Source of the DNA: a virus | DNA: 64,000 nucleotides | Reading direction: 5' to 3' (one strand) | Virus record (IMG/VR): IMGVR_UViG_3300035698_004085 | Span: 62,001-126,000 of that record | Shown here: in pieces, positions 1 to 64,000 of the stretch | Position numbering within the stretch: position 1 is the first letter of the stretch | Layout of the letters: each line of letters starts with the position of its first letter | Notes under the pieces: model-generated | What the model was told of the DNA's origin: nothing | The model's database searches: none | What the model saw: only the letters and a program-made list of their open reading frames with translations | Program-made: the position numbers and the translations under genes

Positions 1-2
1 AA

Positions 3-170
3 GAGCGTGCTGAAGGTCGATTAGTGCTCAGTCCTCATATCTACCGTGAAGGAAAAATTGTAAATTCTGAAATAGTAGTGAACACTGCGTTAGAACGCAT
101 GGCGATTTCAAGGAGCTATAAGCCCTTGTGGGACAGGGCATTTGAGAGGTACGGGTACCTAACTAATTAA
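3..170 (+). CDS. C-terminal end of an unrecognised protein (cut by window edge)
   Basis: An open frame runs from the window edge to a TAA at 168-170 and encodes about 55 residues rich in charged and aromatic residues (ends in RYGYLTN). Its start lies outside the window. I do not recognise the family. It precedes the promoter of the primase gene, so it is the last gene of the previous transcription unit. Confidence 0.5.
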   Translation, partial: ERAEGRLVLSPHIYREGKIVNSEIVVNTALERMAISRSYKPLWDRAFERYGYLTN

Positions 171-175
171 TTATC

Positions 176-204
176 TTGACATTTTAGATTGTTTATGTTA
201 TAAG
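176..204 (+). promoter_or_regulatory. Sigma70-type promoter of the replication module
   Basis: TTGACA (176-181), a 17-nt spacer and TATAAG (199-204), with a TG at 196-197 giving an extended -10. Expected transcription start is near 211, only a few bases before the primase ATG at 215, so the message would be almost leaderless. Confidence 0.75.
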
Positions 205-214
205 TGTATGAATT

Positions 215-1156
215 ATGATTGAAAAGACGAGCTATATTTTGAGTAAGTTTCCTAACAAAGATCCCAACAGTAGAGGACAGATCCATACGACTTGCCCTTT
301 CCATGACGATAATACGTCTTCATTTTCAATTAACGTAGAAGAAGGCGTGTTCATTTGTGGTTCTAGTCACTGCGGTATAAGAGGAGCTTTTCCCCTATTT
401 TATAAATTAATGGAGAATATTGATTCTTGGGTTGAGGTTTTTGAGGATCTTAAGAGTAAAGACCCAAATTATGACCTTAATGAATTCTTTTCAGCTGATA
501 AAGGACCACGAGTTAGCTCAATAATTATTAATCCTTTTCCAGAGCCTCCCGGTATAGAGCCTTTAGGCGATATTCAATTTCTGCAAGATAGAGGAATTAC
601 TCCTGAAGTTTGTCAGCGTTATGGCTTAGTCTATGGTAGAGAAGGTCGGCATTCTGGAATTAGCATACGTTCTTCCATCGTTGCTCCTGTATGGGACGTT
701 GACAGTGTTTATAAAACGTTCCAGGTTCGCTATTTAAGTCCTAATTCACCTACAAGATGGCTTAATCCTGTCGGTAGCCCTATTCAGGAGCTTTTATACG
801 GAGGTCATGCTATAGACCCCTATGCAGAGTTCTTATGGGTTGTAGAGGGTGCTAGCGACGTTTGGAGAATGTCTACTTTTGGGGTGCAGTCTGTTGGTTT
901 AAATACTAAAGAAGCTTCTCCTTCTCAGTTTAATAAGATTAAAAGCGTATGTGACACTTTTAAGTGTCAGCCTGTAATTTGCTTAGACGGAGATGCGGCT
1001 GTTGCACCTTCAGCTTATGAGATGAGCTGTAACGATATTTTGTACATTAATTTGGCTGCTTTTGGTTTTCAGCCGAAGATAGTAACTTTAAATTATAGTG
1101 AAGACCCTGGTTCACTTTCTTATGACAGATTTTTAGAGCTGCAGGAGACTTTGTAG
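215..1156 (+). CDS. DnaG-type DNA primase (zinc-binding + TOPRIM)
   Basis: Probable primase making RNA primers for phage replication. An N-terminal zinc-binding motif is visible (C27, H30, C48, C53), followed by a linker and a TOPRIM-like core: the glutamate of VVEGASD (E211) and the acidic pair of CLDGDAA (D258, D260). At 313 residues it is shorter than bacterial DnaG and lacks an obvious C-terminal helicase-binding domain, as in many phage primases. The start at 215 is the only sensible one, because an in-frame stop lies at 209; no Shine-Dalgarno box precedes it and the promoter -10 ends only 10 nt upstream, so translation may be leaderless. First gene of the replication operon. Confidence 0.85.
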   Translation: MIEKTSYILSKFPNKDPNSRGQIHTTCPFHDDNTSSFSINVEEGVFICGSSHCGIRGAFPLFYKLMENIDSWVEVFEDLKSKDPNYDLNEFFSADKGPRVSSIIINPFPEPPGIEPLGDIQFLQDRGITPEVCQRYGLVYGREGRHSGISIRSSIVAPVWDVDSVYKTFQVRYLSPNSPTRWLNPVGSPIQELLYGGHAIDPYAEFLWVVEGASDVWRMSTFGVQSVGLNTKEASPSQFNKIKSVCDTFKCQPVICLDGDAAVAPSAYEMSCNDILYINLAAFGFQPKIVTLNYSEDPGSLSYDRFLELQETL

Positions 1157-2179
1157 ATGGCTTTGAACCTAAATGATTATTTGGAAACGATGATAACGAA
1201 GGTTATGCACAGCCCTAATGGGTCTGTGCTTGCTGGAAGCTTGCTTAAGTGGAAGCCTCTTATCTATTCAACTATTCTTAAGCTGATGAAAGTCACTAAG
1301 CGTACTCAAGAAGAAGCATTTCAGGATCTTATGGTTCCTTTAGCTAGGATTAGTTCTCTATATCCTGTTATTCTTTATCGCTATGACGGAAAGATTTATG
1401 AGGAAGTTGAAAGAGACGGAAAGCTTGTTAAACTCACTACTGTTCGTTATAACAAGCAAAAAACTGTAACAATTTGGGTTAGGGAAGAGAAGGTTGAAAG
1501 GGTAAAGAAGGCAAAGTTTAGTTCTTTAATCTATAACAAGATTCGTCAAGAAGCTTGCGTAATGAATAGGGCGCATTTTACTCAAAAGAATGGCTATGAA
1601 GTAACAAAGATCACAAAAACCAAAGTGAAGACAAACAGCACTAAAGGACCTAAGTCGAAAACGGTTGATTTTAAAGAGGTTCAAAAGTTCGCACGTATTT
1701 ATAGCTTGGGTGATTCTTGTGTCAGTACTAATGATTCTGAAGGTGATAGGACCTATGAAGACGTTATTGCTTCTGACTCTATTTCTCCTGAGGTGATAGC
1801 TGAGGGTTTTGACACTTTTACCAGCGTTTCTGAGGCTATTTCGCTTATTTCTAAAAAAGCATTAGCGTATATTTATGAAAAACCGGAAATTACAAGTAAA
1901 GAACTGAGGCAGAAGCTTAAGGTAACGAATAAGAAACTAGGGTTTATCCGTAGGGAGATAAAAGAGGCGACAGACAAGTATCAAGGGCTTACGAGAAAGT
2001 CTGCGTATGCTCCTTATGCTATTTATGAGGATAACTACTATTATCTGGATGAGTCGTATGGATCTGTAGTAGTTATTAGGCTGGGAGATTCGAAGAAGTA
2101 TGTTAATAGGGACGCTGTTAAAATCGAAGAGGAGATGTCTTATCGGACGCCTGTTCATTTTAGCGCGGATTTAATTTAA
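1157..2179 (+). CDS. Unknown protein, possible sigma-like / HTH transcription factor
   Basis: 340 residues, starting right after the primase stop with a GCAGGAG box upstream. The middle is very basic. Around residues 190-215 the stretch with EGDRTYEDVIASD followed by SPEV resembles the linker between regions 3 and 4 of sigma70-family factors, and the C-terminal third (TSKELRQKLKVTNKKL) could form a helix-turn-helix like region 4. I see no convincing region 2, so the sigma link is only a suggestion from pattern; a plain DNA-binding protein is equally possible. Its place between primase and clamp suggests a role in replication or timing of transcription. Confidence 0.35.
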   Translation: MALNLNDYLETMITKVMHSPNGSVLAGSLLKWKPLIYSTILKLMKVTKRTQEEAFQDLMVPLARISSLYPVILYRYDGKIYEEVERDGKLVKLTTVRYNKQKTVTIWVREEKVERVKKAKFSSLIYNKIRQEACVMNRAHFTQKNGYEVTKITKTKVKTNSTKGPKSKTVDFKEVQKFARIYSLGDSCVSTNDSEGDRTYEDVIASDSISPEVIAEGFDTFTSVSEAISLISKKALAYIYEKPEITSKELRQKLKVTNKKLGFIRREIKEATDKYQGLTRKSAYAPYAIYEDNYYYLDESYGSVVVIRLGDSKKYVNRDAVKIEEEMSYRTPVHFSADLI

Positions 2180-2188
2180 GGTTTAATT

Positions 2189-3346
2189 ATGCAGATACAG
2201 GTATTCAAGAATAAGCTTTTAGTAGACTTTGACTTAATTTCGGAGTTTGGAAAAGCGGCTGAAAAAGCTATTAACGATATTAAGTTTATTTACCTTTCGT
2301 ATGATGGTAAGGAATTTACTATGTTTTCTGAGGAGGGAAGCATGGGTTCTATTGTTGTAGCTAAGGTGAAAGTTGCTCCAGAAGAGATTAAGGGAGATTT
2401 GCCTTATTTTTCAGCTGGCGTTGAGGCTATTCCTTTTTTATCTTTTGTGAAGAAGTTGTATAGTGGTTTTATTACTATTAAAATGGGGAAAAAGTCTAAG
2501 TTGTTGTGTGAGGAAGACAATATTAAGGGATCTTTCCCAATTGTGAGTCCTAAAGCTTATTTTAGTCTTCCTACGGGTACTTCTTTGTCAGGTGAGCATA
2601 AGGATTGGATTGTTAATAGTCTTATTGATTGTCTGTCATCGGTTGAAGAGGCTTCTAAGTCTTCAGCTTTGGGTCCTTTTCCTGGAATGCTTCTTGACAC
2701 TACGGATTTTGCTTCAAGGATTTGTAAGTTTTCAAATATCTCTTTGTATTTGTCCTCAAATACTCCCGTTTTCGCAAAGAGTTGTAGGCTTGTGATTTCT
2801 GACAATATTGCTAAGATTGCGAAAGCCTTTCAGAAATCAATCTCTGAAATTATTTTTACAGAAAATTCTATAGGTTTGTTTTTAAAGCACGGAACTGTGG
2901 TATATAATACGCAGCCTGAGGATGCTTATCCTCTTTCGTATATTGCCGGGTTAAACCTTACTGATAGTGTGTGCATGATTCCTAATGACCTTTTAAATTA
3001 TGTGTTTGAAACTCCTCATTTACTGAATGCGGTAGACTTGGTTGCTACTACTTTGGGTGATGCGGAGTCTTGGGTTACTTTAGCTCAGGTTGGGGAGACA
3101 ACTGATAACAAGAATTTGGTGTGGAAGGTAAGTGGTCATTCGTTTAAGGGTCTTGAGGTTCAGGAAGAGGTTCTTAGCTCTTTGGGTAAGCCAATTGATC
3201 CTTTTTCGGTTAATAAGAAAAGAATGTTGAGATGTTTATCAGTATTTGAAGAGGAGGTTAAGGCGTATGATTTGAGTTCTTCTGCTCTTGCCTTATCAAA
3301 TGATTCTGGAACAAAAGTAGCGTTGTTAATTAAAGCGAACGTATGA
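2189..3346 (+). CDS. Putative DNA sliding clamp (beta/DnaN-like)
   Basis: 385 residues, close to the length of a bacterial beta clamp. The composition of alternating beta strands, a basic patch near residue 100 (MGKKSK) and a C-terminal domain with a pattern like the beta-clamp third domain (CRLVISD, then IFTEN-IGLFLKHGTVVY, and a strand-rich C-terminus ending in VALLIKANV) suggest a ring clamp. Context supports this: a DnaX-like clamp loader and a DNA polymerase lie in the same operon and would need one. The call rests on weak sequence pattern plus neighbourhood; a structure prediction would settle it. Follows the previous gene after 9 nt. Confidence 0.5.
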   Translation: MQIQVFKNKLLVDFDLISEFGKAAEKAINDIKFIYLSYDGKEFTMFSEEGSMGSIVVAKVKVAPEEIKGDLPYFSAGVEAIPFLSFVKKLYSGFITIKMGKKSKLLCEEDNIKGSFPIVSPKAYFSLPTGTSLSGEHKDWIVNSLIDCLSSVEEASKSSALGPFPGMLLDTTDFASRICKFSNISLYLSSNTPVFAKSCRLVISDNIAKIAKAFQKSISEIIFTENSIGLFLKHGTVVYNTQPEDAYPLSYIAGLNLTDSVCMIPNDLLNYVFETPHLLNAVDLVATTLGDAESWVTLAQVGETTDNKNLVWKVSGHSFKGLEVQEEVLSSLGKPIDPFSVNKKRMLRCLSVFEEEVKAYDLSSSALALSNDSGTKVALLIKANV

Positions 3347-3359
3347 GAGGGATATTAGT

Positions 3360-4085
3360 ATGGCAAAATTGTTACCAAAGAAAATTCTAGATGAAGAAAT
3401 AGCGGCTAAGCTAGCCAGTTATTATAAATTGGATGACAGGAGTTTTGATTCCCGCGATTTGTTAGACTGGGAGTGTTTTTCACATCCTAGTTTAGAGTTG
3501 CATGAGTGTAATTCTAGATCTCTTCTTCCAGGAAGGCACGCATGTAAAAGTTGTGGAAATAAGCCTGGGAAAGTGTGTGACATCTCATGTGATATTCAAA
3601 ACTTCTGTTTAGCTGTTTATGCATGGCGTATGGGAATTGGTGGAGAAGATTTTGATGCTGCTATGGACAATAACTTATATAAACTAAGACCTGAAGCGCT
3701 ATATGCAAAAGTAATTAAGACATTTAGCAAAGAGGAGCTTGAAGAAGTAGTAGTTAAGAATGAAATTGCTATACCAGCTTTTGTTAAAGATTCTGAAGAG
3801 GAGGAGCCTGTGGAGTTATCATCTAGGAATAAGCGTATGTCTGAGGCTAAAAACTCAGCATTGGAATCTAAAAACGGGGATGACTTGTTGACTATTCAGG
3901 AAGCAGCTGAAGACTATGGTTGTACTTATGCAAATATCTATAATTACGTAAAGAACGGTAGAATTCCCTCTTTGAAGGATTCTGGCAAAGTAAAAGTGAA
4001 AAGGTCTGCTCTAGATCTGTTTAAATCTCGCACTCACGGAAAGCGAAAGCCCAGTACAAAGGAGAGAGCTAATTATGGTAGTTAA
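3360..4085 (+). CDS. Cys-rich protein with C-terminal MerR/excisionase-like HTH
   Basis: 241 residues. Residues about 45-80 carry seven cysteines, including CKSCGNKPGKVC and ISCDIQNFC, probably binding zinc. After a charged linker, the C-terminus has the classic excisionase/MerR-type winged helix: LLTIQEAAEDYGCTYANIY, then YVKNGRIPS and a strand with KVKVKRSALDLF. This type of domain binds DNA. It could be a regulator or an architectural factor of the replication operon. Overlaps the next gene by 11 nt. Confidence 0.55.
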   Translation: MAKLLPKKILDEEIAAKLASYYKLDDRSFDSRDLLDWECFSHPSLELHECNSRSLLPGRHACKSCGNKPGKVCDISCDIQNFCLAVYAWRMGIGGEDFDAAMDNNLYKLRPEALYAKVIKTFSKEELEEVVVKNEIAIPAFVKDSEEEEPVELSSRNKRMSEAKNSALESKNGDDLLTIQEAAEDYGCTYANIYNYVKNGRIPSLKDSGKVKVKRSALDLFKSRTHGKRKPSTKERANYGS

Positions 4086-4344
4086 AGAAAAAGAGGGACG
4101 TGACTTTGTTCATGAGATTAAATCTGGAAGTGTAGTTATCGAAATCTACCGGAAGACTGAGCCTCATACTGGCAGGGTTTATTTTGATTATAGAGTTGGC
4201 AGGGAATTCTTTGTAGGAGACGATGAAACCGCTCGTGGTCCTTTTTGTCAGCAAAGAGACTTGAGGGATAATGTTAGAGCGCTAATTGATGTGCAAGAGT
4301 GGGTAAGTTCTCAGCATAGAGACATCAGAAATAATTCTTATTAG
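4075..4344 (+). CDS. Unknown small protein
   Basis: 89 residues, no recognised family. Mixed beta-rich sequence (VVIEIYRK, VYFDYRVGREFFVG) and a charged C-terminus. Its ATG lies inside the end of the preceding gene, 15 nt after an AGGAGAG box, which suggests translational coupling. Sits directly before DNA polymerase. Confidence 0.65.
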   Translation: MVVKEKEGRDFVHEIKSGSVVIEIYRKTEPHTGRVYFDYRVGREFFVGDDETARGPFCQQRDLRDNVRALIDVQEWVSSQHRDIRNNSY

Positions 4345-4355
4345 GAGTTTTAGCT

Positions 4356-6563
4356 TTGTTTTTTAATAATGTAACAATTCCTTCTACTTATATGCTTGTA
4401 GACTCTCCTCGTAAGCTTGCGTGGCTTAGAGAGCGTTTATTGGCTTCTCCAGAGTTTGGGTTTGACATTGAGAATTCTCACCCCACTTTGAAAAACAAAG
4501 AGAAGGTAAGAGCTTATACTCGAACAACTACTATTTATATTTCTGGTATTTCTTTTGCTTGGGGAAGAACCGGCGTTCAAGATCCTTGGGAACCTGGAAA
4601 TGCTGCTTATATTCCCTTGACAAAAGCTGATGATTCTCCTTATTGGGGAGAGAGACAAGATGCAGTTGTTCAAGTTCTTAAATCAATACTAGAAACCGAT
4701 ATTCCAAAGGTTGCTCATAATGGTAAGTTCGATGTTTCCGAGCTAGCTAAAAGACTAGGAATTTATACTAGAGGTTTATGGTTTGACACAATGCTTGCTC
4801 ACGCTCTATTGGATGAGGAAAAGCTAGGAAGCTCTCATGCCCTTAAATCCGATTTTGATAAGCAGGGTCGTATTTTTAAGATGGGAGTTTCAGACTATTA
4901 CTTGAATACCGAAGCTAGTTGTTTTAAAGAAGACTTGGGATCTGCTCTGACTCACTATGATCCTCATTACAGAAGGTATTCCAAGGTTCCTCTTGACATT
5001 ATGTATCCTTATGCCTGTGCTGACTCTGATTTAACTTTTGCTTTAAGGCATGTGTTCTATCCCATGCTTCAAAAGGAAGAGACTCTCTGGGTTTTTCAAA
5101 ACGTGGTTATGCCGCTTCAACATTCAATTATGATGATGGAGATGCACGGTTGTCCTTTGAATATTACGAGAGCTAAATCAGTTGAAAAAGAGCAAAAGGA
5201 ATTGATGGTTAAATACGAGGCTGAAGTACATGCTTTGGCGGGAAAGATATTTAATGTAGGATCTGGAGAACAATTAGGAAATTTCCTGTTTGATGAACTA
5301 GACCTTCAACCTCGTCAACGTAATAAAAGAGGTTGGGTAGTAGATGTAGAAGCTCTTGATAAATTAGACCATCCAATTATCGAGCCAATAAAGCATTATA
5401 GAAGAGCGCAGAAGATTCAGTCTACTTATGCTAGCTCAGCTTTAGATCTAGTTCAAGAGATAACTAATGATGGTCATGTAGGTTGGGTACATCCTAGTAT
5501 TTGGCTAGACGGAGTAACAGGAAGACTTAAATGCCAAGATCCAAACCTTACAAATCTTCCAAGACCTGAGAATGGTGGAGATATTGTAAAGTCAATGTGG
5601 CAAGGCGGAGACGACTACGTATTCCTTTTTAAAGACTTCTCCCAAATTGAGCTACGGGTAATTGCTCATGTGTCTGGAGAACCAACTTGGATTGATGGTT
5701 TTAATGCCGGTTACGACATGCACGCAGCTATGGCAAAAACTATTTTTCATTTAGATTGCCCAGTGGACCAAGTTAAGGACCTTTATAAATCGGAAAGGTC
5801 TTACGCGAAGACTATTAACTTTGGAATTGCTTATGGTGAGTCTGTTTACGCTCTTGCAGAAAAGCTGGAGTTGACTTATGAAGAGGCTAATAAATTAGTT
5901 AATGAAGACTATTTTGGTGCTGCTCCTACTCTGAAAGCCTGGATAGACTATACTCATCAGTTCTCTGAGGACGAGGGCTACGTTTATAACATGTTTAAGC
6001 GGCGTAGGCATCTTCCTAACGCTCAGATCATAGTTCCTGACAGTGCTCCCTGGCCGAAGTACAATGACCGTCCTGCATGCTATAGGGACTGCGTGAAGCC
6101 TATGCATATTGGGTTTGCTCAAGGCGAGTGTGACCTTTATTCGATGCCTGAAGATCACTTGAAGGGTTTGATCCAGACTTATAAGAGAACTCACCATTTT
6201 AAGTGCAAGGAATGTCCTTATATTCGATCTTGCTTTATTAATTCTGAGGTTAAGTATCTTGACGGTACTAAGAAGAGAGCTTTGAGGCAGAGTGTTAACT
6301 CAATTATTCAAGGTTCTGCTGCTGATATGAGTTCGATGGCTTTAGTCTGGATCACTGAAGAGCTTAGAAGACAGAATGTAAGATCTCGCCCATGTTTGTA
6401 TATTCATGATGAGATTGGTTGCTATACGCATAAAGACGACGTTGAGAAAGCTGAGAGAATTATGGAAGACTGTATGGTTCGAAGATTAAAAGAGTTCACT
6501 AATTTTAGTGTGCCTATTGTGACTGACACTGAGATTGTTCAATGTTGGGGCGATAAGAAATAA
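4356..6563 (+). CDS. polA: Family A DNA polymerase with 3'-5' exonuclease
   Basis: The replicative polymerase, 735 residues. Exonuclease motifs: D37/E39 (FDIEN), D126 (HNGKFD) and D223 (CADSDL). Polymerase motif A has D427 (KDFSQIELR), motif B K485-Y493 (KTINFGIAYG) and motif C HDE at 684-686 (YIHDEIG). An insert at about 555-640, between motifs B and C, carries cysteines C575, C579, C592, C617, C620 and C626 and may bind a metal. The start is TTG at 4356, chosen because an AGGAG box sits eight bases upstream and no ATG fits. No 5'-3' exonuclease domain is present. Confidence 0.95.
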   Translation: MFFNNVTIPSTYMLVDSPRKLAWLRERLLASPEFGFDIENSHPTLKNKEKVRAYTRTTTIYISGISFAWGRTGVQDPWEPGNAAYIPLTKADDSPYWGERQDAVVQVLKSILETDIPKVAHNGKFDVSELAKRLGIYTRGLWFDTMLAHALLDEEKLGSSHALKSDFDKQGRIFKMGVSDYYLNTEASCFKEDLGSALTHYDPHYRRYSKVPLDIMYPYACADSDLTFALRHVFYPMLQKEETLWVFQNVVMPLQHSIMMMEMHGCPLNITRAKSVEKEQKELMVKYEAEVHALAGKIFNVGSGEQLGNFLFDELDLQPRQRNKRGWVVDVEALDKLDHPIIEPIKHYRRAQKIQSTYASSALDLVQEITNDGHVGWVHPSIWLDGVTGRLKCQDPNLTNLPRPENGGDIVKSMWQGGDDYVFLFKDFSQIELRVIAHVSGEPTWIDGFNAGYDMHAAMAKTIFHLDCPVDQVKDLYKSERSYAKTINFGIAYGESVYALAEKLELTYEEANKLVNEDYFGAAPTLKAWIDYTHQFSEDEGYVYNMFKRRRHLPNAQIIVPDSAPWPKYNDRPACYRDCVKPMHIGFAQGECDLYSMPEDHLKGLIQTYKRTHHFKCKECPYIRSCFINSEVKYLDGTKKRALRQSVNSIIQGSAADMSSMALVWITEELRRQNVRSRPCLYIHDEIGCYTHKDDVEKAERIMEDCMVRRLKEFTNFSVPIVTDTEIVQCWGDKK

Positions 6564-6573
6564 GGGAGGATTT

Positions 6574-7416
6574 ATGATTACTAATAAAAAAGCGTTTAAA
6601 AGGTTGATTCCATTCTTGACAAAAGAGGACCAGCGTAAGATTGGTCAAAACTTGTCAATGAGTGAGCTAGGAGACGTTCTGCTTAATGGGCATATGGCTA
6701 TGGAGACTGAGATTGAACAAGTAGAATCTCAGATTAAAGAGCTTAGAGCTTATGTGGTAGATGTTGACGCAGATCTTTATGAAGTAGAGTTCCTTATCAA
6801 CTTTTATAAGACTATTGTAAAGTCTTGTAAGGGTCTTGGGTTTATTTCTGAAAAGATTCATACTTGGCTAGATGAGTTTGTAGCAACTCGGATGGAGGAT
6901 TCTGAGGAAGAGCCTGACGTTTTTACAAAGGCAGCTGAAAAACATCTTAAAGGAGAGTTTCTATCAGATACCAATGAGTGTGAAGAGGAAGAGGCTTGTC
7001 CTTCAGACGTTGACTCTTGCGAGAATTGCGAATTTAGAGAGCAGTGTGAAGAAGACATTAAAGATGACGAATATGACCTTGAAGAAGATGAAGGTGACTG
7101 TGAATGTGATTGTGAGCGTGACTGCTGTTATCTAGAATGTTACAGCGGAGAGTGTAAAGAATGTAGCGATTCTTCTGAAGAAGTTGATATGTTTTCAGAT
7201 GATTTAGTTGTTGAAGCTGCTATGGAAGCCTCGGCAATGTGGATGCATGGAATTGTTGCCGATGAGCACTATTTTCATGTTGTCGGTTTTATAATTAAGC
7301 TTGCTGACAGGGTTGATACTTCTTTTAATATGGATGAAGCGGAAGACATTCTAATTAACTGTTCAAGAATTGCTAATCAGCATGACAATATTTGGTATGT
7401 GAAAGAAGAGGCATAA
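6574..7416 (+). CDS. Unknown acidic, cysteine-rich protein
   Basis: 280 residues from the ATG at 6574, chosen over the upstream ATG at 6535 because AAGGGAGGA lies just before it. The N-terminal half is helical with a coiled-coil-like stretch (residues 45-80); the middle is extremely acidic with about 20 cysteines, many in CxxC spacing (CENCEFREQC, CECDCERDCC, CKEC). The cysteines suggest metal binding, the acid tract an unstructured, perhaps DNA-mimicking, segment. No family recognised. Confidence 0.6.
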   Translation: MITNKKAFKRLIPFLTKEDQRKIGQNLSMSELGDVLLNGHMAMETEIEQVESQIKELRAYVVDVDADLYEVEFLINFYKTIVKSCKGLGFISEKIHTWLDEFVATRMEDSEEEPDVFTKAAEKHLKGEFLSDTNECEEEEACPSDVDSCENCEFREQCEEDIKDDEYDLEEDEGDCECDCERDCCYLECYSGECKECSDSSEEVDMFSDDLVVEAAMEASAMWMHGIVADEHYFHVVGFIIKLADRVDTSFNMDEAEDILINCSRIANQHDNIWYVKEEA

Positions 7417-7418
7417 GA

Positions 7419-8258
7419 ATGGGCGCAATTTCAGTTAATGGAAATCTGTATGAAATCGGAGTTCCTGTTATGCGGTGGGATGAACCCGGAGGATATAACG
7501 GCTATTCAACCAAGAAGTATGTAACGGAGGTTGAAGATCGTAAGACAGGAAAGGTTAAAAAGAAGGTTGTTAAGGGGAAACGCTATTCTAAAAGGGCGCT
7601 AACTCAAGCTGGTGCAATTAAGAAGGTGTCGAGTTTTACCATTCATCATACGGGCGGCTATACGCCTGGATCTTGCTTCAACACTCTTCATAATGATAGG
7701 AAATTATCGGTTCATTTTATTATAGATGACTTCGGAACTATTTATCAAACTCTAGATGTCATTGAAAAAGCTTGGCATGCTGGTTCTCAGAATAAGTGTA
7801 GTGTTGGGGTTGAGTGCTGTTTAAGACCTGATGCCAAGAAACATCCTGACGCATATAGAGCGTCAAAGTGTGCTCGATTAGGTCTTGCTCCACATGAGGA
7901 GATCATTAGTCAGCATATTCAAGGGTCTGACAAGTCTGTTTATGCTATGCCCAAAGATCAGGTTGAATCTCTGTCTAAGCTGGTAGCAGGAGTTTGGCAC
8001 GCTAGAAGTAAAGAACTTCCGCCTGACTATTCGTTAAAGGCTTATGTTCCTCCTATTTTTCCAGGAGTTGAAGGTGATATTCCGACTGATTTTAGCCCTG
8101 CTTATAAAAAGCATGTTGGATTGGTTTTACACGCTCATGTGTCTCCTCGTAAATGGGATGCAGCAGGATTGCGCTTGCGAGAGTTCGAGCTAAGCGTTGC
8201 TGAAGACTTTAGAAAGTTTCAGAAGGATGCAAGTTTAGGATTGTTCGATAATGACTAA
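7419..8258 (+). CDS. N-acetylmuramoyl-L-alanine amidase (Amidase_2 / PGRP fold)
   Basis: A peptidoglycan amidase, 279 residues, that would cut the bond between MurNAc and L-alanine. Core motifs are FTIHHTGG (zinc ligand H76 or H77), VHFIIDDFGTIYQTLD, KAWHAG (H120) and a C-terminal HAHVSPRKWD where H238/H240 and K245 fit the last zinc ligand and catalytic lysine. The first 70 residues are an extra basic N-terminal part. No signal peptide or membrane segment, so release would need a holin or another route. It is unusual to find an endolysin-type gene inside a replication operon; a role in transcription control, as for T7 lysozyme, is possible. ATG at 7419 preferred over 7392. Confidence 0.85.
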   Translation: MGAISVNGNLYEIGVPVMRWDEPGGYNGYSTKKYVTEVEDRKTGKVKKKVVKGKRYSKRALTQAGAIKKVSSFTIHHTGGYTPGSCFNTLHNDRKLSVHFIIDDFGTIYQTLDVIEKAWHAGSQNKCSVGVECCLRPDAKKHPDAYRASKCARLGLAPHEEIISQHIQGSDKSVYAMPKDQVESLSKLVAGVWHARSKELPPDYSLKAYVPPIFPGVEGDIPTDFSPAYKKHVGLVLHAHVSPRKWDAAGLRLREFELSVAEDFRKFQKDASLGLFDND

Positions 8259-8319
8259 GTTTATACAGGTATGGGTGACACAGGCTTTTTTAAACAAAGG
8301 ATTATACGGGAGAGCTAAA

Positions 8320-8490
8320 ATGAAAGAAGAACGAGTAATTAAATGGCAGTCTCCGGGAAGTGATGTTATTCATACAATTCCTGAAGTTGCTAAAGTTTGG
8401 TTTGAAACTAAAAGAGAATATGCGGAAATTTCCTTTGTAGAAGACGCTGAGGGAACTCCTACTATCTTTATTGAGGCGGAGGATCTATAA
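8320..8490 (+). CDS. Unknown small protein
   Basis: 56 residues from the ATG at 8320, which has a GGGAGAG box a few bases upstream. An earlier in-frame ATG at 8251 overlaps the amidase stop and would add 23 residues, so the start is uncertain. Acidic beta-rich sequence, family not recognised. Confidence 0.55.
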   Translation: MKEERVIKWQSPGSDVIHTIPEVAKVWFETKREYAEISFVEDAEGTPTIFIEAEDL

Positions 8491-8492
8491 TC

Positions 8493-8681
8493 ATGGATAA
8501 AGAGAAGAAGGCTTTACTGTTAGAGGCTATTACTTGGTATCTTAGGTTTCGTAAGTCAGAAGATACCCATTTTAAGTATGATCTTAAGGATATTATCTAT
8601 GAAATCTCTGATGATGCTGAGTTAGAGCTTTCAGATGATATGATTGATGAACTTGCTGCAGACTTTTTTGACGTGATTTAG
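8493..8681 (+). CDS. Unknown small acidic protein
   Basis: 62 residues, helical and acidic, ending LAADFFDVI. Starts 2 nt after the previous stop. No family recognised. Confidence 0.6.
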   Translation: MDKEKKALLLEAITWYLRFRKSEDTHFKYDLKDIIYEISDDAELELSDDMIDELAADFFDVI

Positions 8682-8707
8682 TATATTGTTTTTAGAGGTA
8701 GTTTTAT

Positions 8708-9829
8708 ATGAGTTATTTATCAATTGCTAGGAAATATCGCCCAGACTTCTTTGGGCAAGTTTTTGGACAAACCACGTCTAAGCGGATCTTGGTTAATTCA
8801 ATTTTAATGAACCACGAGATCAATGCAATGCTTATTACGGGGATAAGAGGAACCGGTAAGACTACTCTGGCTAGAATTTATGCGAAATCGCTTAATTGTC
8901 TGAATTTTAAAAACGCTAATGAGCCTTGTAATGCTTGTGAGTCTTGTTTAGAAGCCAATAACGGCACACATCCAGACATTCATGAGTTTGATGCGGCTTC
9001 AAACAATGGTGTAGACTTTATTAGGGATCTTGAGCCTCTTGCTCGTCAACGAAGTGCTTATGAAAGGAAAGTAATAATCTTTGACGAAGTTCATATGTTT
9101 ACTCCGCAAGCACAGAATGCGTTTTTAAAACTGTTAGAAGAACCTCCTAAAAATTTGACATTTATTTTGGTTACAACGGAGGCTGAGAAGTTGTTAGGAA
9201 CGATTAGGTCTAGGTGTTTGAGCATGCCTTTAAAGCCCTTATCGCCTTTTGAAATTGAAGAGAGTATTAAGTATATTTTAACACAAGAAGGTAAAGAGAT
9301 CGATGAAGGTTTTGTGACTTCTTTAAGTTTGGTAGGAGGTGGAGCTTTGAGGGACGTTCAACAGATATTGGATAATGTGTTATTGGCAGCTGGACCTAAC
9401 GGAGAATTAAACGAGGCGTTATTAGAAGAAGCGGTTGGTATTATAACGGTTGCTCAGTATAAGAAGCTAGCTGCTGTTTTAACGTCATTAAACCTAAATA
9501 CTATGATTGGCGCGGTTAGAGAGTGGCATAATGCAGGGATGAATCTGTCTCAATTGTATACAGTGGGAATTCCTGCTTTATTGAGGGACTGTGCAGTCTG
9601 TTTGTCTGATTCTTATAGTGACGGTTTAACGCTTTATACCGGAATTCCTTACGAAATGTTTAAGTTGAAGTTAAATTTGAGCGTTGAGTATATTAAATTT
9701 ATTCAGGATGCTTGGGTAGAGTTCTTCGAAATGATGAAAGAAGCTTCCCATCCTAAAATTGTTTGGGAAATGTTCTTTGTTAAAATTTGTCAGCTTCCAG
9801 AAGAAGTTGTAGAAAAGAGTGATTATTAA
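8708..9829 (+). CDS. dnaX: DnaX-like clamp loader ATPase
   Basis: AAA+ ATPase that would open the sliding clamp and load it on primed DNA. Residues 1-20 match the DnaX start (LARKYRP-type motif, here IARKYRPDFFGQVFGQ). Walker A is GIRGTGKT (45-52); zinc ligands C64, C74, C77, C80; Walker B DEVH (126-129); sensor 1 near T156; SRC arginine-finger motif at 168-170. At 373 residues it is gamma-sized, with no tau extension. An AGGTAG box lies upstream of the start; the stop overlaps the next ATG (TAATG). Confidence 0.93.
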   Translation: MSYLSIARKYRPDFFGQVFGQTTSKRILVNSILMNHEINAMLITGIRGTGKTTLARIYAKSLNCLNFKNANEPCNACESCLEANNGTHPDIHEFDAASNNGVDFIRDLEPLARQRSAYERKVIIFDEVHMFTPQAQNAFLKLLEEPPKNLTFILVTTEAEKLLGTIRSRCLSMPLKPLSPFEIEESIKYILTQEGKEIDEGFVTSLSLVGGGALRDVQQILDNVLLAAGPNGELNEALLEEAVGIITVAQYKKLAAVLTSLNLNTMIGAVREWHNAGMNLSQLYTVGIPALLRDCAVCLSDSYSDGLTLYTGIPYEMFKLKLNLSVEYIKFIQDAWVEFFEMMKEASHPKIVWEMFFVKICQLPEEVVEKSDY

Positions 9830-10488
9830 TGTTTGTAAATGATAAACAAGGATCTCAATGGGCTTTAGACGAAGGCTTGCGAGAGATGGCTAGAAGGCTG
9901 ATTCAGAAGCATGATGACTTGGTAGGGCATGTTAATTTGTCTCAAGTGGTTTTTATGAGGTTTACTGGATCAAAAAAGGCTAATTGGATGGGGAAATGCT
10001 TTTTGATTAATAAAGCGCCTCAGACTATTATTGCTAAATACGTCGTTAGCAAACTTGCTGAATATGGCTTGATGGATTTGTCTCAGATTGTGGGAATTGA
10101 ATCAGATTTGTTTGACCTTCACTATATTATTGCTATTAATGACGATGCAATTGGGGCTTCTCCTGCTTATCCTGATAAGATTGAAGAGATCACTTTGCTT
10201 CATGAGCTTATGCACATTTCTGAGTGTAACGAAAAGCTGGTTAAGCATAATAGTGAAGACTTTACTGAAATCCTGGATAAGTTTGGAGTTCACTGGGTTG
10301 AGGGTATCTTCGAGGAAGAAGAAGCGGTTAAAGCTGAGATTAAAGAACTAGCTGAGAGCCTTGTTGCAGCAGGAGCGTCTATCTCAACTGGTCCTCAAAA
10401 AGTGCGTAGGGATAATAAGGACATTCCAGTAATGCCTCAGTTTAATTTCCCTGCACCTGAGACAATGACTCCTGAAGAATCGAGCTAA
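9829..10488 (+). CDS. Putative phage metallopeptidase (HExxH)
   Basis: 219 residues. LLHELMHI places H125, E126 and H129 as a zincin-type HExxH motif, with a further histidine (H139) and acidic residues downstream that could be the third ligand. This matches the general layout of putative phage metallopeptidases found in other phages. Target unknown; the C-terminal 60 residues are acidic then Pro-rich. Translationally coupled to the clamp loader. Confidence 0.55.
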   Translation: MFVNDKQGSQWALDEGLREMARRLIQKHDDLVGHVNLSQVVFMRFTGSKKANWMGKCFLINKAPQTIIAKYVVSKLAEYGLMDLSQIVGIESDLFDLHYIIAINDDAIGASPAYPDKIEEITLLHELMHISECNEKLVKHNSEDFTEILDKFGVHWVEGIFEEEEAVKAEIKELAESLVAAGASISTGPQKVRRDNKDIPVMPQFNFPAPETMTPEESS

Positions 10489-10491
10489 AGA

Positions 10492-11178
10492 ATGAGCGGA
10501 TTTAAAGTAAAGATAGACAAGGGGATTGTTCAAGTCGTTAGTGAGGATGATGTACCTGAAACGGACATTATAGATCTTTTAGAGTTTGATGAAGCTCAGA
10601 TGGAAGATCTTTATTTGAACCATGCGGCTACTCAATGTCGGTGGGAGCAAGTAGCTATCAATCTAAAAAACGAGTATGATAGATTCTCAGACAACTTTGA
10701 GAAAAAGTGGTGGGCGCACAATAAGCGTTTCGCCAAGTTAGTGTTAATTGGTTATGGAGAGAAGAAGCCAACGGTTGACGCAATTAAGGATACAGCTCTT
10801 TTAGTATATTCTCAAGATACGTCTGAACATGAACGAGAGAAGTATTTTGATTTAGCTTATAAAAACGGAATGACTGAGAAGGACTTAGAGGGAGGCGGAA
10901 AAGAGCAGTTTAAAAACGAAATGTTTAAATATCTACTAACGGAGCCTGCTTGGTATTTTGAGACAGTACTGGAGACTTCAAAATTAATGGAGAAGCATTT
11001 CTTAACAGTGCAAAATATAGCAAAGAGGTTGGATAGCAGAAGCTACCACATGAAAGAGTTAAAAGACTTGTTAATGGCTAAGAGATCAAACATTGGACCG
11101 ATGACTGAAAAAGAGACGAATAGAACAAAAGAGCTTCAACATATTATGACTGAAGCACATCAAGGAGGACAGAGATAA
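10492..11178 (+). CDS. Unknown helical protein next to putative SSB
   Basis: 228 residues, mostly helical, many Lys/Glu and aromatic residues (EKKWWAHNKRFAKL). It lies between the metallopeptidase and the putative ssDNA-binding protein and overlaps the latter by one base. A recombination-mediator role would fit the position but nothing in the sequence proves it. Confidence 0.6.
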   Translation: MSGFKVKIDKGIVQVVSEDDVPETDIIDLLEFDEAQMEDLYLNHAATQCRWEQVAINLKNEYDRFSDNFEKKWWAHNKRFAKLVLIGYGEKKPTVDAIKDTALLVYSQDTSEHEREKYFDLAYKNGMTEKDLEGGGKEQFKNEMFKYLLTEPAWYFETVLETSKLMEKHFLTVQNIAKRLDSRSYHMKELKDLLMAKRSNIGPMTEKETNRTKELQHIMTEAHQGGQR

Positions 11179-12578
11179 TGACATACCCAGTACAATTTAA
11201 TATGCCTGTGGGCTTGGACAGTGTTAGCGCACCATCCGATACTTCAATTTATCGGTTTTACAAGCCGTTGCCCCATGAGAAGGGGAAAAAGGAGACTAAT
11301 GAACTGTTTATTCCTTTGTATGACCCTTCGAAGTGGCAGATGTTTAATCCAACGGCTGAAGTCGCTGCTCGATTTGGTCTTACTGGTGTGAATCCTCTTG
11401 CTCCTATTGGTGAGGAACCTGTATTTTATACGTGGTATTTTACTGTTGGCACTCACTCTATTTCAAATTTTAAGCGTAAAGATGGGTCTACCGGGTTTGC
11501 TTCGGTTATTTGTCCTGTTCGGCTAAACGACTATTTGGTACGTGAGTTGGGGCGTCGTCCTCTGTTCAACAATCCTAGATGTGCTCATTGTGAGGCTGAG
11601 AAGAAGGCTTGGGCTACTTTCAACGCTAAACGGGATGCTGTAATGGCTAACTTGGGCATTGACCGTAAGGAGCTTAAGACTGACGGATACAACAAGATTA
11701 TTGATGGAGATCCTGAGCTTTTTGAAAGTCGTAATTATGCTAAGTCTCTTAGGATGGTTGATAAGTACATTCTGAATGTATTTGATGTTGGTAAGCAAAA
11801 GGGTGAGCGCCCTATGGACTTTGACGGAGAAACTCTTGCGTATCAAACGTGGCTGACTCCTAAAGTTGTTGCTGAGGGTCTGATTGAGCTGATGCGAGAA
11901 GAGACTAAGGATGGTATTCCTCAATTCTTTATGCCTTCGGAGGATGGTAGCCTTCAGATCATTAAAGTTATTAAATCGACTGAGCGTTGTGTTACCGATT
12001 GGCGAGATACTTCTTACAACGTGCAAAAAGGTATTCGTAATAAGTTTGATGATGCTACGGCTGCTTATTTGACTAATATGGATGCAATGTCAGATCCTTC
12101 TGACCTTGTTTTAATGCTTCCGTATGAAGAAATGGCTATGTATGCTGGTGGCGATAACGCCGACTACAATACTCCTGTAGCAGCGCCTGTTGTAGCAGCG
12201 CCTGTTGTAGCAGCTCCCGTTGTAGCAGCGCCTGTTGTAGCAGCGCCTGTTGTAGCAGCGCCTGTTGTAGCACCTGTTGTAGCAGCTCCCGTTGTAGCAG
12301 CGCCTGTTGTAGCAGCGCCTGTTGTACCTGTTGCAGCCCCTTTTATCCCAGCCGCAGTACCAGCCGCAGCACCTGTACCAGTTGTACCTGTAATGCCAGT
12401 AACTGCGCCAGTTGTTCCTGCGAGTGTTCCTTTTTTACCTCCTTCGGCACAGCCTAGCGCAGCACCTGTTGCACCCGCTCCTGTTGTTCCTCAAGGACCT
12501 TCACCAACTGTTCCTGGTGTTCCTGATAGAACGCCTCCAGCCGGGTCACCTCCTCCTGGTCAAGTGCATAGTTGGTAA
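11178..12578 (+). CDS. Putative ssDNA-binding protein with VAAP-repeat tail
   Basis: 466 residues in two parts. The first 330 residues form a globular domain with a CAHC motif (near residue 135) and many aromatics, resembling the layout of gp32-type phage SSBs with a zinc site. The last 130 residues are a Val/Ala/Pro tail built from about ten near-perfect VAAPV units, ending QVHSW; the acidic tail usual for SSBs is missing. Position just before recA supports an SSB role, but the call is inferential; a structural or scaffold protein remains possible. Confidence 0.4.
   Translation: MTYPVQFNMPVGLDSVSAPSDTSIYRFYKPLPHEKGKKETNELFIPLYDPSKWQMFNPTAEVAARFGLTGVNPLAPIGEEPVFYTWYFTVGTHSISNFKRKDGSTGFASVICPVRLNDYLVRELGRRPLFNNPRCAHCEAEKKAWATFNAKRDAVMANLGIDRKELKTDGYNKIIDGDPELFESRNYAKSLRMVDKYILNVFDVGKQKGERPMDFDGETLAYQTWLTPKVVAEGLIELMREETKDGIPQFFMPSEDGSLQIIKVIKSTERCVTDWRDTSYNVQKGIRNKFDDATAAYLTNMDAMSDPSDLVLMLPYEEMAMYAGGDNADYNTPVAAPVVAAPVVAAPVVAAPVVAAPVVAAPVVAPVVAAPVVAAPVVAAPVVPVAAPFIPAAVPAAAPVPVVPVMPVTAPVVPASVPFLPPSAQPSAAPVAPAPVVPQGPSPTVPGVPDRTPPAGSPPPGQVHSW
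12177..12326 (+). repeat. 15-bp tandem repeat encoding VAAPV
   Basis: About ten copies of a 15-bp unit (gtagcagcgcctgtt and close variants such as gtagcagctcccgtt), one of them shortened by 3 bp in effect. Kept in frame, so slippage would change tail length without breaking the gene. Confidence 0.9.
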
Positions 12579-12597
12579 GGCTTTTTGAGGTTCTTTG

Positions 12598-12626
12598 AGG
12601 CTGCGAGTTTAGGCTCGCAGCCTTTC
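12598..12626 (+). terminator. Rho-independent terminator
   Basis: Perfect 10-bp stem AGGCTGCGAG / CTCGCAGCCT (12598-12607 and 12614-12623), 6-nt loop, followed by TTCT. The T tract is short, but the stem is strong and sits between the putative SSB and recA. Confidence 0.75.
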
Positions 12627-12655
12627 TAGAGTTCCAAAATTCTTAAGGAGAATAA

Positions 12656-13672
12656 ATGGCAAAATCTAAAGTAAAAAAAGAAGATAAGCTTACGCGACTT
12701 GAACAAGTTATGGTTGATTACAATAAAGCTTCTGATGCTGAGGCTCAAATTACTTTATTAACTGATGACGCAATTATTGATAAAAGCGTTAAGCCCTTAC
12801 CTAGTGGTATTTTATCTCTTGATAAAGCTTTGGGCATTGGTGGTTATCCACAAGGAAGAATTGTAGAAGTGTTTGGTCCAGAATCTTCAGGAAAAACCAC
12901 AATAACTCTGCATGCAATTGCTGAGGCTCAGAGATTGGGTGGGATTGCAGCTTTTCTTGATCTCGAACACGCATTGGATCTAGCCTACGCAAAAAGCTTA
13001 GGTGTACAGGTTGATAAACTTCTGTTCTCACAGCCAAATTCGGGTGAGAGTGCTTTATCCGCCGTATCAACCCTAGCTAATATTTTGACTGCTGGGGATA
13101 TTATTGTAGTTGATTCTGTTTCAGCTTTGACGCCTCAAAAAGAGCTGGATGGGGAAATTGGTGATCAATTTATGGGGTTGCAGGCACGATTGATGTCTCA
13201 GGCAATGAGGATGCTTGTGGGTTCTATTAGTAAATCAGGCGTCATTGTGATGTTCGTGAATCAAATCAGAATGAAATTGAACGTTACGTATGGCTCTCCT
13301 GAGACAACTTCTGGAGGAAACGCACTTAAGTTCTCTGCCTCAGTGAGGTTAGATGTGCGGCGAACAGGATCTAACAAAAAGGGTGAAGAAATCATTAACA
13401 ATAAAACTAAAATTAAAGTTGTAAAAAACAAGGTAGCTCCACCTTTTAAGGAGGCACATACGATTATCAAGTTTGGAGAGGGGGTTCCTAGATCTTCAGA
13501 TGTTCTTAAGCTGGCGATTGACAACGGAATTGCTTCAAAGACTGGAGCATGGTTCAACTATGGTGATATAAAATTAGGACATGGTGAACCCGGAGCTGCC
13601 GATTTCCTTAAGGAGAATCCTGAATTATTGGACGAGATTGAAGCCAAAGTTAAGAAAGAATTAGGGATTTAA
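12656..13672 (+). CDS. recA: RecA recombinase
   Basis: 338 residues, bacterial-type RecA. Walker A GPESSGKT (74-81), DLEH with the catalytic glutamate (102-105), Walker B IIVVDS (149-153) and the MGLQARLMSQAMR segment are clear. The acidic C-terminal tail of cellular RecA is absent (ends KKELGI). It would coat ssDNA and drive strand exchange together with the SbcCD pair and the RuvC-like resolvase downstream. Good AAGGAG box before the ATG. Confidence 0.96.
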   Translation: MAKSKVKKEDKLTRLEQVMVDYNKASDAEAQITLLTDDAIIDKSVKPLPSGILSLDKALGIGGYPQGRIVEVFGPESSGKTTITLHAIAEAQRLGGIAAFLDLEHALDLAYAKSLGVQVDKLLFSQPNSGESALSAVSTLANILTAGDIIVVDSVSALTPQKELDGEIGDQFMGLQARLMSQAMRMLVGSISKSGVIVMFVNQIRMKLNVTYGSPETTSGGNALKFSASVRLDVRRTGSNKKGEEIINNKTKIKVVKNKVAPPFKEAHTIIKFGEGVPRSSDVLKLAIDNGIASKTGAWFNYGDIKLGHGEPGAADFLKENPELLDEIEAKVKKELGI

Positions 13673-13674
13673 GT

Positions 13675-14955
13675 ATGTTTGGTAAAGTTTTACACGGTGA
13701 TTGTATAGATGTTTTAAAAACTCTTGAGGATAACTCAGTAGACTCAGTAATTACAGATCCGCCTTATGGATTAAGTAAGGCTCCTGATATTGCTGAGGTT
13801 ATGAAGCATTGGATAGCGGGCACTAAGTACGACCACGCTTCTAATGGTTTTATGGGCAAGTCTTGGGATAGTTTTGTTCCAAATCCTGATATTTGGAAAG
13901 AGGTTTATAGGGTTCTGAAGCCTGGGGGTTTTGCTTTAGTCTTCGCGGGAAGTAGAACTCAGGATTTGATGGGTATTAGTCTAAGATTTGCAGGTTTTGA
14001 GATAAGAGATTGTCTTCAATGGCTGTACGGTTCTGGGTTTCCGAAATCTTACAACATCTCCAAGGGGGTTGATAAGGCGGCGGGGGTTGGAAGGGAAGTT
14101 GTGGGGACAAGACAGCACCCTACGCTTAAAGATACTAGTAAAATAGATCGTCATGGAAGCCAACAATTTCATGGGGATAATACAATTAGTGATGAGTGGA
14201 ACATCACAGCCCCCGCCACCGAAGAAGCTAAACAATGGGATGGTTGGGGAACTGCGCTTAAGCCAGCTTATGAGCCTATTATCGTTGCTATGAAACCTAT
14301 TGAGAAAACTTATGCTAATAATGCTCTAACCCACGGAGTGTCAGGGCTAAATATTGATGGGTGTAGGGTCGGCGTAGGCGAGAAAGTTCCCGGGGGCGGC
14401 AAGTCAAAAAGAGGTGAGCATGGAGGCGTAGTGTACGGAGATGGCGAAGCGCCTCAAAACGCAAAACCTCACACGAACGGTCGTTTCCCCGCCAACGTAA
14501 TTCACGACGGATCGGATGAAGTGATCGCGGGGTTTCCGTATACGACAAGCGGGGGCGGGGTGAAAAACCCGGTTGGTTCTAATGTCTACGGTGGAAATGC
14601 CTTACTCCCTTCAAAAACAAAGGGTGACGGGGCTTATTGTCCCCCCAGCAAAGGCTCCGCGTCCCGCTTCTTTTATTGTGCTAAGGCTACCAAGTCAGAG
14701 AGAAATGCAGCTATAGAGAATAAGCACCCTACAGTAAAGCCCTTAAAACTAATGGAGTATTTATGTACTCTAACTAAAACTCCTACAGGTGGAGTTGTAC
14801 TAGATCCTTTTGCAGGAAGTGGAACAACTGGAGTAGCTTGTGTAAGAACGGATAGGAGCTTTATTCTTATTGAAAGAGACGAAGAGTCTTATAAAATAGC
14901 GGATAAAAGAATAACACATGAGATTTCTGAAAAGAAAAGTAAATTAGAGATTTAA
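13675..14955 (+). CDS. DNA N4/N6 methyltransferase (beta class)
   Basis: 426 residues. The catalytic motif IV DPPY is at 28-31 and the SAM-binding motif I (DPFAGSGTT) near 377-386, giving the beta-class order. Such enzymes methylate adenine N6 or cytosine N4. Between them lies a long Gly/Lys-rich region (about residues 190-330) that is more GC-rich at DNA level than its neighbours; it may be the target-recognition part and hints at a separate origin. Follows recA after 2 nt. No restriction partner is visible. Confidence 0.88.
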   Translation: MFGKVLHGDCIDVLKTLEDNSVDSVITDPPYGLSKAPDIAEVMKHWIAGTKYDHASNGFMGKSWDSFVPNPDIWKEVYRVLKPGGFALVFAGSRTQDLMGISLRFAGFEIRDCLQWLYGSGFPKSYNISKGVDKAAGVGREVVGTRQHPTLKDTSKIDRHGSQQFHGDNTISDEWNITAPATEEAKQWDGWGTALKPAYEPIIVAMKPIEKTYANNALTHGVSGLNIDGCRVGVGEKVPGGGKSKRGEHGGVVYGDGEAPQNAKPHTNGRFPANVIHDGSDEVIAGFPYTTSGGGVKNPVGSNVYGGNALLPSKTKGDGAYCPPSKGSASRFFYCAKATKSERNAAIENKHPTVKPLKLMEYLCTLTKTPTGGVVLDPFAGSGTTGVACVRTDRSFILIERDEESYKIADKRITHEISEKKSKLEI

Positions 14956-14982
14956 GTATGTTTCAAAGGAGGAACTAGGCTT

Positions 14983-16083
14983 ATGGAACTTTATAAATTT
15001 ATTGTGTGGGCTGACTCGCACTGGGATAAGTTTGGGGCAAAATGTGTAACCCTTGATGATACTGACGTAGTAGAGCGTGCTATTTTCAAAAGGGCTAAAG
15101 AAGGAGGATTTGACTTCACCCTTTTTGCTGGTGATAGGTACCTCAAACGAGAGCCAGATGATGAAACTAAGGTAAGAGCAGATCGCGTAATCTTTGATTT
15201 GGTACATCCTGGTAATATCCCGCATTATCATCTTATTGGTAATCATGACTGGGTAAATAACACGATGCGCTGGCATACAGCAGAGTCTATGAAGCTATTC
15301 AACAATGTTCATGTAATGGATGAGGCTAAGACTCATTTGTTCAAGAATGTTAGAATTCACGCTTTACCAGCAGACTTTGAGTTTGATCTTAACAAGTTTC
15401 AAACAGATCCTTCTTGTTTAAACTTGTTTGTATTTCACGATATGCTTAGGGGGGCTTCTTTTAACGAAGAGAATACCGTTCTTATTGAAACGGGTATTGA
15501 ATCTGCGGCAATTGATCTTCCTCAATTTGATGTTGTGTTTGCTGGTGATATTCATATTAGGCAGCAGTTTAACCTTACTCATACCTTCGGAGGTTATCTA
15601 GGATCTGTAACGCAAAGGAACAGGGGAGACTCTAACATTGAAAGAGGCTGGACAGAAGTTACGGCAACTCGTAATTCTCCTAATACTAAGTGGTCTTTTG
15701 AGACTAGATTTGTTCCTACGCGAAACCTCTTTACCAGGGTAGCTTTCAATATTCAGGATGACACTTTGTTTGAGTCTATTCAAATTCCTGAAGAAGACAT
15801 GCTTGACCAGCTCGTTGAGGTCAAGTTAGCCGGTTCAAAGGCTAACGTAGACCGGATAGCTGATGATCCTAGATGGAAAAAGATGGAGAAGCAGTATAAG
15901 GCGCGTCTTATTGATATTCTTAGGGCGTATGAGGTTCAACAGTCTGACGTAGTAGTTGACTTAACCTCTTCTAACAGTATTTATAACGATGCTGAGCTTT
16001 ATCTGCAGAGTTCTTTTGCGAGCCTTGGTAGGTTAAAGGCAGACCAAATTATGGATGCGCTGAGAAAGATGAGGGAGGAATAA
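14983..16083 (+). CDS. sbcD: SbcD/gp47-like (Mre11 family) nuclease subunit
   Basis: 366 residues, calcineurin-like phosphoesterase. Metal-binding motifs appear in order: WADSHWD (D11, H13), FAGD (D51), GNHDW (N87-H88-D89), FVFHDM and FAGDIHI. Pairs with the SbcC-like ATPase two genes on to process DNA ends and hairpins. Strong AAAGGAGG box upstream. Confidence 0.92.
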   Translation: MELYKFIVWADSHWDKFGAKCVTLDDTDVVERAIFKRAKEGGFDFTLFAGDRYLKREPDDETKVRADRVIFDLVHPGNIPHYHLIGNHDWVNNTMRWHTAESMKLFNNVHVMDEAKTHLFKNVRIHALPADFEFDLNKFQTDPSCLNLFVFHDMLRGASFNEENTVLIETGIESAAIDLPQFDVVFAGDIHIRQQFNLTHTFGGYLGSVTQRNRGDSNIERGWTEVTATRNSPNTKWSFETRFVPTRNLFTRVAFNIQDDTLFESIQIPEEDMLDQLVEVKLAGSKANVDRIADDPRWKKMEKQYKARLIDILRAYEVQQSDVVVDLTSSNSIYNDAELYLQSSFASLGRLKADQIMDALRKMREE

Positions 16084-16087
16084 ACCG

Positions 16088-16270
16088 ATGAAGTTAGTAA
16101 ATTATAGATGCGCTAAGTGCGGTAAGGAATTTGAAGAGATTTTTAATGACACCGAAGACCAGCCTGAAGAGCTTCCAGGCAAGTGTAAGGATTGTGAAGG
16201 AAAAGTTGTTAAAACGTGGAATATTAAGTCGAACGCTCATGCGTGGAGATGGAACGATAACAGCTTATAA
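16088..16270 (+). CDS. Small zinc-ribbon protein (FmdB-like)
   Basis: 60 residues with two CxxC knuckles (CAKC and CKDC) about 30 residues apart, the layout of FmdB-type zinc ribbons. It sits between the two nuclease subunits and shares their operon. Confidence 0.7.
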   Translation: MKLVNYRCAKCGKEFEEIFNDTEDQPEELPGKCKDCEGKVVKTWNIKSNAHAWRWNDNSL

Positions 16271-16281
16271 GGAGATTTAGT

Positions 16282-18591
16282 ATGGCTGACCTGTTAAATA
16301 TTTATTCTGTTAACCCTACTGGAATGTTTAGTTTCGGTAGGTGCGCTGACTATGTACTCAGAAATAAAGGAATGGTTCACCTTTTAGGGCATAACGCCGA
16401 TAAAGGCGGAGACTCTAACGGATCTGGTAAGTCTTCTTTGTTCAATGCCCTATGTGAAGTTCTTTTTGGGGAGAATCCTACTGGAGAAAAGGGAGACTCA
16501 ATAGTAAACTCTGTGTGGGATAAGGGGATGGCTGGTAGAGTTCTGTTCACAAATTGGCAGGGTGACCATTATCGAGTTACTTATTGTCGTAAATGGAAAG
16601 AACAGTTTTATCCTTCTGATGTTGTAGCAGCTGACGGAAGTCATATTGCTTATGTAGGAACTTCTATTTTCTTTGAGAAGCACGAGAACGGAGTTTGGAT
16701 TGACCAGCGCGGAAACGGGATGCCAGATACTAGAAAGAAGATTTTAGAGACTATTGGTCTTTCTTATGATCGGTTCCTGGCAATTGCTTATATGAGTCCT
16801 AGAATTGGTGACCAGTTCTTGAGAGGGACTAATAAAGATCGTATGGATATTCTCTCAGGAATTACAGGCATTGAAGAGTGGGATAGAATTCTGGATAGAT
16901 GCCGTAAGAAAAAGAAGTCTTTAGGTCTTCAAATAACCGATCTTGATAAGAAGGCAGAACGTGAGAGAGGGGCTGTAGAGACTCTTAGAGAGCAGTTACA
17001 GAGCGCTCAAGCCTTTGACTGGGATCAACACATAAAGAGCTTAGAAGAGCAGCTACGCCAATCTAGGGGTGCTTGGGCTATTGCTAACAAGAACAGTCAA
17101 GCTTTAAGTGCTCAAATTACCGCATTAGAGGTTGAGCAATCTAATTCGTATGATCAAGAAAAGATTGTTAAGCTCAATAAGAAGATTGAGGAATTGACTG
17201 AGGAGCTGAGAAAGAATGAACTAGTTCTTTCAAGACCTGTTAATATTGAGGAAGACTCTAACCTAAGATTGACTTTGAATGGCGTTGTTACTCAGTTAAG
17301 TCAGGCTCAGTTTGCTTATACTAATAAACAGTCTGAAGGAGTTGTTTCAAATCCTCCTGTAGACAAAAAGTTGGAAGATGCGGTTACTGAGGCTAACGCG
17401 GGAAGGGATAAGTCTCAAGGTGCTTTAGGGGCACTGTTAGGTGAGTCTGGAGATCTTTTGAGCATGAAGGACTGCCCAACTTGCGGTAGTAGGGTTACTA
17501 AGGTTAAAAAAGATAAGATTCAAGAGAAGATAGATGGTCTTCAGGATGAGGTTGCTGCTTATGAGGGAGCGGCGAGTTTGGCTAGTGAGGTTGTTAAAGT
17601 TGCCAGGGATAAAATGGTTTCTGATCTTGAGAATCGCCGACAGCTAGAAATGGTAGATCTCCAAGTCAAGATTAAAGAGTTAGAAGCCAATAAATGCACA
17701 TGGGAATCTGCCCTTCAAGAAGATAAGTCTGCAAAACTAGTTAAAGCTGATGAGAATAGAGCTGAAGTAACCTTAGTCGTTACAGGACTACGTAACAAGA
17801 TTCAAGGGATTAGGGATGACATTCAAAAGGAGAGTGAAGTCTACCAACAATTTGATGCAACCCTAAAAGAACATCAAAGTCGGTTACCTGCTTTTCAACA
17901 AGAGATGAATGACCATCAAGCAGCTGGGGTTAATGTACAGGCTCAGGTTGACCAAGCTAACGTAAGTTTAGAGAATATTAAAGTCTTGGAATCCCAAATT
18001 AAAGAAAAGGGAAGGGAAGTTAAGTTCTTTGACGATGAGATTTTGCAAGTTAGAAATGATTTGTCTGTCTATTTATGGCTGATTGATAACATTCCTGCTA
18101 TTAAGCTGCATAAGATGTCTGTAGCAATGGCTGAGATCTCTGATTTAGCCAATAGTTATTTTAGTGACATGGGAGATTCTTTACGGGTTAGCATTACTTC
18201 TTTCGAGGAGAAAACCAAGAAAAAGAACGCTGCTGACATTAAAGACCTTATGAAGTCAGAGGTAAATATTGAGGTTACTGACGGAATTAAGAATATCTCG
18301 CCTAAGCTCTATTCAGACGGAGAGGTTGGTAGGATCTCTTTAGCGATTATTAGGGCTTTGCACGAAATGGCTCGAAAGTCTGGTCAAGGTTGTAATTTAA
18401 TGCTTATGGACGAGATCTTCTCGTTTGTAGATATGAATAATAGTCAACGAATTGCTGACTTCTTTAGTAAGTTAATGAAGCGAGGAACTGTGGTTGTTAC
18501 GGATAACTCAGGAAAGGTTAATGACTTGTTGAAGTTTGATAACGTTTGGACGGTAACCAAAACTAATGGACAATCGGTACTGGAGGTATAA
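16282..18591 (+). CDS. sbcC: SbcC/gp46-like (Rad50 family) ATPase
   Basis: 769 residues. Walker A is SNGSGKSS (45-52); long coiled coils flank a zinc hook CPTC at 398-401; Walker B is LMLMDE with D710/E711. It would form the ATPase and tether of the end-processing nuclease with the SbcD-like protein. Length is between T4 gp46 and bacterial SbcC. Confidence 0.93.
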   Translation: MADLLNIYSVNPTGMFSFGRCADYVLRNKGMVHLLGHNADKGGDSNGSGKSSLFNALCEVLFGENPTGEKGDSIVNSVWDKGMAGRVLFTNWQGDHYRVTYCRKWKEQFYPSDVVAADGSHIAYVGTSIFFEKHENGVWIDQRGNGMPDTRKKILETIGLSYDRFLAIAYMSPRIGDQFLRGTNKDRMDILSGITGIEEWDRILDRCRKKKKSLGLQITDLDKKAERERGAVETLREQLQSAQAFDWDQHIKSLEEQLRQSRGAWAIANKNSQALSAQITALEVEQSNSYDQEKIVKLNKKIEELTEELRKNELVLSRPVNIEEDSNLRLTLNGVVTQLSQAQFAYTNKQSEGVVSNPPVDKKLEDAVTEANAGRDKSQGALGALLGESGDLLSMKDCPTCGSRVTKVKKDKIQEKIDGLQDEVAAYEGAASLASEVVKVARDKMVSDLENRRQLEMVDLQVKIKELEANKCTWESALQEDKSAKLVKADENRAEVTLVVTGLRNKIQGIRDDIQKESEVYQQFDATLKEHQSRLPAFQQEMNDHQAAGVNVQAQVDQANVSLENIKVLESQIKEKGREVKFFDDEILQVRNDLSVYLWLIDNIPAIKLHKMSVAMAEISDLANSYFSDMGDSLRVSITSFEEKTKKKNAADIKDLMKSEVNIEVTDGIKNISPKLYSDGEVGRISLAIIRALHEMARKSGQGCNLMLMDEIFSFVDMNNSQRIADFFSKLMKRGTVVVTDNSGKVNDLLKFDNVWTVTKTNGQSVLEV

Positions 18592-18593
18592 GG

Positions 18594-18818
18594 ATGATTA
18601 AAAAAGGTGATAGAATAAAGATAGTGTCTGATGGTACGATAGAAGGTACTAAAGTTCTTAATTCTGATGGAGAGCTTATACCTAGAGTTCAGAAGTTGAC
18701 GGTTTCATTATCCGCTATTGATACTATTCCTAAAGCAAACTTAACTATTCTTATTCCTGAACTGGAATTGACAAATGTAGAAGTGACCGAAGTTGAAGAA
18801 GTTAAAATGGAGGTATAA
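18594..18818 (+). CDS. Unknown small protein
   Basis: 74 residues, beta-rich with a repeated E/V-rich end. Begins 2 nt after sbcC, with GGAGG upstream. No family recognised. Confidence 0.65.
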   Translation: MIKKGDRIKIVSDGTIEGTKVLNSDGELIPRVQKLTVSLSAIDTIPKANLTILIPELELTNVEVTEVEEVKMEV

Positions 18819-18821
18819 ATA

Positions 18822-19403
18822 ATGGACGATGTCCTAAAAAGAAGAATGGAAAGATTCGATAACGTAGAGGAAGAGATTTCAGATGAGGTTACTAGCCCTT
18901 TAACTAGTCAGCACCCATCTCATATTCTTCAAGCCTCTGCAGGGATGTGCGGGATTGAAGAGCCTGCTAACGATGAAGAAGATGCTACTGCGTCAATGGG
19001 GTTAGTACAGAATCCTTTTTCTAAGGATGAGTCTCCAATGGTTTTGCTGAGGAGTGAGGGAGTTGAATACCTGGGAGGCTTTGGTGGAGATTATGATGAT
19101 GGAAGTATAGAGGTTATCTACCCTATGCGCTATATTGAGCAAATGGGTCCTCCTACAACTCCAGAAGCTGGTCCAGAACTTATGGTAGGCGCTCAAAAGG
19201 TGTTCTTAGCATTGTCTATTCCATCTTCTATGAAGTTTTCGTATAGTTACCTTTACTTTTTGCCTGCTGACACTCAAACCTCTAAAGAGGTTGTTTCTCT
19301 CTATGAAAGCGCTGTTAAATCTGCAATGGCTGGTGATTCTAACTTGGAGGCTCCTTCTGCTAAAGATGTATTAGCTTATGGCAGGGGAAATGACTCGCAA
19401 TAG
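18822..19403 (+). CDS. Unknown protein
   Basis: 193 residues. Acidic N-terminal half that looks unstructured and a C-terminal globular part with YSYLYFLPAD. GGAGG box before the ATG. Family not recognised. Confidence 0.65.
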   Translation: MDDVLKRRMERFDNVEEEISDEVTSPLTSQHPSHILQASAGMCGIEEPANDEEDATASMGLVQNPFSKDESPMVLLRSEGVEYLGGFGGDYDDGSIEVIYPMRYIEQMGPPTTPEAGPELMVGAQKVFLALSIPSSMKFSYSYLYFLPADTQTSKEVVSLYESAVKSAMAGDSNLEAPSAKDVLAYGRGNDSQ

Positions 19404-19608
19404 AAGGGAAGAAAAGCCTAATTATAGAATAATGTTTTCTCGTGATGTTGAGAGAAACGATGTTAGACTATTAAATGGGTGTTTCTCAGGAAAATGGCTG
19501 AGAGAACTGTGGGCTGAGAGTCGTGAAGCAAAGGACTATATCTACAAGTATATCTCAACTGATTTGGACCCATTTTTACAAAGCATTTTAAAGTCTTTGT
19601 TGTGTTAG
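19378..19608 (+). CDS. Unknown small protein
   Basis: 76 residues from 19378, or 72 if the ATG at 19390 is used; neither has a well-placed ribosome site. Overlaps the end of the previous gene. Basic N-terminus, Trp-rich middle (KWLRELWAESREAK). Family not recognised. Confidence 0.5.
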   Translation: MAGEMTRNRREEKPNYRIMFSRDVERNDVRLLNGCFSGKWLRELWAESREAKDYIYKYISTDLDPFLQSILKSLLC

Positions 19609-19617
19609 GAGTTTTGG

Positions 19618-20172
19618 ATGTCTGAAGATTTCGAAAGAGTGGTTATGGCAATAGATCCTTCTTTAACAGGATTTGCTATTGTTATTATCGGCGATACTGG
19701 AGTAATATTTTATAAGGAAATGTCTACAAAACCCGCTAAGACGCTTAAAAGCAGGTTTGCTAGGTATCAAAAGCTTGTTGACTTCGCTAAGGAGGCTAAT
19801 ACTACCTATCAACCAGACATTATCTTAATTGAGGGATATTCTTACGGGTCAAAAGGAAGATCTGTTATCTCGTTAGGGGAGCTTGGAGGAGTTTTAAGAG
19901 AAACTTTATTGTCTGATGCTAATCTTCCGCAATTTGTAGAAGTTCCACCAACAACTTTGAAGAAGTTTATTACAGGAAAAGGCAATGCTTCAAAAATAGT
20001 TGTTGCAACTTCCTTAGCAAAGAGGTATAATATGGCGTTTGAATCTGACAATCATGCCGACGCTTACGGGCTGGCAAGGATGGGTAGGTGCGTTATTGGA
20101 GCTGAAAAGTGCGAGACAAAAGCTCAGCAAGAAGCCGTAGACGTTGTTCTAAAAACATTGGGAGAAGGATAA
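19618..20172 (+). CDS. ruvC: RuvC-like Holliday junction resolvase
   Basis: 184 residues, RNase H fold. Catalytic acids fit RuvC: D13 in AIDPSLTG, E72 in LIEGYSYG, and the DNHADAYG end (D144, D148). Would resolve recombination intermediates made by RecA. TTAGGAG box upstream. Next gene starts 3 nt after its stop. Confidence 0.88.
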   Translation: MSEDFERVVMAIDPSLTGFAIVIIGDTGVIFYKEMSTKPAKTLKSRFARYQKLVDFAKEANTTYQPDIILIEGYSYGSKGRSVISLGELGGVLRETLLSDANLPQFVEVPPTTLKKFITGKGNASKIVVATSLAKRYNMAFESDNHADAYGLARMGRCVIGAEKCETKAQQEAVDVVLKTLGEG

Positions 20173-20175
20173 AGA

Positions 20176-20460
20176 ATGGAGACATTTAAGACATTAGATA
20201 TTGGAGTGGTTAACTCCCTAAAAGAAGGTAAGGATATTGACCTTATTGATATTAGTCAAGATCTGATGGGAGACGTTATTAGGCATATGGCTATGGACGT
20301 TGAGCCTAGTCTGGAGTATGAGTTTATTATTAAAGGATTGATAGGATCGTTCGGTAGATCAAGCATTGAACTAAGAATTAATAAACGTCTAAAACCTGGA
20401 TCTATTAGGTTTCTAAAAGATAGTAAAGTAATAATTAGAGCGCAAAAACAGGAGGAATAG
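20176..20460 (+). CDS. Unknown small protein
   Basis: 94 residues, mixed alpha/beta, ends in a basic strand-rich part (SKVIIRAQKQEE). Lies between the resolvase and the trigger-factor-like gene. Family not recognised. Confidence 0.6.
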   Translation: METFKTLDIGVVNSLKEGKDIDLIDISQDLMGDVIRHMAMDVEPSLEYEFIIKGLIGSFGRSSIELRINKRLKPGSIRFLKDSKVIIRAQKQEE

Positions 20461-20463
20461 AAA

Positions 20464-21690
20464 GTGACAAAAGAAGAAATGACCGTAGAAGAGAAACCAG
20501 CACTCCAAATTGACCCTCTTTCCCAGTCTTATAAAGCTACTGTTTCAGTTAGCTATGAGGAACTTAGAGAAGCTTGTGACGAATATTGGGATAAGAACAA
20601 GGAAGCCCTAGCCAAGGGTTACAAAGGCAAGAAAGGTAAAGGCGGTAAACTAGACTTTAAGAAGGCTAAACTGGCTCTAGAGGCTAATGTAGGGACTTCT
20701 AAGCTGTATAGACAAGTATTCTCAGAGAAGGCTAGCTCTGCAGTTGATGCTCTAGCTGATAAAGAGATCATGCTTATCACTGATTCAGCTGTTTTTAATT
20801 TTGAGCCTGACGCTGAGCCTACTGTGCTAATCATTTTCCATTATTGGCCAGAACTCATTAGAAATGGAGATCTAGACTTTGATCTAACCAGACTTGTTCC
20901 ACGCGACTTTGAACAAGCTTATGTTGAGAGGTGTAATGATCTTTCCCTTCAGAATCCTCTCCATCCACCTTTGGAGAATGACTCTGAAATTAGACCTAAT
21001 CATCGCGTTCTAATGGATGTTATTACGTCTTGTGAGGGAGAACCTTGTGAAGACGGAACTGTAAGAGGTCAATGGAATCAGGTTAAGGATCTGGCAGTAA
21101 CAGAACTTATTGAAGGAATTTGCGCTCATAAGAAGGGAGACTTGTTTGAAGTCTCTTTTGATAGTCCTTATGACGGAGATTCTAAGGGTAAGACTCTTGA
21201 TGCTCACGTAAAGATCCACGAGACGACTGAAGTGGTGTATATCAGCGTTGATTCTGATGAGCTTTATAAAATTGTTAATTGCGATACTAGAGAAGCTTTT
21301 AAAGAGAAGTTCGAGCAAGAGTACGCTGCTTACATGGATAATTCTGAGAAGCATCAGGCTTATAACCACATTATGGAGCAGGTTGTAATGTCTGGGAAGA
21401 TTGAGCCTCCACCTCAGCAATATTTGAATCTTCAGGTTGATTCTGCCATTAAGCGTCACTTTGAGCAATTTAAGGGTGACAAGGTTAAAGCGCTCCAGGT
21501 TGTAGGGGCTAAAAACGAGTCTGAGTTAGCAGAGTTGTTCCAGGGTAACTTCATTCAAGAGATTGTTAAGCAAATGGGCATTAAGTGGTATGCAAAAGAG
21601 TACGGCATTGATTCAGACGCTGAGAATGTAGCCAGTCATATGCTTACTCAAATCACTTGGAAAGACCCTGATCCTATTAAAGCTGACTAA
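20464..21690 (+). CDS. tig: Trigger-factor-like chaperone / peptidyl-prolyl isomerase
   Basis: 408 residues, near the usual trigger factor length. Three domains can be followed. N-terminal ribosome-binding-like part: SVSYEELREACDEYW, then GYKGKKGKGG in place of the GFRxGK ribosome-docking signature and FNFEPDAEPTVLIIF. Middle FKBP-like part: ELIEGICAHKKGDLFEV then KGKTLDAHVKIHETTEV, as in the PPIase domain. C-terminal arm: helix-rich, with MEQVVMSGKIEPPPQQYLN matching the NDIDVPxALI region of trigger factors. It would help fold nascent phage proteins at the ribosome. GTG start at 20464 with AGGAGG upstream. Confidence 0.75.
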   Translation: MTKEEMTVEEKPALQIDPLSQSYKATVSVSYEELREACDEYWDKNKEALAKGYKGKKGKGGKLDFKKAKLALEANVGTSKLYRQVFSEKASSAVDALADKEIMLITDSAVFNFEPDAEPTVLIIFHYWPELIRNGDLDFDLTRLVPRDFEQAYVERCNDLSLQNPLHPPLENDSEIRPNHRVLMDVITSCEGEPCEDGTVRGQWNQVKDLAVTELIEGICAHKKGDLFEVSFDSPYDGDSKGKTLDAHVKIHETTEVVYISVDSDELYKIVNCDTREAFKEKFEQEYAAYMDNSEKHQAYNHIMEQVVMSGKIEPPPQQYLNLQVDSAIKRHFEQFKGDKVKALQVVGAKNESELAELFQGNFIQEIVKQMGIKWYAKEYGIDSDAENVASHMLTQITWKDPDPIKAD

Positions 21691-21764
21691 TTCCTGCTTT
21701 TTCTCTCCTCTTAGTATGTTATATACTAGTTCATTTTAAAATACAGTTTTAGAGAGGTAATGAC

Positions 21765-22361
21765 TTGAAGAAATTAATGAATTGTTCAACTCCTTATTGC
21801 GACAGTAGGATATTGGTAAGAGAGGTTGAGGAAGAAGACTACGTATTTTGTCCTAAGTGCAGGGGAGATCATTCTCTATGCGTTCTTAAAACACAGGTAG
21901 ACCATGATAAACCGATAAAAGAAGTTATTATGGATGCTAGAATATTCAAGAGCGCTAATGGAATGGCTGACTATGCTGGAGTGTCTTTTGTTTCGATGTA
22001 TAATTGGATCAAGAAGTACTTTAATATGTCTTTTCAGGAGTTTAGAAGGAAATACATTTGTAAGTCAGAGAAATGCTACTTGTTGAATATCAAAAGGTCT
22101 TCTTATAGTCGTAATGACTACATCCTTAAAAAGATTAGGTCAAGGAGTAATAGTTGTGCCTGTATTAACTCTTTAGAGCCTAACTATATAATGACTAATT
22201 GCCCACCTTCTACGGTTTCAGGTATTCTTAGGGGCGCTCCAAAGATCACTAAACTCTCCGATAATTTATTTGCATTATCCCCGAAACCTGTTAATTTTGG
22301 GTTTTTAAATCCTATAACCTTTGGTGATGTAACGCCTTTCCATTTTGTGGAAGCTGCTTAA
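21765..22361 (+). CDS. Cys-rich protein with possible HTH
   Basis: 198 residues. N-terminal zinc-ribbon-like cysteines (CSTPYC and CPKC), then a segment resembling a helix-turn-helix (YAGVSFVSMYNWIKKYF), then a basic stretch. The start is TTG at 21765, chosen for the AGAGAGG box seven bases upstream. The 74 bp before it hold an imperfect palindrome AGTAT-GTTAT-ATACT near 21712-21726 that could be a -10 region or operator. Confidence 0.55.
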   Translation: MKKLMNCSTPYCDSRILVREVEEEDYVFCPKCRGDHSLCVLKTQVDHDKPIKEVIMDARIFKSANGMADYAGVSFVSMYNWIKKYFNMSFQEFRRKYICKSEKCYLLNIKRSSYSRNDYILKKIRSRSNSCACINSLEPNYIMTNCPPSTVSGILRGAPKITKLSDNLFALSPKPVNFGFLNPITFGDVTPFHFVEAA

Positions 22362-22401
22362 AATAATGGTTGAAAGTTTAAAAACCCAACTATTGTTGCT
22401 T

Positions 22402-22407
22402 TATAAT
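22402..22407 (+). promoter_or_regulatory. Perfect -10 hexamer, 10 nt before an ATG
   Basis: TATAAT at 22402-22407 with no good -35 box (only TTTAAA-like sequence 18 nt upstream). It overlaps a possible ATG at 22406, so the real start is likely 22418, giving a near-leaderless message with the same -10-to-ATG spacing as the primase promoter. Confidence 0.5.
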
Positions 22408-22417
22408 GGTAATCGTC

Positions 22418-22741
22418 ATGGATAAAAAAGAATCAAAGTTTTTAGAAGAAATAGCCAAAAAAGCTGGGCTAGATCCTTCTAAAATGGATAAGAAAGCTTT
22501 TGGCAACCCTTTAGAGAACTCAATGTTCGCAAACGCGATTAAAGCTGCGTTAGTAGGGCTTGAAGTGGTTGCTATTGGTACTCTGGATATTAAACTAACT
22601 GCTATTGTTAAGCTTCTTCAATCTTGGATAAAAGACCGGGAAGAAGAACTGGCTCAAAAGCAGCAGCAAGAATATGGTTATCAGGAGAGTTATCAAGATG
22701 ACTCTTTTGGCTATAACGTAAACATTGGCGGTTATTATTAA
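22418..22741 (+). CDS. Unknown protein, helical
   Basis: 107 residues from ATG 22418 (22406 would overlap the -10 box). Helical with a hydrophobic centre (ALVGLEVVAIGTL) and a Gln/Tyr/Gly-rich end. Family not recognised; first member of the region 2 cluster. Confidence 0.55.
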   Translation: MDKKESKFLEEIAKKAGLDPSKMDKKAFGNPLENSMFANAIKAALVGLEVVAIGTLDIKLTAIVKLLQSWIKDREEELAQKQQQEYGYQESYQDDSFGYNVNIGGYY

Positions 22742-22754
22742 AATGGAGACTATA

Positions 22755-24095
22755 ATGAAAAAGAAAGCGAAAAGAATAATGAAAAAGAAAAGTGAACATC
22801 ACATGTGGAATGCTCAGTCAGACGATAATGGGCAAGTAACCATCAACCGGAATACTGCTGAGCGTGAAGAGTTTGAGGAGTCGGACTTCCTCATGGCTGT
22901 TACAGCAAGTTCTTGGGGATTCTTTGGCGCAAGTCTTGTAGACCAGTTTTCAAAGAAGGTTACAGCTGCTGAGAAATCTCGTTTCCAGTTAGTTGCCAAG
23001 ACTTTAAAAGCTTCTGGCGAAAAGCCTCCCCGTGTTAGATCTTGGGAAGAGCTTCGCAAGGCTTTTGGTAATGATGAGATGTCTGAGGCTCGTGAGTTCA
23101 TTTCTGACGGAATGAAGGTTCGTCAAGCTTCTAAGTTCCTTAATCTTCCTTTTATTATTGCTGCGGATCTTGTAGACGAGATTGAAGTAGTTGGTAAAAA
23201 GGCTATGAAGGATATTGTTAAACGAGTCAAAAAAGGCGATAAAAAGGTCGTAAAAGACTACGGAAAGGTTGCATCTTCTGTTAAAAGGCTGTATGATGAG
23301 GCTTTAAGAGAGGGTAATACTAAGATTGCTATTGATGATTCTGCTAAAGACTATTGGACTCAGTATTATGGTGAATACGGTGAGCAGTTGGTAGGCGAGG
23401 TTAAAAAGCGGGTTAAAGCTGATGTTGCTTACGAGTGGTTAAGACGTAATGGCGTTGATGAGGCTGCAGCAGCTTATTGGGCAAATTATTATACAGATGG
23501 AGACTATGGTAAAGACATGGTAAAAACTCCTGAGAAAAGAACTACTCCTAAAGCTAGTAGGAAGAAAGCTCAAGATGTTGATGAGATGAAAGAGGCTCTT
23601 GAGATTTATATTAATGAATATGGAACCGAAGAGGGTTTTGTACAGTGGTTTTTAACTGGAGTTCGATCAACGGCTAGTAAGAAAGCTCAAGACGTTAATG
23701 AGATGAAAGAGGCTCTTGATATTTATATTAATGAATATGGAACCGAAGAGGGATTTGTACAGTGGTTTTTAACCGGAGTTCGATCAGCATCTAGGAAGAA
23801 AGCTCAAGATGTTGATGAGATGAAAGAGGCTCTTGAGATTTATATTAATGAATATGGAACCGAAGATGGTTTTGTACAGTGGTTTTTAACCGGAGTTCGC
23901 TCAGCATCTAGGAAGAAAGCTAATTTGTTCGAGGACCTTAAGAGTACGCTAGTGAAAGAGGTTGGAGACTATATTAATTCTCTTCCTGCTGAAGAACAAG
24001 ATGCTGCTATGGACTTAGCTGGGCAACAAATGCAAAATTTAGTAGGGGAGTTAATGGATTATCGAGATTCTAGCATGGGAGGAGATGTTTACTAA
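22755..24095 (+). CDS. Modular repeat protein of the KAQ family
   Basis: 446 residues from ATG 22755, which has GGAGA before it. Very basic start (MKKKAKRIMKKK). Residues about 190-270 hold two YW-Y motifs (SAKDYWTQYYGEYGEQL, AAYWANYYTDGDYGKD). Then three nearly identical 39-residue modules follow, each led by S(R)KKAQ and containing EALEIYINEYGTEEGF then WFLTGV, and a fourth truncated lead (RKKAN). The same module and YW-Y motif recur in the 1218-residue protein at 27405. I propose internal or processed virion proteins, but no function is proved. Confidence 0.6.
   Translation: MKKKAKRIMKKKSEHHMWNAQSDDNGQVTINRNTAEREEFEESDFLMAVTASSWGFFGASLVDQFSKKVTAAEKSRFQLVAKTLKASGEKPPRVRSWEELRKAFGNDEMSEAREFISDGMKVRQASKFLNLPFIIAADLVDEIEVVGKKAMKDIVKRVKKGDKKVVKDYGKVASSVKRLYDEALREGNTKIAIDDSAKDYWTQYYGEYGEQLVGEVKKRVKADVAYEWLRRNGVDEAAAAYWANYYTDGDYGKDMVKTPEKRTTPKASRKKAQDVDEMKEALEIYINEYGTEEGFVQWFLTGVRSTASKKAQDVNEMKEALDIYINEYGTEEGFVQWFLTGVRSASRKKAQDVDEMKEALEIYINEYGTEDGFVQWFLTGVRSASRKKANLFEDLKSTLVKEVGDYINSLPAEEQDAAMDLAGQQMQNLVGELMDYRDSSMGGDVY
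23562..23912 (+). repeat. Three tandem 117-bp coding repeats
   Basis: Units start at 23562, 23679 and 23796, each 117 bp and differing at few bases; a fourth start at 23913 diverges after AAGAAAGCT. Each unit is one KKAQ-led 39-residue module. Such identity suggests recent duplication or gene conversion. Confidence 0.92.
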
Positions 24096-24574
24096 TGAAA
24101 TTTGAAATGACAGAAAAATCGTTTAGCAGAATTGCTCAAGTTATGGATGAGGGCGTTCATACTGATAAGAAGGCTCAATCCTCAGTTGGCGGGGATCTGG
24201 GTATAGATGAGTTCACCCAAGGATATATTGAGGCTGCTTTTTGGACTGAAGATGAGAGTGAGGAGCTAGAAGACTTAGGTTTTTATGATATTGCACCAGA
24301 AGCTTTAAAGTCTGTTAGTGAGGAGTGTGACAAGTTTCAGTCCGATAACTCAAACCTTCTTTCTGAATATTATGCTGAGCGTGAGGGGGAAACGGAGGGT
24401 ACTCCAGAAGCTAATGCCGGTCATGATTTTTGGTTAACAAGAAATGGTCATGGAGTAGGCTTCTGGGATAGAGGACTTTCTGAATATCTGGGAGATGCTC
24501 TAACTGAGGCTGCTGATGCCTACGGAGAGTCTTATATGTATGCTGGTGATGACAACAAAGTGTATTTTGATTAG
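24095..24574 (+). CDS. Unknown acidic protein with N-terminal KAQ sites
   Basis: 159 residues, coupled to the preceding gene by TAATG. The N-terminus has two AQ sites (FSRIAQVMD, DKKAQSS) and is followed by a folded acidic domain with HDFWLTRNGHGVGFWDRG and a C-terminal ESYMYAGDD-VYFD. The domain with RNGHGVGFWDRG resembles small phage proteins of unknown function I cannot name. Confidence 0.6.
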   Translation: MKFEMTEKSFSRIAQVMDEGVHTDKKAQSSVGGDLGIDEFTQGYIEAAFWTEDESEELEDLGFYDIAPEALKSVSEECDKFQSDNSNLLSEYYAEREGETEGTPEANAGHDFWLTRNGHGVGFWDRGLSEYLGDALTEAADAYGESYMYAGDDNKVYFD

Positions 24575-24577
24575 ACT

Positions 24578-24814
24578 ATGAATCCTTTTTCAACAACCAA
24601 TCTTCAAAAACTTGCCAATTCTAATTCCTGGCACTACTCTGAAGAAGAGGTTGTTGAAGTATTAGACAGGGTTGATGCTTTAGCTGCTAGAATGTATGAT
24701 TTTAAAACAATGCTAGAGTCTGAAGAAGATGAAGCGAGAAAGCAGGGGCTACTCGATGACTTCAACTTTACGTTAGACAAGATTGAAGAGTCTTTAAAGT
24801 GGTTTGGGGGTTAG
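24578..24814 (+). CDS. Unknown small helical protein
   Basis: 78 residues, N-terminus with NLQKLANSNS (leader-like), then acidic helices. No clear ribosome box. Last gene before a terminator. Confidence 0.55.
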   Translation: MNPFSTTNLQKLANSNSWHYSEEEVVEVLDRVDALAARMYDFKTMLESEEDEARKQGLLDDFNFTLDKIEESLKWFGG

Positions 24815-24848
24815 TTTCCTAGCTGCTTTAACAGGCTAGTTTACATAG

Positions 24849-24880
24849 GGGCTGAGAACTTAGGTTCTCAGCCCTTTCTC
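24849..24880 (+). terminator. Rho-independent terminator
   Basis: Perfect 11-bp stem GGGCTGAGAAC / GTTCTCAGCCC (24849-24859 and 24864-24874), TTAG loop, followed by TTTCTC. Ends the unit 22418-24814. A TATATTATAG sequence just after (near 24882) may be the -10 of the next unit. Confidence 0.85.
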
Positions 24881-24915
24881 GTATATTATAGATAACCTTA
24901 AAAGGAGGGTTAATA

Positions 24916-25377
24916 ATGGCTGAGTATAAATTCTGGGATGAGAGTCGAAACCTACAGGCTAAAATCTATTCAGGGTTTCCTGGCGTTGGAAAATCTTATT
25001 ATTTTATAAAATCGAATACTGGGGTTTTGGATAGTGATAGTAGCCACTTCGATAAGAAAGATTTCCCAAATAACTATATTCAACACATAAAGGATAACCT
25101 GAATATTGCAGACATCATATTTGTTAGTAGCCATAAAGAGGTTAGGGATGCTCTAGTTGAAGAAGAACTAGACTTTACGTTAGTGTATCCTGATTTGAGT
25201 TTGAAGCAAGAGTATTTAGAGCGATATAACGAAAGAGGAAGCCGTCAACTGTTTATGAATCTTATCTCTACTAATTGGGAGAATTGGTTATTAGAGCTTA
25301 TGCGGCAGGAGAAGTGCCGACATATTGTATTAAAGTCTGGTGAATTTATGTCAGATGCTCTTAAAAAAGAAGAATAA
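24916..25377 (+). CDS. P-loop nucleotide-binding protein, kinase-like
   Basis: 153 residues. Walker A GFPGVGKS at 20-27; a conserved-looking DSDSSHF (about 38-44) and IIFVSSHKEVRDAL follow, like small nucleotide or polynucleotide kinases. The substrate cannot be read. AAAGGAGG box upstream. Confidence 0.65.
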   Translation: MAEYKFWDESRNLQAKIYSGFPGVGKSYYFIKSNTGVLDSDSSHFDKKDFPNNYIQHIKDNLNIADIIFVSSHKEVRDALVEEELDFTLVYPDLSLKQEYLERYNERGSRQLFMNLISTNWENWLLELMRQEKCRHIVLKSGEFMSDALKKEE

Positions 25378-25380
25378 ATA

Positions 25381-25701
25381 ATGCACGAATCAATTGACGA
25401 TAAAGTTAAAGAACTTGAAGACAAGATAAAGAGCGCTGCTGAAATAACTCCAGAAGATGCAAAAGTCATGGAATTCTTCAGCTTTGTTAATAAGGTCAAT
25501 CAGGCAAAAGCTGAGGTTAAGGACAATGGGGAAGAGGTAGACCCTTGCCCAGACGGGTTAGAGGATTGTGATGACCTTGTGTGCCCAGAGTGTTCAGGTG
25601 CATTAGTCACTGTATCTTTTTCCTTGCCAATTCAGGTTGAATGTTCAGAATGCGGAGAACTCTTTAAATTAAGGGACCTTATAATATCTCAAAAAGATTA
25701 A
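25381..25701 (+). CDS. Zinc-ribbon protein
   Basis: 106 residues. Acidic helical N-terminus; C-terminal zinc ribbon with CPEC and CSEC about 20 residues apart. Starts 3 nt after the previous gene. Confidence 0.6.
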   Translation: MHESIDDKVKELEDKIKSAAEITPEDAKVMEFFSFVNKVNQAKAEVKDNGEEVDPCPDGLEDCDDLVCPECSGALVTVSFSLPIQVECSECGELFKLRDLIISQKD

Positions 25702-25780
25702 TGTGGTTTAAGAAAACCAAAGGGTTCAGTGGTAATATAGGGATATTGAAAAGCTAAAACTTTATTTTAGGAGATTGATT

Positions 25781-27385
25781 ATGCACCGAAATTCACGTCA
25801 AGACTTAGCAAATCTGAGCAATCAAAAAGTTGCAGGTATGAACTATTTTAAGCTCGCTCAAAACTTTGCAAAAGATATTAATGTACAGGCTGCACAAGAT
25901 CGCAGTTACGAGGAAGCTTATTACCGCAATGACGGCTCTTTGCATGAGACTCACGTTGATACCCTAAAGAGGGTTATTGCTGAAGAGCTTGCTAAAGAGA
26001 ATGCTGATATTCAGGGTACTTTACCTGTTGCTTCGGTATTTGAGGCATATCAGGTTGCTAAAAAGGCTTCTGAGGAGTTTAGTAGGGACGTTGGCGTAAT
26101 TGCTTTAGTAGGTCATCTCCAGACTAAATGGAAGCGTGATAAGACTGCAAATATGAATGCTTCAGACTTTTATAAGCTGAAAGAGTACTACAAGTTCAAT
26201 TATCCTAAGAGTGCCGCTTCTGATATTATGGAAGACATTGCTAAAAAGGGTTATGCAACTCTTGAGACAAGTAAGCTTATGGAGATTGCCTCTCAGATTG
26301 AATGCCAGGATGACTATGAGTACCAGATTCGAGCAAATCACTTGACGGCTAATAGCATCTCCAATAAAAAGGCTAGACAGTTTATTCTTGCTCTGGTTAA
26401 TGGGGAAGATTCTATAGGACAAGGCTCTGCTCCTGAAGATCGCTATATCAACAACATTGAATTCTACTGGGATGAAGATTCTAATCCTGATGATGTGGGT
26501 TGGGTATGGGTTTCTAAAGATGGAGACGCTAGGGCAGTTCCTGGAAATGAAGGTAGAGATCCAAATATTACTGATGAAGATCTTTATGAAGCGTTTTTTC
26601 AAGATCCCGCAAGCAGCTTTATGCCTGGAATAACTGGGACACGGGAGGGTGAGAATCGCTCCCCTTTTAGGCGTGAGGCTCAGTCTGGAATTTTAGGTCC
26701 TCCAGAAGAGAAGCCTGGAGCACAGCAGTACTTTCAAGAGGACTTTCATTCTTTTGATGGATTTTTAGAAGCTATTGAGCAAACTAATGATGGTTTTTTG
26801 TCTTGGTTGGAGATACCGCCTACTCAGGAAGAGTTTGATGCAGTGTTATCTATCTTAAGCGACGTTGGGTATTCTCAAGAGTCTTCCAAGATTAAAGAAG
26901 TAGTACCTGAAAACTATGAAAAGTGGATTTATGGGGATGTGTATAGCTCTCCTGAAATGGCAGTACTTGTAGAATATGGTCAGTCTCTTCAACCAATGGC
27001 AGCAGGAATGCGTGAGGCAGTTGAAGACGTGTTTGGAGAGTACTTTGATAAGGGAGCTTCTAAGAAGGCACAAGAGGGCTATGGAGAAGATGACTATGAG
27101 ACTTATGAGTCGTCCAATCCTTCTAAAATGTCTGATGATGAGCTTTATGAAGAGATAAGGGCTTTGGGACCTAAGAAGCTTTATCAAATGGAGATGAACC
27201 AGGATTTTCCAACTTTAACTTATCCAAACTTTATGGAAGTTTTTGAAAAGGTTATGTCTGACGAAGAATGGTATGAGCTTTTTCAAGATTGGATGGAAGA
27301 AGCTGAAGGCGACCCTGTAAATACTGAAATGGATACTGGGCAAGAGTATGGTAACCCTGGGGTTCCTAGCGATGCAGCTTGGTAG
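25781..27385 (+). CDS. Large unknown protein with KAQ/AQ sites
   Basis: 534 residues from ATG 25781 (AGGAG seven bases upstream; a TTG at 25775 is too close to it). The N-terminus carries a leader-like NYFKLAQNF and VQAAQD; another site (ASKKAQEGYG) is near residue 425. The body is acidic and helical with no recognised fold. Belongs with its neighbours to the putative processed-protein cluster. Confidence 0.6.
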   Translation: MHRNSRQDLANLSNQKVAGMNYFKLAQNFAKDINVQAAQDRSYEEAYYRNDGSLHETHVDTLKRVIAEELAKENADIQGTLPVASVFEAYQVAKKASEEFSRDVGVIALVGHLQTKWKRDKTANMNASDFYKLKEYYKFNYPKSAASDIMEDIAKKGYATLETSKLMEIASQIECQDDYEYQIRANHLTANSISNKKARQFILALVNGEDSIGQGSAPEDRYINNIEFYWDEDSNPDDVGWVWVSKDGDARAVPGNEGRDPNITDEDLYEAFFQDPASSFMPGITGTREGENRSPFRREAQSGILGPPEEKPGAQQYFQEDFHSFDGFLEAIEQTNDGFLSWLEIPPTQEEFDAVLSILSDVGYSQESSKIKEVVPENYEKWIYGDVYSSPEMAVLVEYGQSLQPMAAGMREAVEDVFGEYFDKGASKKAQEGYGEDDYETYESSNPSKMSDDELYEEIRALGPKKLYQMEMNQDFPTLTYPNFMEVFEKVMSDEEWYELFQDWMEEAEGDPVNTEMDTGQEYGNPGVPSDAAW

Positions 27386-27404
27386 ATAAAAGGAATATAT
27401 AAAA

Positions 27405-30400
27405 ATGAAGAAATTATCTGTAAAACAAATTAAAGAACTCCTCTTGAATGGTAAAGAAGTTACCATGAATAAGTGGGCAATTCTTATTAATGAGAATGAT
27501 GAAGTTGCGGTATATGCTCCTGACGGAACTGGTATTGCAGCTTCTTTAATGCTCCTTGACCAAGAGATTGGTAGATTTGTTAGAGCAGCTGGGATGCCGG
27601 ATACGACACCTAAGCCGGTATCCTATCCTGCTACCGAATCTCCTAAGTCAGTTCTAAAAGATGATTCTTCAACTGGTCATCCTACTAAGGACCCTTCAGT
27701 CGTTAAGCAACCCGTTCCCCAAGGTGACAAGCCTAACAAGGGTATGGACAGCGATTCTTCAGAGGGTCACCCTACTAAGGACCCTGCTATTGACAAGCTT
27801 CCGCAGCCTAATAAAGAGCGCGGAGGATTGCCCAATAAAGACCTGGGCAAAGATACTTCTCAAGACTCTACAAATTGGGGAGATAAGCAATCTCGTAAGA
27901 AGAAGTCTAGAGAGCAAGTCTCTTACGGTTTTGCTATCTCTGACGGGTTTGATGAATATTCAGATAATGAGTTTGACTCTGAGGGAGTTACTCAGGCAGC
28001 AATGCAGGTTGAGAGAAACATTTTAAATTGGCTGAATTCAAATATTGGTAATGCTAGAGATGAGGGTCATGGCTCGGATGGTGATTTGATTGGTAGTATT
28101 TTTGTGGATGTTGGAACGGGAGAAGAAGAGTTTATTAAAGACGGTAATGAGCATCTAGGGGAAGAGCCTTATTCAGTAGGTAAGGGGGACTTCCCATTTG
28201 ATCCGTTTGAAGGAGTTGAGGATGCTTATATAAGCGCGTTTATTCCTAGTCTTTCTTTCTTTGGTGAGGGAGATTCTACTAATAGAGTCTATAGTCGCAA
28301 AGCTTTCACTGACGAGCTGTTTGGCGTAGAGATTAATGAAGAGCCTGAAAAGAGCTTTAATGATGGAGAAGATCTTCCCAATATGAATGAAATATTCTCA
28401 GAAATGGGATCTGGAGAAGTTGATGAAGCTGACGAAGATTCTGACGAAGAGGGCATTGAAGTTGAGGTTAAGCTAGAAGTTGATGCTAAGAAGAAAAGAT
28501 CTCAAATGAGAAATCAGTTTGATGGAGTTGCTGTCAGGATCGTAGGGGGTGATACCTTCTTAGAGCTAAATAACGATGAGGTTTATGTAGGCGTTGTACA
28601 CGATAGTTCAAGCATGACTCCTTCTGCTGCTGTTTATATTCAGCAAGGTTGGGGTAGTGAGGACGAAGTTCTTCAAGAGGCATATGCCGAGTTGGAAACA
28701 TCAGATTCTGACAGTCTTTCACCTGAAGAGTCGGAAGAGCGTTGGACTACTCAAGATGCTGAAGGCTATGATCCTTTAACTGAGGCTTATGATGGGTGGG
28801 CGTTTACGACTACTGCTAAAGAGCTTCAATCCATGATTGAGTCTCAAAGTAATCAATATAATAAAGAGAAATTCTCTGAAATAGAGTTTGAAGCTCCTGA
28901 AGAAGATGATGAAGACGAGTATGATGACGACGATAACTATGATGCTGAAGATGCAGCAGGGAAGCTAAATGCCTCAAACAAGATTGCAGACACGTTTGAC
29001 CAAGAGCCTGCTGCGGGACCTTCTTATATGGATTTGGTACATGCCAAGCCTCATGAAGATATGTTAAGAGACATTGGAGATCCTGATAAATGGGCTGCTA
29101 ATCGCATGCTAGAAGCTATGTCTGAGCCTGATGAAAAGAAGTGTAAAGACTGTGGCAAAGTAAAATGCGAATGTGACAAGAAAGAGAAGAAGTCTAGGAA
29201 AAGAGTTTCTAGAGAAGTTGTTTGGGAAGTATCTGAAGAAGATGTTGGGCAAGGAGTAGAGGACAATCCTGTATTTGAGCCTTTAGGGGTTATACAAGAC
29301 AGAGATATTGGTAAGCGCATATATAATATTAATGGAGTTTATCAAGTAGAAAATGATTCACAGCTAGAGAAAAGACTAAATGCATCCCGTAAACAAGCTG
29401 GTCCCAAGATTAAAGAGAATTGGGGAGATGGTGGAACTTATTCAAGGGATTTAGAAGCTGAGTCTGGTGAAGAGCTTTATCACATTGTAAGGTCCCTTGG
29501 ACAAGATGATGATTACGATTGGTCAGGCTATAGTGGAGCAGGCGTTCCTATAATGGATGACGACAATGCTAATGAGATGGAAACCGGCATTATGGCAGGT
29601 AAAATTCCACCTCAATTTTTATCCAAGAATGATAAAGGAAAAGATAAGGATGCAGATGAGAAAGACTCAGAATGCGATAAGTCAGATAAAGAAGCCGTAG
29701 ACGACAATGCTAAAGAGTATTGGGGCAAGTATTTCAAAGACTACGGCAAGGATCTTACTAAGGATCCTAATGACTCTAATAGCACTAATGATGGTAGCCG
29801 GGCTGATACTGATGATTATTCTCCTGCTGTTAGTACTCAACCTAAGCCAACTGGTCAACAGCAAGTGGACAAGAAGATTAAAGCTCGAAAAGCTAAGCGT
29901 AAAGCACAGGAGGTATTAGACAGTGCTGATACTATGAGCGAACTTATGCAAAAGTTTGATGAGGCACTTGCTATATGGGTTCAGGAATATGGGTCTGATG
30001 CTGGATTCAACGAGTGGTTTACTCAGCAAGTGGCTAGCAAGACTGCTAAGCGTAAAGCACAGGATTATCAGTCTGAATTAGAAGATTCCCTAATGTCTGC
30101 TGCTCAACAGGGTGATGTAGAACAACTAAGATGGTTGGTTGAAACTGAGGGAGCTTTGGGGTTAGATAATGCTCTTCAACAGGCTACTTCAGCGGGACAA
30201 CAAGGCGCTGTAGAATATCTTCAATCCGCATTGGGTACAACGGCTTCTCGTAAAGCTCAGAATGCACCTCCTGGCTCTGCTCCCGCTCCTGCTGCTCCCG
30301 CTGATCCTGCGGGTGAGACTGCACCTCCTGCTGGTGGCGCTCCTGCTCCAGCGGCTCCTGCTCCAGCGGCTCCTGCTCCCTCTACCAAGCCTGCTCCGGG

Positions 30401-31061
30401 TGCTGGCGATGAGGGTTTAAAGTCTTTGGGATTCACTGATCAAGAGATTCAGACAATGACTCCTGAAGTTAAGACTAAGATTCTTCAAGTTCAAAAGGGA
30501 CCTGCTCCAGCCGCTCCAGGTGCTAAGTCTCCCGCAGCTCCGACCGCACCTTCCGCTCCAGGGGCACCCGCTGCACCTGCTGCTCCCGCCGCACCTGCAG
30601 CTCCTCCTGCACCGTCTAAACCTGTAGCAACTCGTTTAGCAAGGCAAGTAAAGGATTCTGCTAAGGTTAAGAGAGCATTTGCAATGTTGTCACAAGTTGC
30701 GCCAGCTCCGGTTGCGCCAGCTCCTACAACTCCTGCACCTGCTCCCGCTGCACCTGCTCCCGCTGCACCTGCTCCCGCTGCACCTGCTCCAAGTGCTCCT
30801 AAGGCACCCGCTGAGGGTCCGTCTTCCGAGTTTGATACGAGTACTGGTGCGGGTTCTGGACAGCCTACAGTAGAGGCTATGGCTCTTCTGAATGAGATTA
30901 GGCTAAAGCCTGTATCCGCAGAGACTCCTGCGCAAGTTTCCTCAATTAAAGCCCAAGAGTTAGTACAGAGACTATTGAGTGAGGTTGGATTACCAATTAG
31001 TGAGGCTAGAACTGCTTTAGGTCTTCAAAAAGACGAATCTTTTGACAAATTGTTTGAATAA
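27405..31061 (+). CDS. Giant modular protein: acidic, ankyrin-like and Pro/Ala linkers
   Basis: 1218 residues. From N to C: short folded start; two GHPTKDP repeats; a long acidic region; a CKDCGKVKC-EC cysteine cluster (about 575-590); a YW-Y motif (NAKEYWGKYFKDYG); a module with FDEALAIWVQEYG-GF-EWF like the 39-residue repeats of the gene at 22755; an ankyrin-like pair (SAAQQGDVEQLRWLVE, SAGQQGAVEYLQSAL); then long Ala/Pro linkers. Sites RKAQ or KRKAQ separate the modules. Likely structural or internal, but no function is shown. Confidence 0.6.
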   Translation: MKKLSVKQIKELLLNGKEVTMNKWAILINENDEVAVYAPDGTGIAASLMLLDQEIGRFVRAAGMPDTTPKPVSYPATESPKSVLKDDSSTGHPTKDPSVVKQPVPQGDKPNKGMDSDSSEGHPTKDPAIDKLPQPNKERGGLPNKDLGKDTSQDSTNWGDKQSRKKKSREQVSYGFAISDGFDEYSDNEFDSEGVTQAAMQVERNILNWLNSNIGNARDEGHGSDGDLIGSIFVDVGTGEEEFIKDGNEHLGEEPYSVGKGDFPFDPFEGVEDAYISAFIPSLSFFGEGDSTNRVYSRKAFTDELFGVEINEEPEKSFNDGEDLPNMNEIFSEMGSGEVDEADEDSDEEGIEVEVKLEVDAKKKRSQMRNQFDGVAVRIVGGDTFLELNNDEVYVGVVHDSSSMTPSAAVYIQQGWGSEDEVLQEAYAELETSDSDSLSPEESEERWTTQDAEGYDPLTEAYDGWAFTTTAKELQSMIESQSNQYNKEKFSEIEFEAPEEDDEDEYDDDDNYDAEDAAGKLNASNKIADTFDQEPAAGPSYMDLVHAKPHEDMLRDIGDPDKWAANRMLEAMSEPDEKKCKDCGKVKCECDKKEKKSRKRVSREVVWEVSEEDVGQGVEDNPVFEPLGVIQDRDIGKRIYNINGVYQVENDSQLEKRLNASRKQAGPKIKENWGDGGTYSRDLEAESGEELYHIVRSLGQDDDYDWSGYSGAGVPIMDDDNANEMETGIMAGKIPPQFLSKNDKGKDKDADEKDSECDKSDKEAVDDNAKEYWGKYFKDYGKDLTKDPNDSNSTNDGSRADTDDYSPAVSTQPKPTGQQQVDKKIKARKAKRKAQEVLDSADTMSELMQKFDEALAIWVQEYGSDAGFNEWFTQQVASKTAKRKAQDYQSELEDSLMSAAQQGDVEQLRWLVETEGALGLDNALQQATSAGQQGAVEYLQSALGTTASRKAQNAPPGSAPAPAAPADPAGETAPPAGGAPAPAAPAPAAPAPSTKPAPGAGDEGLKSLGFTDQEIQTMTPEVKTKILQVQKGPAPAAPGAKSPAAPTAPSAPGAPAAPAAPAAPAAPPAPSKPVATRLARQVKDSAKVKRAFAMLSQVAPAPVAPAPTTPAPAPAAPAPAAPAPAAPAPSAPKAPAEGPSSEFDTSTGAGSGQPTVEAMALLNEIRLKPVSAETPAQVSSIKAQELVQRLLSEVGLPISEARTALGLQKDESFDKLFE

Positions 31062-31088
31062 TAAATACCCAAAGGAGGGATATTTAAA

Positions 31089-31832
31089 ATGACTGAAAAA
31101 CTAAGAGTATTTAATAAGACACATGGTGCAATATCGTTTAACGTGCTTCCTGCATTAGACGACTCTATTTGGGCAATGTCTGAGCATCATCGGCGCAAGA
31201 AGATTCGTTCTTCTGGGATTCCTGTATTGGTACAGAAGCAGACTTCTCAAGATCTTGTAGACACTACAAAGCGCTCTATTGAAGAGATTAAGAAAAGCCC
31301 AGACTTTATTCAAATCATGAAGAAGTCCGTTTTCGACGTTCTAGAGGATTCTTCAATTGTGGTTGAAGAGGTTTTAGTACCTGCTGGTGTAACCGTTGAT
31401 GAAGTTAAGGTTGAAGACATTCTAACTGAGGATGAGCTTGAGAAAGAGATAGTTGGGGTACCTGAAGTGACAGAAACTGAGATTTCAAACACTCAAGATG
31501 TGGTAATAGAACCGGTTATTGATACAGCTTCGAATTTCCCTATGGTAGAGCTTGAGAAAGAACCAGTTTTAACTCCTGCGTATAATGCCGCACCTGTAGT
31601 TGTTGAATCCGAAAAAGAAGAAGAAGAATCTCAAGATGATACTAAGAAGATTTCAGTTCCTCCTTCAGCTCCAGTTGCTCCGATAATGCCTCAGATGCCT
31701 GCAATGCCAGTAGAAGAGAAGCCTAAAGTAAGAAGAGGACGACCACCGAAGTCAGAGGTTAAACCTAAAAACAAAGGTGGAAGACCCAAGAATAGCCCTA
31801 ACAAGCCCAAAGCTCCTAAAGTAAAGGAGTAA
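31089..31832 (+). CDS. Acidic protein with C-terminal AT-hook-like motifs
   Basis: 247 residues. The first 90 residues are helical and basic; the middle is acidic and low complexity; the C-terminus has RRGRPPKS and GGRPKNS, both close to the AT-hook core (GRP flanked by basic residues), so it may bind AT-rich DNA. AAAGGAGGG box upstream. Confidence 0.6.
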   Translation: MTEKLRVFNKTHGAISFNVLPALDDSIWAMSEHHRRKKIRSSGIPVLVQKQTSQDLVDTTKRSIEEIKKSPDFIQIMKKSVFDVLEDSSIVVEEVLVPAGVTVDEVKVEDILTEDELEKEIVGVPEVTETEISNTQDVVIEPVIDTASNFPMVELEKEPVLTPAYNAAPVVVESEKEEEESQDDTKKISVPPSAPVAPIMPQMPAMPVEEKPKVRRGRPPKSEVKPKNKGGRPKNSPNKPKAPKVKE

Positions 31833-31835
31833 TAT

Positions 31836-32456
31836 ATGCTAGTAAAGGCACATAATTCACCTGATAAATACTTAGAAGATTTTGGCTTAGCCGAAGGTAG
31901 ACAAGTTCATTTCTACGAGAGTGGTCCTGAATATCTTGGCAAGGTGGCTATTTCGTTAGTTCATCACGTTTTAGCAATGTGGGCTGAAAAACCACTAAAA
32001 GTAAGATGCGATATAGCTGACTCAGAAGAATCAAAGAGATCAGGGCTTCAAACCTATGATTCTCTAGATGAAAATGCTGGCTTATTCTTTCCTTATATTC
32101 CTTATACTGAGGTTACCTTTCATCAAGGATCTGTCTCATACCCATTAGACATTATTTTCCTGAAGGATGAAGAGATAATCAAGATTCAGTCAGATACTAA
32201 AGTAGGATCATCTGATAGATGGTCTTGTGCTGAGGTTTCTGGAGTAATCGAGGTTAATGCAGGCTTTTGCAAAGCTAATAAGGTAGCAGTAGGTGATAGA
32301 ATCGTTTTACAAGCTGTATCTGAACAAGACATTAAAGAGGTAGAAGAAGAGAACTTTCTAATGCTGGCTTATGGATCTGAGGATTCTCATGACGCTAAGT
32401 TCTCCTATATGCCAAATTCAGTTAATCTATCTTCAGCTATAGCAGATATGCTTTAA
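31836..32456 (+). CDS. DUF192-like protein
   Basis: 206 residues. The central part follows the DUF192 pattern: CDIADSEESKRSGLQ, a LFFPYI strand, SYPLDIIFLKDEEIIKI, and a late VIEVNAGFCKANKVAVGDRI. The family is small, beta-rich and of unclear function; it is common in bacteria as secreted proteins. No signal peptide is seen here. Surrounded by cluster proteins of unknown role. Confidence 0.65.
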   Translation: MLVKAHNSPDKYLEDFGLAEGRQVHFYESGPEYLGKVAISLVHHVLAMWAEKPLKVRCDIADSEESKRSGLQTYDSLDENAGLFFPYIPYTEVTFHQGSVSYPLDIIFLKDEEIIKIQSDTKVGSSDRWSCAEVSGVIEVNAGFCKANKVAVGDRIVLQAVSEQDIKEVEEENFLMLAYGSEDSHDAKFSYMPNSVNLSSAIADML

Positions 32457-32469
32457 ACCAGGAGTTTTG

Positions 32470-32832
32470 ATGTTAGATATTAAATCAGACCAATTGCTCT
32501 ACCCATATCGAATCTATCTTAAGGGAGGGCATGTTATAGTAGTATGGCTTCCTTTTGAAGATTCAAAGGATTGTGGAGTTGAGCTTTTAAAAGTGAAGAA
32601 GTCTAAGACTACGGGAATGATGCTTTATGGATTTAGACAAAACCTTCAGCCTTATGACATTTTTATGGATGCTTCAGAAATAGTAGGATTTGACAGAGCG
32701 CTAACAACGGATGCTAGATCACTCGATATGAACGCTGCAAGGTTAAAGCAAGCTGCTCAGTCAAACCACGTGAATAACTCCAAAAAGGGTAAGGTAACTG
32801 TTGGACAGACAGTTAAGAAAACAAGGAATTAA
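32470..32832 (+). CDS. Unknown protein
   Basis: 120 residues from ATG 32470 (AGGAG five bases upstream; TTG at 32467 is too close). Beta-rich start and a basic, Asn/Lys-rich C-terminus (NNSKKGKVTVGQTVKKTRN). Family not recognised. Confidence 0.6.
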   Translation: MLDIKSDQLLYPYRIYLKGGHVIVVWLPFEDSKDCGVELLKVKKSKTTGMMLYGFRQNLQPYDIFMDASEIVGFDRALTTDARSLDMNAARLKQAAQSNHVNNSKKGKVTVGQTVKKTRN

Positions 32833-32833
32833 T

Positions 32834-34423
32834 ATGATACCTACATTTAATGAATTAATGCAGAATGAGAAAGTTAGGAATCATCCCTTACTTGCAGGAT
32901 ATAATAACCTGCCTAACGTTAGAGAAGGTATTCTAAAGCACTCACAATCGCTTGAGGATGAGTTCTCTCAGTCTACCAACCCTTTAAAGGAAGATCCTGA
33001 GTTAGACCTTCAATCGACTATTCATGAGGCTGCTAGGTTAGTGGAGGATTCCTTAGCTCAGTTTGATTTTCCTCTTCTTCCTAAGATCTCTTATAACAAT
33101 ACAAGAGATCTCAAGTATGCTCGTCATAATGAGGCTCAAGTGTCTCAAGGGTTAGTCCTGTTCAACGTTGAAATGAAAGCTGCTTCTGGTATTAAGAAAA
33201 CAGCTCTAATTCCCGTAGCAATCTCAGGAGGAACTTTAGTTCCTCCTTCTGTCATGGAAGTTGATGGAAGCATGTATACGCTTTCTCAATCATCTGTTAA
33301 TACTATTTTAGGAAGGTTGACTTCGTATGAGTTGCCTCAGCTAAGAGAGCAGTTTGATCCTCCTATGAATAGAGATGAGCGAAGTATAGCTGTTGACATG
33401 AGGAATGAAGCAGGTTGGAAAACTAGAACTAAAAACCCTGAGCACTATATGATGCAAGAGGTTAAACAAGCTAGGCGAAGAGCGCAAATGGGGTTGGAGA
33501 GCTACCTAAGCGTTGTAGAGGACTGGGCTGCTGATCAAGGGCTGAGCATAGAAGGTACTCCTAGTTTTGCAGAAGGTGAAATGGGATTGTCGCTAAGTGA
33601 TGGTAGTAAGATAGTTGTGACTAAGGGAGATGAAGCAGGGTCTGAGGTATTATGGGTTTCGGACCTTACTAATCCGAATAATGATGACACAATAACGTTA
33701 ACTGCGCGTAATAAGAATGCTGCTGGCAAGAAAGCTGTTAAATCTACTCCAAGTGCTTATGGAATCGTTATGGAAGCAATGATAGAGGCTGAAGAGAGCG
33801 GAGAAGATACGTTCCCGCGTCCTTATCATTATGTGCTGGCTAACTACATCTTAAAGCACGTTAACACTGCGTCTAAAGACGCTTGGGAGCCTCACCTTAT
33901 TAATCAGGGATTCTGTATCAATCCTTACGGATATAATAGACATCGGTTTCATAAAGGTGGCAGAGTTAGTCAGAGTGAGATTGAAGAATATTATGAGGAT
34001 GGTGGTCCTAACAAAAAGCAGTGTAAGGGTTGTGGCAAACTGTTTGATGTTAGGGAGCTAGACGACAAAGGTAACTGCGAGGACTGTGCTCCTTCAGCTA
34101 AGAACGCTAAATATCGAAGGAGTGCTCAACATGAGAAGACGCAAGAGTTTGATAAAGAGATTGATTTTGAGTTGGACGAGGATGAAGGGATATCTGAAGC
34201 AGTTCCTGGAGGGAATAGCCGCTTTTATACGGATACAAAAACCCCAATTGAGCCAAGCGATAAGGTAAGATTTCCTCATTCTAAAGGTCCAATGCGTGGA
34301 GTAATTGTAGAAATAAGCGAAGATGAAAACACTATAATTATTGAGTCTAAGGGTGACCAATACAGGGTTGAGGTAGATAGCGTAGAGCCACTTCCCGCAA
34401 CATTCAAAAAGATGTATCGATAG
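32834..34423 (+). CDS. Large unknown protein with a zinc knuckle
   Basis: 529 residues from ATG 32834 (AAGGA upstream). A folded N-terminal 300 residues, a NPYGYNRHRFHKGG segment, then a zinc-knuckle-like pair (CKGCGKLF and CEDC near 395-415) and a KOW-like end (DKVRFPHSKGPMRGVIV). A possible structural protein, but no family recognised. One AQ site (RRSAQHEK) near residue 430. Confidence 0.55.
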   Translation: MIPTFNELMQNEKVRNHPLLAGYNNLPNVREGILKHSQSLEDEFSQSTNPLKEDPELDLQSTIHEAARLVEDSLAQFDFPLLPKISYNNTRDLKYARHNEAQVSQGLVLFNVEMKAASGIKKTALIPVAISGGTLVPPSVMEVDGSMYTLSQSSVNTILGRLTSYELPQLREQFDPPMNRDERSIAVDMRNEAGWKTRTKNPEHYMMQEVKQARRRAQMGLESYLSVVEDWAADQGLSIEGTPSFAEGEMGLSLSDGSKIVVTKGDEAGSEVLWVSDLTNPNNDDTITLTARNKNAAGKKAVKSTPSAYGIVMEAMIEAEESGEDTFPRPYHYVLANYILKHVNTASKDAWEPHLINQGFCINPYGYNRHRFHKGGRVSQSEIEEYYEDGGPNKKQCKGCGKLFDVRELDDKGNCEDCAPSAKNAKYRRSAQHEKTQEFDKEIDFELDEDEGISEAVPGGNSRFYTDTKTPIEPSDKVRFPHSKGPMRGVIVEISEDENTIIIESKGDQYRVEVDSVEPLPATFKKMYR

Positions 34424-34492
34424 GAGTATTAGGATGAACCGCATTAATGGTATTTCAAATGAAGGTCTTCTAAGATTAAAAGCTCAACAAGG
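34421..34492 (+). repeat. 72-bp direct repeat, copy 1 (ribosome site + leader codons)
   Basis: Includes the Shine-Dalgarno box, ATG and first 19 codons of the gene at 34434. The second copy at 34804-34875 differs at one base. It gives two neighbouring genes the same N-terminal leader. Confidence 0.95.
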
Positions 34493-34802
34493 TTGGGAGC
34501 CTGGAGATCGGGTCGATGAATACTCAGACGAGGAGTGGGCTAGAGTGCAAAAGGGTGAGGCACCTTTTTTGAATGAAACATTAGGCTTAGCGGTAGAGGA
34601 TTTGAGCTGGAAGGTAGAGCGTCTTCCTAGTGAAGATCAGGATCTATATCAGAGTATTATGTATCGTTATGACATTAGGACCGGACCGGGTGAAACTATA
34701 TCTGGGCTTGTTGACTCTTTGCCAGAAAAAGAGAAATCACAATTCCGGCAAGATATAGCTATGGCGTTTGGCGATATAGTGCCAGATTTAAAAAATAGGT
34801 AG
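34434..34802 (+). CDS. Unknown protein with GISNEGLLRLKAQ leader
   Basis: 122 residues. The first 20 residues are a leader-like peptide, basic and amphipathic, ending KAQQG; the remaining domain is acidic and unrelated to the neighbour at 34817, which has the same leader. This suggests a targeting or processing signal rather than paralogy. Confidence 0.65.
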   Translation: MNRINGISNEGLLRLKAQQGWEPGDRVDEYSDEEWARVQKGEAPFLNETLGLAVEDLSWKVERLPSEDQDLYQSIMYRYDIRTGPGETISGLVDSLPEKEKSQFRQDIAMAFGDIVPDLKNR

Positions 34803-34803
34803 A

Positions 34804-34875
34804 TAGGAGTATTAGGATGAAACGCATTAATGGTATTTCAAATGAAGGTCTTCTAAGATTAAAAGCTCAACAAGG
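34804..34875 (+). repeat. 72-bp direct repeat, copy 2
   Basis: Matches 34421-34492 with one base change (asparagine to lysine at codon 2). The similarity ends just after the KAQ codons. Confidence 0.95.
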
Positions 34876-35275
34876 AGAGCTTTCAGATCCTGAAGAAGAG
34901 TCGAAGTCTATACGGCTTAGCCAGATGCTGGATTCTGAGTTAACCAAATCTACTGAAGAGCTTTATAACTCTCTTCGTGAAGCTTTTCAAGGAGTAGAGG
35001 GTGGGCGTTATTTGCAGGTTGCTGACGAGTTTGAAGCAGCTGTAGTGCAGGAGATTGAGCGTCAGTTTGAACAACTTCACGAATGGGCTGCTATTGAACT
35101 AGACGTTGATATTAACTGGAAAGACCTTCGTAGCTTATCAGAAACAGCTAAAGCTGCCTTTGATAATGCTTTTATGCAGGTATATGACTCTGGAATGACT
35201 GATAACGATTTGTATAATGTGGCTCAAGCTGCGTTTGACGAGGTTGTAAATGACCTTGAATGGTTTTTAAAGTAA
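34817..35275 (+). CDS. Unknown protein with GISNEGLLRLKAQ leader
   Basis: 152 residues. Same leader as the gene at 34434, then an unrelated helical acidic domain (AFQGVEGGRYLQVADEFEAA). Overlaps the next ATG as TAATG. Confidence 0.65.
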   Translation: MKRINGISNEGLLRLKAQQGELSDPEEESKSIRLSQMLDSELTKSTEELYNSLREAFQGVEGGRYLQVADEFEAAVVQEIERQFEQLHEWAAIELDVDINWKDLRSLSETAKAAFDNAFMQVYDSGMTDNDLYNVAQAAFDEVVNDLEWFLK

Positions 35276-36486
35276 TGAAAAAAGCTCAAGAAGATAATTT
35301 AGGATATGACCAAGAGTATACAATGCTCCTATTTGGTTATGACGTAGCTATTGTACCTTCAGATATGGGTCCTGATTATTTTTATGTAACTTTACACGAG
35401 TTAGGCGCTGAAGTTTTTGGTGAGGACATCCCAATTCCGCCAATTCAGCCAAACGAAACTAACGAAGAGAGTATTAACAACGTTGCTCAAACCGCTATTG
35501 ATATGTTTGAATCTCAACGCGGAACATTAGGTGAAGGAGCAGGAGCTATGGAAGCATCTGTAAAGAAGCTAGCATTTATGTGGCAAAGTGATATGGAATC
35601 TTTCTATATGAAATTAAAAGGCACTCCTTACGAGGAAATGGCTTACAATCTTATAGAACGATATTACGAAGTAGAAGTTGAAGAAGCTGCATATGTTGAT
35701 GCTGCGAGCGATGAGCGAGCAGAGTGTGCCAATATTGAGCATCAGCTTAAAATGCTCAATCTGCAAAGAATGCAAATGTCTAAGGCAGATACTAAAGTCA
35801 TTATTATCCAGGCAACTTATAAAGAATCTTGGATAGGTGATGCAGAAGAGATTCAGCGCTTCTTAGACAAATTCATTAGCTCACCTCTTGAAGGATCTGT
35901 CGTAAAGCTAATTAGTAGCTATCTAGACCTTAAAGAAGTTATTCGTAAACAAGAAATGGGGATAGAAGATTTCTGGGAGAGTAGATCAGACATTCGTAGC
36001 CAAATGGAAAGCTTGGAAATGGAAGCTCTTCAAGTAAATGTCGTAGAGAAGATCCCAACTAGCGGTCTAGATGCTTTCCCAGCAATGGGTGAAGAGATAG
36101 CTGAGTTAATGGACGGCGTAGCAATGGACGAACCTCTTGAGCCTATGTCAGACCTAATGCCTTTTACAGCTGGCAAAGATCCTGAAGAAGAGGATGAATT
36201 TATTCCAGTAGAAGATCGCATTGAAGAGCTTGGAGAGTTTCATAAAGGTTTAGACGTTGCTGAAGTAATTCCTCCTGAGAATAAGAGCTTTGAAATCGGT
36301 GATGAAGTAAAGCTGTCTAAAGAGTTTGAAGTCTTCAATGTAGCAGGGGCTTTAACAGTGCTTTCTAAAGGCGCTCTCGGAGTTGTTGAGAGCTTAGGAG
36401 ACGGAACAGCTGAGAACTATGTAGTAAGGTTCTTAGAAGATCAGGTATGTATACCAATTCCTTCTAAAATATTAACGAAGAAATAG
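35275..36486 (+). CDS. Unknown acidic protein of the KAQ cluster
   Basis: 403 residues from ATG 35275, coupled to the preceding stop; it begins MKKAQEDN. An earlier in-frame ATG at 35260 lies inside the previous gene. Helical, with a KOW/SH3-like end (IGDEVKLSKEFEVFN, GALGVVESLGDG). Last gene of region 2. Confidence 0.6.
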   Translation: MKKAQEDNLGYDQEYTMLLFGYDVAIVPSDMGPDYFYVTLHELGAEVFGEDIPIPPIQPNETNEESINNVAQTAIDMFESQRGTLGEGAGAMEASVKKLAFMWQSDMESFYMKLKGTPYEEMAYNLIERYYEVEVEEAAYVDAASDERAECANIEHQLKMLNLQRMQMSKADTKVIIIQATYKESWIGDAEEIQRFLDKFISSPLEGSVVKLISSYLDLKEVIRKQEMGIEDFWESRSDIRSQMESLEMEALQVNVVEKIPTSGLDAFPAMGEEIAELMDGVAMDEPLEPMSDLMPFTAGKDPEEEDEFIPVEDRIEELGEFHKGLDVAEVIPPENKSFEIGDEVKLSKEFEVFNVAGALTVLSKGALGVVESLGDGTAENYVVRFLEDQVCIPIPSKILTKK

Positions 36487-36605
36487 CGGGTCGTACTCAA
36501 CTTATAGCTTTGGGTTACCGCACGTTATTCGGCAGACTTTGTAAGTTCTGTTATAGGAAAGTTTCGCTTAAAAACTGGCAATTAACGTAGATTGATAAGG
36601 AGACT
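36487..36605 (+). other. Intergenic region before nrdJ
   Basis: 119 bp with no gene. It has short self-complementary stretches (CGGGT and ACCGC) and a GATAAGGAG ribosome site at the end. I see no cobalamin riboswitch signature and no clear promoter, though TTATAG near 36552 could be a weak -10. Confidence 0.4.
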
Positions 36606-39476
36606 ATGGAGCGTATGACAATTAAAACTCGTAAACATGACGTTGAAATTAAGAATACTGAAGGCGAGACAATATTTGAAAGGAAAGGTTTTGAGATACC
36701 TGAAGCTTGGGGGGATCGAGCTGCTTTGATAGTAGCCTCTAAGTATGCTACGAATTCCGAAACAAGTGCTATTCAAATTATTGATAGAGTGGTTAATACG
36801 ATAACTGCTTGGGGGATTGAGCATGACTATTTCTCTTCTCCCATAGATGCTTTAGGAAATGAAGAGAGCACAGACTATTACAAATTCAGTAAAAGTCTAA
36901 AAGAAATTCTGATAGATCAAAGAGCAGCCTTCAACACCCCCGTAAATATGAATCTAGGTGCTCCTGGACATGACCAACAGGCTGCTGCTTGCTTCTTAGG
37001 ACATGTTGAAGACACCATGGAAGATATTGCTCAACACGTTACCAGAGCAACTAAGGTTTTTAAATCAGGATCAGGCATTGGCTTAAACGTCTCAAACATA
37101 AGAGGCGAGGGTGAAAAACTCTCGAATAAGGGCAGTTCCAGCGGGATAATTTCCTTTATGAGAATGTGGGATAAAGCTAGTGGGACTGTAAAATCTGGTG
37201 GACGCTCAAGAAGGGCAGCAGTCCTATTAAGCATGGAGCCTAGTCACCCAGACATTCAAGAATTCATCCACTGTAAGTCTGATGAAGAGAAGAAAGCTAG
37301 AGTTTTAATTGACGCTGGAATATCTGTCGAAGAAGCATACTCGACAATCGATTTCCAGAATGCTAACCACTCCATTGCTGTCTCAGATAAGTTTATGAAA
37401 GCTGTAGAGAACAATGAAGACTGGGAACTTACTAATAGAGCTGATAAAAAGGTTGCGAAGGTTCTAAAAGCGCAAGATTTGTTTAATGAGGTATGCGAAC
37501 AAGCGTGGAATACTGGAGATCCCGGTCTTCAGTTTCTGGACAGAATTAATTATGACAATCCAGTGCAAGATACCGGAATCATTGAAGTAAGCAACCCTTG
37601 TCAACCTGCTGAAGCGACTGTATTGACTCCTATGGGGATAAAAACTTTTGCAGATATTGATGTAGGCTCAATTATTTGGTCTGGTAAAAATTGGACAAAT
37701 GTGGTTAAGAAAGTGGCGACAGGAGTTAAGCCTGTTTTTAAGTATAGGACAACGGCGGGTTATTTTTTAGGAACAGAGGATCATCAAGTTATTCAAAACG
37801 GAAAAAGGGTTAAAGCAAAAGAAGCTAAAACTATAGATATTGCCGAAGAGCCTATGAGTTTAAGTTCTTCGTCGGAAAAGACTTCTAAAATTGTAGAAAT
37901 AACCAAGATGGGAGATATGCCTGTCTGGGATATTACTGTAGAGTCTGAAGACCATACATACTGGACAGGTGGGCTACTTGTGTCTAATTGCGGGGAAATA
38001 TATGGCATACGATGGACTTCTTGTAACTTATGTTCAATTAATATCTTAAAGTATCTGAAAAAGGATAATACGTTTGATTTAGTAAAGCTTCAAGCTGATG
38101 TTAATTTATTGGTTATGGCTCAAGACATACTCATAGAAGGCGCGTATTACCCTACTGAGGACTTTAAGAGGGTTTCCCACAGTACTCGTCCTATAGGTTT
38201 AGGTCTGACGAACCTTGGGGCACTCCTGATGATCATGGGGTATCCTTACGATAGTGATGAGGCAAGAGGGCTTGCTAAAGATCTGTATGAGCAAATTAGT
38301 AAGTTTGCAGCTTTGCAGAGTATAGATCTGGCAAAGAAGTTTGGCAGCTTTTCTGAAATTGAAGTTGGTAAAAACAGGGAATATGTAGCTCAAGTAATGG
38401 GGAGAGTTACTGGAGACTTAGGCATTTATGATGCAGTTGTTCAACACGGGATAAGGAATTCTCAGGTAACTACTAGTATGCCCGCTGGCACCGTTTCGTT
38501 TATGTTAGACGCAGACTCAACAGGAACTGAGCCTTTATTCGCATTATCTTCGGTTAAGCAATTAACTGGCGGTGGTTTTATGGAGATAGTACCTGATTGT
38601 GTTCAAGAAGCGTTGGGTAGATTTGAAACTAAAACGGTTGGGTCACTAAGGGGTAAGCAAACAGATCTATCTGTATCAAGTTTATCAGAAGAGGATAAAA
38701 GGGTTTTCGCAACGGCTAATGAAATTTCAGTTGAAGGACATATTAGGATGATGGCAGCTCTTCAATCGAGAATTTCTTCTGGTATAAGCAAGACTGTTAA
38801 CTTACCTGCTTCAGCTACGGTTGAGGATGTTAAAAATGCTTATATGATGGCTTGGAAAGAAGGGTTAAAGGGGATCACAATTTATAGAGACGGTTCAAAG
38901 AGTATGCAACCATTAACTGCTAAGAAAGACGAGAAAGACACTGGAGTAAAAACGCTGGTCAAAAAGGATGGAGAGGAGAGGCGCACTATTAGACGAAGAC
39001 TACCTGATGAACGAAAGTCTATTACTCACAAATTTGATATTGGAGGTTTTGAAGGATATATAACAGCGGGTATGTACGAGGATGGGACTCCTGGAGAGTT
39101 GTTTATTAGGGCTTCTACTCTGGGGTCAGCTGCTAGCGGTTTATTAGACTCTTTTTCTATTGCTATTTCTATGGCTTTGCAGTATGGAGTTCCGCTAGAG
39201 CATTTGGTTGAGAAGCTTAAAAATGTAAGGTTTGAGCCTGCGGGGGTTACTAGAAATGCTCAATTGCCTATCGCTAAGAGCATTGTTTCTTATGTGTTTA
39301 CTTGGCTTGAGCGGAAGTTTTTAGAGGTTGAGGTAAAGCCTGACTCGATTCCTCCGATTGACTATGAAAAGGCTGAGCCTTCAGGGGATCTATGTACTAG
39401 TTGTGGCTCTTTAATGCAGCGTCTTGGGGGATGCTGGTACTGCAGCTCTTGTTCTAGTTCAACCGGTTGCTCGTAG
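36606..39476 (+). CDS. nrdJ: Class II (B12-dependent) ribonucleotide reductase with mini-intein
   Basis: 956 residues as translated; about 826 after intein removal. Reduces ribonucleotides for phage DNA synthesis. The barrel core shows the NPCGE catalytic cysteine site, split by the intein, then the NLCSINILKYL and TSMPAGTVSFMLDADSTGTEP loops. The C-terminal TSCPD-type part (DIGGFEGYITAG, GTPGELFIRASTLGS) and a Cys-rich tail (CTSCGSLMQ, CWYCSSC) mark it as NrdJ-type. No small subunit gene is seen, as expected for class II. Its own unit, with a gap on each side. Confidence 0.92.
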   Translation: MERMTIKTRKHDVEIKNTEGETIFERKGFEIPEAWGDRAALIVASKYATNSETSAIQIIDRVVNTITAWGIEHDYFSSPIDALGNEESTDYYKFSKSLKEILIDQRAAFNTPVNMNLGAPGHDQQAAACFLGHVEDTMEDIAQHVTRATKVFKSGSGIGLNVSNIRGEGEKLSNKGSSSGIISFMRMWDKASGTVKSGGRSRRAAVLLSMEPSHPDIQEFIHCKSDEEKKARVLIDAGISVEEAYSTIDFQNANHSIAVSDKFMKAVENNEDWELTNRADKKVAKVLKAQDLFNEVCEQAWNTGDPGLQFLDRINYDNPVQDTGIIEVSNPCQPAEATVLTPMGIKTFADIDVGSIIWSGKNWTNVVKKVATGVKPVFKYRTTAGYFLGTEDHQVIQNGKRVKAKEAKTIDIAEEPMSLSSSSEKTSKIVEITKMGDMPVWDITVESEDHTYWTGGLLVSNCGEIYGIRWTSCNLCSINILKYLKKDNTFDLVKLQADVNLLVMAQDILIEGAYYPTEDFKRVSHSTRPIGLGLTNLGALLMIMGYPYDSDEARGLAKDLYEQISKFAALQSIDLAKKFGSFSEIEVGKNREYVAQVMGRVTGDLGIYDAVVQHGIRNSQVTTSMPAGTVSFMLDADSTGTEPLFALSSVKQLTGGGFMEIVPDCVQEALGRFETKTVGSLRGKQTDLSVSSLSEEDKRVFATANEISVEGHIRMMAALQSRISSGISKTVNLPASATVEDVKNAYMMAWKEGLKGITIYRDGSKSMQPLTAKKDEKDTGVKTLVKKDGEERRTIRRRLPDERKSITHKFDIGGFEGYITAGMYEDGTPGELFIRASTLGSAASGLLDSFSIAISMALQYGVPLEHLVEKLKNVRFEPAGVTRNAQLPIAKSIVSYVFTWLERKFLEVEVKPDSIPPIDYEKAEPSGDLCTSCGSLMQRLGGCWYCSSCSSSTGCS
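37599..37988 (+). mobile_element. Mini-intein inserted at the NPCGE motif of nrdJ
   Basis: 130 residues from Cys1 (CQPAEATVLTP) to the terminal Asn (GGLLVSN), followed by extein Cys+1 (CGEIYG). Splice block A (TVLTPMGIKTFADID), block B with GTEDHQV, and block F (DHTYWTGGLLVSN) are present. The residue before the last Asn is Ser rather than the usual His. There is no homing endonuclease domain. Splicing would rejoin NP and CGE to form the catalytic site. Confidence 0.92.
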
Positions 39477-39610
39477 TGAAGTCTTTAGTATTTTGTGGCT
39501 TTCTTTTGGTATCCGCATAAGAGCGTTATGGAAGCCCTATACAAAAAAGCAAGTATTCTACAGGGTCCCCTCTCCTAAATAACTTTCTTTAATTTTTCTT
39601 CATATTTTTG
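39477..39610 (+). other. Intergenic region after nrdJ
   Basis: About 130 bp with no gene. A 7-bp stem GGCTTTC / GGAAGCC (about 39497-39535) could be a weak terminator, but no T tract follows. The last 30 bp are AT-rich and look like an UP element for the next promoter. Confidence 0.4.
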
Positions 39611-39639
39611 TTGACAGCCGTTCTCAGGTTTGCTAAGCT
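39611..39639 (+). promoter_or_regulatory. TTGACA-N17-TAAGCT promoter with GGGAAAC leader
   Basis: TTGACA 39611-39616, 17 nt, TAAGCT 39634-39639, with AT-rich sequence (tatttttg) just upstream. GGGAAACC follows at 39653-39660, inside the leader of the gene at 39679. Confidence 0.75.
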
Positions 39640-39678
39640 GTATTCATGGCAAGGGAAACCACAACAAAGGAAAAGAAA

Positions 39679-39903
39679 ATGTCTAAACATTGTCACGCGC
39701 AAATAGAGTATTTGAATGAGGAAAAAGTTTCGGTAGAGTCGCTTGTAGGCTTTAACCCCTTGGCCAAGGATGACAGAGAATTTGTCCATGCCTTGTTGGA
39801 CGAGTTTCTGGATCATTTGGCAAGTCGATTTGACAATAACTCAGACGCAGGGGGTGAGCAGATCGATGCTCGATTCATCGTTTTTGACGGTTTTGAGAGT
39901 TGA
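39679..39903 (+). CDS. Unknown small acidic protein
   Basis: 74 residues from ATG 39679, placed after AAAGGA. An upstream in-frame ATG at 39646 lies within the conserved leader and is unlikely. Acidic, helical (FVHALLDEFLDHLASR). Family not recognised. Confidence 0.6.
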   Translation: MSKHCHAQIEYLNEEKVSVESLVGFNPLAKDDREFVHALLDEFLDHLASRFDNNSDAGGEQIDARFIVFDGFES

Positions 39904-39916
39904 AAGGAAATTAAAA

Positions 39917-40192
39917 ATGACTGATTTTCATAGTAAAATGATTAATCTTGAGATACCAAAAGGTGTATTGCCGGTTTTGGATCGTGGGGCATCTTATCGA
40001 CTTGGGCACAAAGACGCAAGGCATGCAGCAGCTGAGATTGCTTTGGAGGCTGACTCGGAGATTGAGGAGCTTCGGCTGGCTCTTCTGGGTGCTGCTAGTA
40101 CTTTGGAAATCTTTGCAAAATATTCTAGGGATTCTGAAATTGATGATGTTAAAAAAGTAGTGGAGAATATTGAAAAAGTTTTGTGGAAATAA
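39917..40192 (+). CDS. Unknown helical protein
   Basis: 91 residues from ATG 39917 (GAAAGGA eight bases upstream). Strand at the start (INLEIPKGVLPVLDRG), then helices rich in Ala and Glu. A longer frame starting at 39770 overlaps the previous gene and is not needed. Confidence 0.65.
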   Translation: MTDFHSKMINLEIPKGVLPVLDRGASYRLGHKDARHAAAEIALEADSEIEELRLALLGAASTLEIFAKYSRDSEIDDVKKVVENIEKVLWK

Positions 40193-40248
40193 TATAGAAG
40201 GAGAAGACAAACACTAACGCAGGAACAACAAACAACGGGAGCAAGACA

Positions 40249-40449
40249 ATGAGAAGCGTACATACCAGAATGATGAACTTTCAGTACGAGACTGGTTACG
40301 TTAAAGGGCAGGTGGACGCAAAGTGCGCAGCAGCTAAGACTTATTTGAGAGTAAATAAAGAGATCTCTTCTCTCAATTCGACGATTGAAGATCTCAAAAA
40401 GGAGCTTCACGAGGCTTATAAAGACCTTGCTGCAGCTGAGGGAGTTTAA
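40249..40449 (+). CDS. Unknown coiled-coil miniprotein
   Basis: 66 residues; the C-terminal half has coiled-coil character (VNKEISSLNSTIEDLKKEL). Purine-rich GGGAGCAAG upstream. Confidence 0.6.
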   Translation: MRSVHTRMMNFQYETGYVKGQVDAKCAAAKTYLRVNKEISSLNSTIEDLKKELHEAYKDLAAAEGV

Positions 40450-40451
40450 AA

Positions 40452-40610
40452 ATGGATGATTGTAAAATATGTGTTTATGCGGAACAGTGCGAAATCTATA
40501 ATAATTTAAAAAAGAAAAAGGACTGTATTATTCATCTTCCAGTATGGCTAGAAATAGACGGGTATATTGAGTTTGATAAGAAAGGTGTTAAAAATGAAAG
40601 ACAGGATTGA
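40452..40610 (+). CDS. Small Cys-containing protein
   Basis: 52 residues, ATG 40452. Four cysteines, three in CKICVYAEQC, suggest a metal site. Its end overlaps the next gene. Short and unsupported by homology, but spacing fits the operon. Confidence 0.5.
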   Translation: MDDCKICVYAEQCEIYNNLKKKKDCIIHLPVWLEIDGYIEFDKKGVKNERQD

Positions 40611-40782
40611 AGGGCATGGGTATAAAGCTCTTAAAAAGGCTTCGGAGATTATGGAGCATACTAAAGAGTTGAATGCTTTTAAGGTTGATACTCTGACTAA
40701 GGAGTCTAAGAGCCTTCAAGAGTACGTAGAGTATTTGGAGGATGAACTGGATAAAGCAGGAATTAATTATTACAAAAGATAG
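40594..40782 (+). CDS. Unknown coiled-coil miniprotein
   Basis: 62 residues from ATG 40594 (AAAGGTG upstream). Helical, ends YVEYLEDELDKAG. Overlaps the previous gene by 17 nt. Confidence 0.55.
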   Translation: MKDRIEGHGYKALKKASEIMEHTKELNAFKVDTLTKESKSLQEYVEYLEDELDKAGINYYKR

Positions 40783-40792
40783 ATAATAGAAC

Positions 40793-40821
40793 TTGACAAA
40801 AATGTAAAAGTGTAGTAAGTT
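40793..40821 (+). promoter_or_regulatory. TTGACA-N17-TAAGTT promoter
   Basis: TTGACA 40793-40798 and TAAGTT 40816-40821. Drives the first NSG-repeat gene. Confidence 0.7.
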
Positions 40822-40874
40822 AGTGTTTACTTGGCAGCATTGCTAATAGCTTCTAAATTTAAGGAGAGATAATT

Positions 40875-41753
40875 ATGAAGGGAATTAAAGCGGTTTATAA
40901 GATTAACCACAACACCTTTGCTTCAGGTGACGTTGGAGGTTCTACTTATACAGAGTTTAAAGTTGGTGAAACCTACGAGTTAGAAGGTCCGGTTAAGCTT
41001 TGTACTAACGGGTTTCACTTTTTCCGAGAGACAGACCTTTGTTTTGGTGTTGACTTTTACAAGCAATATACCGGGAATAGTAATAAGGAAACGGTATTGT
41101 TAGAGGTTGAAGCTCTAGGAGACATTGATAGCGATACGTATAAGGTATGTACTAACAAACTAAAAATTGTCCGATATATCCCCAAAAAAGAATGGGGGAA
41201 ACTGCTGGACAATAAACATAACTCAGGGTTTAATAACTCAGGGGATAGTAACTCAGGGTATAGAAACTCAGGGGATAGTAACTCAGGGGATAGTAACTCA
41301 GGGGATAGTAACTCAGGGGATAGTAACTCAGGATCTAGTAACTCAGGGGATAGAAACTCAGGGTCTAGAAACTCAGGGTACTATAACTCAGGATATGCTA
41401 ACTCAGGGGATTGTAACTCAGGGTCTAGAAACTCAGGGAGTTATAACTCAGGGTCTAATAACTCAGGGTCTAGAAACTCAGGGAGTTATAACTCAGGGTC
41501 TAATAACTCAGGGTATTTTAACAGTAATATTCCAACTGTTGTTAGAGTGTTCAACAAAGAGTGTGCTAGAGCTATTTGGTATCAGGCGTCTAAACCTAGT
41601 TTCTTTAATAAGTTAGACATTGTTAATAACTCTTATAAAAAAGCGTGGCAAGAGGCTTATAAGGGAGCTACTAAAGAGGATAAAGACCTTCTTCAAGCTC
41701 TTCCGAACTTTGATGCGGAAATCTTTGAAGAAATTACTGGAATTAAAATTTAA
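40875..41753 (+). CDS. NSG-pentapeptide repeat protein, copy 1
   Basis: 292 residues: a 115-residue N-terminal domain (GIKAVYKINHNTFASGDVGG), about 20 pentapeptide units of the form N-S-G-x-x (NSGDS, NSGYR, NSGSN), and an 80-residue C-terminal helical domain. The repeat resembles NxGxx pentapeptide families (best known from mycobacterial PPE proteins) that could form a beta-solenoid. Function unknown; DNA mimicry or protein binding is possible. Paralogue at 44105 is nearly identical outside the repeats. AAGGAGAGA box upstream. Confidence 0.8.
   Translation: MKGIKAVYKINHNTFASGDVGGSTYTEFKVGETYELEGPVKLCTNGFHFFRETDLCFGVDFYKQYTGNSNKETVLLEVEALGDIDSDTYKVCTNKLKIVRYIPKKEWGKLLDNKHNSGFNNSGDSNSGYRNSGDSNSGDSNSGDSNSGDSNSGSSNSGDRNSGSRNSGYYNSGYANSGDCNSGSRNSGSYNSGSNNSGSRNSGSYNSGSNNSGYFNSNIPTVVRVFNKECARAIWYQASKPSFFNKLDIVNNSYKKAWQEAYKGATKEDKDLLQALPNFDAEIFEEITGIKI
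41218..41520 (+). repeat. 15-bp tandem repeats (NSGxx codons)
   Basis: About 20 units with the fixed part aactcaggg(g/t) and a variable second half. All forward frames stay open because the unit is a multiple of three, which produces long spurious frames. Confidence 0.9.
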
Positions 41754-41763
41754 GGAGAAAAAG

Positions 41764-42327
41764 ATGTCGGGAATGACTAAAGCAGAATTGACAAAAGAGC
41801 TGAACCGGGTTAAGAAAGATCTTACGGAGAGTCTTGCCCATATGGGAACTCAGTACGATGAACTTGAAAATCTTACGGAGTTCTGTGATGAGCAGATAGA
41901 GGCTAAAGAAGATATTCAAAGTGAGATTGAGGCTCTTAAAGGAGACTATGTTGCAATGACCCAATATTCGTCAACCAAGGAGGACGAAGTTATTGAGCTA
42001 GAGAAAGAGCTTCAGACTTGGAAGGATCGTGCGTTTACTCAAGAGTTTCTTAGAAAGAACGATAAAGAGAATAAAGATATTGTGGATGCTGAGAGATCTG
42101 CAGCTACGATTAGGTCTACCAAGTATCAGCGTCGGTTGTCGCAAGCTTTGGAAATGTTGGAGATTCTAGCTGATAAAACCAATCATAAGTTTATGCTGTG
42201 TCCTTCTTGCACTTCTGGTGTTCTGTATTCTGAGGGAGATGAGGAGTATGAGGGTCTTAGATCTGCTACTAGAGCTTCTCGTCTTTGTCCTTCTTGTCTA
42301 GCTTCAATGAAGAATCCTTGGGAGTAG
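41764..42327 (+). CDS. Coiled-coil protein with C-terminal zinc site
   Basis: 187 residues from ATG 41764 (AAGGAG upstream). Long coiled coil (about 1-130), then two CPSC knuckles (around 150 and 175) that could bind zinc. Family not recognised. Confidence 0.65.
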   Translation: MSGMTKAELTKELNRVKKDLTESLAHMGTQYDELENLTEFCDEQIEAKEDIQSEIEALKGDYVAMTQYSSTKEDEVIELEKELQTWKDRAFTQEFLRKNDKENKDIVDAERSAATIRSTKYQRRLSQALEMLEILADKTNHKFMLCPSCTSGVLYSEGDEEYEGLRSATRASRLCPSCLASMKNPWE

Positions 42328-42331
42328 AACT

Positions 42332-42691
42332 ATGGATAAAGTTAATTGTAAAACCTGCGTGTATTATCGATATTGGATTTTGCACTTGTTTAATACTGGT
42401 CATAAGTGTATGGCTACGGAGCTTCCTTCACATTTTGACCCAATTGAAGGGGAAACACGTATGTTTGCAAGTTGCCGAGAAGTTAACGCAACAGGTGAGT
42501 GTAAGAAGTGGGAAGGATACCCTACGATTAATCCTGAGCGTGCGAAGCCTCAACCTTTGAAAGTTATGCGACCCTTAAAAGAAGTTGTTTTCTTCTGTTG
42601 GTTGAGTGATCTGTTCTACCCTTTGACAGAAGGATTTAAGAATACTTGGAAACAAGCTTTTCGAAATAGTGAGGCTGACCTGGATGCCTAA
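42332..42691 (+). CDS. Cys-containing protein, possibly membrane-associated
   Basis: 119 residues. Cysteines at C6, C9, C26 and C48 with histidines (CKTCVYYRYW, TGHKC) suggest a metal site. A hydrophobic C-terminal part (VVFFCWLSDLFYPL) may touch a membrane. Overlaps the start of dam. Confidence 0.6.
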   Translation: MDKVNCKTCVYYRYWILHLFNTGHKCMATELPSHFDPIEGETRMFASCREVNATGECKKWEGYPTINPERAKPQPLKVMRPLKEVVFFCWLSDLFYPLTEGFKNTWKQAFRNSEADLDA

Positions 42692-43487
42692 ATCATTCAT
42701 CAAGTGGGCTGGCGGAAAAGCCCAGATGCTTAAGTACATTAAGCCTCTAGTTCCAAAGTTTGACCAATATTATGAGCCATTTGTAGGTGGTGGCGCAGTC
42801 TTTTGGTCAATTTGTCCTGAAGACTATAAGAAGGCTCTTCTAAGCGATTCTAATGGAGAATTGATGACAGCGTACAAGGTTATTAGGGATGACGTAGAAG
42901 ACCTTATAACGTTGCTCAGGAAGTATCCTAATGATAAGGACTTCTTTCTCCAGATGAGAGCTATTATGCCTAATGACCTTGATCCGATTCCCAGGGCAGC
43001 TCGATTTATCTATTTGAATAAGACCTGTTTCAATGGACTTTATAGAGTTAACAAGAGTGGTGGTTTTAACTCCCCCTTTGGTAAGTATAAGAATCCTAAG
43101 ATTTGCGATGAGGATACTTTAAGATCTTGTAATAGAGCTTTGCAAGGGATTGAGCTGACTGCTACGTATTTTCAAAACGTTTTGCCAGAGGTTGAGGGGG
43201 CAAAGTCTTTTGTATATCTTGATCCGCCTTATGTTCCTATTGACAAGACAAGCTTTGTCAGTTATTCTAAAAAGGGATTTGGTCTGGAGCAGCATGAGGA
43301 GCTGGCTAAGATGATTGAAGGGATGGATAAGCGAGGGGTTAAGGTGCTTTTGTCTAATTCTGACACGGAATGGTGTAGAGAAAGATATAAAGGCTTGACA
43401 ATTACCGAGGTTCACGGTAGAAGATCAATTAACTCGAATGGTAAGGGTAGAGGAAACGTTGGAGAATTGTTGATAAGGAATTATTAA
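42684..43487 (+). CDS. dam: Dam-type adenine-N6 DNA methyltransferase
   Basis: 267 residues from ATG 42684, D12 class. FIKWAGGKAQ start, SAM-binding EPFVGGGAV (31-39), IYLNKTCFNGLYRVN, and catalytic DPPY (180-183). This is the second methyltransferase in the window; likely protects phage DNA. ATG overlaps the previous stop by 8 nt. Confidence 0.93.
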   Translation: MPKSFIKWAGGKAQMLKYIKPLVPKFDQYYEPFVGGGAVFWSICPEDYKKALLSDSNGELMTAYKVIRDDVEDLITLLRKYPNDKDFFLQMRAIMPNDLDPIPRAARFIYLNKTCFNGLYRVNKSGGFNSPFGKYKNPKICDEDTLRSCNRALQGIELTATYFQNVLPEVEGAKSFVYLDPPYVPIDKTSFVSYSKKGFGLEQHEELAKMIEGMDKRGVKVLLSNSDTEWCRERYKGLTITEVHGRRSINSNGKGRGNVGELLIRNY

Positions 43488-43488
43488 A

Positions 43489-43767
43489 ATGAGTAAGCCT
43501 TCTACGTTTAAGGTGGACTGGGAAAATATTAAAGATGACTCTCTTAGTTTTCCTGATCTGAAGTTTGAGGCGTCTAAGAGAGGTCTTATTTGTGAGATCC
43601 TTATTGATCAGAAGAAGTATGTTGGAGAAGATCCAGTAGGCTATGGCTGTTCAAACAGAGCAACTATTAAAATTGGTAGTGGAGACTATGTAGCTTATGC
43701 TTGTAAGAGTTGTTCTGATCTGATTAAGAATGAGTTTGATCGTGTAACTTTTCCTTGGGAGCTATAA
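43489..43767 (+). CDS. Unknown small protein with cysteines
   Basis: 92 residues, begins 1 nt after dam. C-terminal CKSC with earlier cysteines (YGCSNRA) suggests a zinc site. Family not recognised. Confidence 0.6.
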   Translation: MSKPSTFKVDWENIKDDSLSFPDLKFEASKRGLICEILIDQKKYVGEDPVGYGCSNRATIKIGSGDYVAYACKSCSDLIKNEFDRVTFPWEL

Positions 43768-43768
43768 A

Positions 43769-44092
43769 ATGAAAAAGCCAACTAGACAACTTATTAATCG
43801 AATGCGAAAAAAGGCTAAGACAAGCCCCTGTAGGTTTAAAATAGTTGCATTTGGCTTTAATCATAAGGGTGAGTGCGTTGCTCAAGAGACAAATGCTTTC
43901 AGGTTTACCAGTAAGGGTGGAGGTTTACATGCCGAGATGGTTGTCATGAAATACGCCCAAAGGAAGAATATTAAAAGCATCTTCATTTTGAGAGTTGGCA
44001 GGGCTGGAGACATTTTGCCAATAGATCCTTGTTCAACGTGTCAAGAAAAAGCTGATGAATTGGGTATTAAGATTACAACGGTAGGAGTTTAA
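43769..44092 (+). CDS. Cytidine-deaminase-fold protein
   Basis: 107 residues. The deaminase zinc site is complete: H54-A55-E56 (GGLHAE) and P87-C88-x-x-C91 (DPCSTC). Small size and the N-terminal FKIVAFGFNHKGECVAQ strand pair fit the deaminase fold. It differs from the true dCMP deaminase at 60379. The substrate (free nucleoside, DNA or RNA base) cannot be told from sequence. Confidence 0.7.
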   Translation: MKKPTRQLINRMRKKAKTSPCRFKIVAFGFNHKGECVAQETNAFRFTSKGGGLHAEMVVMKYAQRKNIKSIFILRVGRAGDILPIDPCSTCQEKADELGIKITTVGV

Positions 44093-44104
44093 GGAGAGAT
44101 AATT

Positions 44105-44968
44105 ATGAAGGGGATTAAAGCGGTTTATAAGGTTAATCACAACACTTTTGCTTCAGGCGACGTTGGAGGTTCCTCTTACACAGAATTTAAAGTTGGTGAA
44201 ACCTACGAGCTAGAAGGTCCGGTTAAGCTTTGTAATAATGGATTTCACTTTTTCCGAGAGACAGACCTTTGCTTTGGTGTTGACTTTTACAAGCAATATG
44301 CCGGGAATAGTAATAAGGAAACGGTCTTTTTAGAGGTTGAGTCTATAGGAGATATTGATAGCGATACGTATAAGGTATGTACTAACAAACTTAAAATTGT
44401 CCGATATATCCCCAAAAAAGAATGGGGGAAATTGCTGGACAATAAACATAACTCAGGGTTTAATAACTCAGGGGATAGTAACTCAGGGGATAGTAACTCA
44501 GGGGATAGAAACTCAGGGTCTAGTAACTCAGGGAATAGAAACTCAGGGTATAGAAACTCAGGGGGCTATAACTCAGGGGACTATAACTCAGGGGACTATA
44601 ACTCAGGGGACTATAACTCAGGGGACTATAACTCAGGGGACTATAACTCAGGGTATAGAAACTCAGGGGATAGTAACTCAGGGTCTTGTAACTCAGGGAA
44701 CTATAACTCAGGGTCTAGAAACTCAGGGTATTTTAATAGGACTACTCCAACGATTATTAGAGTGTTCGAAAAAGACTGTGACAGAGATATTTGGGACAGG
44801 GCGACTAAGCCTTATTTTTTCCTTATCTTAGATGCTCATGAAAATGGCTATAAAGAAGCGTGGCAAGAGGCTTATAAGACAGCTACTAAAGAGGATAAAG
44901 ATCTTCTTCAAGCTCTTCCGAACTTTGATGCGGAAATCTTTGAAGATATTACTGGAATTAAAATTTAA
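44105..44968 (+). CDS. NSG-pentapeptide repeat protein, copy 2
   Basis: 287 residues with about 19 NSGxx units, including five NSGDY in a row. The N-terminal domain and upstream AAGGAGAGATAATT box are almost identical to the gene at 40875, showing a recent duplication; the C-terminal domains diverged more (NFDAEIFEDITGIKI end is shared). Confidence 0.8.
   Translation: MKGIKAVYKVNHNTFASGDVGGSSYTEFKVGETYELEGPVKLCNNGFHFFRETDLCFGVDFYKQYAGNSNKETVFLEVESIGDIDSDTYKVCTNKLKIVRYIPKKEWGKLLDNKHNSGFNNSGDSNSGDSNSGDRNSGSSNSGNRNSGYRNSGGYNSGDYNSGDYNSGDYNSGDYNSGDYNSGYRNSGDSNSGSCNSGNYNSGSRNSGYFNRTTPTIIRVFEKDCDRDIWDRATKPYFFLILDAHENGYKEAWQEAYKTATKEDKDLLQALPNFDAEIFEDITGIKI
44448..44735 (+). repeat. 15-bp tandem repeats (NSGxx codons), copy 2
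   Basis: About 19 units like those at 41218-41520 but in a different order and with a run of identical ggggactataactca units. Confidence 0.9.
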
Positions 44969-44998
44969 GGAGAAAAAGGGGAAAGAAGCTTTATTAGG

Positions 44999-45193
44999 AT
45001 GCTTTGGATAAGTCTTTACACGCTAGGGTTTTTGGTTGTAGGGGTAGTATCTTATAATTCAGCTAAGAAGCATCTTATTTGGGAGAGTGATGCTCACTTG
45101 TTTGCGTTGTTAATGGCTATGCTCAACCCAATTGTATTAATAGTTTGCATTATGATGTTTTTTAAATTTGTGATAACGGAGGTCAAAAGATGA
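44999..45193 (+). CDS. Small membrane protein
   Basis: 64 residues with two predicted transmembrane helices (LGFLVVGVVSY and LNPIVLIVCIMMFF). Overlaps the next gene by 4 nt (ATGA). Confidence 0.6.
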   Translation: MLWISLYTLGFLVVGVVSYNSAKKHLIWESDAHLFALLMAMLNPIVLIVCIMMFFKFVITEVKR

Positions 45194-45660
45194 GCTGTAT
45201 AATATTTCCTGAGAATTCCAGGTTAGGTGATAGATTTAAACCGGAAGTAGTTACACCTATTCCTAGGGATTTCTTGATTCAAAAAGGTCAAGATTCTGTT
45301 GGGAACGTTCGTTATTATAGAGAGCTAGACAATGGCAAGACGGAAGTAACTCATTATCAGCTTACTCAACTTCGTAAAAAAGAAGGAAAGATAGATGTTG
45401 GCGATACTGTTCAGTTTGTTATTCACAATGAGTACATTAAAGAGTGGGCTTATTCTCAGGATCGGGTTTCTGGAGAGTTAGTATGGATTCCTGTTGACAG
45501 AGAGCTAAAAGTGAAAGACAAGGGGCTTTATGAAATCGTCTCAATGACTGACCTTCTTTTTGTTCAAGGTTTTGTGGAGTTATGGGGGAAGATCATTTTA
45601 AAACCAATTAACCCAAAGCTTGATACTTCGGAATCCGCTAAGACTGCCACTTCTCTTTAA
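45190..45660 (+). CDS. Unknown protein
   Basis: 156 residues, beta-rich, family not recognised. Coupled to the membrane miniprotein before it. A TATAAT at 45681-45686 just after its stop may start the next unit. Confidence 0.6.
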   Translation: MSCIIFPENSRLGDRFKPEVVTPIPRDFLIQKGQDSVGNVRYYRELDNGKTEVTHYQLTQLRKKEGKIDVGDTVQFVIHNEYIKEWAYSQDRVSGELVWIPVDRELKVKDKGLYEIVSMTDLLFVQGFVELWGKIILKPINPKLDTSESAKTATSL

Positions 45661-45680
45661 AATCCCTAAACATAGTAAAT

Positions 45681-45686
45681 TATAAT
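45681..45686 (+). promoter_or_regulatory. Candidate -10 for the transglycosylase gene
   Basis: TATAAT with no clear -35 box; 31 nt upstream of the TTG start. Confidence 0.35.
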
Positions 45687-45716
45687 CCCTAGAACTTTTA
45701 ACGAAGGAGTTAAATT

Positions 45717-46274
45717 TTGCGAAAATTGATAATTCTGGCTATGACTCTATTTTTGATTATGAGCGCACAGTTGAATGCTAACGCCCCAGCTGGAGCACAA
45801 ACACTTGAACAAGAGGTTGAAGCGGCTATTGCAGCCCTTATCCAGGAGAAGCCTAACCATAGGCTACTAAAAAGCCCTAAGAAGATGAGAGAGATGTCTA
45901 GCGCGGCTATAAGGGCATCTGAGATAACTGGTACTGACTGGAAAGTCTCAATTGTTATTGCGAGATATGAAACATCGTTCCATAAGGAACTGGTAGGAAC
46001 TATTGGCGAGCGAGGAGTTATGCAAGTCTCTCCGTACAGTAAGAGAAGGTGTGCAGAGTACTTAGGAAGAAAGGTAGACTTGAGTAATTTGGATGACCAA
46101 TTTATTTGTGGGAATTTAACGTTTGAGAATGCTTTAGACTTCTGTAAGACGGATGATCTTAAGGAGGGTCTTTCTTATTATGCTACGGGAAAGACGTGTA
46201 AGCCAAAGACTCGGACGCTTAAGTGGATCGTAAGGCGTCGTTATGACAAGATTCAAGAACTTAAAAACCTGTAA
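45717..46274 (+). CDS. Secreted lytic transglycosylase (SLT)
   Basis: 185 residues. N-terminal signal peptide (MRKLIILAMTLFLIMSA) with a likely cleavage around ANA. The SLT core is visible: catalytic E85 in ARYETSFHKE, then GERGVMQVSP, and a YYATG near 155. It would cleave the glycan strand of peptidoglycan outside the membrane, useful in lysis or superinfection control. TTG start with AAGGAG seven bases upstream. Confidence 0.85.
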   Translation: MRKLIILAMTLFLIMSAQLNANAPAGAQTLEQEVEAAIAALIQEKPNHRLLKSPKKMREMSSAAIRASEITGTDWKVSIVIARYETSFHKELVGTIGERGVMQVSPYSKRRCAEYLGRKVDLSNLDDQFICGNLTFENALDFCKTDDLKEGLSYYATGKTCKPKTRTLKWIVRRRYDKIQELKNL

Positions 46275-46303
46275 TTTCTTTTCAAACTTTCTTCACATTT
46301 TTG

Positions 46304-46332
46304 TTGACAGACCTTTTTAAAGGTGTTAAGCT
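46304..46332 (+). promoter_or_regulatory. TTGACA-N17-TAAGCT promoter with GGGAAAC leader
   Basis: TTGACA 46304-46309, TAAGCT 46327-46332; upstream sequence ctttcttcacatttttg matches the one at 61562. GGGAAAC at 46348-46354. Confidence 0.75.
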
Positions 46333-46375
46333 GTTTTTAGACGGTGAGGGAAACACAATTTTTGAAAGGTTAATA

Positions 46376-46762
46376 ATGAAAACTCTCAGAAAACAGCTTA
46401 TCAATTACGAACAGTCTGCGAAGCTAAGGTTAGACCTCGTTAAAGAGGACCTAAAAATTGAGAATGTTAGCTCTCAAGCAATTATGTACTACTTGGGTAG
46501 TCTAATTCACGAGGAAGAGTACTTCAGTCTGATAACGGGTCTTATTGATGCGTTTGATAATGCCGCTATTGCTGGCAAGGAAAGCCTAAAACACTTTTTT
46601 CTGGATCTTATAATTGTAACTAACGATACCATGTGTGAGGCTGGGACGTACGAGGATGATGAAATGAGTATGATGGCGCAGGAGTATAAAAGAGGCGCTA
46701 AAAAAGATTTTATCAGAACGCTTCGTAACCTTGAGTTTCACTCGGATGAAGTAGACTTTTGA
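46376..46762 (+). CDS. Unknown helical protein
   Basis: 128 residues from ATG 46376 (GAAAGG upstream). Helical, no family recognised. First gene behind the promoter at 46304. Confidence 0.65.
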   Translation: MKTLRKQLINYEQSAKLRLDLVKEDLKIENVSSQAIMYYLGSLIHEEEYFSLITGLIDAFDNAAIAGKESLKHFFLDLIIVTNDTMCEAGTYEDDEMSMMAQEYKRGAKKDFIRTLRNLEFHSDEVDF

Positions 46763-46774
46763 AAGGGAAGAACA

Positions 46775-46885
46775 ATGGGAATTATAGTAGAAATCATCTT
46801 TTGTCCACTTTTGGCACTTGCTTGGGTGGCTGGCACTCTCTGTTATAGTCTTATTAAAATGTTCAAGAAAGGGTTTTGGAGTTAA
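46775..46885 (+). CDS. Membrane miniprotein (36 residues)
   Basis: ATG 46775 with GAAAGGGAAG upstream. One transmembrane helix (LLALAWVAGTLCY) followed by a basic end (MFKKGFW). Between two operon genes. Confidence 0.6.
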   Translation: MGIIVEIIFCPLLALAWVAGTLCYSLIKMFKKGFWS

Positions 46886-46888
46886 AAA

Positions 46889-47086
46889 ATGGAAGTAATT
46901 AACTGTGCAATTTGTGGAAAAGGTCTTAAGCGCTCTGATTTTACCATGACAGATCTGGAGAACGAGAAGAAGGCTGTCTACTATCAATCGTTTGGCGCTG
47001 CTTGTCTGTCGCATAAGGGAGTCGCCAAGATGTTTACTGAGGTTCTCGAAAAAGCTGAAAAAGAACTTGACAAACTAACCTCATAG
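46889..47086 (+). CDS. Small zinc-knuckle protein
   Basis: 65 residues. CAIC near the start and a later cysteine and histidine (AACLSH) fit a small zinc site; the C-terminus is helical. Its last codons overlap the -35 of the promoter at 47067. Confidence 0.6.
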   Translation: MEVINCAICGKGLKRSDFTMTDLENEKKAVYYQSFGAACLSHKGVAKMFTEVLEKAEKELDKLTS

Positions 47087-47095
47087 TGTTAAGCT
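47067..47095 (+). promoter_or_regulatory. TTGACA-N17-TAAGCT promoter with GGGAAAC leader
   Basis: TTGACA 47067-47072 overlaps the previous gene; TAAGCT 47090-47095; GGGAAACC at 47109-47116. Confidence 0.75.
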
Positions 47096-47174
47096 TTATT
47101 CATGGACAGGGAAACCCTCAATCTTCAGAGCATATAACTTTGATCCATAAAGGTCAATAAAGAAGGGATTTAAA

Positions 47175-47456
47175 ATGAAAACGATTATGATTCTGGCGTG
47201 CTTGGTTGCTTCAACGTTGTTTATCACATTTATGGGATGCACTGACAATATGATGGCACGTTCTTGGGGAGGTGAAAGTAACGTTAACCTTCCTTGTGGC
47301 GAGAAGTTGTCAATGGTTACCTGGAAGAACAATGATCTTTGGCTAATGACTCGTGAAATGATGGAGGAAGAGAGTGCGAAAAGTTATAAATTCGCAGAGT
47401 CTTCCTCATGGGGCATGATGGAAGGCCAAATAATTATTAAGGAATGCGTGAAGTAA
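47175..47456 (+). CDS. Small lipoprotein
   Basis: 93 residues. Signal peptide with a lipobox-like end (LFITFMGC), so Cys22 would be lipidated. The rest is polar and short. May act at the cell envelope, for example in superinfection exclusion; that is inference. Confidence 0.65.
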   Translation: MKTIMILACLVASTLFITFMGCTDNMMARSWGGESNVNLPCGEKLSMVTWKNNDLWLMTREMMEEESAKSYKFAESSSWGMMEGQIIIKECVK

Positions 47457-47457
47457 G

Positions 47458-47718
47458 ATGTTTCAATGGCTTAATAAATGTTGGTTTCATCCACGGAGCA
47501 AATATGAGACAGTGGATACGGCTACTTGCACGATAACTACGTATGACAGTTGGTTTAACAAGAAATTGTACTCGTATCCTGCGGTTATAAAGCTTTGTCG
47601 ATGTAAGAAATGTGGGAAAGAAGCTGCGTTCTATGTTGACGGGTCTGAGTATGAACAAGTCGATGTAGACTATGCTAAGATTAAGCATGGGTTGAAAAGT
47701 CCTGAGAAGGAGAAATAA
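47458..47718 (+). CDS. Small Cys-rich protein
   Basis: 86 residues. CRCKKC gives a possible zinc knuckle; WFHPRSKYETVDTATCTITTYDSW precedes it in parts. Related in style to host-takeover zinc proteins. Last protein gene before the RNA block. Confidence 0.55.
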   Translation: MFQWLNKCWFHPRSKYETVDTATCTITTYDSWFNKKLYSYPAVIKLCRCKKCGKEAAFYVDGSEYEQVDVDYAKIKHGLKSPEKEK

Positions 47719-47735
47719 TTTATTTTTAAAATAAG

Positions 47736-47764
47736 TTGACATTCTCAGATTCTTGTGATAATAT
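47736..47764 (+). promoter_or_regulatory. TTGACA-N17-TAATAT promoter of the RNA block
   Basis: TTGACA 47736-47741 and TAATAT 47759-47764; GATAAT two bases earlier is an alternative -10. Followed by the tRNA-like and tmRNA genes. Confidence 0.7.
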
Positions 47765-47806
47765 AGTAAATTCGGTTAGATTCTTTGACAATTTAATATT
47801 TTGTTT

Positions 47807-47904
47807 CGGGATGTGGTGGAATTGGTTATACACTCCAGTTGTCTGGTGAGGGATCATCTATAGCGCAGTAGACCCCTTTTTCAAGTTCAAATCTTGGCGT
47901 CCCG
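47807..47904 (+). tRNA. Oversized tRNA-like unit A (anticodon unclear)
   Basis: 98 nt. Acceptor CGGGATG / CGTCCCG (7 bp, one G-T), a D arm like tRNA-Leu (GTGGAATTGGTTATACAC) and a good T arm (TCAAG-TTCAAAT-CTTGG). Between D and T arms lie 47 nt, too long even for a class II tRNA, and no canonical anticodon arm is found; instead there is a short CTCCAG-TTGT-CTG hairpin. Could be a tRNA with an insert, a decayed tRNA or a tRNA mimic. Confidence 0.45.
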
Positions 47905-47916
47905 ATAACGTCTCCT

Positions 47917-48009
47917 GGTGATTTATGTTGGATATGGAGGTAGCTCCTCCCATTAGGTTCAATTCCTACCTGTAATGGTATAGAATCAGGTTCAAATCCT
48001 GAAATCACC
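47917..48009 (+). tRNA. Oversized tRNA-like unit B (anticodon unclear)
   Basis: 93 nt. Perfect acceptor GGTGATT / AATCACC and perfect T arm (TCAGG-TTCAAAT-CCTGA). The 62 nt between hold a strong hairpin with TAGCT loop and a second T-arm-like element (TAGG-TTCAATT-CCTA), as if one tRNA were nested in another. No canonical D or anticodon arm. Confidence 0.45.
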
Positions 48010-48040
48010 TTAACGTTGACAGGCAGCGGGAGAAGTTTTT

Positions 48041-48157
48041 ATGCGTGGGTGGCGCAATATACAGACGCACTGGTTATAAAGCTTTGTAAGGGCTGTGTCC
48101 TGGGATGGTTTGCTCTTCAGTTTATCTGGGAGGACAGAGGTTTGACTCCTCACGCAT
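48041..48157 (+). tRNA. Oversized tRNA-like unit C (anticodon unclear)
   Basis: 117 nt. Perfect acceptor ATGCGTG / CACGCAT, a D-arm-like GGCGCAATATACAGACGCAC and a T-loop-like GAGG-TTTGACT-CCTC. The middle contains a TGTCCT / AGGACA stem and no clear anticodon arm. Confidence 0.4.
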
Positions 48158-48208
48158 TATAACTAGCTTACATTGTAGGTGAAAACCCTGCCCCACGCTC
48201 AATTTTAT

Positions 48209-48563
48209 GGGCTTGACTTGGATTCGACTTTTGTTAATGAAGCGTACGATGCATGTTCCGCTTTTATTAGTCAGCGGGTTAAAAAGGCTTTTAAATTATA
48301 GTTGACGAAGACTATTACGAAATGGCAGAAGCGGCTTAAACCCCTCTGTCCGTCAATACTAGGGAGTGCTACATAACTAGTTGCGGCGTCATTTTTGTGG
48401 CTCGCTTGTTGCGTAGGTAATTGGGCAAAACAAGTTAAAAATACCATTTGCAAACCTGGAGAATGACTTCTAATAAGTTCTTCAGGTAGCCTGATTAGGA
48501 AAAGCATGTAACGAATTGTATGCGGAGAACAAAAACACGGGGGATCGAAACCCCCCAAGTCCA
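48209..48563 (+). ncRNA. ssrA: Phage tmRNA (transfer-messenger RNA)
   Basis: 355 nt. 5' end GGGCTTGACTTGGATTCGAC and 3' end with T arm GGGGG-ATCGAAA-CCCCC and CAAGTCC pair as the tmRNA acceptor (7 bp, one G-T) with discriminator A; CCA is not fully encoded (ACAA). The tag frame is at 48304-48339: resume codon probably GAC after TATAGTT, reading DEDYYEMAEAA then TAA. The tRNA-like ends, the TGGATTCGAC signature and the tag position all fit one-piece bacterial tmRNA. It would rescue stalled ribosomes and mark products with the tag. Confidence 0.9.
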
Positions 48564-48744
48564 CAAGTAGCTGATTTTATTAGCTTAAAAGGACTTTAAG
48601 CTGGTTAGTGATTGACCTAAAGATCCTCATAAGTAAGGACGCTAAAGCGACCTTCAACCAGTAGTATCTCAGTACGCTAATGAATCACGGAATAAGGAGT
48701 TTCAGGGCTTTTACCTTATTCTGAATCTTTTAAAGCCCATTTTC
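48564..48744 (+). ncRNA. Structured RNA with H-type pseudoknot between tmRNA and tRNA-Asn
   Basis: No gene. Contains hairpin AGCTTAAA / TTTAAGCT (48582-48602), stem CTGGTT / AACCAG (48601-48606 with 48656-48661) and a clear pseudoknot: GAATAAGG (48690) with CCTTATTC (48714) interlaced with GGGCTTT (48705) and AAAGCCC (48732). Family not recognised. Confidence 0.5.
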
Positions 48745-48816
48745 GACCACTTAGCTCAGCTGGTAGAGCATTTGTTTGTTAAATAAAAGGTCAAAGGTTC
48801 AACTCCTTTAGTGGTC
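48745..48816 (+). tRNA. tRNA-Asn (GTT)
   Basis: 72 nt, fully canonical: acceptor GACCACT / AGTGGTC, D arm GCTC-AGCTGGTA-GAGC, anticodon loop TTGTTAA with GTT, T arm AAAGG-TTCAACT-CCTTT. CCA not encoded. Confidence 0.95.
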
Positions 48817-49124
48817 GCAGCTCACCTGCCATGCGTAGGAGGAGTATCGAGATCGTCAGGCTTGGGAAGTCCACTGGCGCTCTTAGCAAAATCCTATCTA
48901 CCTAGTGTAGAAAAGGCTAGGACGATGTTTTGCAACGTCCTCGTAAACAAGTTCTTTGTAATGATGGGGCAAAGTAGGGTAAAGCTGCCTGAAAACGTCT
49001 CCCAAAGTCTGTTCGCGGCAGATGTTCGTGAGTTCGAATCTCACCCCTTAGCAGTGCGTTGGGGGTTCACACGAGGAATGTGGCTTTACAAAGTTCTTGT
49101 TTACATTTTTTAAAGGAGGAAATT
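48817..49124 (+). other. Non-coding stretch with an orphan T arm
   Basis: About 300 nt with no credible gene. A perfect T arm GTGAG-TTCGAAT-CTCAC lies at 49028-49044 and is followed by CCCTTAG, but I cannot find a convincing 5' acceptor half or anticodon arm upstream. Could be a further tRNA-like unit or a tRNA remnant. Confidence 0.4.
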
Positions 49125-49447
49125 ATGAGTATAGACTACCATACCTGCCCAGTTTGTGGTTCAATCTTACCTGGAAGAAAACTTCATTTTGTGATCATAA
49201 ATGTCTTAGAGACTTCTATATGAAAACAGACTGGAGCAGAGTTAGGAAAGTAGTTTATGCTAGGGATGGTGGGATTTGTATGATTTGTGGTCTTCCTATA
49301 AAGGGGACTTATCATGTAGACCATATTATGCCTTTGGTCAAGGGAGGTGATGAATGGGATTTAGAGAACCTTCAATTGTCTTGTCCTACTTGTAACTTAA
49401 AAAAAGGAACTAAGCTTGTTTCTTCTAACAAAAAGGAGATGGACTAA
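49125..49447 (+). pseudogene. HNH endonuclease, apparently frameshifted
   Basis: The strong ribosome site AAAGGAGG and ATG 49125 open a frame with CPVCG that stops after 32 codons. The -1 frame continues with CDHKC, then a full HNH core (RVRKVVYARDGGICMICG, YHVDHIMPLVKGGD, NLQLSCPTCN). A -1 shift at TTTT (49187-49190) joins them as HFCDHKC and completes a CxxC/CxxxC zinc site. Either a one-base indel (dead or truncated gene), programmed frameshifting, or translation from ATG 49220. HNH proteins of this type are often homing endonucleases. Confidence 0.7.
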
Positions 49448-49671
49448 TGTCTACTGGAGATTTTGACGATAACTACTATAAAAAGCATTTTGGTAATGCT
49501 ATTTACGTGTCTCCTTTACTACCTGAGACGGTACCAGAACCCTGGGTAGAGCTTATTAAGGCTTTAGAAGAGCGTATAGACGCCTTAGAGAAGAAGGTGG
49601 AGTCTCACGAGAAGCTTAATTCCAGTACAAGAACTAGCAATAGTCTTCATACTCCATTATTCGGAAATTAA
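49447..49671 (+). CDS. Unknown small protein
   Basis: 74 residues, coupled to the HNH gene (TAATG). Pro-rich middle and a short coiled coil (ALEERIDALEKKVESHEK). Family not recognised. Confidence 0.6.
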   Translation: MSTGDFDDNYYKKHFGNAIYVSPLLPETVPEPWVELIKALEERIDALEKKVESHEKLNSSTRTSNSLHTPLFGN

Positions 49672-49684
49672 ATTAAAAAAGAAC

Positions 49685-49713
49685 TTGACAACTCAGCTTT
49701 TAAGTGTTATGCT
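49685..49713 (+). promoter_or_regulatory. TTGACA-N17-TATGCT promoter with GGGAAC leader
   Basis: TTGACA 49685-49690, TATGCT 49708-49713; GGGAAC at 49729-49734. Confidence 0.7.
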
Positions 49714-49756
49714 TTCTTTAATGGATGAGGGAACATTCAACGAAAGGGAAAGTAAG

Positions 49757-49948
49757 ATGGCTACTGAGTTTAGCGTAGGTGACTCGGTTATTGCAATTGG
49801 GCTTGGGAATAAGAGTGGAGAGATTCTTAGTATTGGTGGGTCTTCTACTTATCCCGTTTACATTGTTGATCTGGGTTTGTCGCATTTAGGAATTAAGCCT
49901 GTTCAACTTTTGTCAGAAGAATTAGAAAAAGAACTTGACAACTCCTGA
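49757..49948 (+). CDS. Unknown small beta-rich protein
   Basis: 63 residues from ATG 49757 (GAAAGGGAAAG upstream). SH3-like pattern (FSVGDSVIAIGLGNKSGEIL). The next promoter overlaps its last codons. Confidence 0.6.
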   Translation: MATEFSVGDSVIAIGLGNKSGEILSIGGSSTYPVYIVDLGLSHLGIKPVQLLSEELEKELDNS

Positions 49949-49963
49949 AAAAGGGAGTAAGCT
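49935..49963 (+). promoter_or_regulatory. TTGACA-N17-TAAGCT promoter
   Basis: TTGACA 49935-49940 and TAAGCT 49958-49963; no protein gene follows for about 900 nt, so it appears to drive non-coding RNA. Lacks the GGGAAAC leader box. Confidence 0.7.
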
Positions 49964-50432
49964 AGTATGTAGAGATTGAGAAACGGTTCATTGATAATTG
50001 AATAGCTGCTAAACAAAGTCTTGGGATGACTTTTAAAATAAACTCACACTGGTGGAGGATGCCGGGAGGCGTCCCTAAATAGAAGTCCAAAGGATACTGA
50101 TGACTGCTTAAAAGCCGTATCCAGATCTAAAGTGCTGGTACAAACCCTTTGAAGGTTGTAGAAGTCAGAGAATTAACTCTAGCCCATTACGTGCTAAATG
50201 ATGCTTAATAGGCGTTATAAAGACATCGGAGATGACCGACAGCACTCAACAACGTTCCGTTAGTCAGCGGATAGTTAGGAGAGACGCCTAATGAAGAAAA
50301 GAATTGACATTCTTAAAAAACTCTCTTCTTGAGTAAAGACGCAGTAGTTGCGATAGTCTACAGTGGTGAGTAGGCGCTATAACCAAGCGGTGGAGCACTT
50401 TGCATTGAAGCCGTCTGGTCTACTCGTTTTAT
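49964..50432 (+). ncRNA. Structured non-coding RNA block (unassigned)
   Basis: No gene. Visible helices: GGATGCC-GGGA-GGCGTCC (about 50057-50074), GGATAC / GTATCC (about 50092-50122), a TAGGCGT / ACGCCTA outer stem (about 50210-50290), a tRNA anticodon-like loop CTTTGAA near 50150, and a 58-nt unit (50368-50425) with GAGTAGG / TCTACTC ends and a tRNA-like CAAGCGGTGG. I cannot assign any as a known RNA family. Confidence 0.45.
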
Positions 50433-50544
50433 CCTTGGGTAGCTAAGAGCATGACCTTGACAAGCATTCTAGGTGTAGGTTGAGATAATCATGGCGAAAA
50501 GCGGGGTGCGCAGCCTCAATGTTGGTTCAAGTCCAGCCCCAGGG
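50433..50544 (+). tRNA. Oversized tRNA-like unit F (resembles tRNA-Val GAC)
   Basis: 112 nt. Acceptor CCTTGGG / CCCAGGG (7 bp, one T-G) and good T arm GTTGG-TTCAAGT-CCAGC. After TA comes GCTAAGAGCA, like a D arm with its loop deleted, then ACCTTGACAAG, which resembles the anticodon region of tRNA-Val(GAC). The interior is about 40 nt too long and the 3' anticodon strand is unclear. Confidence 0.45.
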
Positions 50545-50898
50545 TCTAGAGACGTGGTAAAATCCAGAATAAGGGGTGTTCAGTTGAGAGTGCATGGATG
50601 TGTATTCGGAGCTGACTTAAATTAGTCGAGACTCTGGTTGTTTCGCTAATGTAAAAATACAATTCCACAACAGCGTAAGTGTGGATCTGACTAGCCCTAA
50701 CTATGTCTCGTTTAATATATTTCGAAAGCTGTGATTGTTTGAATTGTTGCGTCAGGTTAGGATGCGTTGAGTAAGCTTTTTATCACAGTGTTGTTTCTCT
50801 GGAGGCTTACTCTCATGGGCGTTGGTCCGTCTTCAAGCTCGGGACCCCGGAAATACAATCCTAACACGCTTGATCTTTTTAACAAAAAGGATAATGAT
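50545..50898 (+). ncRNA. Structured non-coding RNA block (unassigned)
   Basis: No gene. A GGGTCTAG / CTAGCCC pairing (about 50542 and 50690) closes a domain with CCACA / TGTGG and GACT / AGTC hairpins. GAGTAAGC / GCTTACTC forms an 8-bp stem (about 50768-50812); the same GAGTAAGCTT is also complementary to AAGCTTACTC at 51268, inside the hammerhead. Confidence 0.4.
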
Positions 50899-51234
50899 AT
50901 GAAAATAGTAGGAATAGTTTTTATAATTTTAGTTTGTCTATTCTGTGTATTTTATTCAGGATTCAATGTAGGAGATAGCGTTAGTAGGTTTAGGGTTGCA
51001 GAGTACGAAAAAGCTATTCAAAAACTAGAAACTAAATACGATAGATGCACTAAGTGCAAATTAATTGTTATTCCAGTGAAAACGGATACTGAATGTAAGG
51101 AGCTAGAAGGACAGTACGCAGCTATTCAAAAGTGGTGTGACCCAGATTGCCCAGAACAACTGGAAGCGTGTCAGATTGCCTTAGAGAGACTGTGGGGCTA
51201 TCCTTCTTATAAGTTGCTCGAACAGGAGATTTAA
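50899..51234 (+). CDS. Small membrane-anchored Cys protein
   Basis: 111 residues from ATG 50899 (AAAAAGG eight bases upstream). N-terminal transmembrane helix (IVFIILVCLFCVFY), then a helical domain with six cysteines (CTKC, CKELE, WCDPDC, AC), probably outside the cytoplasm if disulphide-bonded. Resembles an Rz-like spanin subunit only in layout. Lies inside the RNA block. Confidence 0.6.
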   Translation: MKIVGIVFIILVCLFCVFYSGFNVGDSVSRFRVAEYEKAIQKLETKYDRCTKCKLIVIPVKTDTECKELEGQYAAIQKWCDPDCPEQLEACQIALERLWGYPSYKLLEQEI

Positions 51235-51236
51235 TA

Positions 51237-51294
51237 ACTCGCACAGTGAAACGCTGAGGAGCGTCTAAGCTTACTCTTACTGATGAGTGCGGGT
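51237..51294 (+). ncRNA. Probable type II hammerhead ribozyme
   Basis: Core elements in permuted order: stem II ACTCGCAC (51237) with GTGCGGGT (51287), 8 bp; GAA (51248-51250); stem III ACGC / GCGT around a TGAGGA loop; cleavage site after C51265 in GTC; stem I TAAG / CTTA (51266 and 51276); CTGATGA (51280-51286). Three bases (AGT) between stem II and GAA are extra relative to the consensus. Self-cleavage would leave a 2',3'-cyclic phosphate. Confidence 0.7.
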
Positions 51295-51480
51295 AACAGG
51301 TTTTTGCATACTTCACCTAAAGAAAGTATGATAGCATAGTGACTGTCCGTAAGTTTTTATAGTAGCGGGGGTTATCGGCTTACCGCGCTTAAGAGCTTGA
51401 CAGGCTAGAGCAGACATGTCTAGAAGATGAGATTTGACTAATATCTCAGGAGTGACACTCCGCGCTATGTTATTTTATTC
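51295..51480 (+). other. Non-coding stretch with tRNA-like ends
   Basis: No gene. A CATACTT / AAGTATG hairpin (about 51306-51330) and a unit with CATAGTG (51335) / CGCTATG (51463-51469) ends, a GAGAT / ATCTC hairpin with loop TTGACTAAT and a GGAGT-GAC-ACTCC hairpin in the T-arm position. Tentative tRNA-like or other RNA. Confidence 0.3.
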
Positions 51481-51518
51481 TCTTTCCTAATTTATTTTAA
51501 ATTCTTTTCATTATTTTG

Positions 51519-51547
51519 TTGACAATTGATCTAAGCAGTGTTAAGCT
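51519..51547 (+). promoter_or_regulatory. TTGACA-N17-TAAGCT promoter with GGGAAAC leader
   Basis: TTGACA 51519-51524, TAAGCT 51542-51547; AT-rich upstream (ttattttg); GGGAAAC at 51563-51569. Confidence 0.75.
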
Positions 51548-51589
51548 GTGTTTAGAAGGTTTGGGAAACACTATTGAAAGGAAAAGACA

Positions 51590-51805
51590 ATGTACGGATG
51601 TGGATGCGAAGAATGTAATATCCTGGGAGAATGGTTTTGGCTTCATGACTCTGTTCATGCTAAGGATCTTTACGACATTGACGGTCTAATGTGCTGGTAT
51701 GCTTTTCCAGAGGATGATAAGAAAGAACTTGCACATCAACAAGGCATGCTTAAGGGTTTGGAATTTAGATATAACGAGATCAAAGGAACCAAACATTTTA
51801 AATAA
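51590..51805 (+). CDS. Small Cys-containing protein
   Basis: 71 residues. N-terminal CGCEEC could bind metal; rest acidic and aromatic. GAAAGGAAAAG box upstream. Family not recognised. Confidence 0.6.
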   Translation: MYGCGCEECNILGEWFWLHDSVHAKDLYDIDGLMCWYAFPEDDKKELAHQQGMLKGLEFRYNEIKGTKHFK

Positions 51806-51810
51806 ACTTC

Positions 51811-51839
51811 TTGACAACGCTCCCAAAGTGTAGTAACCT
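51811..51839 (+). promoter_or_regulatory. TTGACA-N17-TAACCT promoter
   Basis: TTGACA 51811-51816 and TAACCT 51834-51839, 30 nt before the gene at 51870. Confidence 0.65.
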
Positions 51840-51869
51840 TGTTTTGGCGATTAAGAAAGGTAATTAAGA

Positions 51870-52124
51870 ATGGACATGCGTAAGGAATATAGCGAAAGAG
51901 AACTAGCGTTATTTATCCACTTTGGTTATGAGTACATGATCGATATTGGAACTGATGCACTTCAGCCTGATACGTTTTATCAACTAATGGTTGAAGTAGC
52001 ATTTTTAAACAATATGAAAGGACCTAAGGTAGACTCATTGAGACGTTGTTACTTTGCGCTTAAAAACAGAACATGCTACCGAGGTACTCCTGAGTGGGAC
52101 GCAATGATTAAGCTCAGTAGTTAA
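51870..52124 (+). CDS. Unknown small protein
   Basis: 84 residues, helical, mixed charge. GAAAGG upstream. A TTAAGAATGGA context is shared with the next gene start. Family not recognised. Confidence 0.6.
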   Translation: MDMRKEYSERELALFIHFGYEYMIDIGTDALQPDTFYQLMVEVAFLNNMKGPKVDSLRRCYFALKNRTCYRGTPEWDAMIKLSS

Positions 52125-52139
52125 GAAAGCTAATTAAGA

Positions 52140-52661
52140 ATGGAAGATTATAAAAAGACTTTTAAAGATTTCTGGAAAGACCTTGTAACGAACGATGATG
52201 GGTCCTTAAACGTGGATCAAATCATGAGAGAGCTGCATGACTACAGTAGGGTTATGGATAATGTCTCCAAAGTGTATATGCACATAACTAATAGGAGCAT
52301 GTCTAAGCCTAATTATTGTTCAGAAGACGTAATTATGGAGTTTGAATCTGTTCAGGAACAGAACTGGGAAAAGTTTTTAAAAGAAGAGATTGAATACCGT
52401 CAGACTGAGTTTGAAGATCTCAACCAAGATTATCTAGATCTTGAGAAGAAGATGCTCAAGGCTAATGGCTGGGTTCCTGAAAAGGGCGATAAGGTTAGGT
52501 TTTGGTTTGACGATGAGAAGTATGAAGGAATCGTTACTTTCATTGAGCGCGCTGGCGGACCTGGAGATGAGGAGTTCGCTATGATTGATTTTGTTAATGA
52601 GGAAGGCGGCGAGGATGGTTGTGTTGTATCTTTTTCTGCAATCATTGAGATACTGGAGTAA
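52140..52661 (+). CDS. Unknown protein with SH3-like C-terminus
   Basis: 173 residues. Helical N-terminal 110 residues; the C-terminus (EKGDKVRFWFDDEKYEGIV) resembles a KOW/SH3-like barrel. Family not recognised. Confidence 0.6.
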   Translation: MEDYKKTFKDFWKDLVTNDDGSLNVDQIMRELHDYSRVMDNVSKVYMHITNRSMSKPNYCSEDVIMEFESVQEQNWEKFLKEEIEYRQTEFEDLNQDYLDLEKKMLKANGWVPEKGDKVRFWFDDEKYEGIVTFIERAGGPGDEEFAMIDFVNEEGGEDGCVVSFSAIIEILE

Positions 52662-52666
52662 CAGTC

Positions 52667-52897
52667 ATGAATGAATTCAAATGGAAATATAACAAAGAGG
52701 GTAGCTATGACTTGGAAACCACTAAAGATGGTTATAATGCTTCTGTTAAAAGAGGTAACATAGCTTGGTCAGGTACCGTAACTTACCCTGATAAAACTGA
52801 AGGGTTTCTTACAGGTTTGATGTATTTTGAAGACAATGCGCGAAATGGTTGCCAAAATGCAATCTTGGCAGATCGTTGGAGGAAAGACAATGAATAA
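52667..52897 (+). CDS. Unknown small protein
   Basis: 76 residues, beta-rich with several Trp/Tyr. Starts 5 nt after the previous gene; overlaps the next ATG by 8 nt. Family not recognised. Confidence 0.55.
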   Translation: MNEFKWKYNKEGSYDLETTKDGYNASVKRGNIAWSGTVTYPDKTEGFLTGLMYFEDNARNGCQNAILADRWRKDNE

Positions 52898-53153
52898 GGA
52901 TATTAGTGAATACTCAGCAAGAGAGCTTAAAAAGGCGCTGGAGCGTAAAGAGAGGGAGGATAAGAAGATTCCTGCAGAGAAGGCTGAGTTTCATCCATCC
53001 CGCCTTGTGGAAACTATTAGGTTTGCTATGAGAGCGATCGTAGATCAAGGTTACTCAAAAGACCATGAATACTATATTTATGAAGAAGCAATGCAGATGA
53101 TTTATGGTGACGATATTTGGGCGTGGATGCGTGAGAATAACGAGGGTTGTTAA
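52890..53153 (+). CDS. Unknown helical protein
   Basis: 87 residues from ATG 52890, which has GGAGGAAAG upstream. Basic helix at the start (SARELKKALERKEREDKK) then an aromatic acidic end. Followed by two tRNA genes. Confidence 0.6.
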   Translation: MNKDISEYSARELKKALERKEREDKKIPAEKAEFHPSRLVETIRFAMRAIVDQGYSKDHEYYIYEEAMQMIYGDDIWAWMRENNEGC

Positions 53154-53162
53154 ATGAGTTTT

Positions 53163-53244
53163 GCGCGGATGGGGGAATGGTCTACCCAGGAGATTCAAAA
53201 TCTCCCGCCTGTAAGGGCTTGCAAGTTCGAATCTTGTTCCGCGT
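53163..53244 (+). tRNA. tRNA-Leu (CAA)
   Basis: 82 nt, class II. Acceptor GCGCGGA / TCCGCGT (first pair G-T), anticodon arm GGAGA-TTCAAAA-TCTCC with CAA, variable arm CGCCTGTAAGGGC, T arm with TTCGAAT. CCA not encoded. Confidence 0.93.
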
Positions 53245-53249
53245 ACCAT

Positions 53250-53323
53250 AGAGAACTAGGCTAATTGGCTTAAGCCACCAGCTTTTGGTGTTGGGTATTC
53301 GGGGTTCAAATCCCCGGTTCTCT
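53250..53323 (+). tRNA. tRNA-Gln (TTG)
   Basis: 74 nt. Acceptor AGAGAAC / GTTCTCT, D arm GGCT-AATTGGCTTA-AGCC, anticodon arm CCAGC-TTTTGGT-GTTGG (anticodon TTG), T arm CGGGG-TTCAAAT-CCCCG. CCA not encoded. Position 37 is G, slightly unusual. Confidence 0.88.
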
Positions 53324-53344
53324 AATCAATGAAAGGAAATTATT

Positions 53345-53656
53345 ATGGCAAAAAAGAAACAAGAAGTAAGACTAACCGTTGACTCCATGTACCCTTATGA
53401 TCTAGAAGGGAGCATAGATGACGCTATTGAACATCTTCAAGAGGTTAAAGAAGCTAGCAAAAAGCATACTGATCTTCGGTTAAACTTTGTTCAGACTTGT
53501 GATGACGAGTGGGAGTTTGAAGTTATAGCTTATCGGCTAGAAACTGACAAAGAGTGCGACAAGAGAATCGCCAAAGAGAAAGAGCGAAAAGAACGAGAGG
53601 CTGAGCATAGGCGTCAAGAGTTTCAAAAGCTAAAGAAAGAGTTTGAAAATGAGTAA
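53345..53656 (+). CDS. Unknown charged protein
   Basis: 103 residues. Folded first half and a long basic/acidic helix at the end (KERKEREAEHRRQEFQKL). Overlaps kptA by 8 nt. GAAAGGAAAT box upstream. Confidence 0.65.
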   Translation: MAKKKQEVRLTVDSMYPYDLEGSIDDAIEHLQEVKEASKKHTDLRLNFVQTCDDEWEFEVIAYRLETDKECDKRIAKEKERKEREAEHRRQEFQKLKKEFENE

Positions 53657-54218
53657 GCATCAGAAACTCAGCATCTTTATTAGCCTTATTCTCAGGCATA
53701 AGCCAGGAACGGTAGGAATGGCTCTCGATGAGAACGGTTGGGCAGTTGTTGATGACCTTATCCTTGGAGTTAACCTAAACTCTAAACACTTGCTTAACCG
53801 AATGATCCTCAATGAAATTGTTGCTAGTGACGATAAGCAACGGTATTCATTCAACGAGGACCAATCGATGATTAGAGCTAATCAAGGTCACAGCGTTAAT
53901 GTAGACATTAAATTCGAGGAAAAAGATCCTCCAGATATTCTTTATCACGGCACGAACGCTGAAGCTCTTGACTCAATCTATAGAAAAGGTCTTAAGTCAA
54001 TGAAGCGTCATGATGTTCATTTGTCTGCTGATTTCGACGAGTCTTATCGAGTGGCTAATAGGCGTAAGAATAAGTATCCTATTGTTTTGGTGATTGCTGC
54101 TTCTGAAATGAAAGAGAAAGGCTTTGTATTCAATCTTTCCGAGAATAAGGTTTGGCTAACTAAAAAGATTCCCAGTCATTATATTATGGGAATTTATGAT
54201 TTGGAGGATCGGGGATGA
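53649..54218 (+). CDS. kptA: RNA 2'-phosphotransferase (Tpt1/KptA)
   Basis: 189 residues from ATG 53649. Two-lobe KptA fold: SLILRHKPG (R16, H17) and MALDENGWA of the first lobe; RYSFNE and IRANQGHSV (R76); ILYHGTN; LSADFDESYRVANRRKN (R138-R139 region); and FVFNLSENKVWLT. These match the conserved Arg-His-Arg-Arg set. The enzyme moves a 2'-phosphate from RNA (left by Trl1-type tRNA splicing or repair ligation) to NAD+. No ligase of that type was found in this window. Overlaps the next gene by ATGA. Confidence 0.92.
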   Translation: MSKHQKLSIFISLILRHKPGTVGMALDENGWAVVDDLILGVNLNSKHLLNRMILNEIVASDDKQRYSFNEDQSMIRANQGHSVNVDIKFEEKDPPDILYHGTNAEALDSIYRKGLKSMKRHDVHLSADFDESYRVANRRKNKYPIVLVIAASEMKEKGFVFNLSENKVWLTKKIPSHYIMGIYDLEDRG

Positions 54219-54676
54219 AGAACTCTAACCCTCTTCAACATGTTATAGACTATGCAACCAAAGCTCATGAAGGACAAACGGATAAAGCTGGACAACCTTA
54301 CATTAGACACCCGTTAAGGGTGGCTAGGCGCTGTTCACTATTTGGAGACGACATTGCTAAGGTAGCTTTGCTTCATGACGTTGTAGAGGACACTGAGAAG
54401 ACCTTAAAGCAGGTTGTTAAAGATATGGAGCTTACTAAAGCCGAAAAGAAGGCTTTGGACGCTATTACAAAGAGGGATAAAGAGGAGTATACTAAATATC
54501 TTTCAAGGGTTTCGAATAGTAAGATTGCTTGGCTGGTAAAGATTTATGATCTGGAAGATAATATGAGCGATGAGCGAATGTCTCAGCTTCCAGAAGACGT
54601 CCAAGAGAGACTTTTGAAGAAGTATAATTTTGCTTTAAAGACTTTGGCTCTAGGATCTTGGATGAAGAATGAGTAG
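54215..54676 (+). CDS. MESH1/SpoT-type HD hydrolase (putative alarmone hydrolase)
   Basis: 153 residues. HD-domain motifs of the RelA/SpoT hydrolase family: HEGQ-DKAGQPYIRHPLRVA (H18, H32), ALLHDVVEDT (H54, D55, E58, D59) and YDLEDN (D112). Size matches stand-alone MESH1-like proteins, which remove 3' phosphates from (p)ppGpp or NADPH. A phage copy could blunt the host stringent response. Coupled to kptA. Confidence 0.82.
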   Translation: MKNSNPLQHVIDYATKAHEGQTDKAGQPYIRHPLRVARRCSLFGDDIAKVALLHDVVEDTEKTLKQVVKDMELTKAEKKALDAITKRDKEEYTKYLSRVSNSKIAWLVKIYDLEDNMSDERMSQLPEDVQERLLKKYNFALKTLALGSWMKNE

Positions 54677-54703
54677 CTAAGTAAGTTTTTGTAGCACATG
54701 TAG

Positions 54704-54711
54704 TATATTAT
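54704..54711 (+). promoter_or_regulatory. Candidate -10 just upstream of an ATG
   Basis: TATATTAT ends within 6 nt of the ATG at 54717 and no ribosome box is present, a third possible near-leaderless start. No good -35. Confidence 0.35.
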
Positions 54712-54716
54712 TGTGC

Positions 54717-55166
54717 ATGAGCAAAAAATGTAATAGGTGTAAAGAAACGTTTGAAGCAGAGTTATTCCCAGTCAGGGTTAAAAGAGGTAAAAAGACGTTA
54801 GGTCCTTACTGCAAGATTTGTGAAAGGGAATATCAAAATGAGCATTATCACAAGCACAAGGAGAGAAATCGAGAATTAAGAAGGAAAAGCGTTAAAGCTA
54901 TAAGAATAAGAAATAAGCAGTACTTATGGGGTGCTAAGGAAGCTCAAGGCTGTATAGACTGTGGAGAGTCAGAGCCTATTATCTTAGAGGGTCATCATAC
55001 TGGAGACGGAAAGATAAATCACTTATCGGATATGGCTAACGATTGCGTATCTATAGAAACTCTTCAAGCGGAGATTGATAAGTGTGTTATGTTGTGCGCT
55101 AATTGTCACAGAAAAAGAACAGCTAAAGAGAAAAACTGGCATAAGGACATAAAGAAAAATGAGTGA
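54717..55166 (+). CDS. HNH endonuclease with zinc knuckles
   Basis: 149 residues from ATG 54717. N-terminal CNRC and CKIC zinc pair, basic helix (HYHKHKERNRELRRKSVK), then HNH-like core: CIDCGESEP, EGHHTGD and CANCHRKRT. Likely a homing-type or regulatory nuclease. Overlaps the next gene by 8 nt. Confidence 0.75.
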   Translation: MSKKCNRCKETFEAELFPVRVKRGKKTLGPYCKICEREYQNEHYHKHKERNRELRRKSVKAIRIRNKQYLWGAKEAQGCIDCGESEPIILEGHHTGDGKINHLSDMANDCVSIETLQAEIDKCVMLCANCHRKRTAKEKNWHKDIKKNE

Positions 55167-55317
55167 ATTAGACGAAAAAGAAGCTGAAGAGTATATGGAT
55201 TACGCTTCAATGGGGTTTAATACATGGTTTTATATGTTGCCTTATGACGACTTCTCTTTAGACTATGATAACGCTACTCCAGTTTACTGGAGCGTGGAGA
55301 CTGGTGAATGGCTTTAG
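55159..55317 (+). CDS. Acidic miniprotein
   Basis: 52 residues, ATG 55159 (AAAGAAAA upstream), acidic and aromatic-rich. Overlaps both neighbours by a few codons. Not recognised. Confidence 0.55.
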   Translation: MSELDEKEAEEYMDYASMGFNTWFYMLPYDDFSLDYDNATPVYWSVETGEWL

Positions 55318-55412
55318 TATATTATATTCCTTTTTTGTTAACGGTTAGTGTTATGCTTTGGTTTTGTTTATACGGAAAGATGAAGACAGATGAAAAAGAT
55401 ACTAGGGATTGA
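55308..55412 (+). CDS. Membrane miniprotein (34 residues)
   Basis: ATG 55308 (GGAG about 8 bases upstream) overlaps the preceding stop and the following start. One transmembrane helix (YYIPFLLTVSVMLWFC) and a charged tail. Layout fits the overlapping miniproteins here, but length alone makes it uncertain. Confidence 0.45.
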   Translation: MALVYYIPFLLTVSVMLWFCLYGKMKTDEKDTRD

Positions 55413-55611
55413 ATCAACTTTCTATATTCCTTTTTGGTCAGAAGACAACTTTTTGGCCAAACTTGAGACTTGGCCAGAGTATCTTGGCATAAGAGAAGTT
55501 GAAACCGTTACAGTAAGACCCTGGCTCTTCTTTAGTTCCTTTACTATTATTGTTTGGGGTGATGCCTCAGCGATTAACCGGTTTACTAATTATATGAGAA
55601 ACGGAGAGTAA
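55390..55611 (+). CDS. Unknown small protein
   Basis: 73 residues, beta-rich with many aromatics (VRPWLFFSSFTIIVWGD). Its ATG lies inside the end of the miniprotein before it. Family not recognised. Confidence 0.55.
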   Translation: MKKILGIESTFYIPFWSEDNFLAKLETWPEYLGIREVETVTVRPWLFFSSFTIIVWGDASAINRFTNYMRNGE

Positions 55612-55613
55612 TC

Positions 55614-55763
55614 ATGGAAAAGGTATTCTATCCTACAGCAGAAGACTATCAAGATCTGGAAGATTTTATGATGGAAGGATTTTCAGAGATAACTATTAAA
55701 GATTTGGTTAAGCCTTTTATGCTTGAAGGTCCTGTTTATCCTCCTTATTCAGCCGTATGTTAA
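55614..55763 (+). pseudogene. Small acidic protein with probable downstream +1 frame continuation
   Basis: ATG 55614 (GGAGAG upstream) opens a 49-codon frame ending at 55763. The +1 frame continues with a protein-like stretch, PYVKEPEDITPIITWK, to TAA 55822-55824. A +1 shift near 55747-55755 would make one protein of about 70 residues. Either an indel or a natural short protein. Confidence 0.5.
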
Positions 55764-55834
55764 AGAACCTGAAGATATTACTCCAATTATTACTTGGAAG
55801 ACTCCGAGAAATACGACTTATTAATATTAAAAAC

Positions 55835-55863
55835 TTGACAATCCTTATTAAAGGTGTTAAGAT
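55835..55863 (+). promoter_or_regulatory. TTGACA-N17-TAAGAT promoter of tRNA-Ile
   Basis: TTGACA 55835-55840, TAAGAT 55858-55863, then tRNA-Ile 16 nt later. Confidence 0.75.
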
Positions 55864-55878
55864 CTTGATAATTAAGAC

Positions 55879-55948
55879 AGACTAGTAGCTCAACGGTAGA
55901 GCGCGTGCCTTATAAGCGCGTGACGGCGGTTCAATTCCTCCCTAGTCT
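55879..55948 (+). tRNA. tRNA-Ile (TAT)
   Basis: 70 nt. Acceptor AGACTAG / CTAGTCT, D arm GCTC-AACGGTA-GAGC, anticodon arm CGTGC-CTTATAA-GCGCG with TAT (reads AUA), T arm GGCGG-TTCAATT-CCTCC with one mismatch. CCA not encoded. AUA is a rare codon in many hosts, so this tRNA may support AT-rich phage genes. Confidence 0.92.
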
Positions 55949-55990
55949 AAGCAACGAACCTCTAAAGCCTCTCTAAAGAAGCTCAAACCA

Positions 55991-56038
55991 GACCTGAATT
56001 AACAGGTATCACTGTTAGGACGCTAACGGAGTGAGGTC
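55991..56038 (+). ncRNA. Structured RNA (three-way junction) after tRNA-Ile
   Basis: GACCT / AGGTC closes two hairpins: ACCTG-AATTAA-CAGGT and CACT-GTTAG-GACG-CTAAC-GG-AGTG. Contains GGACGCTAA, also present in the RNA after the tmRNA (48638-48646). Not a known family to me. Confidence 0.5.
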
Positions 56039-56065
56039 ATTTTAAAGTGCTTGGGCGGCACGGTT

Positions 56066-56118
56066 GCCCCAATGTTTGGCGAGTTTTTACCTTTCGCGCC
56101 AGATGTTGGGGCATTTTT
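56066..56118 (+). terminator. Rho-independent terminator of the tRNA-Ile unit
   Basis: Stem GCCCCAA / TTGGGGC with an inner TGGCG / CGCCA stem, followed by ATTTTTATTT. Confidence 0.85.
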
Positions 56119-56171
56119 ATTTAAGCTTTAAACTCTAAATCACAAATTCTTAAACTATTCAATAAATTCTC

Positions 56172-56200
56172 TTGACAAACCCTTTCCCGCGTGTTAAGCT
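56172..56200 (+). promoter_or_regulatory. TTGACA-N17-TAAGCT promoter
   Basis: TTGACA 56172-56177, TAAGCT 56195-56200, 24 nt before the next ATG. Confidence 0.75.
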
Positions 56201-56224
56201 TGGTTTAACAAATGGAGGAACGAA

Positions 56225-56521
56225 ATGCTAGACGAGATAGTAGACCAAGAGCCAATCTATGATGCAAGAGCTTTTTCAGAGATTAAGAAGAGGTGGGATC
56301 AAGCAACTTATGAAGACGCTAGGGATATGATTCACACTGATAGAATTGTTGTGACTATTCCTGGAGTAACTTATAGAGAGTTCTACAAACATGCTCTGGA
56401 CAAGGGGTATCATAGTGTTAGCCTCTCATTTCAATTTAACATCATGAAAGTTGGCGAGCACAAAACGCCAGGATTTCATGAGCTAGTAGACAATTGGTTG
56501 AAAGAAAACCCAAAAGACTAA
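56225..56521 (+). CDS. Unknown protein
   Basis: 98 residues, GGAGG upstream. Mixed alpha/beta (RIVVTIPGVTYREFYKHAL). Family not recognised. Confidence 0.65.
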   Translation: MLDEIVDQEPIYDARAFSEIKKRWDQATYEDARDMIHTDRIVVTIPGVTYREFYKHALDKGYHSVSLSFQFNIMKVGEHKTPGFHELVDNWLKENPKD

Positions 56522-56534
56522 GAAAGGATCTAAA

Positions 56535-56648
56535 ATGAGCACAAGTTACAAGAAGCGCAAGAAGGCACGTCAACAGGATAATGCTTCTAAAAAGCACGAC
56601 AGAAATCGTAGGCGCAATCGTCTTAAGAAGTACAACCTAAAAGGATGA
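56535..56648 (+). CDS. Highly basic miniprotein
   Basis: 37 residues, nearly half Lys/Arg (YKKRKKARQQ, DRNRRRNRLKK). AAAGGATC upstream. May bind nucleic acid. Fits the operon between two genes. Confidence 0.6.
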   Translation: MSTSYKKRKKARQQDNASKKHDRNRRRNRLKKYNLKG

Positions 56649-56652
56649 GACA

Positions 56653-57168
56653 ATGACTAGAGACAAAGAGGTGCTAACTAAAGAAGAGAGCATTGCGAGA
56701 AGTAACGCAAAATATCAGCAACGCACAGACAAAGCTGCTGAGAAGAAAGCGAGAGATCTAGAGAATTCCCACTTGCTTGAGGAAATGGGCTATGAAATTG
56801 TTTACTGGCATCAAATGATTGATCATAGTGAAGACTATCCTGTTATTGATTTTGGTACAGTTTCGTTAGCTTATAAGGTTCACGTACTTACCAATACTTT
56901 TATGGTCTTTTATACAATTAGATCTACCAAGGACTACTTCTCGCGTCCAGTTGCTCGTGAGGAGCTTGCTAGAGGGGTTGAGCAGGGAGCATATGAGGCT
57001 GACAATGGGTTTACCTTCATAGCTGACCAAATGAATTCTAACATTGCTGAGGAGTATTTGGTTAAGCTTTACTTTGCTCAGTTTGTTATGGATAATAAAG
57101 CATTCTTTCCCCCTAAATTTGTCAAGGGGTTTTTGAAATGTCGTGAACTTTATGGGATGGTTAACTAA
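56653..57168 (+). CDS. Unknown protein
   Basis: 171 residues. Charged helical N-terminus (residues 1-40), then an alpha/beta domain (YEIVYWHQMIDHSEDYPVIDF, VHVLTNTFMVFYTIR). Family not recognised. AAAGGAT box upstream. Confidence 0.65.
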   Translation: MTRDKEVLTKEESIARSNAKYQQRTDKAAEKKARDLENSHLLEEMGYEIVYWHQMIDHSEDYPVIDFGTVSLAYKVHVLTNTFMVFYTIRSTKDYFSRPVAREELARGVEQGAYEADNGFTFIADQMNSNIAEEYLVKLYFAQFVMDNKAFFPPKFVKGFLKCRELYGMVN

Positions 57169-57179
57169 GGAGGAATAAA

Positions 57180-57290
57180 ATGACTAACGTAGCAGTAAAC
57201 AAGGATCTAGAAGCTAAGACAGGACTCAAAATGAGATCTCGTAAATTCCCATGTAAGGGTGGTGGCTGCAGACACCATGAAAGCGGTTGA
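57180..57290 (+). pseudogene. Small Cys protein with in-frame TGA
   Basis: ATG 57180 with GGAGGAATAA upstream. 36 codons with CKGGGC then TGA at 57288. The same frame runs on for 31 more codons (YLYYSETDYQ, CEPNPCQKFG) to a TAA at 57382-57384, giving a matching CxxxxC pair. Suggests a nonsense mutation, or UGA readthrough making one zinc-binding protein. Confidence 0.5.
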
Positions 57291-57378
57291 TATTTGTATT
57301 ACAGTGAGACTGACTATCAAATGATTTTTGAGTGTGAACCTAACCCTTGTCAGAAGTTTGGGAGAAAGAGTTATTCTA

Positions 57379-57933
57379 ATGTATAAGAACTACTACAACT
57401 TTTCTTCGTATCAGCATTATACGGCAGATACCTCTTCTCTAGAACGGTTGCTTGGTCCAGATCATAAAAAAATTATAAACGAAGGTGCTAAAGCGTTTTT
57501 AAATCCTAATAAGGAGGAAACTATGTCTGAAAATGAAATTGTATTTTGGGACTGTGATGAGGCGCAAGAGTATCTGACTCATACTAAAATGGACAACGCC
57601 GTTGAATATCACCTTGATGCCCTTGATAATCTCCCTTTGGGTGAGGTTATCAACGTCTTCGGGTTTAAGAAAGAGCGCTTAAGCCCTGAAAATGAACTAG
57701 GACTTGTAGGGGTTTTTGGGGTTCTTGAGTCTTTTCTGGATAACTTAGATGCTAATTATGGAGGAGAAGATTCGGCTGGACCTACGCCTAAGATGATTCA
57801 AGCCGAAAAAGTCTTTATTGAAGCAGTATTAGCTGAATATGAAGTGTGGCGATGCTATTGGAGCGATACTGAAAGGATTGATGTTACAGAATGGGTTACA
57901 AAGAATAGACCTAATTGGCTTGAGCATGAATAG
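57379..57933 (+). CDS. Unknown protein with two possible starts
   Basis: 184 residues from ATG 57379 (GGGAGAAAGAG upstream). A strong internal site (AAGGAGG at 57511-57517, ATG 57523) could also make a 136-residue form. The C-terminal domain is acidic and globular. Family not recognised. Confidence 0.6.
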   Translation: MYKNYYNFSSYQHYTADTSSLERLLGPDHKKIINEGAKAFLNPNKEETMSENEIVFWDCDEAQEYLTHTKMDNAVEYHLDALDNLPLGEVINVFGFKKERLSPENELGLVGVFGVLESFLDNLDANYGGEDSAGPTPKMIQAEKVFIEAVLAEYEVWRCYWSDTERIDVTEWVTKNRPNWLEHE

Positions 57934-58198
57934 ATATTGGGTAAGTTGGTGGAGCGGCAATTACGTAGAAGAGGGTTGTACAGAACCTCCGTTTATGTAT
58001 TGGGTGTCTGGTCAACGTGATAGAGGAGACACTGAGGAGACTGAGAGAGATGAGTGCTCAATTTGCGCTGTGGTTGATTCAGAGTCTAAAGACTCTGTTT
58101 GGGAATTGATAGCTATTCATTTTCCAGATTATGAAGAACGCTTTTGCACATTAAAGCCAAATGACTATGTTCCTGGCAATAGGTTTCCAAAGGAGTGA
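57926..58198 (+). CDS. Unknown Trp/Cys-rich protein
   Basis: 90 residues from ATG 57926, overlapping the previous stop by 8 nt. Many Trp/Tyr (YWVSWWSGNY) and an ECSIC motif. Looks like a phage protein of the small-domain type with a DUF551-like W/C pattern, but I cannot confirm. Confidence 0.6.
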   Translation: MNRYWVSWWSGNYVEEGCTEPPFMYWVSGQRDRGDTEETERDECSICAVVDSESKDSVWELIAIHFPDYEERFCTLKPNDYVPGNRFPKE

Positions 58199-58201
58199 AA
58201 G

Positions 58202-58321
58202 ATGCTTGAGACTATAATTCTAGGGATTTGGCTTGTTGGAATGTATTGTGTTTGTACGTCTTATGGTGAGCCTGAGTATGAGCTTTCAGAGTATGGAAAA
58301 TATTGGGAAAGAATTATGTGA
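58202..58321 (+). CDS. Membrane miniprotein (39 residues)
   Basis: ATG 58202 just after the previous stop (AAAGGAGTG upstream). One helix (IILGIWLVGMYCVC) and an acidic, Tyr-rich tail. Confidence 0.55.
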   Translation: MLETIILGIWLVGMYCVCTSYGEPEYELSEYGKYWERIM

Positions 58322-58327
58322 TTTTAC

Positions 58328-58356
58328 TTGACATTTCTGTTGAAGTAGGTTAAGAT
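58328..58356 (+). promoter_or_regulatory. TTGACA-N17-TAAGAT promoter
   Basis: TTGACA 58328-58333, TAAGAT 58351-58356, 24 nt before the next ATG. Confidence 0.7.
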
Positions 58357-58379
58357 GGGTTTAGAAAGAGAGTTGTAGA

Positions 58380-58589
58380 ATGGAATGTCCAATTTGTAAT
58401 GAAGAACTTGTTTATCAGGATTACTATGGAAGGGTCTTTGCTCGTCAAGATAGTAAAAAGAAGGGTGATATTTTCAAGTGTCCTAATGGAGTATCTCAAG
58501 ACGGATCATGCGATTCAAGCATGTTCTTTGTAGCAGGAGCTTTCTATACGGATGAAACTGGAGAACTTTACGAGGGTTATCCTTGTTAA
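58380..58589 (+). CDS. Small zinc-ribbon-like protein
   Basis: 69 residues. CPIC near the start, and CPNG-GSC later, a typical small zinc ribbon. First gene behind the promoter at 58328. Confidence 0.65.
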   Translation: MECPICNEELVYQDYYGRVFARQDSKKKGDIFKCPNGVSQDGSCDSSMFFVAGAFYTDETGELYEGYPC

Positions 58590-58601
58590 CGGAGAAGAAT
58601 G

Positions 58602-58787
58602 ATGAGTGATTTTACTAAAGGGTCTGTTATGGTTTCAAAAGAGTTGTGTGATAAGCTAATTGCCTCAGAAAGAATTAGAGCCAATAACTTAGAAGACAAG
58701 GTAAGAAGTCTTGAAGAACGGAACCAGAAACTAACTAAGTCGGTAAGTGTCCTTACAAAGTACATCAAGGAGAATGGAGAATGCTAG
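58602..58787 (+). CDS. Coiled-coil miniprotein
   Basis: 61 residues from ATG 58602 (GGAGAAG five bases upstream; an ATG at 58599 is one codon earlier). Helical (LEDKVRSLEERNQKLTKSV). Overlaps the ligase start by 7 nt. Confidence 0.6.
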   Translation: MSDFTKGSVMVSKELCDKLIASERIRANNLEDKVRSLEERNQKLTKSVSVLTKYIKENGEC

Positions 58788-59869
58788 AAACATTATATTC
58801 AAAAGGCAAGAAAGAAGAGATCAGAGTTTGGCGAGTCTGGACAGAAGGAGCTTCAATTCTTTCTGAGCATGGAACTTTAGAAGGCAAGATGCAAATTGAC
58901 GAGAAGATTGCTAAACCTAAGAACGTTGGTAGAGCTAATGAAACGACTCCTGCTCAGCAAGCGGTGAGCCAAGCTGAGTCAATGTGGAAGAAGAAACTTG
59001 ATAAGGGATATTTCCCAAGTATTGAAGAGGCTAAGACTACTAAGGTTTTCTTGCCAATGCTTGCTTCCAAGTTTGAGGATAAGAAGCACAACCTTACTTA
59101 CCCTTGTGATGTTCAACCCAAATTGGACGGAGTAAGGTGCTTGGCATTCTGGGAGGGAGACAAGGTTAAACTGCTTTCAAGAGGAGGCAAGGAGTATAAC
59201 GTTCCTCACCTCAAGAAAGAGCTTGAGAGAGTGTTGACCGATAAAACTCAAGTATTGGATGGAGAGATTTACATTCATGGTGCTTCCCTTCAAGAGGTTA
59301 ATCGTCTTGTCAAGAAGAATCGACCAGAATCTGTAAACCTTCAATATTGGATCTATGATACTTTTTTGATTGACGGAGAAGTTGAGTGGTGGCATACTCG
59401 CTTGTCCGATTTAGAAATGTTCTTTGAGAATTATGAAGGAAGTATATTAGAGCAAACGACAACAACTACAGCACAAGATGAAGCACGAGTTTATGAGCTT
59501 CAAGGGATTTACGTTGAGGCAGGATTTGAGGGAGCTATTGTTAGAGAAGGATCTGCCCCGTATGCTTTGGGCAATCGTTCTTCTAAGCTTCTAAAGGTTA
59601 AGTCGTTCAAGGATGAGGAATTCCCCATTGTCGGATTTGGGGAAGGTGAGGGAAGATTTGAAAGCTGCGTTATCTGGGTTTGCCAAACTCCAGAGGGCAA
59701 AACGTTTAAAGTAGTGCCAAAGGGAACTATTGAACAAAAGAAGAAATGGTTTAGCGAAGCCGAGAAATATATTGACCAGTATCTGAAGGTCAAATTCTTT
59801 TCGTACACAGAGGATAACCTCCCTCAGTTCCCTGTAGGGCTAGACATTAGGCTTGAGGAGGATATGTAA
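58781..59869 (+). CDS. ATP-dependent DNA ligase
   Basis: 362 residues. N-terminal WGR-like part (IRVWRVWTEGASILSEHGT) precedes the nucleotidyl-transferase domain: adenylated Lys in KLDGVR (K114), LDGEIYIHG, YWIYDTF, EGAIVRE and KLLKVK. An OB-type domain follows (VVPKGTIEQKKKW). Seals nicks during replication. Coupled to the neighbours on both sides. Confidence 0.9.
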   Translation: MLETLYSKGKKEEIRVWRVWTEGASILSEHGTLEGKMQIDEKIAKPKNVGRANETTPAQQAVSQAESMWKKKLDKGYFPSIEEAKTTKVFLPMLASKFEDKKHNLTYPCDVQPKLDGVRCLAFWEGDKVKLLSRGGKEYNVPHLKKELERVLTDKTQVLDGEIYIHGASLQEVNRLVKKNRPESVNLQYWIYDTFLIDGEVEWWHTRLSDLEMFFENYEGSILEQTTTTTAQDEARVYELQGIYVEAGFEGAIVREGSAPYALGNRSSKLLKVKSFKDEEFPIVGFGEGEGRFESCVIWVCQTPEGKTFKVVPKGTIEQKKKWFSEAEKYIDQYLKVKFFSYTEDNLPQFPVGLDIRLEEDM

Positions 59870-60168
59870 TGTCTCCTGAATACTTTATGCTTTTGTGGCT
59901 ACTTTTAAGTTTATGCACTACTCCTCTTGCTATGCTAACTGCTTACAAAATGGATTCTTATGCAGATGGAGGCTATCCCCCTGGGAACATTATAAGGGTT
60001 AAAGACGTTGCATATGCCTTTATGTGCTGCCTCGTAACGGGTCCTATCGCTCTAATTCTTTGCTCGATGGTCTGGTTCAGTTGGGGTTTATGGTATTTAT
60101 TCTCAAAAATACCTAAGGATAACTCTGTATTTAAGTTCTTTAATGTGAAAATAATCGAGAAACGCTGA
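59869..60168 (+). CDS. Membrane protein
   Basis: 99 residues with two transmembrane segments (FMLLWLLLSLCTTPLAML and VTGPIALILCSMVWFSW). ATG overlaps the ligase stop. Function unknown. Confidence 0.65.
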   Translation: MSPEYFMLLWLLLSLCTTPLAMLTAYKMDSYADGGYPPGNIIRVKDVAYAFMCCLVTGPIALILCSMVWFSWGLWYLFSKIPKDNSVFKFFNVKIIEKR

Positions 60169-60181
60169 AAGGATATGTAAA

Positions 60182-60382
60182 ATGGGAAATAAGACTTGTA
60201 AGGCTCTAATCGTTGGATCACACAGATACGTTGATAGGCTCTCTATCAGAAATCACGAAGGGCATGATCTAAGACCGGCATTAAGCGAAGCAGGATTCAA
60301 GGAGGAAGAAAAGGTTGTAATTATTACTCAAGAAGAGTATGACTATCTCCTTCTCCAGGAAGCACAAGGACCTTCAGCATGA
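60182..60382 (+). CDS. Unknown small protein
   Basis: 66 residues. Beta start (CKALIVGSHRYV), acidic helical end. GAAAGGATA upstream; overlaps the deaminase start by 4 nt. Confidence 0.55.
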   Translation: MGNKTCKALIVGSHRYVDRLSIRNHEGHDLRPALSEAGFKEEEKVVIITQEEYDYLLLQEAQGPSA

Positions 60383-60900
60383 TTGATCCTCCCAATAGGC
60401 TGACTAAAGATACTATGTTCATGAGTCTCGCTTATCTTACAGCGATGCGCTCGCCTGACGATTCTACAAAGATTGGTGCAGTAGTAGTAGGTCCTGATGA
60501 TGAGGTACGCTCAATGGGCTATAACGGGCTTCCTAGAGGATGTGATGACTTTGATAGTAACCGGCATGAAAAGCCTGAGAAATACTATTGGTTTGAGCAT
60601 TCTGAGAGAAATAGTATATATGCCGCAGCAAGAATGGGAACGCCGTTAAAAGGCTGTAGAATGTATACTCAGGATGTTCCTTGTGCTGATTGTGCAAGGG
60701 CTATTATTCAATCTGGGATAGTAGAGGTTATCGTTCATGAGCAATTTAGCGAGTTTCAAGATAATAATAAATGGGTAGAAAGCAAGTTAAGAACCTTGAC
60801 AATGTTTGACGAATGTGGTATAAGCCTGAGAGAATGGGTAGGCGAGATACCTCAAATGTATGGTAGGAAGAATAACCAGTTTGTTTTTGGAGATGACTAA
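60379..60900 (+). CDS. dCMP deaminase
   Basis: 173 residues. Zinc site HSE (H74, E76) and PCADC (C102, C105); KIGAVVVGPDDEV and YNGLPRGCDD are typical for deoxycytidylate deaminases. Supplies dUMP for dTTP. Works with nrdJ in nucleotide supply. Confidence 0.92.
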   Translation: MIDPPNRLTKDTMFMSLAYLTAMRSPDDSTKIGAVVVGPDDEVRSMGYNGLPRGCDDFDSNRHEKPEKYYWFEHSERNSIYAAARMGTPLKGCRMYTQDVPCADCARAIIQSGIVEVIVHEQFSEFQDNNKWVESKLRTLTMFDECGISLREWVGEIPQMYGRKNNQFVFGDD

Positions 60901-61125
60901 ATGACTTTTATAACGATATTAATGTGGTGGGGAATTCTTGGGTTAATAGGATCACTGTCTTGGGCAGCATTGTCTATTTATGTACAGAGAAAATTTATGT
61001 TTGTCGATTTCTTAATAGCCTTAGTCCTTCTCTCTTCAGGACCTTTAGGAGTTGTTAGTATGATCTGTTCTAGTACCAAAACAGTAATTCAGCATTTTAA
61101 TAAGAAAAGGGAGAAGAGTAAATGA
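60901..61125 (+). CDS. Small membrane protein
   Basis: 74 residues, two transmembrane helices (WWGILGLIGSLSWAAL and FLIALVLLSSGPLGVVS). Starts at the base after the deaminase stop. Function unknown. Confidence 0.6.
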   Translation: MTFITILMWWGILGLIGSLSWAALSIYVQRKFMFVDFLIALVLLSSGPLGVVSMICSSTKTVIQHFNKKREKSK

Positions 61126-61502
61126 TTTATATTATGTGTTTACTAATTAGCGTTAGTGTAGCGGGAGTTGTCTTAGCAATCAAAGCAAAAGACTATTCTC
61201 CAGAGGCAAACGCTGCGTTAGGAGTTGTTGTAGTGTCTAGCATTATCTTGTTTTTCTGTTCTCTGGCGTTTATTTCTAATTATCGAAACAGCGTTAAAAC
61301 AGTACAAGAGAATAAAGCTACTCAACAAACCCTTGACAAATCCAGGGCCAAAGGTTTCACCCAAGAAGCGGAAAGGGTGGAGGCGATTGGCAGGATCATT
61401 GACCATAACAGTAAGTTAGCGACTGCTCAGTACTGGAATAATAATTGGTTCTTTGACTCCATGATTGACGATACTGTTGACAAAATTAAGCCTGTTGAGT
61501 AG
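61122..61502 (+). CDS. Membrane protein with helical cytoplasmic part
   Basis: 126 residues. Two transmembrane helices (YIMCLLISVSVAGVVLAI and VVVSSIILFFCSLAFI) and a basic helical C-terminus. Overlaps the previous gene by ATGA. Function unknown. Confidence 0.6.
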   Translation: MIYIMCLLISVSVAGVVLAIKAKDYSPEANAALGVVVVSSIILFFCSLAFISNYRNSVKTVQENKATQQTLDKSRAKGFTQEAERVEAIGRIIDHNSKLATAQYWNNNWFFDSMIDDTVDKIKPVE

Positions 61503-61561
61503 TTCGTCAACGGTTCGCTAACTCCTTTTTAATTTATTTTCAAACTTTCTTTACATTTTTG

Positions 61562-61590
61562 TTGACAACGCTTTTTGTTGGTGTTAAGCT
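61562..61590 (+). promoter_or_regulatory. TTGACA-N17-TAAGCT promoter with GGGAAAC leader
   Basis: TTGACA 61562-61567, TAAGCT 61585-61590; upstream ctttctttacatttttg matches 46304; GGGAAACC at 61603-61610. Confidence 0.78.
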
Positions 61591-61631
61591 TTATTCAGGA
61601 CAGGGAAACCACAAACAACGGGAGAATCAAA

Positions 61632-61973
61632 ATGAAAAACTCAAAAGTCAAACAATGGTTCTGTATTGGTTGTGATGATGGTCCTTGTCTCAGAAAAGCG
61701 GAGCATCAGCCTTGTGACATACAGTGTCCTTACGCTGAAACCAATAGTCATGAGTGCTCTTGGCAAGAAGTTCCTAAAGGTAAGACTGCCCAACAAGCGG
61801 TGAATAACGCTTTTCATAAGAAATTCGATGAAAGGATAAACATCCCAGAGGAATCTATTAAGTTTATACGAGATGATGAGTGCCTAAGGTGTGGTGGAAC
61901 CGTTGTTTCAGGAGATGAAGCACATCAAGGGTACGACGGCTATCCTTATTGCGAAGACTGTGGAGAGGTTTAA
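61632..61973 (+). CDS. Cys-rich zinc protein
   Basis: 113 residues from ATG 61632 (GGGAGAATC upstream). Several cysteine motifs: CIGC-DDGPC, CDIQC, CLRC, CEDC, so probably two zinc sites. Family not recognised. Confidence 0.65.
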   Translation: MKNSKVKQWFCIGCDDGPCLRKAEHQPCDIQCPYAETNSHECSWQEVPKGKTAQQAVNNAFHKKFDERINIPEESIKFIRDDECLRCGGTVVSGDEAHQGYDGYPYCEDCGEV

Positions 61974-61975
61974 AA

Positions 61976-62239
61976 ATGGCTAACGTAAGTAAATGTGAAT
62001 GTGGTCGTAGGAAGTCTAACTTCTTGAGCAGGTGTAACTCTTGCCAAAAGGTTTGGGACGATGAGCGTATTTCCCAAGCTTTGGCAATAGTTGAGAAAGG
62101 TGTTTGCCCAGAATGCGGTCAAGGGCTTAAGAGAAACCTATCTATTGCCGGTTGGTGGCAATGTAAGCAATTTGGTGCTGAAGGCTTTAGAATCGACGCT
62201 AACAAGCCTTCTTGTAGCTTTCAAACGTTTACTGTTTAA
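61976..62239 (+). CDS. Zinc-ribbon protein
   Basis: 87 residues from ATG 61976. CECGRRKSNFLSRCNSC is a zinc ribbon; CPECG and later CKQ add a second site. Starts 2 nt after the previous gene. Confidence 0.65.
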   Translation: MANVSKCECGRRKSNFLSRCNSCQKVWDDERISQALAIVEKGVCPECGQGLKRNLSIAGWWQCKQFGAEGFRIDANKPSCSFQTFTV

Positions 62240-62251
62240 AGGAGAATCAAA

Positions 62252-62557
62252 ATGAAGAATAAGCATATCCATAGCATGTTTGAAATTCTGGAGGCTGAGC
62301 TTTTTGCTCAAGAGTTGCCCTTGCATTTCTTTGACCGGATTAACAAGGTCAAGAAAGACTTTCAGGAGCGTTGCCTTCAAGATTTGTCAGAATTGAGCGA
62401 AGAAGAAAAAGCCGTTTTGGAAGAGAACATGACAACTAGAGGACGTATCCGCGCCATTAAGTCATATCGTGAGAGAACTGGAGCATCTTTGTCAGACGCG
62501 AAAAGCGTAGTTGACAAGTATTTCTTCGCACTTCTCGAAAAGAACAAGGAGAACTGA
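62252..62557 (+). CDS. Protein with L7/L12 C-terminal-like helix pair
   Basis: 101 residues. The C-terminal 45 residues (GRIRAIKSYRERTGASL, then SDAKSVVDKY) match the helix-turn-helix face of ribosomal protein L7/L12 that docks translation factors. The N-terminus is an unrelated helical part. Might touch the host ribosome or its factors. AAAGGAG upstream. Confidence 0.6.
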   Translation: MKNKHIHSMFEILEAELFAQELPLHFFDRINKVKKDFQERCLQDLSELSEEEKAVLEENMTTRGRIRAIKSYRERTGASLSDAKSVVDKYFFALLEKNKEN

Positions 62558-62560
62558 AAA

Positions 62561-62971
62561 ATGACACAGCTAGTAAACTATGATCAATTGTATATTTCTT
62601 TTAACGAAGGACCGTTTGTGGTTGTAAAAAAAGAAAAGCAGTATAGGATAGAGGAGCAAAGTTGTAAAGACTCTATTAAGTCTTGTTTACCTCATGAGCC
62701 TTCTACTCATAAACTGTTGGATAGTCTAGGGCTAAGCGGGTGGACTCCTGATCCACTGCTGGCTATGAACGTTTGTAACAAGCTGAACGGTCGGTTACCT
62801 CAGAAGTCTGAACAGCTCAAGCTTAAGGATCTCATCAAGGCTGCTCAAGACTTCGTTGAGTATGGAGAAAATGGTGGGCGAGAGGACGGAGACAACGGGC
62901 TTGACTACATCTACTATACGGAGAAGTTTGACGCTCTAAAGGCTGCTGTAAAAGCATTGAAGGAGAATTAA
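62561..62971 (+). CDS. Unknown protein
   Basis: 136 residues, mixed alpha/beta. FVVVKKEKQYRIEEQ strand and a helical C-terminus (FDALKAAVKALKEN). Starts 3 nt after the previous gene. Family not recognised. Confidence 0.6.
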   Translation: MTQLVNYDQLYISFNEGPFVVVKKEKQYRIEEQSCKDSIKSCLPHEPSTHKLLDSLGLSGWTPDPLLAMNVCNKLNGRLPQKSEQLKLKDLIKAAQDFVEYGENGGREDGDNGLDYIYYTEKFDALKAAVKALKEN

Positions 62972-62972
62972 G

Positions 62973-63128
62973 ATGATTATTCGCTGGACGACAAAGCGTG
63001 TATATAAGCATGATGGGGCAAAGCTCGGGTCAGGACTTCGTAAGTGGAAAAGAGTGTTAAAGACTACACTATGGATCTTGTTTATCCCAATCTTTACTAA
63101 AACTGTTGACCCAGGATTTAGGAGGTAA
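62973..63128 (+). CDS. Basic miniprotein with hydrophobic helix
   Basis: 51 residues, ATG 62973 (AAGGAGAAT upstream). Basic first half (GLRKWKRVLK) then hydrophobic (TLWILFIPIF) and basic tail. Possibly membrane-associated. Confidence 0.55.
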   Translation: MIIRWTTKRVYKHDGAKLGSGLRKWKRVLKTTLWILFIPIFTKTVDPGFRR

Positions 63129-63250
63129 TTAAGGTAGACGAACTACTTAAATAACTTTGCCTCAATAAATATAAAATAAGTAACTTTAAGCTAGACAACA
63201 GTGTGTGAAGTATAATATAGTAGATTCAAGAAGCTAAAGGAGCTTAAGCT
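63129..63250 (+). promoter_or_regulatory. Intergenic region with candidate promoter
   Basis: 122 bp with no gene. TATAAT at 63211-63216 preceded by TGTGTGAAG, with no good -35 at 17 nt. AAAGGAG box before the GTG start at 63251. Confidence 0.5.
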
Positions 63251-63592
63251 GTGGAATTAACCTCAAAAATCGCTAGGAAAAAGGTCAATACTGATATGTG
63301 GGCAACGATAATTGATAAATATGCCCAAGATATGAGCCAAGCACCTGAACAAATCGACCCAACTGCTATTCAAATGGGTCAAAGCATTTATGACGGCACT
63401 GGAACAGAATATGTCGTTATTGAGGATGATCCTACCACAACTGATAAAACCGTAATGCCAGCAGACCAATCAGGCTCAGACTTACCAGAAGGAGTCAAGA
63501 CTGTTCAGGATACGGAACTTTCTTCAGAATTCAACGTGCAACCTGCTGAAGGAATAGTAGCAAGCATTGAACCAGAGTTTGTAAGGGGATAA
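63251..63592 (+). CDS. Unknown protein with leader-like N-terminus
   Basis: 113 residues from GTG 63251. N-terminus (SKIARKKVNTDMW, then DKYAQDMSQ) resembles the AQ-type leaders of region 2; the rest is acidic, Pro/Thr-rich and probably unstructured. Confidence 0.55.
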   Translation: MELTSKIARKKVNTDMWATIIDKYAQDMSQAPEQIDPTAIQMGQSIYDGTGTEYVVIEDDPTTTDKTVMPADQSGSDLPEGVKTVQDTELSSEFNVQPAEGIVASIEPEFVRG

Positions 63593-63641
63593 AGAAGATG
63601 TTAAAGCAAAGAGGAATAAGTGAAGAAGGCTTAAAGAGAAT
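63587..63641 (+). repeat. 55-bp direct repeat, copy 1
   Basis: Identical to 63824-63878. Covers the ribosome site and the first codons (MLKQRGISEEGLKR) of the gene at 63598. Confidence 0.97.
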
Positions 63642-63807
63642 AAGTAAGGTTATCGGACAAGCTAGTTCTTCATTTGAAGAGGACCTTGCTAACTTTATAT
63701 GGGAGAGCGACGGAACTAAAGAAGAAATACTACAAGAGCTTAAAGTCGAATATCCAAACGCTACCTTATCACAAATTATGAAAGCCTGGGACGTAGCTTA
63801 CTACTAG
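63598..63807 (+). CDS. Small protein with GISEEGLKR leader
   Basis: 69 residues. Leader MLKQRGISEEGLKRI followed by an acidic helical domain (FEEDLANFIWESDG). Same leader as the next gene, different body, as for the pair at 34434/34817. Confidence 0.65.
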   Translation: MLKQRGISEEGLKRISKVIGQASSSFEEDLANFIWESDGTKEEILQELKVEYPNATLSQIMKAWDVAYY

Positions 63808-63823
63808 CTATTAACTCGTAAGA

Positions 63824-63878
63824 GGATAAAGAAGATGTTAAAGCAAAGAGGAATAAGTGAAGAAGGCTTAAAGAGAAT
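63824..63878 (+). repeat. 55-bp direct repeat, copy 2
   Basis: Second identical copy; ends where the two coding sequences diverge. Confidence 0.97.
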
Positions 63879-64000
63879 TGCCAATTCATCTATTGCTCAA
63901 CCCGCGCTTGAGCAGCTTAGGCAAGATATGAACACTTCCATTAAATCCTTGTATGAAGGTTTAACATCAGAAGAAGATAGACTTACTCTCGATGACCTTT
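63835..64000 (+). CDS. Protein with GISEEGLKR leader (cut by window edge)
   Basis: At least 55 residues; stop lies beyond the window. Leader MLKQRGISEEGLKRI then NSSIAQPALEQ, with an AQ site at about residue 22, and a helical acidic part. Confidence 0.6.
   Translation, partial: MLKQRGISEEGLKRIANSSIAQPALEQLRQDMNTSIKSLYEGLTSEEDRLTLDDL

Follow-up and report, generated by a model that had tools for sequence, protein, structure and literature searches.

In the hammerhead ribozyme the general base is G12, and few features of this much-studied ribozyme are as constant as the junction of G12 with stem II. Type II hammerheads (RF02276; Perreault et al. 2011, PMC3088659) have the order GAAA, stem III, UC, stem I, CUGAUGA and an open stem II, which is also the order of the element described below. 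Type II hammerheads often carry a pseudoknot between loop I and the 3' tail, and phage hammerheads cut polycistronic RNAs (PMC3088659). Natural core-variant hammerheads with insertions are described there as well, near C3 (HHmeta/HHphage), as U13a and as A6a, and some of these are active but slow or salt-dependent (PMC3088659).

The analysed stretch of 64,000 nucleotides (the window) runs from base 62001 to base 126000 of a virus record that is 175,002 bases long. Since the record encodes a DNA polymerase, a UvsX-like recombinase, an SbcCD pair, a ribonucleotide reductase and an ATP-dependent ligase, it derives from a large double-stranded DNA phage. A hammerhead-like element with the type II order and an open stem II occupies positions 51237-51294 on the plus strand and was identified by direct reading, a descriptor scan and a covariance model. 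It lies on the coding strand in the non-coding DNA, a few per cent of the window, between a small ORF (50899-51234, plus strand) and the next gene at 51590, and begins 2 nt past the stop codon of the ORF. The ORF encodes 111 amino acids with an N-terminal hydrophobic stretch; no protein family was found for it. A structured RNA with a multibranched fold was predicted downstream at 51330-51470 (plus strand; fold of 51225-51485, z -2.38). The location after a miniprotein gene, as claimed in an earlier reading of the letters without database searches (the sequence-only reading), was confirmed.

The core strings, their permuted order and the full pairing of 8, 4 and 4 bp were borne out by base-by-base reading and a script, all on the plus strand. 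The first strand of stem II (51237-51244) can pair with the second strand (51287-51294; direct reading and script) over 8 bp, including one G-U pair (U51239-G51292). Between position 11.1 of stem II and G12, the three bases A51245, G51246 and U51247 are inserted (AGU, 51245-51247); they are not seen in ordinary hammerheads and had been correctly noted by the sequence-only reading. The core GAAA, corresponding to G12, A13, A14 and A15.1, was read directly at 51248-51251. Stem III (51251-51264) consists of the A15.1-U16.1 pair (A51251-U51264) and four additional pairs, C51252-U51255 with A51260-G51263, closed by the loop GAGG (51256-51259). C51265 is the counterpart of C17, and by hammerhead rules cleavage is predicted 3' of this base. 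Stem I (51266-51279) can form 4 bp, U51266-G51269 with C51276-A51279, around the loop CUUACU (51270-51275), and the core CUGAUGA (C3 to A9) was read directly at 51280-51286. CUGANGA, GAAA and the UH core are all present in type II order, and the pairable positions next to the core, 10.1-11.1, 1.1-2.1 and 15.1-16.1, are present as sequence. GUAA at 51293-51296 (plus strand) is a possible partner of UUAC 51271-51274 in loop I. This 4-bp pairing would form only with a stem II of 6 bp, costing that stem two pairs, and 4 bp were found in just 6 of 105 control hammerheads with the loop definition used here.

The descriptor scan with 0-4 inserted bases detected the element as the sole type II-like arrangement in the window, and a second scan revealed no type I or type III arrangement there. 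Another CTGATGA, at 50097, belongs to a plain hairpin and makes no hammerhead. Pairing of the 10 complementary bases at 50769-50778 and 51267-51276 would disrupt stem I; this was given no weight because about one such pair is expected regionally by chance and because 50769-50778 also pairs locally with 50806-50815.

Stem II, stem III resting on GAAA and the short stem I would together give the hammerhead fold, in which the AGU must bulge out of the junction, and such a fold would cut after C51265. The 5' product would be the mRNA of the small protein ending in a 2',3'-cyclic phosphate, and the 3' product the downstream structured RNA with a 5'-OH at U51266, provided that all three are transcribed as one RNA. 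The favoured but tentative reading, to which we give somewhat less than even weight, is that a phage transcript carries in its untranslated end a divergent hammerhead of type II, cutting after C51265. A site at the end of a gene is in keeping with phage hammerheads, which cut polycistronic RNAs (PMC3088659), and if the element cuts, its role would likely be transcript division, by analogy with the proposal made there for phage hammerheads. An active element would separate the small-protein mRNA from the structured RNA. The ends left by a hammerhead would be joined by an RNA ligase; RtcB was looked for in the record as such a ligase and was not found, and a search for a T4-type RNA ligase gave no match, its controls being equally silent.

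Rfam was searched with the element, the non-coding block and the window, both at gathering thresholds and at E 10, and no ribozyme was detected; Hammerhead_II (RF02276), the search proposed as a check by the sequence-only reading, had no match even at E 10, and neither had any other family for the element. The element was not classed as plain type II, because it lacks both an unbroken connection of stem II to G12 and a match in Rfam. A covariance model was built from 24 type II hammerheads of viral contigs with the candidate excluded. With this 24-member model the candidate scored 26.4 bits (E 2.3e-4 over the window), about 14 bits above the next window match at 12.1 bits, a score inflated by a few bits because the sampling pattern fixed one stem III pair borrowed from the candidate. 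In comparison, the held-out true hammerheads, 13 loci outside the training set, scored 42-72 bits.

The chance expectation was determined by simulation, in which the 84 real CTGANGA sites of the window were held, the flanks were random, the stems were at least 4/4/8 bp and the insert was 0-3 bases. The expected number of chance arrangements per window was 4e-6 with tight loops and 1e-4 with loose loops, and a separate whole-window simulation resulted in the same order of magnitude. As other permutations and other insert sites would, by estimate, perhaps raise the expectation tenfold and the element came out of a scan of unknown size, a chance origin is unlikely without being negligible. The main rivals to hammerhead descent are a chance resemblance or another fold. 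In the case of chance resemblance, 51237-51294 would be a branched domain of the non-coding block, unrelated to hammerheads; other structured RNA does adjoin it, and according to a rough estimate allowing for permutations and the number of windows, such a look-alike would occur about as often as a hammerhead with a genuine insert. However, the element is situated in scarce non-coding DNA and on the transcribed strand, its model E value is 2.3e-4 and its stem III is nearly identical to those of real phage hammerheads. We consider this explanation unlikely, although it carries real weight.

To provide a yardstick, type II hammerheads were gathered from viral contigs by the core pattern, resulting in about 105 distinct elements with all three stems. 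Stem II was 4 bp in 98 of the 105 and stem I 6-7 bp in 93, whereas the candidate has these lengths reversed, with a stem II of 8 and a stem I of 4 bp. Its stem III differs by one base from those of phage hammerheads in two contigs (L010 and L082), which have the loop GAGA. When the fetched contigs (1.28 Mb, nearly all of them selected because they carry a hammerhead-like pattern) were scanned with the descriptor, 140 distinct elements were obtained, against none when the sequence was reversed; in 136 of the 140 there was nothing between stem II and G12. Insert scans were conducted with viral contigs having a non-C base before GAAA (all matches listed) and, more strictly, with bacterial and archaeal genomes. 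They yielded one other real inserted element, found in two near-identical phage contigs, L179 (IMGVR_UViG_3300034060_000391) and L181 (IMGVR_UViG_3300034051_000488). It has a single A before GAAA, a stem II of 10 bp and a stem I of 5 bp with a 6-nt loop, sits between two phage genes, scores 40.2 bits and folds well, with pair probabilities of 0.96 and 0.80 for stems I and III. Inserts at this junction are thus very rare, given the 136 of 140 elements lacking one and the one further element from the insert scans, and within the sample a three-base insert was seen in the candidate only. The candidate and the L179/L181 element might represent an active sub-type that combines a long stem II and a shortened stem I with 1-3 extra bases before G12, in which the extra bases would bulge out or would gate activity through a competing hairpin; we regard such a sub-type as distinctly unlikely.

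Some of the sampled contigs had further features. Hammerheads are known to flank phage genes, and the two type II hammerheads per contig piece, about 0.5-1 kb apart, in L043, L053, L086 and L125 match this. Two elements resembling hammerheads in contig L037 have good stems I and III and an unpaired stem II.

The predicted folding of the candidate was poor. The hammerhead fold had an energy of -17.1 kcal/mol, tertiary contacts left out, versus -19.6 kcal/mol for the best fold, a gap of 2.5 kcal/mol. The best fold, a branched domain with the stem 51237-51242/51289-51294 and inner hairpins (z -2.24), is also what a chance resemblance would lead one to expect. It keeps most of stem II and contains the competing hairpin CAGUG-AAA-CGCUG (51244-51256, plus strand), in which CAGUG, including the AGU insert, is paired with CGCUG and GAAAC is hidden. 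The pair probabilities of the candidate were 0.88 for stem II, 0.14 for stem III and 0.01 for stem I, compared with control medians of 0.73, 0.94 and 0.95, respectively. Only one of 149 controls had stem I at 0.02 or less and two of 149 had stem III at 0.2 or less; stems I and III are thus not predicted to form as they do in type II hammerheads. As secondary-structure energies ignore stabilising tertiary contacts, the poor fold lowers the probability of activity without excluding it. With so weak a stem I, and with an insert that contributes to the competing hairpin, cutting would be expected to be slow or conditional, if not lost.

The same folding results bear on two further explanations. 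The element may be the remnant of an active type II ancestor that was inactivated by the AGU insert and the shortened stem I, its RNA now refolding otherwise. A significant sequence match combined with predicted folding among the worst of 150 would be explained in this way, as would a competing hairpin built by the insert itself and the single copy in the record. In contrast, every core base is intact, which would not be expected had decay gone on for long; stem II has its full pairing over a long stretch, and the L179/L181 comparator likewise carries an inserted base at this junction. Decay was judged improbable, at about the level given to chance resemblance. Alternatively, the AGU hairpin and the hammerhead could be the two states of a regulated switch, with cutting controlled by a ligand, a protein or the ribosome terminating at the ORF. 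Most of stem II is common to both folds, which lie 2.5 kcal/mol apart, and a ribosome terminating at the stop codon 2 nt upstream would presumably cover stem II. However, the alternative hairpin has no conservation support, no ligand pocket is evident and simple decay yields the same picture, making a switch very improbable.

Homologues of the element, the small ORF and the block were not found by blastn of the region or tblastn of the ORF, and peptide scans with three neighbouring proteins together with DNA patterns gave no homologue of the locus. There was no second copy of the element in the 175 kb record. The relatives reached were one via the ligase (33% identity) and 18 loci via the UvsX-like protein; the covariance model detected no hammerhead in the 13 ligase- or UvsX-linked records searched.

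Several other RNA-related features were observed in the surroundings. Promoter-like TTGACAA boxes recur at 49685, 49936, 51521 and 51813, about 17 bases before T(A)AAGCT, TATGCT or TAACCT, and may bound a transcript of about 49970 to 51520 holding the element. A phage-encoded tmRNA with the tag DEDYYEMAEAA is located at 48209-48564. A second T-arm-like sequence (GTGAGTTCGAATCTCAC) without a tRNA call lies at 48960-49053, between tRNA-Asn and an HNH endonuclease gene. In the tRNA-like fold at 50433-50545, the D region carries about 50 extra bases, and the T arm and acceptor stem are good; its Rfam tRNA score of 24 bits is under the cut-off. The fold sits inside a stretch of about 850 bases without long ORFs (49950-50850), which may be one large structured RNA and matched neither GOLLD nor ROOL in Rfam. 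At 53646-54676, beside tRNA-Leu and tRNA-Gln, a gene for a Tpt1/KptA RNA 2'-phosphotransferase is immediately followed by one for an HD-domain hydrolase.

Taken together, the consensus core, the intergenic site on the coding strand, the near-match of stem III and the significant model score favour a type II phage hammerhead as the ancestor, and we consider the element to be probably hammerhead-derived. Self-cutting would seem far from certain even given such descent. The designation as a probable type II hammerhead is supported by the core, stems, model score, stem III likeness and site, while the Rfam result, the insert, the stem lengths and the fold oppose it; 'probable' is too strong, and a possible, divergent type II hammerhead is the fairer term. 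If the element is active with three bases at the G12 junction, the core would be more tolerant than thought and standard models would miss such members; if inactive, it would be a useful example of a misleading, perfect-looking core.

In comparison with known systems, the inserts of the core variants in the part of PMC3088659 considered here are at other sites, none of them between 11.1 and G12, where the candidate's is found. The candidate differs from type II hammerheads in the three bases before G12, the stem II of 8 bp (4 in the controls), the stem I of 4 bp (6-7 in the controls), the lack of a Rfam model match and the poor predicted fold. It resembles them in the consensus core, the GUC cut site, the place between phage genes and the possible pairing of loop I with the 3' tail. 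The L179/L181 element differs from the candidate in having one inserted base instead of three, a good predicted fold and unrelated flanking genes, whereas both have their insert at the junction of stem II with G12, combine a long stem II with a short stem I capped by 6 nt, lie between phage genes and have a tail reading UAACAG.
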